23,004 nucleotides of DNA from a virus: the IMG/VR virus record IMGVR_UViG_3300028920_000646, positions 1 to 23,004 of that record; one strand, 5' to 3'. Of this stretch, positions 1 through 23,004 are shown piece by piece. Made by a program: the position numbers and the translations under genes. The notes beneath the pieces were generated by a model. That model was not told the DNA's origin and ran no database searches. It saw only the letters and a program-made list of their open reading frames with translations. Within the stretch, counting starts at the first letter, position 1. Each line of letters opens with the position of its first letter.

Positions 1-2562
1 TAAACCCACGTTCATATATTTTTGTCCAGAAGCAGCACCACCATAACCAATCTGTGCAATAGCTTCAAAGCCGAGTGTCCAAACCCCAATAGGTACACTT
101 AATGAAATTGAACCAGGATTATAAACAGTTCCAGCAGTCGCAGGGGTATAAGCCCTATCAGTAGTATCGGTTGTCTGCCAATCCCATTTAGTAGCATCTA
201 CGGGAAAACCAGCAGGACATTTAGCATAAGAATAACTGACATCTGATATAGCCGAGTTAGCCAAGTCATAATCAGTCCCACCATAAATTGTAACCGTAGT
301 ATTTGGTGAGGAGTAAGAAGAATCCTTAGAAACAATGAAGTATTTTACAGTTGAACTTTGAGTAAGTTGGAGTTTAGTGCCAACCGTGAACACAGCTGAA
401 TAATCGCCTGAGATTGTGAAAGTGTAAGTTGGGTCATCAGCAGAGGCATAAGTACAAGTTTGGCTAAAAGAATCCCAGTTGTCTGTTGAATAGCTTTCTG
501 CAGCCCAAGTTAAATTACCACCACCATCTGTTTGTAGAAAATCATTGGCATCTCCATCAGCATCTGGTAACACCCATATCTGATTAGCAGTTAGTGCAGG
601 AGATGCAAATCCAACATAATTTGATAAACCCGCATCATAAAATCTTAATTCAGAGCCAGCAGTTGAATTTTTTATTGCTACATAGTCATTTGCTCCTGTT
701 GATGTTAAAACTATTGAACCAGTACCAGAGCCATGTGGGTCTACATATAATTCTGCTATTGCATCATAATCACCACCACCTAAATCTTCCATAAGACATT
801 CAACCCATGCTTTCGCTGAATATGCATTATTAACAGCTTGTGCCTTAAATCGTGATGCTTCTACAGCTGTAGTTCCAGGGTCTGATGTAACCCAAATATT
901 TATTTCATTTACTTTATCACCTACAGCGTAATCATTTTCATTAGAACCAATATAAGAAACCTTTTCATCATCACTATTTTTCCACCATAAACTTCGTACA
1001 GAAGCTGGAGATGCCTCATATTCATAGGCGAGATTTATACCTAAAGAATCTATACCAACATTACCACCACCTGCGGTAATACCAAACCCATTCGTCGGGT
1101 CATATTTTAAGTTATTATTTGCTTCACCTATAGCAATACCATACTCATCAGCGGCATAATCCAAAAATCCATTAAGATTTCCTAGACGAGCATATTCTGT
1201 ATAAGCATCATGTGCTACACCAGTTCTTTTAACTACTGCGTAGTAAGGACTATTAGTCCCTTCACCGAGCATATACAACCAACCACCAGAGTATGTATCT
1301 GCACCATTAGATGAGCCAAGTTTTACGAAGGTGGTTCCTTGTGGCCATTCGGGATTAGAGCCATCAGCATAATCACCAGCTAAGTCTCTTGTAACCTCAT
1401 AATCAGGAGCACCTATAATAGAGGTAACTCTTACATATTCAGCATGAGTCGGGTCTTTCAAATAAAGAATATCATTGACAGCTAATCTGTTATTATCCCA
1501 TGATTTTAGGGTGGTATCGGTATCATCGGGTCCCATATCTTCATTAAGTGTGCCACCATCAGATACCATTAAATCTCCACCAACACAAGACACTACATCA
1601 TATTCAAATATTGTAGAATGTAATATACCCCTTGCACGTATGTTTCCCACTTCAAGTAAGTCTGGTTCTAAAGTAAATCCAGCACCAAATGGTCCAGGAG
1701 TATAATTATTACTCCATATTTTTAAATTTTCTCCATCAAGAGTTATATATTTTGGAGTTTCTCCAGAGGTTTTGCCAACCCTAATTATACTATTAGCAGA
1801 ATCTAAGAGTATCATAGAATCATTTTCTACTTCAGCAGAAGATATTGTATCTGTGTTAATGTACCAATTTGCTATACGACCATCACTTGCCGTTATTGTC
1901 CCTGTGATATTTGCGTTAGAAGCCGTAAAAGAACCCCCAGTAGTTAAAGAAGTATTAGTTCCCTTCCAAGAAATTCCTGAACCAGTAACATATTGAAAAT
2001 ATTGATTAGCCCCATCTCCTACATATAATTGTGGACTTCCTGCATTTGCGTCTAATTGTATTCCAGCATTTCCAAAAGTAGTATCACCGATTGTAATCTT
2101 TTCATTACTACTATCCAATACTATTCTGGTATTTGAATCAGCTATTGTAGTATTACCTACTACCCAACCACCTATTGTTGCACCAGTAACAACCAGATTA
2201 CCACTAGCATCTAAACTAGAATTAGCCGCAGACCAAGTTAGTTTGGTTCCGTCAAAGTTTAAGTATGCAGTAGCACCATCACCTACATAAAATCTAGGGT
2301 CCCCAGAATTATAATCTAACTGGATACCCTTTTCTGTAAATGTACCATCACCAACAGATGTAATGTAAAATCTCTTGTTTGCAGAATCTATTACTACGAA
2401 ATCACCTGGTGAAGCCAAGGAAGCTGTCCCTTGTTCTTCTTCGTTAATTACTGTCCAACCACCAATCTCATACACATTAGAACTATCTAAAGAATTAATT
2501 GATTCAATCAGGTCATCTATTGTTTTATTTAAATCGTCATAAGAACGATATACTATTGCCAT
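1..2562 (-). CDS. Large phage tail/fibre structural protein, N-terminal 854 residues (3' end outside window)
   Basis: The frame is open from the ATG at 2562 to the window edge, so the protein exceeds 854 residues and its C-terminus is not visible. It is rich in Gly, Asp, Asn, Ser and Thr and has no membrane segment. Two early segments (about residues 50-100 and 120-170) repeat a pattern: GIQLD, then a short turn, YVGDGA, an aromatic-rich strand, and then S(W) followed by NxSL. Around residue 660 is FLQTDGGGNLTW, a sequence typical of phage tail-fibre and tail-tip proteins. These beta-rich repeats fit a trimeric fibre or a host-facing tail protein that would sit at the virion tip. An AGGAGG lies 12 bases before the ATG, which is a long spacing. 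A closer ATG at 2573 is in another frame and stops after six codons. The exact role (fibre, spike or tail tip) is inferred. Confidence 0.8.
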   Translation of the reverse strand, partial: MAIVYRSYDDLNKTIDDLIESINSLDSSNVYEIGGWTVINEEEQGTASLASPGDFVVIDSANKRFYITSVGDGTFTEKGIQLDYNSGDPRFYVGDGATAYLNFDGTKLTWSAANSSLDASGNLVVTGATIGGWVVGNTTIADSNTRIVLDSSNEKITIGDTTFGNAGIQLDANAGSPQLYVGDGANQYFQYVTGSGISWKGTNTSLTTGGSFTASNANITGTITASDGRIANWYINTDTISSAEVENDSMILLDSANSIIRVGKTSGETPKYITLDGENLKIWSNNYTPGPFGAGFTLEPDLLEVGNIRARGILHSTIFEYDVVSCVGGDLMVSDGGTLNEDMGPDDTDTTLKSWDNNRLAVNDILYLKDPTHAEYVRVTSIIGAPDYEVTRDLAGDYADGSNPEWPQGTTFVKLGSSNGADTYSGGWLYMLGEGTNSPYYAVVKRTGVAHDAYTEYARLGNLNGFLDYAADEYGIAIGEANNNLKYDPTNGFGITAGGGNVGIDSLGINLAYEYEASPASVRSLWWKNSDDEKVSYIGSNENDYAVGDKVNEINIWVTSDPGTTAVEASRFKAQAVNNAYSAKAWVECLMEDLGGGDYDAIAELYVDPHGSGTGSIVLTSTGANDYVAIKNSTAGSELRFYDAGLSNYVGFASPALTANQIWVLPDADGDANDFLQTDGGGNLTWAAESYSTDNWDSFSQTCTYASADDPTYTFTISGDYSAVFTVGTKLQLTQSSTVKYFIVSKDSSYSSPNTTVTIYGGTDYDLANSAISDVSYSYAKCPAGFPVDATKWDWQTTDTTDRAYTPATAGTVYNPGSISLSVPIGVWTLGFEAIAQIGYGGAASGQKYMNVGL

Positions 2563-2596
2563 AAAGTTTCCATTCCTCCTGCAAATACGCTAAAAC

Positions 2597-2637
2597 GAGT
2601 ACAAGAAAGGCGGGAGGATTATCACCCTCTTGTACTC
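2597..2637 (-). other. Perfect 10-bp inverted repeat upstream of the tail gene
   Basis: The arms GAGTACAAGA (2597-2606) and TCTTGTACTC (2628-2637) are perfectly complementary around a 21-base loop, which contains a further short GGG/CCC pairing. The element lies in the 103-base gap between the stop of the 51-residue gene and the tail gene. On the minus strand it is followed by GTTTTAG, a weak U-tract. It could be a leaky terminator, an RNA-processing site or an mRNA-stabilising hairpin that sets tail-gene dosage; the sequence does not decide between these. Confidence 0.5.
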
Positions 2638-2665
2638 ATTCTAATGTATTTAGTCTTATTAGACC

Positions 2666-2821
2666 TTATTTTTTATCCTTCTTGGAATCTTCTTTTAACT
2701 GTTCGTCAATCAAAGCAATAGCTCCTAACATTCTTTCGATTGTTTTTTGGCCATTGTTGACTTGTTCAGTTATTTTCTTGATATCCTCCAAAAGGCTTTC
2801 TCTTCGTTCTTTTAAGTTCAT
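2666..2821 (-). CDS. Small helical protein, 51 aa
   Basis: ATG at 2821, TAA at 2666. The product begins MNLKERRESLLEDIKKITEQ and ends in a Lys-rich tail (KEDSKKDKK). Heptad-like spacing of Leu, Ile and Val suggests a single amphipathic helix or short coiled coil. The start codon overlaps the stop of the upstream glycosyltransferase gene in an ATGA (2818-2821), a typical translational-coupling arrangement that supports the gene being real. Short coiled-coil proteins of this form are common beside phage tail genes, but I recognise no function. There is no transmembrane segment, so it is not a holin. Confidence 0.6.
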   Translation of the reverse strand: MNLKERRESLLEDIKKITEQVNNGQKTIERMLGAIALIDEQLKEDSKKDKK

Positions 2822-3822
2822 AGAAAATATTGTAAATTATTTCTTACTCTTTCATTATCACGATAAGCTAATGAGTTTAATGCTGATATTCTAGCTAAAT
2901 CTTTCTGACTATAGTGGTAAAAACACATCGATAAAATATCATAAGCCCTTGATTCTATATCTGCTATAGGTTCAAAAGAACCTTTACTAGAACCAAGTTG
3001 TACTGCCCTTAGCATCTCTGGTATAGCTTTTGCGTAATTCTTGTCTTGATAAAAGATATATCCTTTGTAGTAGTGATGTTCTGCTATATCTGAGTTAAGT
3101 ACCTCTATGGCCTTATCTTTTTCTTTTAAAGCATAATGGGCTTGTGCTAAATAGTATCTCCCTAAGTTTTCTTCATCTTTGAAGGTTGATATTTTCAGAT
3201 ACTCCCCCAGAGTATCCTTAGTTTCCTTCCACCTTGCTGCGTCTCTATGTTGTTGAGCCAAATAGAACAATGACCTTGCGTCTTTCTTACCAGTTAAGTG
3301 GCGAACTAGCATCTCATCTCTTTGCTTGTTTCGTATCTTTCTATATTTCCAGTCCTGTACTGTTCTGTCGTGAACTATGTGAAAGTCTAAATATTTGGTC
3401 CAGGTCTTAGCATTCGGGATTGTATGAACGTCATTCTTATAACGAACTGTATTTCTTATAATTCTGTCTGACTGAATCTTGGAGCCACCTTCCATTTCTA
3501 CTGTTACACGAATAGCATCTGTCTTAATCTTACTAAAATCTATCTTGGGAATCTTGGTAACATACTCATGTCCATCTAAGATAAGAATCCAATCACCTTT
3601 TGCTTTTTTAATTCCTTCGTTTCTCGGTGTAGCAAAGCTATCTGACCACTTAAACGTGTGTACCTTACCAAGAGTCTTAGCTATCTCTAATGTTTTATCT
3701 TCACTTGTTTCGTCAACGCCAATGATAACCTCATCCACAAAGTCTTTGACCGAGTCAACCGCCCTTTTAAGGCCAGCTTCCTCGTTCTTAACCATCATTA
3801 CTAAACTAATCATATCCTCCAA
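2818..3822 (-). CDS. GT2-family glycosyltransferase with C-terminal TPR-like repeats
   Basis: The N-terminal GT-A fold begins ISLVMMVKNEEAGLKRAVDS, the usual opening of a GT2/SunS-type enzyme. The sequence IIGVDETSEDKT follows, and LDGHE (about residues 82-86) sits where the DxD metal/nucleotide site normally lies. From about residue 185 to the end are tandem 34-residue TPR-like helical pairs (YYLAQAHYALKEKDKAIEVL; YKGYIFYQDKNYAKAI). GT2-TPR enzymes often glycosylate proteins, with the TPR part binding the acceptor. The gene starts 5 bases after the collagen-like fibre gene, which makes that fibre a plausible substrate (inference). The start is ambiguous: TTG at 3822, or ATG at 3813, which lies only 2 bases after GGAGG. 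The donor sugar cannot be read from sequence. Confidence 0.82.
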   Translation of the reverse strand: MEDMISLVMMVKNEEAGLKRAVDSVKDFVDEVIIGVDETSEDKTLEIAKTLGKVHTFKWSDSFATPRNEGIKKAKGDWILILDGHEYVTKIPKIDFSKIKTDAIRVTVEMEGGSKIQSDRIIRNTVRYKNDVHTIPNAKTWTKYLDFHIVHDRTVQDWKYRKIRNKQRDEMLVRHLTGKKDARSLFYLAQQHRDAARWKETKDTLGEYLKISTFKDEENLGRYYLAQAHYALKEKDKAIEVLNSDIAEHHYYKGYIFYQDKNYAKAIPEMLRAVQLGSSKGSFEPIADIESRAYDILSMCFYHYSQKDLARISALNSLAYRDNERVRNNLQYFL

Positions 3823-3827
3823 TTTGA

Positions 3828-5245
<1,418 letters not shown>

Positions 5246-5249
<4 letters not shown>

Positions 5250-5641
5250 ACGGTATAAAAATATGATACCCCATCCCCATTGGAATTGGTATCAAGATAA
5301 ATTAATGCTAAATCAGATAAGTCGATGCTAATTGTTTCTCCAGCATCTAACACAAATCCATTTGTACTATCAACTGAACTATCGCCAACAAAAATCATTC
5401 CTGTATTAGTATGTTTAGCTTTTATTGTTACAGAGCTACATGGAGTTGAAGCTGCTAATACTTCAGCTGTCCCAGCTGCAGCCACATCCTTCTGCCCGTT
5501 ACCTATAGTATCAGTATTTTTAGCCCAGCTAGAACCAGTCCAATATAAACCACCCCTCATCTTGATATAGGGATAGTTGTCTTTATCAGTAGAATGTATT
5601 TCTAATTCGTGGTCTGTTAAATTGTTGGCTATTTCAACCAT
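5246..5641 (-). CDS. Small virion-associated-type protein, 131 aa
   Basis: ATG at 5641 with AAAGGA nine bases upstream; the TGA overlaps the start of the collagen gene. The first half includes [19 protein letters not shown]. The second half (about residues 65-131) has the pattern [18 protein letters not shown], then [15 protein letters not shown] and [17 protein letters not shown]. This arrangement of a tolerant '[18 protein letters not shown]' loop and a 'GE-I-IDL-DL-IYLD' strand pair recurs in small phage structural proteins found near fibre or decoration genes. It probably forms a small all-beta domain, perhaps the adaptor or base for the adjacent fibre. The structural role is inferred from pattern and position. 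Confidence 0.65.
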
Positions 5642-6098
5642 TTAATATTTTCCTTTTACGTTCCTCCAACTTTCTCTGGGGTAGCATTACGTTTTTCATC
5701 CACTTGTACAATTTCTCCATCTTAGTGATTCCCTTAACATTTTCATCTAGTCCCATACCTCCAGTAATCTTTAATAAAATATCCCTATAAGAATCTATGG
5801 TATTTTCAAAGTCGTTATTAGCAATCTCGCTTAACACAAACTCATCTATGAAGTCAGCATAGTTTCTGTATGATTCTATGTTTTTTACATCATCACCTAA
5901 ACCGAAGTATTCAAAGGAATAAGGTTCTTTCCTTATTTCCCTGTATTGTTCAACGTTGTCTGGTTCAGGAAATGATTTAAGTTCCCAATCCTGTTCTTCG
6001 TGACTACCTGGACCCGATGGTGTACTGCTCTGGGGGTTTTCTATCGGGGTCGTAATCCTTGATGACTGCGTTGACTGCATTGAGCCAGTTTCTTGCAT
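5634..6098 (-). CDS. Hypothetical protein, up to 154 aa, start uncertain
   Basis: The N-terminal 45 residues are Ser/Thr/Pro/Gln-rich and look disordered; the rest is helical and charged, ending [13 protein letters not shown] do not recognise a family. The stop overlaps the next gene by 8 bases, as elsewhere in this operon. The 5' end is the difficulty: the only in-frame ATGs, 6098 and 6080, lie inside the upstream glycosyltransferase gene, giving an overlap of 77-95 bases. Neither has a convincing ribosome-binding site, and no in-frame ATG, GTG or TTG lies just after 6004. Either the overlap is real or initiation uses an unusual codon. The body (about 5634-6000) is well supported as coding because it fills the gap between two coupled genes. 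Confidence 0.6.
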   Translation of the reverse strand: MQETGSMQSTQSSRITTPIENPQSSTPSGPGSHEEQDWELKSFPEPDNVEQYREIRKEPYSFEYFGLGDDVKNIESYRNYADFIDEFVLSEIANNDFENTIDSYRDILLKITGGMGLDENVKGITKMEKLYKWMKNVMLPQRKLEERKRKILNG

Positions 6099-7167
6099 TT
6101 TTTTCTAAATTATATTCTTTCTTAGCCGTGTCGTGTCCGTTCTTACCAAGTTTCTCTATCTTATCCCTGTGCTTGTACAGATATTCCAATTTATCCAGCC
6201 ACTCTTCTTTCTCCATAACAAGGTATCCGTTCCATCCGTCTTTAATCGTGTCTATGTAATGCCCTACCCTGGATGCTATTACTGCATGATATCCAGATGA
6301 CCAATATTCTAATATACGGAGATTTGATTTAGCCCTATTAAAGTTTCTGTCAGTTAGTGGGGCTAAACATACATCTGGTGAGAACTTAGCAATATACTCT
6401 GAATAGTTCTCTGGGCGTATCCAACGCATCTTTTTTATCCTATTCTTATAAGGCTTGTCTTGGAACAAATTGGGTAGTTTACCATACATATAGAAGGTAG
6501 CGTCTTTGTGCTTGGTCATAAACTCATCTATCACACCACTAATCATATAAAGATTCTCATAGTGAGTAGCAGAAGAGCTGAACATAATCCTGAAGTCTTC
6601 GTGTTTTTTCTTTTTAATGAATTTCTTATTCTTAAAGTCTATGGAGTTGGGACAAAGATATGTTGGGGAATAATTTCCATAATACTGTTCCAGGTGGGGA
6701 GTGGTTACGGTATATCCATCAAAAGCACCTAATGATATTTGGTGGATACTCTTAGGGTCTTCTACGCCAATATCGTGTAATCTTTTATCTTTGTAAGATA
6801 TTGAGCCAGGATTCGTGTAAGGAACATCAAATATATAATCATCATTATCCTGTATAATCGGACACTTGTAGTGGTACCTTAAAGCCAAAGCCGTACTGAA
6901 CCTAACACCCGTGTCTTCACGTTGCATTATAATTGCGTCTGGTTGGAACTTGTTTAGTTCTCTGGTTAGGGAAGTAGTTGCTGGAGAATTGCCATCATCA
7001 TCTGGTCTGAAATCATTCCAGGTATTTTTAAGTTTTCGTGTCGGGTGATACGGACTTACAAGGACATCAGCTAATCCAAGTTCTTTTAACTTCATAGCTG
7101 GCTTGTGTAGTCTATAATATGCTACACCGTCTTGTGATGCGATGTAAAAAAATATCTTTGGTTTCAT
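6004..7167 (-). CDS. GT-B fold (GT4/GT1-type) glycosyltransferase
   Basis: A 387-residue protein with a two-lobed GT-B layout. The N-terminal acceptor lobe begins MKPKIFFYIASQDGVAYYRL and contains VSPYHPTRK, DAIIMQREDTG and a Y..PTYLCPNSID linker. The C-terminal donor lobe has FRIMFSSSATHYENL, then FSPDVCLAPLTDRNFNRAKS, followed by LRILEYWSSGYHAVIASRVG and GWNGYLV. The last of these is the Glu-containing donor-binding region of this superfamily. It transfers a sugar from an activated donor, but neither donor nor acceptor can be assigned. The start ATG overlaps the stop of the 2-epimerase gene by 4 bases, so the two are probably co-translated. It has no membrane helix, so it would act in the cytoplasm. 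Confidence 0.85.
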   Translation of the reverse strand: MKPKIFFYIASQDGVAYYRLHKPAMKLKELGLADVLVSPYHPTRKLKNTWNDFRPDDDGNSPATTSLTRELNKFQPDAIIMQREDTGVRFSTALALRYHYKCPIIQDNDDYIFDVPYTNPGSISYKDKRLHDIGVEDPKSIHQISLGAFDGYTVTTPHLEQYYGNYSPTYLCPNSIDFKNKKFIKKKKHEDFRIMFSSSATHYENLYMISGVIDEFMTKHKDATFYMYGKLPNLFQDKPYKNRIKKMRWIRPENYSEYIAKFSPDVCLAPLTDRNFNRAKSNLRILEYWSSGYHAVIASRVGHYIDTIKDGWNGYLVMEKEEWLDKLEYLYKHRDKIEKLGKNGHDTAKKEYNLEKNARNWLNAVNAVIKDYDPDRKPPEQYTIGSR

Positions 7168-8144
7168 ACTAGGTTCTCCATTATCTCTTTATACGGGTTA
7201 TGGTCAGAAGGTAGTTCTGGTACCTCCTTGTGTTTGTAATAAACTGTTGCCTTCTGTATTCTCTCTGCTATTGGGGGGACTAACGTAGCCCAACCTTTAG
7301 CGATAATGTTCATCCACTCTGTTGTGTTTCTGATTATCAAAGAGTGTTTTCCTAACCAGTATGCCTCCCTTTGTATTCCACCAGAGTCTGTTATCACCAT
7401 CCAGGAATTAAATATCTTTTCTAATGTTACTTTACGTTTCTGGGGTTTTACCATCTCTACATTAGCTGGAAGTTTTATCCTGTACTTCTTGATAAGTCTT
7501 CTGGTTCTAGGATGGGCTGGAAAATAAACAGGTCTTCCTGTTAATCCAAGTCCCTTTATAATTTCTTTCAGCTTGTCTTTCTCCATATTCTCCTCACGAT
7601 GGATTGTAGCAAAGATATATTCCTTCCCCTTCTTTATCTTTAACGGTAAAAACTTGCTAAGACTCCAGTATAATGGGTCTCCGATATGATAGGTATTATC
7701 TGCCATACCCTCATTCATTAGGTTCTGTACCGCTAGGTGAGTAGGACAAAACTTCCACGTTGCAAGCCTATCTGTTGTAATTCTAACCACTTCTTCTGGC
7801 ATTGATTTGTCAAAAGAGCGAAGTCCTGCTTCCACATGGCCAAAATCAACTTTCTCTAAGGCAAAAGCCAACGCTCCTGCTAATGTAGAATAAGTATCTC
7901 CATATACTAACCCTATGTCGGGTTTTTCTTTTTTTAATACTTCTCTGAGTTTGTCAATCATCTCCCCAAAGTTTTCTGAGTGAATACCAAGATTATACTT
8001 TGGTTTGAATTTCATTTCCTTGAAATGTTGTGTGGACAAGGCATCATCATAATGCTGACCTGTATTGACGATAACATCTGAGTCTGGCACGACCTTAAAT
8101 ATCTGGGGTCTTGTGCCGATTATTGAAAGTAATTTTCTTTTCAT
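7164..8144 (-). CDS. wecB: UDP-N-acetylglucosamine 2-epimerase family enzyme (WecB/WbpI-like)
   Basis: The family inverts C2 of UDP-GlcNAc (WecB) or of UDP-2,3-diacetamido-glucuronate (WbpI/WlbD), giving the manno sugar. Visible motifs are GTRPQIFKVVP (10-20), NTGQHYDD (27-34), GDT (82-84), HVEAGLRS (103-110), PEEVVRITTDRLA with catalytic-type Glu117, HREEN (182-186) and DSGGIQREA (253-261). At 326 residues it is shorter than the usual roughly 370. Part of the deficit is visible near the N-terminus, where GTRP...P runs almost directly into the beta-strand before NTGQH, so the helix that normally lies there is largely absent. GGAGG stands six bases before the ATG. It sits between two glycosyltransferase genes with 4-base overlaps. 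The exact substrate is unknown. Confidence 0.88.
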   Translation of the reverse strand: MKRKLLSIIGTRPQIFKVVPDSDVIVNTGQHYDDALSTQHFKEMKFKPKYNLGIHSENFGEMIDKLREVLKKEKPDIGLVYGDTYSTLAGALAFALEKVDFGHVEAGLRSFDKSMPEEVVRITTDRLATWKFCPTHLAVQNLMNEGMADNTYHIGDPLYWSLSKFLPLKIKKGKEYIFATIHREENMEKDKLKEIIKGLGLTGRPVYFPAHPRTRRLIKKYRIKLPANVEMVKPQKRKVTLEKIFNSWMVITDSGGIQREAYWLGKHSLIIRNTTEWMNIIAKGWATLVPPIAERIQKATVYYKHKEVPELPSDHNPYKEIMENLV

Positions 8145-8932
8145 AAATTTCCTCCTTTGGGTAAGTTTGACTGTTCCATTTTACCCTTAATAAATCCGTT
8201 GAACCCCTTCCCGAATTTATGTTCCTTCTTAACTAATTTTTTATCTTTTAAGTATTTTTGTATCCACTTGATAGCTGCCTGTCTATTACCGTTTAGCTCA
8301 TTATCATGTGAGAGTGAGTTGTTCAGGAATCTGAAGTATTCATAAAGCCCTTCGTCTAACGCAACATATTTAGCCCCTAACTGATGTAAGAGTATGTGGT
8401 GCATCCAGTCCCAGGCACACTTAGCTTCTTCTGGGAACTTAACCTTCTTCAAGATTTCAGTCTTAGCGAATATTGTTCCTGGTATATACTGCTCTGTATA
8501 GATTCTTTTGGGGTCCCACGGTTGTGCCTTATGATAACGCCTACTTGTTATCATAAAGTCTGGATGTTTTGAAACCGTATAGAGTCCATGATAAACAACA
8601 TCATTATCTCCTATGGCATTTAGGCATTTTTCTATCCTGTCGGGTAAGCTCAAATCATCTGGGTCATGAAACATTACATATTTCCCCCTAGCTTTATTTA
8701 TCCCAGTACGATAAGCATTAACCACCCCCTCATTTGTTGAGAGGTATATTCTTTTTACCCTGGGTTCTTTTGTTATTGTTATGATTTCCTGTGAGTTGTC
8801 CTCTGAAGCGTCATCAACCATAATGAGTTCAAAGTCTCCGAAACTCTGGTCAAATAATGACTGCATTGACTGCGGTAGGGTTGATTGTTTGTTATAGACG
8901 GGACAAACTACTGATACTAATGGTTTCTTCAT
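8141..8932 (-). CDS. GT2-family glycosyltransferase
   Basis: A 263-residue GT-A enzyme. It opens with VSVVCPVYNKQSTLPQSMQS, then has the nucleotide-binding VDDASEDNS (39-47), NEGVVNAYRTGINKARGKY, and HDPDDLSLPDRIEKC (89-103) holding the DxD metal site. The C-terminal part (PGTIFAKTEILKKVKFPEE; WDWMHHILL) forms the acceptor side, with the Asp/His of WDW-MH in the usual position. It is typical of polysaccharide or surface-glycan enzymes and is cytosolic with no membrane segment. It is coupled by 4-base overlaps to both neighbours. The donor and acceptor are not readable. Confidence 0.88.
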   Translation of the reverse strand: MKKPLVSVVCPVYNKQSTLPQSMQSLFDQSFGDFELIMVDDASEDNSQEIITITKEPRVKRIYLSTNEGVVNAYRTGINKARGKYVMFHDPDDLSLPDRIEKCLNAIGDNDVVYHGLYTVSKHPDFMITSRRYHKAQPWDPKRIYTEQYIPGTIFAKTEILKKVKFPEEAKCAWDWMHHILLHQLGAKYVALDEGLYEYFRFLNNSLSHDNELNGNRQAAIKWIQKYLKDKKLVKKEHKFGKGFNGFIKGKMEQSNLPKGGNL

Positions 8933-11163
8933 TTGTTTAGGTCAATTAACATAGCAACCTTGTCTCCCATACCCCAGCGTTTTCTTATATTGAAGTATTT
9001 TGAATATTGATGGTTAAAACAATAATTGCCAAAGGGAGTAAAATCTTTAGGCTCTATTAGTAAGAGTTGCTTACCGACCTTTTTAAGTGCATCAACTGCT
9101 TTTTGTATGTTTTGGGGAGGAACATGCTCCAAGGTTGTGTAGCAGAATAACAAATCAATCTTACCATTTACATGCTTATCAACTTCTTCTACCGAACTAA
9201 CAAAGAAATCTTTCTTGGGAAAGTATTCCTTGCAAATTTCTATCAACCTCTCCGATATGTCAAAGCCAGAATACTCCTTGTCATCAAATAGAGGTGTGAA
9301 TCTTCCATTACCGCAACCAACATCCAATACTGAGTCAAAACTAAGTGATTGTATTATGCCCCGTAGCTTATCTTTCTTAACCTTGTCTGTTTGGGCTTGC
9401 TTATCCCATGAATCTGCCCTTTTCTCCCAGTATCGCTTCTCATCATACTCACAAAGTTGGCTAATCTTTGCTCTATACTCGTCAGCATCCAGCCATTTCC
9501 TGTAATGTTTAGCACCTTTAGTGTTTAATGGCTTTTTAAGGGTCTTGTATATGGCTTTTTTCATCTCTATCAGTACGTCTTTGACCATTAAATCCTTTTT
9601 AACCAACGGAAGCATGTCAAAATGCTCTGCATATGGCATTTTTATGGTTGTTAAGGCATTTCTACCAGCCCCAATCCACTCTGCTACGCTAATTGGGAGT
9701 CCATCGTGCTTTGTGAACCTGATAATTGCACCAGTTTCCTTGATTATCTCTCCAACACCGTTAGTTTTACCCCAAATCTTGAAGTTTGTGGCTTTATGTG
9801 GCGGTTGTAGGGTGTCATTTCCGAAGAAATGGAAATCTACATCCTTCATCATGTGGACTAAGCCCTTTTCTTCCTTACTTCCAGTAAAGAATTTCTCAAA
9901 ATAGAAGTCCCCATTATCTTCTGGGAGATAAATTGCGATAGCTTTCTTCTTCGGCAGGGGTTCTACATCATACCACTTCTTAGGTGGGAATGGCACAACC
10001 TCTGCATCTATCCCATAGGCTTTGAGTTCTTTCTGTATTGCTGGGATTTCACATAAAACAGCTTCGCATGACTTTAACCATGCTCTAACCTGTGCAATCT
10101 GGTCCATTGTCATCTGTCTAAATAGAAGTAAATCAGACCCTATAAAGTGTATAATCTTCTTAGCTTGAGACATGGGAAATATTCCATTCCATTCTCCTGC
10201 TGCTTTTAAGGCTGCAATCTTTGGCATAAACGATGGGGACATGAATATTGACCTGAAAAACTCAAAATTATAAAAGAATCCACCTACAACGTAGATAGTT
10301 TCATAGTTATGTGGTTTCATTGGTGGGTATTCACGATAGTCAGCATCTAATACTTCTGCTACCCCTTTACCATGTAATGGTGCCCAGTTAGAAGCAGTAA
10401 CACAAACTTTGGCTTCTGGTATCCCATGTAACGCTTTAATCTGGTTTATCCTAGCCATCCAGTTCTTAGACGAATCAAATGATAGTCCCCCTGGGTGTGG
10501 CATAGTAGTCTCAAAGAATGCTGAGGTAAAGTATTTCCCCTTAGCCCCGTAATCATGAACTACCGATAACCAAAAGTCCCAGTCTTGTAAACTCTTGACT
10601 GCTGGGTTCCAAAGACCATCTTTTAAGCCTACCTTTTCTGCTGCCGCCCAATAATCTTTAGCCCTTATTGGGAACGAACCATCTATGTAATTCTGTGTCT
10701 TAAGGACATGGGGATTAAAAGGCTCTGACAGATAAGGAGCAGTAACCAGTCTTCCACCCAACCATGTGGGTTTGTTTATTTTGTTATCAACGAACTTATA
10801 ACCTCCGTAGATAAAAGCACAATCTGGGTTGTCGTGTAGCATATTCATCCATACTCTTAGGAGTCCAGGATTCAGGAAAGAATCAGCTGGCAAGAATGAA
10901 TACACGTCTCCAGTTGCTATCTTCGCCCCTTCGTTACGAGCGACACAAGCACCTTTATTCTTTTTGAAACGAATGACTTTAATTTCTTTATTTTTTTCAT
11001 ATTTTCTTAAGATTTTTTCTGTATTATCTTTAGAGCCATCATCAATTATAATCAACTCTTTCTTAGGATAATCTTGGTCTAAGAAAGTTTTGATATGAAG
11101 CTCCAAAGTATCCCCATCATTGTAAGATGGAGTAATTATAGAAATCCTCTGTTTATTATTCAT
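8929..11163 (-). CDS. Three-domain glycosyltransferase (GT2 + GT-B-like) - SAM methyltransferase fusion
   Basis: 744 residues. Domain 1 (about 1-250) is GT2: ISIITPSYNDGDTLELHIK, IIDDGSKDNT (39-48), KGACVARNEGA and LPADSFLNPG, where PADS takes the DxD place. Domain 2 (about 285-575) looks like a GT-B-type module: WNGIFPMSQAKKIIHFIGSD, CEIPAIQKELKAYGIDAEVV and RFTKHDGLPISVAEWIGAGR. Domain 3 (about 590-744) is a class I methyltransferase with motif I VLDVGCGNGRFTP (612-624), GFDIS, and CYTTLEHVPP. A protein that adds two sugars and caps or modifies one by methylation is a reasonable model (inference). AGGAGG lies 6-7 bases before the ATG, inside the end of the HNH gene. It is not a frameshifted pair: the frame is continuous throughout. 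Confidence 0.85.
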   Translation of the reverse strand: MNNKQRISIITPSYNDGDTLELHIKTFLDQDYPKKELIIIDDGSKDNTEKILRKYEKNKEIKVIRFKKNKGACVARNEGAKIATGDVYSFLPADSFLNPGLLRVWMNMLHDNPDCAFIYGGYKFVDNKINKPTWLGGRLVTAPYLSEPFNPHVLKTQNYIDGSFPIRAKDYWAAAEKVGLKDGLWNPAVKSLQDWDFWLSVVHDYGAKGKYFTSAFFETTMPHPGGLSFDSSKNWMARINQIKALHGIPEAKVCVTASNWAPLHGKGVAEVLDADYREYPPMKPHNYETIYVVGGFFYNFEFFRSIFMSPSFMPKIAALKAAGEWNGIFPMSQAKKIIHFIGSDLLLFRQMTMDQIAQVRAWLKSCEAVLCEIPAIQKELKAYGIDAEVVPFPPKKWYDVEPLPKKKAIAIYLPEDNGDFYFEKFFTGSKEEKGLVHMMKDVDFHFFGNDTLQPPHKATNFKIWGKTNGVGEIIKETGAIIRFTKHDGLPISVAEWIGAGRNALTTIKMPYAEHFDMLPLVKKDLMVKDVLIEMKKAIYKTLKKPLNTKGAKHYRKWLDADEYRAKISQLCEYDEKRYWEKRADSWDKQAQTDKVKKDKLRGIIQSLSFDSVLDVGCGNGRFTPLFDDKEYSGFDISERLIEICKEYFPKKDFFVSSVEEVDKHVNGKIDLLFCYTTLEHVPPQNIQKAVDALKKVGKQLLLIEPKDFTPFGNYCFNHQYSKYFNIRKRWGMGDKVAMLIDLNK

Positions 11164-11743
11164 TGTTTTCCTCCTTTTTATATTTATTGATAAATACTGG
11201 TAACCATATTGGCTTAATAAACATATGTGCTAAAGCCTTAAAATCTTCTTCATTGAATAAATCAGATTTTATACGATTACAATACATACAAGCTAATACA
11301 ATATTATCTATTTGATATGGCTTATTATTATCTACCCTATCTATAGTTAATCTGCTAGTATATTCTTTATTAAAATGTTTGTTTAATATTTCTATTTCAG
11401 TTTCTGGTATTCCACAATAATGACATACTTTATCTTCTTTATTATACCAATTAAGAAAATCTTTTTGTTTTAATGGAAACTCACGTTTTTTCTTTCTACA
11501 ATTTTCTTTTAAAAGATGGTAAATATATTTAGGACTACCAACCCAATTTATCCAAGACTTCTTTGCTGACAACTTAACTTTTTCTGGATTATTCTTTTGC
11601 CATTTCTTAACATTCTTTTTAATTTTATCTTTATTTTTTTCATAATATTCATGCTGATTATCTTTACATTTCTGTGTTTTTCTATAACGCTTATTTCTTA
11701 TATTATTTAATTCTTTCTCAGATATTTTTTTTCTATCCTCCAT
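11156..11743 (-). CDS. HNH endonuclease (homing-type), 195 aa
   Basis: The start is ATG at 11743, preceded by AGAGG at seven bases; an upstream ATG at 11776 in the same frame lacks such a site. The N-terminal two thirds is Lys-rich and probably binds DNA (YYEKNKDKIKKNVKKW). The C-terminal HNH zinc-finger nuclease has CHYCG (107-111), the catalytic strand SRLTIDRVDN (130-139), DNIVLACMYCN (146-156) and KSD. The enzyme would cut DNA, probably as a free-standing homing endonuclease. The gene is visibly more A/T-rich than its neighbours and interrupts a sugar operon, which suggests horizontal insertion. Even so, it overlaps both neighbours (11 and 8 bases) and supplies the ribosome-binding site for the next gene. 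Confidence 0.85.
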   Translation of the reverse strand: MEDRKKISEKELNNIRNKRYRKTQKCKDNQHEYYEKNKDKIKKNVKKWQKNNPEKVKLSAKKSWINWVGSPKYIYHLLKENCRKKKREFPLKQKDFLNWYNKEDKVCHYCGIPETEIEILNKHFNKEYTSRLTIDRVDNNKPYQIDNIVLACMYCNRIKSDLFNEEDFKALAHMFIKPIWLPVFINKYKKEENNE

Positions 11744-12686
11744 ATTGTTTCCTCTCTTTGTTAATAAATTCTGCAACCCTTTTTACTTGGCTTTCTTTCA
11801 TATCTGCCCAGAATGGTATTGAAATCATATGGGCAGCAAACTCTTCAGCACAAAAGAATTTATGTTTTGTGTAAAAAGCTGGTTGCTTATGTATTGGGTT
11901 AAAATGTTTAGACACCTGTATTCCCTCTTGTTTCGCTCTCCTATAGAATGACGCAAAATCGTCTATCCAGACTTGGTAGATGTATCTGCTCCAGTTGTCG
12001 AGTTCGTGTGGGATGAGGTATTTGTCGTAGATTTCTTTAACCTTGTCTCTTTTTTTGTTTGTGTAATCCAGTCTTCGAATCTGGTTGAGAGCAAGAGCAG
12101 CAGTAGTGTCAGCCATATAAAAGTTCCAGCCAGGGGTATGAACAGTAAATTCGAATGTGTTATTTCCATAAACTCTTCCATTATTTACTAAAGTTTTCAA
12201 GAAGTTATATTGTTCCTTAGAATTGGTAGTAATCATTCCACCTTTACCAGTAGCGAGAAGTTTTGTGGCGTGGAACGAAAACACCCAGATAGCTTCTTCA
12301 TTTTCTTTTGTAATATTTCTATCAATAACATGAGCGGAATCCATAATCACCCCTTTATCTGTTTCAATCTTATAAAAACTGCCAGCCACCCATCCATCAT
12401 AAAATTCAATTTCTACTCCCATTAGCTTGGCCACATTTGCCATTGATACATAAGTAGCCGTAGGCATACTGAGTTTTGATGGCTTTAACAAGGTTAAGAC
12501 AGAAATGAAACCAGAAGTACAGCTATCAACAGCGACAGCGTATTTAGAGCCAACATAATCTGCAAACTCTTTTTCTAATTTTGCCACTTCTGTTCCTGTG
12601 GCTAGGTTCCCCGAAAGAAGTTGCTTACTTACAGCCTTGGCATCTTCTTTGGTAATTGGGGGTCTTAATAATGGTATTCTTTCCAT
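11733..12686 (-). CDS. wlbC: DegT/DnrJ/EryC1-type PLP-dependent sugar aminotransferase (WbpE/WlbC-like)
   Basis: The start is ATG at 12686, with AGGAGG seven bases upstream; a longer reading from 12710 is not favoured. The 317-residue protein begins MERIPLLRPPITKEDAKAVS, the normal family opening. GNLATGTEVAKLEKEFADYV follows. It has VAVDSCTSGF in the PLP-phosphate region, MDSAH with Asp116 for the ring nitrogen, and FSFHATKLLATGKGG (136-150) with Lys142 as the Schiff-base lysine. The family transfers an amino group from glutamate to a keto nucleotide sugar. Beside a WlbA-like oxidoreductase and an acetyltransferase, amination of the 3-keto sugar is the expected step (inference). It is somewhat shorter than the usual 360-390 residues; the core motifs are intact. 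Confidence 0.85.
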   Translation of the reverse strand: MERIPLLRPPITKEDAKAVSKQLLSGNLATGTEVAKLEKEFADYVGSKYAVAVDSCTSGFISVLTLLKPSKLSMPTATYVSMANVAKLMGVEIEFYDGWVAGSFYKIETDKGVIMDSAHVIDRNITKENEEAIWVFSFHATKLLATGKGGMITTNSKEQYNFLKTLVNNGRVYGNNTFEFTVHTPGWNFYMADTTAALALNQIRRLDYTNKKRDKVKEIYDKYLIPHELDNWSRYIYQVWIDDFASFYRRAKQEGIQVSKHFNPIHKQPAFYTKHKFFCAEEFAAHMISIPFWADMKESQVKRVAEFINKERKQYGG

Positions 12687-12807
12687 ATTTTTTCCTCCTT
12701 TTAATTGCACCTGCTGGGCAGATGTCTATATAATTCTTAGGTTTGTCTTTATCACAAGCCCCACAATCAACGCAGAGCTTTTTGTCGATATAATATTCTA
12801 TTGCCAT
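12625..12807 (-). CDS. Ferredoxin-like mini-protein, 60 aa
   Basis: It starts MAIEYYIDKKLCVDCGAC and has Cys12-x2-Cys15-x2-Cys18-x11-Cys30-Pro, followed by AGAI. This is the pattern of one [4Fe-4S] ferredoxin site, with about eight extra residues before the CP. A further CxxC (56, 59) lies at the extreme C-terminus, in the stretch that overlaps the start of the aminotransferase gene by 62 bases. The start overlaps the acetyltransferase stop by 10 bases. No good ribosome-binding site is visible, so coupling is likely. It fills a gap that would otherwise be about 110 bases. A redox role for a neighbouring sugar enzyme is possible but unproven, and the last 20 residues may be a by-product of overlap. 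Confidence 0.6.
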   Translation of the reverse strand: MAIEYYIDKKLCVDCGACDKDKPKNYIDICPAGAIKRRKKYGKNTIIKTPNYQRRCQGCK

Positions 12808-13238
12808 CTATTGTTTTTTGTTTTGAGTTTCCTTTGTACTCTGGCGGGGTTCCCATAAACAAGTACTCCAGGGGGAACATCCTTGGTTACTACAGAACCA
12901 GCACCAATAGCAGCATAATCACCAATAGTAATACCGCATACGATAGTGCTGTTAGCTCCGATTGAGACGCCTTTTCCAACTTTGGTTTTAACAAACTCCC
13001 CACCTTTATTCTCATAAGCTCTTGGGGTGAGGTCATTCGTAAAACAAACATGCGGGCCGATAAAAACGTCATCTCCGATTTCCACGCCATTATAAATTTC
13101 CGTATTATTTTGGATGTTACAATTTTTTCCAATAACACCCCTATCGAATACAATAACATTGTGTCCTATTTTAGTTCCTTCTCCAATTTTTGCCCCTTGT
13201 ATGACAAGATATTGGAATGCTTGTTGTGGGTCACTCAT
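12798..13238 (-). CDS. wlbB: Left-handed beta-helix (hexapeptide) acetyltransferase, WbpD/WlbB-like
   Basis: 146 residues made almost entirely of hexapeptide repeats with Ile/Val every sixth position (IQGAKIGEGTKIGHNVIV; IGKNCNIQNNTEIYNGVEIG). The loop VFIGPHVCFTNDLTPRAYE (58-76) is characteristic of the WlbB/WbpD branch. The end (TIGDYAAIGAGSVVTKDVPP, then VYGNPARV) is the classical coil and acetyl-CoA-binding terminus. The WlbB/WbpD branch N-acetylates UDP-2-acetamido-3-amino-glucuronate using acetyl-CoA, and such enzymes are cytosolic trimers. It lies next to the WlbA-like gene with an 8-base overlap, the same partnership as in bacterial O-antigen clusters. It is shorter than bacterial WlbB (about 190), lacking some N-terminal coils. 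The substrate is inferred from context. Confidence 0.85.
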   Translation of the reverse strand: MSDPQQAFQYLVIQGAKIGEGTKIGHNVIVFDRGVIGKNCNIQNNTEIYNGVEIGDDVFIGPHVCFTNDLTPRAYENKGGEFVKTKVGKGVSIGANSTIVCGITIGDYAAIGAGSVVTKDVPPGVLVYGNPARVQRKLKTKNNRWQ

Positions 13239-14073
13239 GGTCTCTAATTTTAGCTACTAAATCTATAGAGGGGAGTGTGTCTTCCACCCAGAACCCACGC
13301 CCAGCTAATATCTCTTCGTAAACTTTGGTGTGTAGTTCTGTAAAACCCTCCGTAAAATCTATTTCTTCCCCATTAATTTCCATGAATCTTTTAGGCGTGT
13401 CCTCATCTATCGAGAGTTTCCATTGGACTTCAGCCTTATCCAGTATCAATGAGCCTTCCATGGTTCTTCCATATTTATTAACAGACCACATTTTTACTTC
13501 ACCAAACTTCCAGATAAGCATATCAAAGAAATGCACACCAATATTCATGGCTAAACCGCCTGATAATTCATCCCTCGCTTTCCAAGAAACGTCATACCAG
13601 TTGCCCCGTGGGGTGGAATAGTCTAATTTTATTTTATTATGTTCTTTTACTTTTATGTTTTTTATTTTGTCATGGAGCCTTAACTGAAGAACGGGATATA
13701 CCCTCTGGCCATACTCGGATTCCATTTCCATAATGGGTGGAATATTCCAAGAGTTTAAGACTAGGGGCTTTTCACAAATAACATTAGCACCGCACCTAAG
13801 GCCAAGGCGTATATGAGAATCGTGGAGATAATTCGGAGTACATACTGTAACAAAATCCACAGGCTTTCCTTCTCTTTTGAGCCTTTCAAGATGCCTTTCA
13901 AATCTTTCAATTTCCGTGAACACGTCTGCATTAGGGAAATACGAATCCAAAATACCCAACGAGTCGTGTTTATCCACCGCTGCAATAAGCTCATTCCCCG
14001 TTTCCCTTATTGCTTTTAAATGTTTGGGGGCGACATACCCTCCAGCACCAATTAGTGCAAATTTTTTCGCCAT
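13231..14073 (-). CDS. wlbA: Gfo/Idh/MocA oxidoreductase, WlbA/WbpB-like UDP-sugar 3-dehydrogenase
   Basis: The 280-residue protein starts MAKKFALIGAGGYVAPKHLK with the GxGGYVAP dinucleotide-binding turn. It then has SLGILDSYFPNADVFTE and ERFERHLERLKREGK, VCTPNYLHDSHI (77-88), CEKPLVLNSWN with Glu101-Lys102-Pro103, and GGLAMNIGVHFFD (172-184) with the expected catalytic His181. The end contains GFTELHTKVYEEILAGRG. This combination is diagnostic of the WlbA/WbpB group rather than of Gfo/Idh enzymes in general. These enzymes oxidise C3 of UDP-2-acetamido-2-deoxy-glucuronate with NAD. It is about 30 residues shorter than bacterial versions, mainly in the substrate-binding part. It overlaps the upstream SDR gene by 22 bases and the acetyltransferase gene by 8. 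Confidence 0.88.
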   Translation of the reverse strand: MAKKFALIGAGGYVAPKHLKAIRETGNELIAAVDKHDSLGILDSYFPNADVFTEIERFERHLERLKREGKPVDFVTVCTPNYLHDSHIRLGLRCGANVICEKPLVLNSWNIPPIMEMESEYGQRVYPVLQLRLHDKIKNIKVKEHNKIKLDYSTPRGNWYDVSWKARDELSGGLAMNIGVHFFDMLIWKFGEVKMWSVNKYGRTMEGSLILDKAEVQWKLSIDEDTPKRFMEINGEEIDFTEGFTELHTKVYEEILAGRGFWVEDTLPSIDLVAKIRDHE

Positions 14074-14948
14074 TCGATATATTCAAATAAATTTTTCTCA
14101 AAGTCTGTTTCTATCTTTAACCCAAGTTTTTGGGCTTTGGTCGTATCCGCACAGAGCCGTTGGACTTCCCCTGGTCTTGGACTTGTATAGATTGGTTTAG
14201 GGCATCCAGTATATTTTTGTACCAGAGTTGCGATTTCATTAACTGAGACCGTGGTACCTGAACCAACGTTAATCGGCTTTCCTTTGACTCCCTTTTCGGC
14301 AATAAGTTCGTATCCTCTAACAGCATCTGTAACCCACATGTAATCTCTTTCCTGTTTTCCAGAGCCGAATATAATAGGGGATTTACCATGTAATGCACGG
14401 TTGACGAATATGGCGATGACTCCTCCATAAGAATCAAAGCGTTGCCAAGTCCCAAAGGTATTAAAGTTCCTAAGTATCCGTACATCCACGCCATAGGTAT
14501 CGGCATAAGATTTACAGAGCCTGTCTCCTGCGACTTTCGTTGCTGCGTAAACTGACTGACAGTTGAGTGGGTGTTCTTCTGACATTTTTTCGGTTTGTGA
14601 TGTACCATAGACTTCACTTGTTGAAGCGAACACCATAGGTTTCTCGTATTTCCTGCACGCCTCTAATAAATTAGTAGTTCCTTTAACGTTAATATCCACC
14701 GTCTCTTGTGGGTATTTATTTCCATAATCAATATTTATCATAGCAGCTAAATGATAGACTTCATCAACTTGGCTCACTAAAAGGTCAACCAACCGTTCAT
14801 CACGAACATCACCAATAACAAGGTTTTTCATTCGTCTTGTTGACCATTGAAGGTTATCAAGCCCTACAACTTCATATCCTTTGTTTTCTAAATATTCCTG
14901 TAGGTGCGAGGCAATAAACCCTGCCGCACCCGTTATTAGAACTCTCAT
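14052..14948 (-). CDS. Extended SDR nucleotide-sugar epimerase/dehydratase
   Basis: A 298-residue extended short-chain dehydrogenase. It has TGAAGFIASHL (6-16) for NAD binding, GDVRD (46-50), HLAAM (66-70), FASTSEVYG (107-115), and the catalytic SVYAATK (Tyr134, Lys138). RNFNTFGTWQRFDSYGGVI and RDYMWVTDAVRGYELI form the substrate side. The closest groups are UDP-sugar 4-epimerases, UDP-glucuronate decarboxylases and NDP-hexose 4,6-dehydratases, and sequence alone does not separate them. AGGA lies eight bases before the ATG. It is the first gene of the sugar island, directly downstream of the major capsid gene, and overlaps the WlbA-like gene by 22 bases. It is close to the family's usual length. 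Confidence 0.87.
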   Translation of the reverse strand: MRVLITGAAGFIASHLQEYLENKGYEVVGLDNLQWSTRRMKNLVIGDVRDERLVDLLVSQVDEVYHLAAMINIDYGNKYPQETVDINVKGTTNLLEACRKYEKPMVFASTSEVYGTSQTEKMSEEHPLNCQSVYAATKVAGDRLCKSYADTYGVDVRILRNFNTFGTWQRFDSYGGVIAIFVNRALHGKSPIIFGSGKQERDYMWVTDAVRGYELIAEKGVKGKPINVGSGTTVSVNEIATLVQKYTGCPKPIYTSPRPGEVQRLCADTTKAQKLGLKIETDFEKNLFEYIEWRKNLH

Positions 14949-14964
14949 AAATTTTGTCCTGAAG

Positions 14965-15007
14965 GGCAGATAAACTGCCCCCCAGTATCAAAACTTGTGA
15001 GTTTTGT
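14965..15007 (-). other. Two hairpins between the capsid gene and the sugar island
   Basis: The 66-base gap after the major capsid stop contains two perfect 6-bp inverted repeats. CAAAAC/GTTTTG (14990-15007) comes first in transcription, and GGGCAG/CTGCCC (14965-14981) with a 5-base loop comes second. Neither is followed by a U-run on the minus strand, so neither is a canonical intrinsic terminator. They could stabilise the abundant capsid message or reduce read-through into the sugar genes. Confidence 0.4.
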
Positions 15008-15014
15008 CTTTCTA

Positions 15015-16124
15015 CTACCAGCTTGTAAGAATGTTGAAGTAATAACTCGCTGTCGTTGACGGGAATAGAACGTTGACTTCTGAAGCGGCAATGTCTGATA
15101 AGACAGGACCACCACCGATGCCACCTGGTCTAAATATTTCACTCTGACCTGACCATACGATTTCTATGGCCGAAGGATTCAATACTTTAGACGCAATAGT
15201 AGTATCCCATGCGTAGTTATCTACCCGATTATTCGGGTCAGTCTTAGAAGCACCTGTATTCTTGTAAAAGTTTACACCACCATCAATTTCTGTAACGGCA
15301 TAAGCATCCTGTCCAAATATGACACCACCATAGACTTTAGCAGCACTACCTGTTGCGGTAGATACTGAATCGCCTGAGTAGGCCGAACCTGGAGCAATAG
15401 GAACTTTAGAGCTCCTCATGCAACGAATGCCCATAGCTTCACCAACCTCGAACTTGTACATCTTTTGTGGGTCTTGATAAGCAGCCCAACCCTTAAAGTT
15501 CGAATCACCCATTATGTCAGATAACTGATACGGATGGAAAATTCCAACGTATGAGCCACCTTCATAAGGTTTGACATTCTTCCTTTGTAGATTAGTAGCC
15601 GCAGCCCTCAAATCAGATAGTGCAAGTCTCGCTGAAGATGAACCTGACACAACAGCTGTATAACTACCCTGGGTAATAGCTGAATCCCTTTTAACGTAAT
15701 GATTTACGCCAGAATCAGCGATAATAGCCTGGATAACATATTGGTCAACTGTGTGTGCAGCCTGGTCAGCTAAGACTTCCATTGCATAAGCATCGGTGTC
15801 TATAACTGACGTCAACCTTGCGTACTTGGAGACATTGACTGAATCGCCAATCTCTTCAAGTAAAGCAGAAACTTGATTGGTAGAGAGTGTTTTGATTGCA
15901 GATTGAGGATAACCTTGAGACAGCATATAGCCGTAGTTCAAAGCAACCTTTCTGTTAAATACTATTGCTGTACCCCCATTCTGAGGAATGGGTTTTTTTG
16001 AAGCAAAAGTATAAAAACGGAACTCTGGTCTCATCCACTCCAACATCGTTTTTTCGTAAAACGAAGTTATTGTGCTACCTAAAATTGTACCCGCTGTAGT
16101 AGAAGGAGTACCTGGAAATGCCAT
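15015..16124 (-). CDS. Major capsid protein, N4-gp56 family
   Basis: 369 residues. The N-terminal pattern STITSFYEKTMLEWMRPEFR, then ASKKPIPQNGGTAIVFNRK, matches the N4-gp56 type of HK97-fold capsid proteins (Y-K/L-L-...-P...K.IP..GG.tv.f.r). Later features are GDSVNVSKYARLTSVID, RKNVKPYEGGSYVGIFHP with QLSDIMGD, and a beta-rich C-terminus ending FPSTTASYYFNILTSW. It forms the capsid shell as repeated hexons and pentons. AAAGG stands seven bases before the ATG. It sits directly downstream of the scaffold gene, the standard order. The length is within the family's usual range. There is no visible prodomain or protease, so assembly probably relies on the separate scaffold. Confidence 0.88.
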   Translation of the reverse strand: MAFPGTPSTTAGTILGSTITSFYEKTMLEWMRPEFRFYTFASKKPIPQNGGTAIVFNRKVALNYGYMLSQGYPQSAIKTLSTNQVSALLEEIGDSVNVSKYARLTSVIDTDAYAMEVLADQAAHTVDQYVIQAIIADSGVNHYVKRDSAITQGSYTAVVSGSSSARLALSDLRAAATNLQRKNVKPYEGGSYVGIFHPYQLSDIMGDSNFKGWAAYQDPQKMYKFEVGEAMGIRCMRSSKVPIAPGSAYSGDSVSTATGSAAKVYGGVIFGQDAYAVTEIDGGVNFYKNTGASKTDPNNRVDNYAWDTTIASKVLNPSAIEIVWSGQSEIFRPGGIGGGPVLSDIAASEVNVLFPSTTASYYFNILTSW

Positions 16125-16152
16125 AGTACGCCCTTTCTACCTCCTCCTTTTA

Positions 16153-16944
16153 TTAACCTTTTCGTCTTTGTGTTGTTTGTTTGAAGATTTCATATTCTGG
16201 GCCAAGAGCATCAGCCACATCTTCAACCGATGTATCTTTTCCGATGCGTTTAACGGCATCATCAAGAGATTCTGGTCGATAACCAGACGGTCTTGAAGAT
16301 TCGACTTGAGCCTTTTTCTTGGTCTCAAAATTCTGACTTGTCTTCTCAACACCTTGTTGATAAGATGTTCTCTTCACGTTGTCAAAAGAGACTAACTTGA
16401 AGGCATCTTCCATCGATAATGAAGGGTTGTGTTTTTGTTTTTCAGCAACCTGTTTGGCTTTAGCTTTGAAATCATCGCCATACTTATTCAGCATGTCTTG
16501 GACTTCTAGTTTAGCCAGGGGCTTGGCAAGCATCTTGGAAACTGTCTCCGCAAGTTTGGGTTCCAGTTGTTCAAGGGCATTGTCAATTTCGCCTTTAGGA
16601 GATTCTTTTGTAGGTGCGTCATCTACGGGTGTAGAGTCGGTCTCTTTTTCTACAAATAATTTCTCCAAATCACTTCTCTCCATTTCGACTTTTTTGTTGT
16701 GAGATTCTAATTCCTTGTAGGCTTTTTCTAAATCCTCTTGGGATTTGAATTTTCCTGCAAGTAGTTTCTCTTCAGCTTCCTGAGATTGTCCTTCTGACGG
16801 GGTCTCATTCTGCTCGGTACCAACATCCTCACCGCTTTGCGGGGTTTCACCGCTAGACGATTCGGGCACCTCTTGGTTGACGGCTAGTGCTTGTCCCGCT
16901 TCAGTTTCGGGGGCAGCCTGCTCAGCCTCGTTGGTGTTATCCAT
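16153..16944 (-). CDS. Capsid scaffold/assembly protein
   Basis: 263 residues, strongly acidic and low in complexity at the N-terminus (Glu/Gln/Pro/Ser/Thr). KLLAGKFKSQEDLEKAYKEL (from about residue 60) is a frequent signature of phage scaffold proteins. A charged coiled-coil centre follows, then a basic C-terminus (RPSGYRPESLDDAVKRIGKD ... TTQRRKG). Scaffolds direct capsid-protein assembly into procapsids and are then lost, and the basic tail is the usual capsid-binding part. AAGGA lies before the ATG. The position between portal and major capsid genes is exactly as expected. Sequence conservation is low in this class, so the call rests on signature, composition and position. Confidence 0.82.
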   Translation of the reverse strand: MDNTNEAEQAAPETEAGQALAVNQEVPESSSGETPQSGEDVGTEQNETPSEGQSQEAEEKLLAGKFKSQEDLEKAYKELESHNKKVEMERSDLEKLFVEKETDSTPVDDAPTKESPKGEIDNALEQLEPKLAETVSKMLAKPLAKLEVQDMLNKYGDDFKAKAKQVAEKQKHNPSLSMEDAFKLVSFDNVKRTSYQQGVEKTSQNFETKKKAQVESSRPSGYRPESLDDAVKRIGKDTSVEDVADALGPEYEIFKQTTQRRKG

Positions 16945-16960
16945 ACGTGCTTCCTTTCTT

Positions 16961-17242
16961 TTATTTTAATTGTTTTAATTTTTCTTCGACTTGGTCTTTT
17001 CTTCCAATCGTGTACTCGAACACTTTGCTAATTCCTCGAAGAGCTTCAATTTGACCTCTAATTCTGCCCAAGTTTTTGTCATCGGCAGTCTCAAGCAAAT
17101 CAAATAGTGCGTCAATTTTTTCATCAATGAGTTCTTTTTTGAAAAGCTGGAAGTCGGGATGCTGTGATAAACGCTCATACACCTCTATCTTTCCAACCTC
17201 CTTGTTTAATATTTTTCTTGCCTGTTCGAGTTCTTCCTCCAT
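16961..17242 (-). CDS. Small helical head-module protein, 93 aa
   Basis: The highly charged, all-helical protein contains EEELEQARKILNKEVGKIEV, then HPDFQLFKKELIDEKIDALF and GRIRGQIEALRGISKVFEYT. Many phages carry a protein of this size and pattern (HP-F...l..e...e and GrI.al..l) between portal and scaffold genes. Its role is not known to me; an assembly or structural accessory is likely. It starts with ATG at 17242 without a clear ribosome-binding site, 7 bases after the upstream 59-residue gene. There is no membrane segment or signal peptide. Confidence 0.7.
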   Translation of the reverse strand: MEEELEQARKILNKEVGKIEVYERLSQHPDFQLFKKELIDEKIDALFDLLETADDKNLGRIRGQIEALRGISKVFEYTIGRKDQVEEKLKQLK

Positions 17243-17249
17243 ATATTTT

Positions 17250-17429
17250 TTAGCTTAACGCTTTCTTAACTTTCTCTAACATCGCTTGTTCACCATGTAA
17301 GTAACGAACATTAGCTTCGTTCTCAGCGTGGGTTACACCAAGTTTGATGTCAAATTCAATTTCGTCAAGAACTTTAGGGTAAGAAACTTTCTTCTCCACT
17401 ACTTTCTTAACTTTCTTTTTTGATTTCAT
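17250..17429 (-). CDS. Small basic protein, 59 aa
   Basis: ATG at 17429, TAA at 17250. It starts MKSKKKVKKVVEKKVSYPKV with a Lys-rich N-terminus, then DEIEFDIKLGVTHAENEANV, and ends LEKVKKALS. It begins one base after the portal stop and ends 7 bases before the next gene, filling an otherwise empty stretch with normal coding texture. I recognise no family. Its place between portal and scaffold genes suggests a head-assembly accessory, but this is position-based only. Confidence 0.6.
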   Translation of the reverse strand: MKSKKKVKKVVEKKVSYPKVLDEIEFDIKLGVTHAENEANVRYLHGEQAMLEKVKKALS

Positions 17430-17430
17430 A

Positions 17431-19188
17431 TTATTGTGTAGTTAATGATTCTTGTATTTTAGCAGCCTTCTCAACATCAGCAGCTGACCTAGCCCTCATC
17501 TCGGAAGCAACTTCCTTGGGATGAGTTTTGATGTTATCTTTCTTATCAATAAGCTGTGCAACAGCATCTGGTGCCATCTCACCCTTAAGTTGATAATTAA
17601 CTTTAGGCTCTTCTGGTTTCGGAGGTTCGGGCGGTAACAAGTATGCATCCACATTCTTCTTACCAGATTTCTCAATGATGTCAGTAGCCAGTTTAGCCAC
17701 ATTGAATCCAGGTACTTGTGCCATAACTTGTAATAAGTTAATGTCTTGTTGCATCTGCTGGAACTCATCTAAGTATTCCACTTCAACCGTTAAGTCAAAT
17801 GAACTCTTAATATCTTCTGGTCTTAGTGGAACAACCATCGGTTCACCGTCTTTACCAAGTATTCTAATTGCTATTTCTTTGTCTAAGAATTGTTGGTCAA
17901 GTTCTAAGTACCTTCTGCCAATTCCTATTAAGCCACGCTTAATCTGATTCACTTTAGCTGAGAATCTCTTGTCAGCTTGGTTGATAGCACCCTGCCAGGC
18001 AGTAGCAGTACGGTTTATCGCACCACCTTGTGTACCACCCATAGGACTTACTAAGGCACCCGATAAGGGGCTGTTAGCACCTGTGGTTCTTTCAGCGTCT
18101 GATTTAATAATAGATTCTTCCGTAAAGGCTTCTGAGGGTATTGGTTGGGTGTCATTAGGAATCAAACCGTCAGGTCTGGTCAAGTGGATTATTCCACCAG
18201 GTCTTGAAACGAGTTCGTCTTCGAACTGCACGCCACCCGATACTACTTTCCACATCCTGTTAAGGTTCATCTTAACGTTATCCATTCTCTGGTTTCTGAT
18301 GTCATTCAATTCGTTCTGTAAGCTCTCTATCGGTTCAATCTCACCAATTCCATAGAACTCATGGGGGACTATGGTGTCTCTTACAACCACAAAAGGATTC
18401 CAGTTAGCGTAAGGGTTCTCATCACATCTAAGTAATATTCCATTAGCCACTACAATAATATATGGTTTGCCCCTAAAATCTCCCCAGTATTCCAGGACTT
18501 CAAATCTTTTTCTTGTGCCATCGTCATCAGTTGTGCCTGTAACGCCAAGCCTTTGTATCCTTTCAGTATTAGACCTGCCTGTTGAATCAGACATCTTCAG
18601 TTTGTTAATGGCCTTTTCATCATAATTAGGATTATCTTCTAAGTCTTCTATATCCCTTTCCACACGGTGTATGGCATACTTCATTTCTTTTTGGTTCCGT
18701 GCTTTTGGGTCTGGAAAGAAATCAAATATATCTACGGTTTCAGCATAAGGCATATCATCTCTCCAAGTAACCTTGGCGATTGCTGTACCATAAATCAAGG
18801 ATTCTTTGACAAGTTCCTCGATAACTTCCTCCATATCAGTTTTCTCAAACTGAAAGTCCAGTAAGTCAGTAAATGCTTCTGAGTTTTCAACGTCAGTCCC
18901 CTCTACAGGCATTGTCTTAAACTTCTTTTGAGCAAGAGCAACCCTAGGGGCTACTGTCTCTATAATCTCAAAAGTTTTTGGGATGAAAAGATTAGACCTC
19001 CAGGGAAGTCTGCCAGAATCAATATAACTCCTATAGAGCTTGTAATAATCCTGGAACCTGTTCATGTAGGACTCAGTATATTTTTGAGAGACCCTAAATC
19101 TCTTTTGAACTAAATCAAGAGCATCTTTCTCTTTGAGCTTCTGCTTTAATTCCCCTCCTTTTGTTTCCTCCTTTTCTTTGTATGCCAT
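17431..19188 (-). CDS. Phage portal protein
   Basis: 585 residues. The N-terminal region has YYKLYRSYIDSGRLPWRSNL, then FIPKTFEIIETVAPRVALAQ, a common portal opening in which a wedge/clip precursor binds head partners. FFPDPKA, EYWGDFRGKPY and IVPHEFYGIGEIEPIESLQN with ELNDIRNQRMDN (about residues 290-330) form the characteristic portal core. The C-terminal third is helical and charged, ending KAAKIQESLTTQ. Portals form the dodecameric ring at one capsid vertex through which DNA is pumped and to which the tail attaches. The gene follows terminase with one HNH gene between, and the length is ordinary for podovirus/siphovirus portals. There is no clear ribosome-binding site upstream. Confidence 0.88.
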   Translation of the reverse strand: MAYKEKEETKGGELKQKLKEKDALDLVQKRFRVSQKYTESYMNRFQDYYKLYRSYIDSGRLPWRSNLFIPKTFEIIETVAPRVALAQKKFKTMPVEGTDVENSEAFTDLLDFQFEKTDMEEVIEELVKESLIYGTAIAKVTWRDDMPYAETVDIFDFFPDPKARNQKEMKYAIHRVERDIEDLEDNPNYDEKAINKLKMSDSTGRSNTERIQRLGVTGTTDDDGTRKRFEVLEYWGDFRGKPYIIVVANGILLRCDENPYANWNPFVVVRDTIVPHEFYGIGEIEPIESLQNELNDIRNQRMDNVKMNLNRMWKVVSGGVQFEDELVSRPGGIIHLTRPDGLIPNDTQPIPSEAFTEESIIKSDAERTTGANSPLSGALVSPMGGTQGGAINRTATAWQGAINQADKRFSAKVNQIKRGLIGIGRRYLELDQQFLDKEIAIRILGKDGEPMVVPLRPEDIKSSFDLTVEVEYLDEFQQMQQDINLLQVMAQVPGFNVAKLATDIIEKSGKKNVDAYLLPPEPPKPEEPKVNYQLKGEMAPDAVAQLIDKKDNIKTHPKEVASEMRARSAADVEKAAKIQESLTTQ

Positions 19189-19189
19189 A

Positions 19190-19606
19190 TTAGTATTGTC
19201 TTCTTAAATAGCCACCAGCTTCACAATTACATGATTTGTGAGCAAGTCGAAAATTTTCTAATCTATTTTCTCCTCCTAAAAATTTAGGAACAGTATGGTC
19301 TATTGTAACAGTTTCTATATCTATTGGTTTTCCACAAAAACCACAATTAATCCCATCCCTATTTATTAAATAATATATTATTGCCTCCCTATAAATTGCA
19401 GAACTTTGTTTTCTAGTATTTTTATGTTTTGCTCTAGGTTTATTATTTCTTTGCTGTTTTATTTTATTTTTATTATTTTTCCTGTATTTTCTAGCATAAA
19501 TACGACTTCTTTCCCTTGTTCTTTCACGAACTTCTGGTCTATTTAAGTATTCTTTACGTTTCTTCTTTATTTCTTCTTTATGTTTTTCGTAATATTTTTT
19601 ATCCAT
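19190..19606 (-). CDS. HNH endonuclease, 138 aa
   Basis: A very basic N-terminal half (YYEKHKEEIKKKRKEYL; KYRKNNKNKIKQQRNNK) is followed by an HNH domain with CGFCGKP (about 88-94), the catalytic strand TVTIDHTVPKFLGG, NFRLAHKSCNCE and a short tail. The Asp-His pair in IDH and the CxxC/CxC cysteines fit a metal-dependent nuclease. It lies between terminase and portal with gaps of one base on each side. HNH proteins next to terminase take part in cos-type packaging in some phages. The A/T-rich composition and the YYEK-K--IK motif shared with the HNH protein at 11156-11743 suggest instead a mobile homing endonuclease. Both readings remain open. Confidence 0.85.
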   Translation of the reverse strand: MDKKYYEKHKEEIKKKRKEYLNRPEVRERTRERSRIYARKYRKNNKNKIKQQRNNKPRAKHKNTRKQSSAIYREAIIYYLINRDGINCGFCGKPIDIETVTIDHTVPKFLGGENRLENFRLAHKSCNCEAGGYLRRQY

Positions 19607-19607
19607 A

Positions 19608-20966
19608 TCAATAGCCTGTAAAGCGATTTGGTTTATAGTTTTGATTAACGCTTGATTCGGGTGGCTGAACTGGTGTTTTTTGAGGTAAGTTATATACTGC
19701 GAGCATCAAGGAAACTACGCCATCGTCATGCTTGCCTTGCGGAGCACCATAACGATATCTTCCTGAAGGTAATCTCTCATAGCGATAATCCTTTAATTCA
19801 TCCACTAACCATTCATAGCGTGGAATCTTAATTTCATCGTGGCTAAGGAGTTTGTTCAACTGCTCAACCATCTGCATCTTTGTTGCGTTGGTGAACTTTA
19901 CGGGAGTAATGTTAAGCCCCCTCTTAACGAGTGAGTCATACATCGGGTCTCCCATTCCTGTAGAGTCAAACATAACTTCTGGAGCACCCATATTAGTAGT
20001 CCACCTGCGTGCTTGATTTTCTATGTTAGAGTAAAGCAATTCTGCATCAATCTTGTTTGACCTGTAAACGTATTTAACCCTCCAGTCTGTTAAGTCCAGT
20101 ACGGAGATAACAGTCCAATCTTCCCTCAGGGCAGGGTCGATGCCTAATCGGTAACGATGACCCGCTTCAGGATACTCTAGGAACTCGTCTATCACGTTTT
20201 CCTCTACCCTGTTGAAGACCATACCAGCGTCATCTTGAAACTCACATTCGTATTCTTGCTTGAAAAATTTCTCAGTTACAGATGCACGCTGTTCCTCCAA
20301 GAACCCAGGAGATAAAAGGTCCTGACCTCTTTTCGGCTCCCACTCAAACCCTACGGTAGACTGTGAAGCTGGCAAAAGCCAAGATTTCCAATTCCTAGCC
20401 CCATCCCTTCCGAGTTTATAAACATCGTAGAAATGGTTTCTGCCATCTGGAGTTCCGATAAACATCGCTCCTCCACCCGTTTGTGCAAGTTCAGGCTCTA
20501 CTACGGCAGACCACACATTAGGTTTCATGAACGCATACTCGTCAAGTAAGGCAAATGCAAGTCCAGGGCCACGGAGTGAATCTTCCTTGTCAGCACCTTT
20601 AATGTTGACTATCACCCTATTAGTGAGCCTGATTTCTAAGTTGGACTCGTTAGGTTTCTTGAGTAACGCCCATCGGGGAACAATGTCCTTGAGTAAATCC
20701 CAAGCGATGTCTTTCGCTTGTTTGTATGTTGGACCTATGTATGTAAACCTGGGTACACGCATACCAGTATGTTTCCCTTTAGGGATACCTTCGGTACACT
20801 TCCACGCTTGCATAAATAGGTACATCAAAGCCATCACAGTCTTGCCAGCTTTACGGTGGGCAACTACTACCTTATACTTTGTAGGGTCCTCAGCTATGTT
20901 ATTTCTGGGGTCTCCAATAATTTGTGATTGCCACTGACGTGGAATAAAATCTTCTGCTAGACTCAT
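19608..20966 (-). CDS. terL: Terminase large subunit
   Basis: The 452-residue packaging motor has an N-terminal ATPase with Walker A AHRKAGKT (36-43), Walker B FALLDEYAF (138-146, catalytic Glu143), and coupling motif FIGTPDGRNHFYD (169-181). The C-terminal RNase H-like nuclease shows LGIDPALRED with Asp277, VMFDSTGMGD with Asp334, and GKHDDGVVSLMLA with Asp414/415. It pumps DNA through the portal and cuts genome ends. All catalytic residues are present and the length is normal. The ATG is coupled to the upstream 49-residue gene by an ATGA. The HNH gene separates it from portal. Confidence 0.93.
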   Translation of the reverse strand: MSLAEDFIPRQWQSQIIGDPRNNIAEDPTKYKVVVAHRKAGKTVMALMYLFMQAWKCTEGIPKGKHTGMRVPRFTYIGPTYKQAKDIAWDLLKDIVPRWALLKKPNESNLEIRLTNRVIVNIKGADKEDSLRGPGLAFALLDEYAFMKPNVWSAVVEPELAQTGGGAMFIGTPDGRNHFYDVYKLGRDGARNWKSWLLPASQSTVGFEWEPKRGQDLLSPGFLEEQRASVTEKFFKQEYECEFQDDAGMVFNRVEENVIDEFLEYPEAGHRYRLGIDPALREDWTVISVLDLTDWRVKYVYRSNKIDAELLYSNIENQARRWTTNMGAPEVMFDSTGMGDPMYDSLVKRGLNITPVKFTNATKMQMVEQLNKLLSHDEIKIPRYEWLVDELKDYRYERLPSGRYRYGAPQGKHDDGVVSLMLAVYNLPQKTPVQPPESSVNQNYKPNRFTGY

Positions 20967-21112
20967 TTTCTTCTAACTCTTACTTCAACTTCATAAATTT
21001 CATTGATTAAATCTATTACTGCATTAAGTCTTTCATTAAGTCCACTAATCTCCTTTTCTGCATCTTCTAATGATTTAATTTGTCTTTGGTCGTGTGTTAG
21101 TAATAATTTCAT
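20963..21112 (-). CDS. Small helical protein, 49 aa
   Basis: ATG at 21112, preceded by AGGAGGAAT; TGA at 20963, overlapping the terminase start by 4 bases. It begins MKLLLTHDQRQIKSLEDAEK, and the product is a single charged helix with a basic end (VEVRVRRK). The good ribosome-binding site and the coupling to terL support it as real. I recognise no family. A coiled-coil accessory of the terminase is possible from position alone. Confidence 0.65.
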   Translation of the reverse strand: MKLLLTHDQRQIKSLEDAEKEISGLNERLNAVIDLINEIYEVEVRVRRK

Positions 21113-21119
21113 ATTCCTC

Positions 21120-21338
21120 CTAAATTAATAATTTCTTATAAACTTTAGTACAACACCCATAGGTGCCGTCATCATGTTTATCACCACAGAGAACTATCAC
21201 GTCATTATCTTCAAATACTACAAAACCTCGGGAGACAACCTTCTCCCTTTTTTGTGCCCATTCTCGGATATCTTCTAGGCTTTCCCAGGTGGCTTTGCTT
21301 TCATGGTCTAACCACTTAATTTTTCTAATCCTCCTCAT
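21120..21338 (-). CDS. Conserved-looking small phage protein (66-72 aa)
   Basis: The core sequence KWLDHESKATWESLEDIREW, then KVVSRGFVVFEDNDVIVLCG and CCTKVYKKLLI, follows a pattern seen in many small phage proteins: a strand with WxD-S---W--L-, a Val-rich strand with S-GF-v-e-, and a short tail. The function is unknown. The start is uncertain. ATG at 21338 has no ribosome-binding site before it, but its next two codons form AGGAGG (21330-21335), placed nine bases before an in-frame ATT at 21320. Starting there would begin the protein at (M)KWLD, where relatives usually start. Confidence 0.68.
   Translation of the reverse strand: MRRIRKIKWLDHESKATWESLEDIREWAQKREKVVSRGFVVFEDNDVIVLCGDKHDDGTYGCCTKVYKKLLI
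21330..21335 (-). promoter_or_regulatory. AGGAGG ribosome-binding site inside the annotated start
   Basis: A perfect AGGAGG follows immediately after the ATG at 21338, so it cannot serve that ATG. It stands nine bases before the in-frame ATT at 21318-21320, the same spacing as at the small terminase start. It therefore bears on the choice of start for this gene. Confidence 0.45.
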
Positions 21339-21343
21339 AAAAC

Positions 21344-21415
21344 TTAACAGTTACCTTCTCCACGACCAGTTTTTGGTCCTTCACCATTTGGACCTGTTCC
21401 ATCTCCATTAGGCAT
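21344..21415 (-). CDS. 23-residue micropeptide with a GDGTGP...TGRG motif
   Basis: ATG at 21415, one base after the small-terminase stop; TAA at 21344. The peptide reads MPNGDGTGPNGEGPKTGRG followed by EGNC. This is essentially the N-terminal motif of DUF5320-type proteins (MP--DGTGP-G-GP-TGRG-G-C), which normally continue for another 60-100 residues. Here the motif is the entire protein, ending right after its Cys. The function of the motif is unknown to me. A frameshift that truncated a longer protein is unlikely, because the next gene begins six bases later. It has no separate ribosome-binding site, so reinitiation from the upstream gene is likely. Confidence 0.6.
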   Translation of the reverse strand: MPNGDGTGPNGEGPKTGRGEGNC

Positions 21416-21416
21416 A

Positions 21417-21809
21417 TTATTCTTTTAATTGTTTAATTTCTCTATTCTCAAACCACAATGGGCTCGGTTTAATCTCAATCTGTTGGTCTTCCCCGTACTT
21501 CTCCTTCATGTTGTGTTTCAGGTAGAATATCTGGGCGACAGTATTCGGCTGTCTTTCATTTAAGGCAGAATTAACCAGGTTCCCCTCAACCTTCTCTGCC
21601 TGCATTGTCTCAAGCTCGGTCATAGCCTTATCAAACAAGTTCTCCAGCTCAACACCATCCTTAACCACTCTCTGCTTACGCCAGTTCCTAATAGTATTCG
21701 GGTCTATCTTAAGAGCCCTACAAGTTGTTACTAGCCTACATCCTAGGCCCTCATAGGTTTCTAAGAAGATTTTCTTAAACTTTGCTGAATCTTTTCTTGG
21801 TGCTGGAAT
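21417..21809 (-). CDS. terS: Terminase small subunit (HTH), apparent AUU start
   Basis: Read from the ATT at 21809, the 130-residue protein has a DNA-binding helix-turn-helix, GCRLVTTCRALKIDPNTIRN then WRKQ (about residues 21-45). A helical body (LENLFDKAMTELETMQAEKV; VAQIFYLKHNMKEKYGEDQQ) follows, and it ends LWFENREIKQLKE. This is the normal build of a small terminase, which binds the packaging site and recruits the large subunit. The only standard in-frame start, GTG at 21668, would remove the whole HTH. The frame is open only back to a TAA at 21822-21824 and holds no ATG, GTG or TTG before 21668. The ATT has AAGGA nine bases upstream. AUU initiation is rare but known (bacterial infC). Confidence 0.8.
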   Translation of the reverse strand: MPAPRKDSAKFKKIFLETYEGLGCRLVTTCRALKIDPNTIRNWRKQRVVKDGVELENLFDKAMTELETMQAEKVEGNLVNSALNERQPNTVAQIFYLKHNMKEKYGEDQQIEIKPSPLWFENREIKQLKE

Positions 21810-21818
21810 ATTATTTTT

Positions 21819-21823
21819 TCCTT
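21819..21823 (-). promoter_or_regulatory. AAGGA ribosome-binding site deciding the terS start
   Basis: AAGGA on the minus strand with a nine-base spacer to the ATT at 21809. No ATG, GTG or TTG in the terS frame lies within reach, so the site supports AUU initiation. It overlaps the upstream in-frame TAA and sits just after the 3' strand of the structured RNA, so folding of that RNA could affect access to it. Confidence 0.6.
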
Positions 21824-21833
21824 AATTTCTTAT

Positions 21834-21961
21834 GAACTAAGGTTTGATTGGATGTTTTGTTGTTTTAGATAACCTCCTCTTATGGACTGCTAATAGCAGC
21901 AACGGGTCTGCTAGGGTAGCAGATACATCCAAGCCCTACTTAAAGAACCAAACCTCAACTC
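21834..21961 (-). ncRNA. Candidate structured RNA element upstream of terS
   Basis: On the minus strand a 14-pair closing stem forms between 21961-21948 (GAGUUGAGGUUUGG) and 21847-21834 (UCAAACCUUAGUUC). It uses Watson-Crick pairs and five G-U pairs, which would all be A-C mismatches on the plus strand, so the minus strand is the likely sense. Inside lies a second 7-bp helix (UUGGAUG 21932-21926 with CAUCCAA 21854-21848) after a 15-base one-sided internal loop. Two near-identical hairpins are nested within: UCUGCUA-CCC-UAGCAGA (21923-21907) and CUGCU-AUU-AGCAG (21899-21887). The 5' strand covers the stop codon of the dehydrogenase-like gene; the 3' strand ends about ten bases before the terS ribosome-binding site. 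I do not recognise a known class. Alternatives are a TerS-binding (pac/cos) site or a leader switch. Confidence 0.6.
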
Positions 21962-22620
21962 CAAAGACCCTTAAACGTCATCTTTGGCAAATACTTTGTA
22001 TTCTGGACCACACAGTGTCCCCCAATATCCCCTTTAGGCGGATAAAGCACGGGTCTGACCACATTTGGCATTCCAAGCCTTGTATAGCCATCATTGTAGG
22101 AAACATTGAAATCTGTCATCACTCTCTCAAAATTAAGCCCATACTTGTCACACAGCTCCTTAGCGTACCTGTGGAACTCTATACAAACCCCATAGTAGGT
22201 CGTATCCAATAACTTCCCCAGTTCTGTGGTCCTAGAGTCATTTAACAGCACTACGCTCATTCCAGCTTCTGACAGGTGCTCAGCCACCTTTTGACCCAGC
22301 TCCTTATCATCAGCTCCCACGAACTTGGTAAAAACTCCAATCCCCTCATCTAAATTGGGATGCACGCCCCTAATTGGGCTGTGAACTGCATTAGGAATCT
22401 TTTGGGTTGTCCCTACAGGCACCGTACTGTGAATAATCTTAATCCCAGGCTCTGCAGCCACTATCTCCTCAAACCCCTCTTGGTAGGGAATACAGACATG
22501 CAAAAACTTCACTTCAGGTAAACTAAAGTTCTCAAATTTCTTATCTTTTATGTGGGCATTTGGGAAAAAAGTCTGGATTGCTTCTCCAACCTCTCCCAGG
22601 CCCAGGATTCCATCCTCCAT
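21955..22620 (-). CDS. Short UDP-sugar 6-dehydrogenase-like protein
   Basis: 221 residues from ATG 22620. It has the Rossmann start ILGLGEVGEAIQTFF, then FLHVCIPYQEGF, IIHSTVPVGTTQKIP (the STVPVGTT signature), and SRTTELGKLLDTTYYGVCIE with FHRYAKELCDKYG. It ends with KGDIGGHCVVQNTKYL, containing the GGHC catalytic-type cysteine. These match the NAD-binding and central domains of UDP-glucose/UDP-GlcNAc dehydrogenases, which oxidise C6 to a uronic acid. The family is normally about 430 residues: the C-terminal UDP-binding domain is absent and the central helices are compressed. It may be a minimal viral enzyme or have another substrate. The start is unclear: TTG 22629 and ATG 22620 lack a ribosome-binding site, while GGAGG (22614-22618) precedes only ATC and CTG codons. 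Confidence 0.72.
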   Translation of the reverse strand: MEDGILGLGEVGEAIQTFFPNAHIKDKKFENFSLPEVKFLHVCIPYQEGFEEIVAAEPGIKIIHSTVPVGTTQKIPNAVHSPIRGVHPNLDEGIGVFTKFVGADDKELGQKVAEHLSEAGMSVVLLNDSRTTELGKLLDTTYYGVCIEFHRYAKELCDKYGLNFERVMTDFNVSYNDGYTRLGMPNVVRPVLYPPKGDIGGHCVVQNTKYLPKMTFKGLWS

Positions 22621-22743
22621 ATTTGTCAAGTTTGCTAATCTTAGCCCAAATCTTTAAAGTCCACCCGATGGGAAAAGTAGTTTTAGGCTATTTTTTATGT
22701 TATAATATATGCTTTATTTAAGGGCTCTTTGGTATTCCTGTAG

Positions 22744-22757
22744 TTTATAGGCTATAA
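22744..22757. repeat. Near-palindrome TTTATAGGCTATAA, copy 1
   Basis: A near-perfect inverted repeat centred on GGC. The same element occurs in inverted orientation at 22836-22850, and a degraded copy, TTTTAGGCTATTTTT, lies at 22681-22695. Copy 1 overlaps a plus-strand TATAAT. Repeated palindromes in a control region suggest operators for a dimeric regulator, or phage-specific promoter elements. Confidence 0.5.
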
Positions 22758-22835
22758 TATAGTTAATCATCCCACCCCCGCCCCCTATATGGTATGGGGT
22801 GCCTTTCCTATATATACAAATTGCCACCTATCCCC

Positions 22836-22850
22836 TTTATAGCCTATAAA
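22836..22850. repeat. Near-palindrome TTTATAGCCTATAAA, copy 2 (inverted)
   Basis: The exact reverse complement of this 15-mer is TTTATAGGCTATAAA, so it matches copy 1 over 14 bases in the opposite orientation, 92 bases away. It is followed by a partly complementary AGGCT (22854-22858) that could form a competing hairpin. Confidence 0.5.
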
Positions 22851-23004
22851 TAAAGGCTTTTCTTCAATAATTGGGGCGTTCTTTTTTGTAAAAAAGGGAA
22901 AGGTAAATAAATAATCTAACAAACAAACTATGTATCAATATATATCAATAACTATTTACACTTATATCTATTGACTTATATGTATCTATTAATAACTAGG
23001 GACT

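Follow-up and report, generated by a model that had tools for sequence, protein, structure and literature searches.

We identified, on the minus strand of an uncultured phage genome, a 128-nt RNA element that is almost certainly a conserved RNA structure, with two members known: the copy described here and a 143-nt homologue in a related phage (L003). The genome is a linear IMG/VR phage record of 23,004 bases, which was analyzed at its full length and is hereafter called the window. The element constitutes a candidate new class of structured RNA with comparative support from these two members. A first-pass annotation of the window had proposed a folded RNA of no known class at this place, selected as an RNA on the minus strand rather than as a DNA palindrome. 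These proposals hold: the fold beats shuffled sequences (z = –3.7), compensatory changes are found in L003, and Rfam 15 at the gathering threshold gave no family at either copy.

Folding energy and anatomy of the element

We computed the minimum free energy (MFE) of the 128 nt of the minus strand and compared it with that of shuffled sequences, a check that the first-pass annotation had called for. The observed value (–39.8 kcal/mol) was better than the shuffle mean of –27.5 (SD 3.3; z = –3.73), and 1 of 200 shuffles equaled it. The plus strand of the element folded more weakly (z = –2.07). However, coding stretches of the same phages also attain z values of –4 to –4.5. Folding energy by itself is therefore weak proof, and the case for the element rests on compensatory changes.

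The features of the element are listed in Table 1. The closing stem (P1) and the second stem (P2) are both present as annotated, with different sizes: P1 has 15 pairs (four of them G-U) in the conserved fold rather than 14 (five G-U), and P2 has 8 pairs in the MFE fold, 6 of them conserved, rather than 7. The two annotated hairpins built on CTGCTA...TAGCAG both exist in the window, where a two-hairpin fold and a nested fold are near-isoenergetic (mean pair probability ~0.4 versus 0.54). The proposed UAGGG/CCCUA loop pairing comprises 5 bp in the window and at most 3 bp in L003. A UUCUU × AAGAG pseudoknot is possible in both copies, and its letters are invariant.

Table 1. Coordinates of the RNA element, its parts and the neighboring genes in the window
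Feature	Position	Strand	Remarks
Whole structured RNA element	21834..21961	–	128 nt; homologue L003:2466-2608
P1 closing stem, 5΄ strand	21947..21961	–	15 pairs with 21834-21848; holds upstream ORF stop TGA 21957-21955
P1 closing stem, 3΄ strand	21834..21848	–	pairs with 21947-21961
UUCUUUAAGUAGGG segment, near-invariant	21934..21948	–	weak 4-bp hairpin in two-sequence consensus fold; GGUUCUUUAA identical in L003
P2 5΄ strand GGAUGU	21925..21930	–	pairs with 21850-21855; L003, GGUCAU/GUGACC
P2 3΄ strand ACAUCC	21850..21855	–	pairs with 21925-21930
Hairpin A UCUGCUA-CCC-UAGCAGA	21907..21923	–	3-nt loop; L003, ACCCAUA-CCU-UGUGGGU
Hairpin B CUGCU-AUU-AGCAG	21887..21899	–	L003, GCC-GUAA-GGC at the same place, unrelated letters
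Conserved segment UCC(n)UAAGAGGnGGUUA	21870..21886	–	possible 2-bp CC/GG hairpin C; AGGAGG 21878-21873 inside
terS, 130 aa	21417..21809	–	AUU start 21809-21807 (most simply); Shine-Dalgarno AAGGA 21823-21819; phrog_309; downstream neighbor, outside the RNA
NDP-sugar dehydrogenase-like ORF (DH)	21955..22629	–	start uncertain; weak UDPG_MGDP_dh and NDP-sugDHase matches; upstream neighbor, stop in P1

Compensatory changes between the two copies

A stretch upstream of terL in L003 shares the junction words GGTTCTTTAA and TAAGAGGnGGTTA with the window. Folded alone, this copy (z = –3.96) again forms P1, P2 and hairpin A, and the junction sequences, GGUUCUUUAA(n)UAGG and UCCn(U)UAAGAGGnGGUUA, differ hardly at all between the two phages. 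With the stems aligned (n = 2), the fold common to the two copies has 30 base pairs, and all 30 are standard in both. Fifteen of these pairs differ between the window and L003, 12 on both sides (five in P1, three in P2 and four in hairpin A) and three on one side, including one further pair of P1; compensatory changes, which the first-pass annotation had told us to look for in related phages, thus occur. Two G-U pairs of P1 stay G-U in both copies. Controls in which the partners were slid by 1–3 columns yielded 0–1 double changes and 31–46% paired cells, and none of 500 shuffles matched the observed pairing and compensation values.

RNAalifold, applied to the two unedited sequences, returned the same stems together with a weak hairpin in UUCUUUAAnUAGGR; its input alignment had been fitted to our covariance model R1 and was biased towards that fold. 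The unpaired loops of the R1 seed had been slightly edited by hand, and the pair counts, like the RNAalifold result, were obtained from unedited sequences. To guard against circularity, we built a second covariance model whose only inputs were the window copy and the centroid fold predicted for it. Run over 159 kb of DNA from related phages, this model found a single further site, L003:2466–2608 (E = 0.028, E-values from these covariance models being rough), a site that nhmmer, using a sequence-only profile of the same window sequence, did not report at E 10.

Because pairs are kept through compensatory changes and the window-only model recovers L003, chance folding now explains the data poorly. 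A non-functional spacer would be consistent with the z values near –4 of coding windows in these phages, but the 12 double changes among pairs that are all retained, the near-invariant junction segments and the blind recovery of the L003 copy leave it hardly credible. The most variable parts of the element are its stems and the most constant are its junction segments, a pattern that, to judge from the two sequences, would be expected of a tertiary fold or docking site.

Inverted repeats close to terS and terL might also mark a site that functions as DNA, such as a cos/pac site or a recombination or replication structure. We regard this as very improbable, since the two retained G-U pairs of P1 would not pair on the plus strand, which also folds less well, and a G-rich element near position 22800, common to relatives without the RNA, is a better cos/pac candidate. 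This G-rich stretch (CACCCCATACCATATAGGGGGCGGGGGTG, ~22770–22802, minus strand) lies beside repeated TATATTATA...ATAAA words (22689–22761); both have counterparts near terS in L003, L004, L005 and L125, and together they are a candidate cos/pac or late promoter region.

Gene context in the two phages

The two copies are both located in the packaging operon, 0.6–0.9 kb upstream of terL and ahead of ~20 kb of co-oriented genes, in non-equivalent gaps between unrelated genes. The order is DH, element and terS in the window, and a short ORF, the element and a basic 38-aa ORF in L003, where terS is located ~900 nt upstream of the element. Since the L003 copy comes after terS and before another gene, the element is not tied to terS. 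It is also not tied to the sugar cluster of these phages, since relatives without the RNA possess the cluster. No terminator was found after the element on the minus strand, so that a longer operon transcript probably includes it.

Several neighboring features were observed. The ORF directly after the element in L003 (2627–2743; VPNAKKKKQKKVRKHRRKK...) is extremely basic and has no Pfam match, and the equivalent gap of L125 contains neither the RNA nor the basic ORF. Directly after terS in the window (21344–21415, minus strand) is a 23-residue Gly-rich peptide, MPNGDGTGPNGEGPKTGRGEGNC, which may resemble DUF5320; short PG.PTT peptides occur in the same operon of L002, L003 and L125. The sugar cluster (2818–14948, minus strand) is a nucleotide-sugar/glycosyltransferase cluster located after the gene for the major head protein, with a collagen-like tail fiber gene in its midst. 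It encodes a LegB-like 4,6-dehydratase, Gfo/Idh, a DegT aminotransferase, a GT2-methyltransferase fusion, GT2, a UDP-GlcNAc 2-epimerase and GT1, and is mostly kept in four relatives (L260, L263, L264 and L265).

The first-pass annotation had described the element as bridging the DH stop codon and the terS ribosome-binding site. The stop codon does lie inside P1. However, AGGAGG is not the ribosome-binding site of terS, since no ATG, GTG or TTG occurs between it and terS, whose own AAGGA and AUU lie outside the RNA. Upstream, the terS frame is closed by a stop at 21824, and the M-starts of terS in L003, L004 and L125 align with its first residues, IPAPRKDS; for these reasons, the start is most simply read as the AUU behind AAGGA. 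AUU is a very rare start codon, and a one-base assembly error at this position is a possible alternative.

These observations bear on the annotated idea that the element has alternative folds and serves as a switch, read here as a terS-specific riboswitch or autoregulatory leader. The position just upstream of terS and the near-equal energies of the two folds would suit such a switch, although both apply to the window alone. The L003 element precedes an unrelated ORF, and the sequences of its two hairpins are unrelated, hairpin A dominating, so that the interchangeable arms, and with them the switch, are not conserved. An expression platform for terS is absent, as the Shine-Dalgarno sequence and start are beyond P1. 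We therefore do not interpret the element as a terS switch, a reading that is improbable.

In both copies, the preceding stop codon falls within the P1 5΄ strand and the next start lies 17–24 nt past P1 (window, TGA 21957–55 and start 21809; L003, TAA 2465–67 and GTG 2627). This identical geometry despite different genes, along with downstream starts that are weak in both (AUU in the window; GUG without a clear Shine-Dalgarno sequence in L003), would be explained if P1 folding shortened the gap between cistrons and thereby coupled or insulated the translation of the neighbors. Such spacing, however, arises in compact phage genomes regardless, P1 would be covered and melted by a ribosome terminating there, and the conservation of the junction is left unexplained; such a translational role seems distinctly unlikely.

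Distribution of the element

A TerL search in IMG/VR provided five close relatives (84, 72, 66, 66 and 66% identity), and the TerL alignment supplied two more (L122 and L125). The sequence of the nearest phage, L002, ends inside terS; a structured stretch in it (226–365, z = –4.2) reads as a coding ORF and is not homologous. Three relatives (L004, L005 and L125) have a TerL that is 64–66% identical and the same long operon, and model R1 did not find the element in their scanned parts or in the other fragments of the clade. This implies that its function is dispensable or replaced in those three phages.

Among the matches listed, model R1 recovered only the window and L003 from 89 + 12 + 80 loci, 18 records and 380 genomes of one phylum. 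This phylum is that of L127, a Saccharibacteria metagenome-assembled genome, and the element was not found in the 380 genomes. Of the matches sampled for the DH protein, the best (56% identity) comes from a genome of this phylum, in which 9 of the 380 genomes have a match, providing a weak hint of the host; IMG/VR searches with the DH and TerS proteins as baits yielded no relatives.

Candidates from searches of IMG/VR with DNA patterns of the conserved blocks were rejected: the sites in L117 and L118 fall in coding sequence, L130–L141 gave no model match, and L173, the only one above noise among the 80 pattern loci listed, is antisense within a long ORF. A 15-base pattern of hairpin A produced 35 matches, all in unrelated stretches, and blastn against phages and plasmids gave no convincing match to the element. 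Further members may exist beyond the two found.

Proposed mode of action

We tentatively favor action in cis on the whole transcript, in the manner of put or EAR, because the operon is retained while the genes flanking the element differ on either side. By analogy with those systems, the element would ride on the long late transcript as a self-contained module and would act on that transcript as a whole rather than switch terS translation. The invariant junction would most likely contact the elongating polymerase or another general factor, and the outcome could be processive action of the put/EAR kind or protection of the transcript. Terminator-like sites were not in excess in the operon stretch scanned; nothing obvious there needs antitermination, which, like the lack of the element in close relatives that have the long operon, counts against whole-transcript action.

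Ranked next, as a close rival though rather unlikely in itself, is a noncoding RNA cut from the operon transcript that acts in trans, in packaging, host takeover or as a decoy, with the flush ends held by P1 as its termini. Such an RNA would be expected to be closed by a long terminal stem, to sit between genes like a gene, to occur sporadically at non-equivalent sites and to have invariant junction segments, as the element does. It has no terminator of its own, however, no processing site was identified, and Rfam showed no similarity to any trans-acting RNA. There is a very slight chance that the element is an RNA of the packaging machinery, or another trans structural RNA with a pRNA-like function, released from the terminase operon transcript of a TerS/TerL phage outside the phi29-like group. 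The translational bridge is placed third, behind whole-transcript action and the trans-acting RNA.

The two known sites occupy packaging operons of related phages, both uncultured, without being equivalent in position. Either outcome, a cis module or a packaging RNA, would be valuable if true, and the shape, the two-copy alignment and the model recipe can now be used for larger metagenome searches.

Comparison with known structured RNAs

A permissive Rfam scan of the window copy gave only lincRNA-p21_2 (13.6 bits, E = 2.7), and that of the L003 copy gave nothing. ARAGORN reported no tRNA or tmRNA, and the group I intron model RF00028 had no match at the element. Elsewhere, in L004, the gene for the major head protein is split by a small group I intron (L004:7077–7256; RF00028, 79.7 bits); the two parts of this gene match at 6446–7102 and 7289–7621 with only ~186 nt between them.

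The phi29 prohead RNA (pRNA) contains a junction closed by paired ends, as does the element. The two are also of similar size (120–174 nt for pRNA) and encoded by tailed phages, the link to packaging being one of gene position only for the element (PMC11476376). An RNA role in DNA packaging has been described only from phi29-like phages, to which pRNA is described as unique (PMC11476376). Packaging of the phi29 type differs from that of the TerS/TerL phage analyzed here, whose TerL is of the phrog_2/Terminase_6 type with a separate terS; together with the absence of an Rfam match, this sets the element apart from pRNA.

The manA and wcaG motifs are structured, phage-carried RNAs near sugar-metabolism genes (PMC2864571). 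Those motifs precede sugar genes, whereas here a dehydrogenase lies upstream and is absent beside the L003 copy, and there is no Rfam match. The EAR/epsC motif, for which antitermination has been reported (PMC2864571), is likewise a structured RNA at a long operon; it belongs to Bacillus exopolysaccharide genes, and the element had no match in the Rfam scan. An EAR-like tie to the sugar gene cluster was dropped, as relatives without the element carry the same cluster.

Few phage RNA modules, HK022 put being the example, work on an entire transcript unaided by a protein. On its own, the put RNA exerts its effect on RNA polymerase across 10 kb or more; it consists of two stem-loops of ~70 nt (PMC9378689). 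It is found in a lambdoid phage near early promoters, whereas the element is 128–143 nt long and closed by P1 and P2 with inner hairpins; by sequence and structure, and with no Rfam match, it belongs to neither put nor EAR. The likeness to put lies in the proposed action only: put is a phage RNA acting in cis, with no protein partner, close to the start of a long transcription unit (PMC9378689), and the element would be another.
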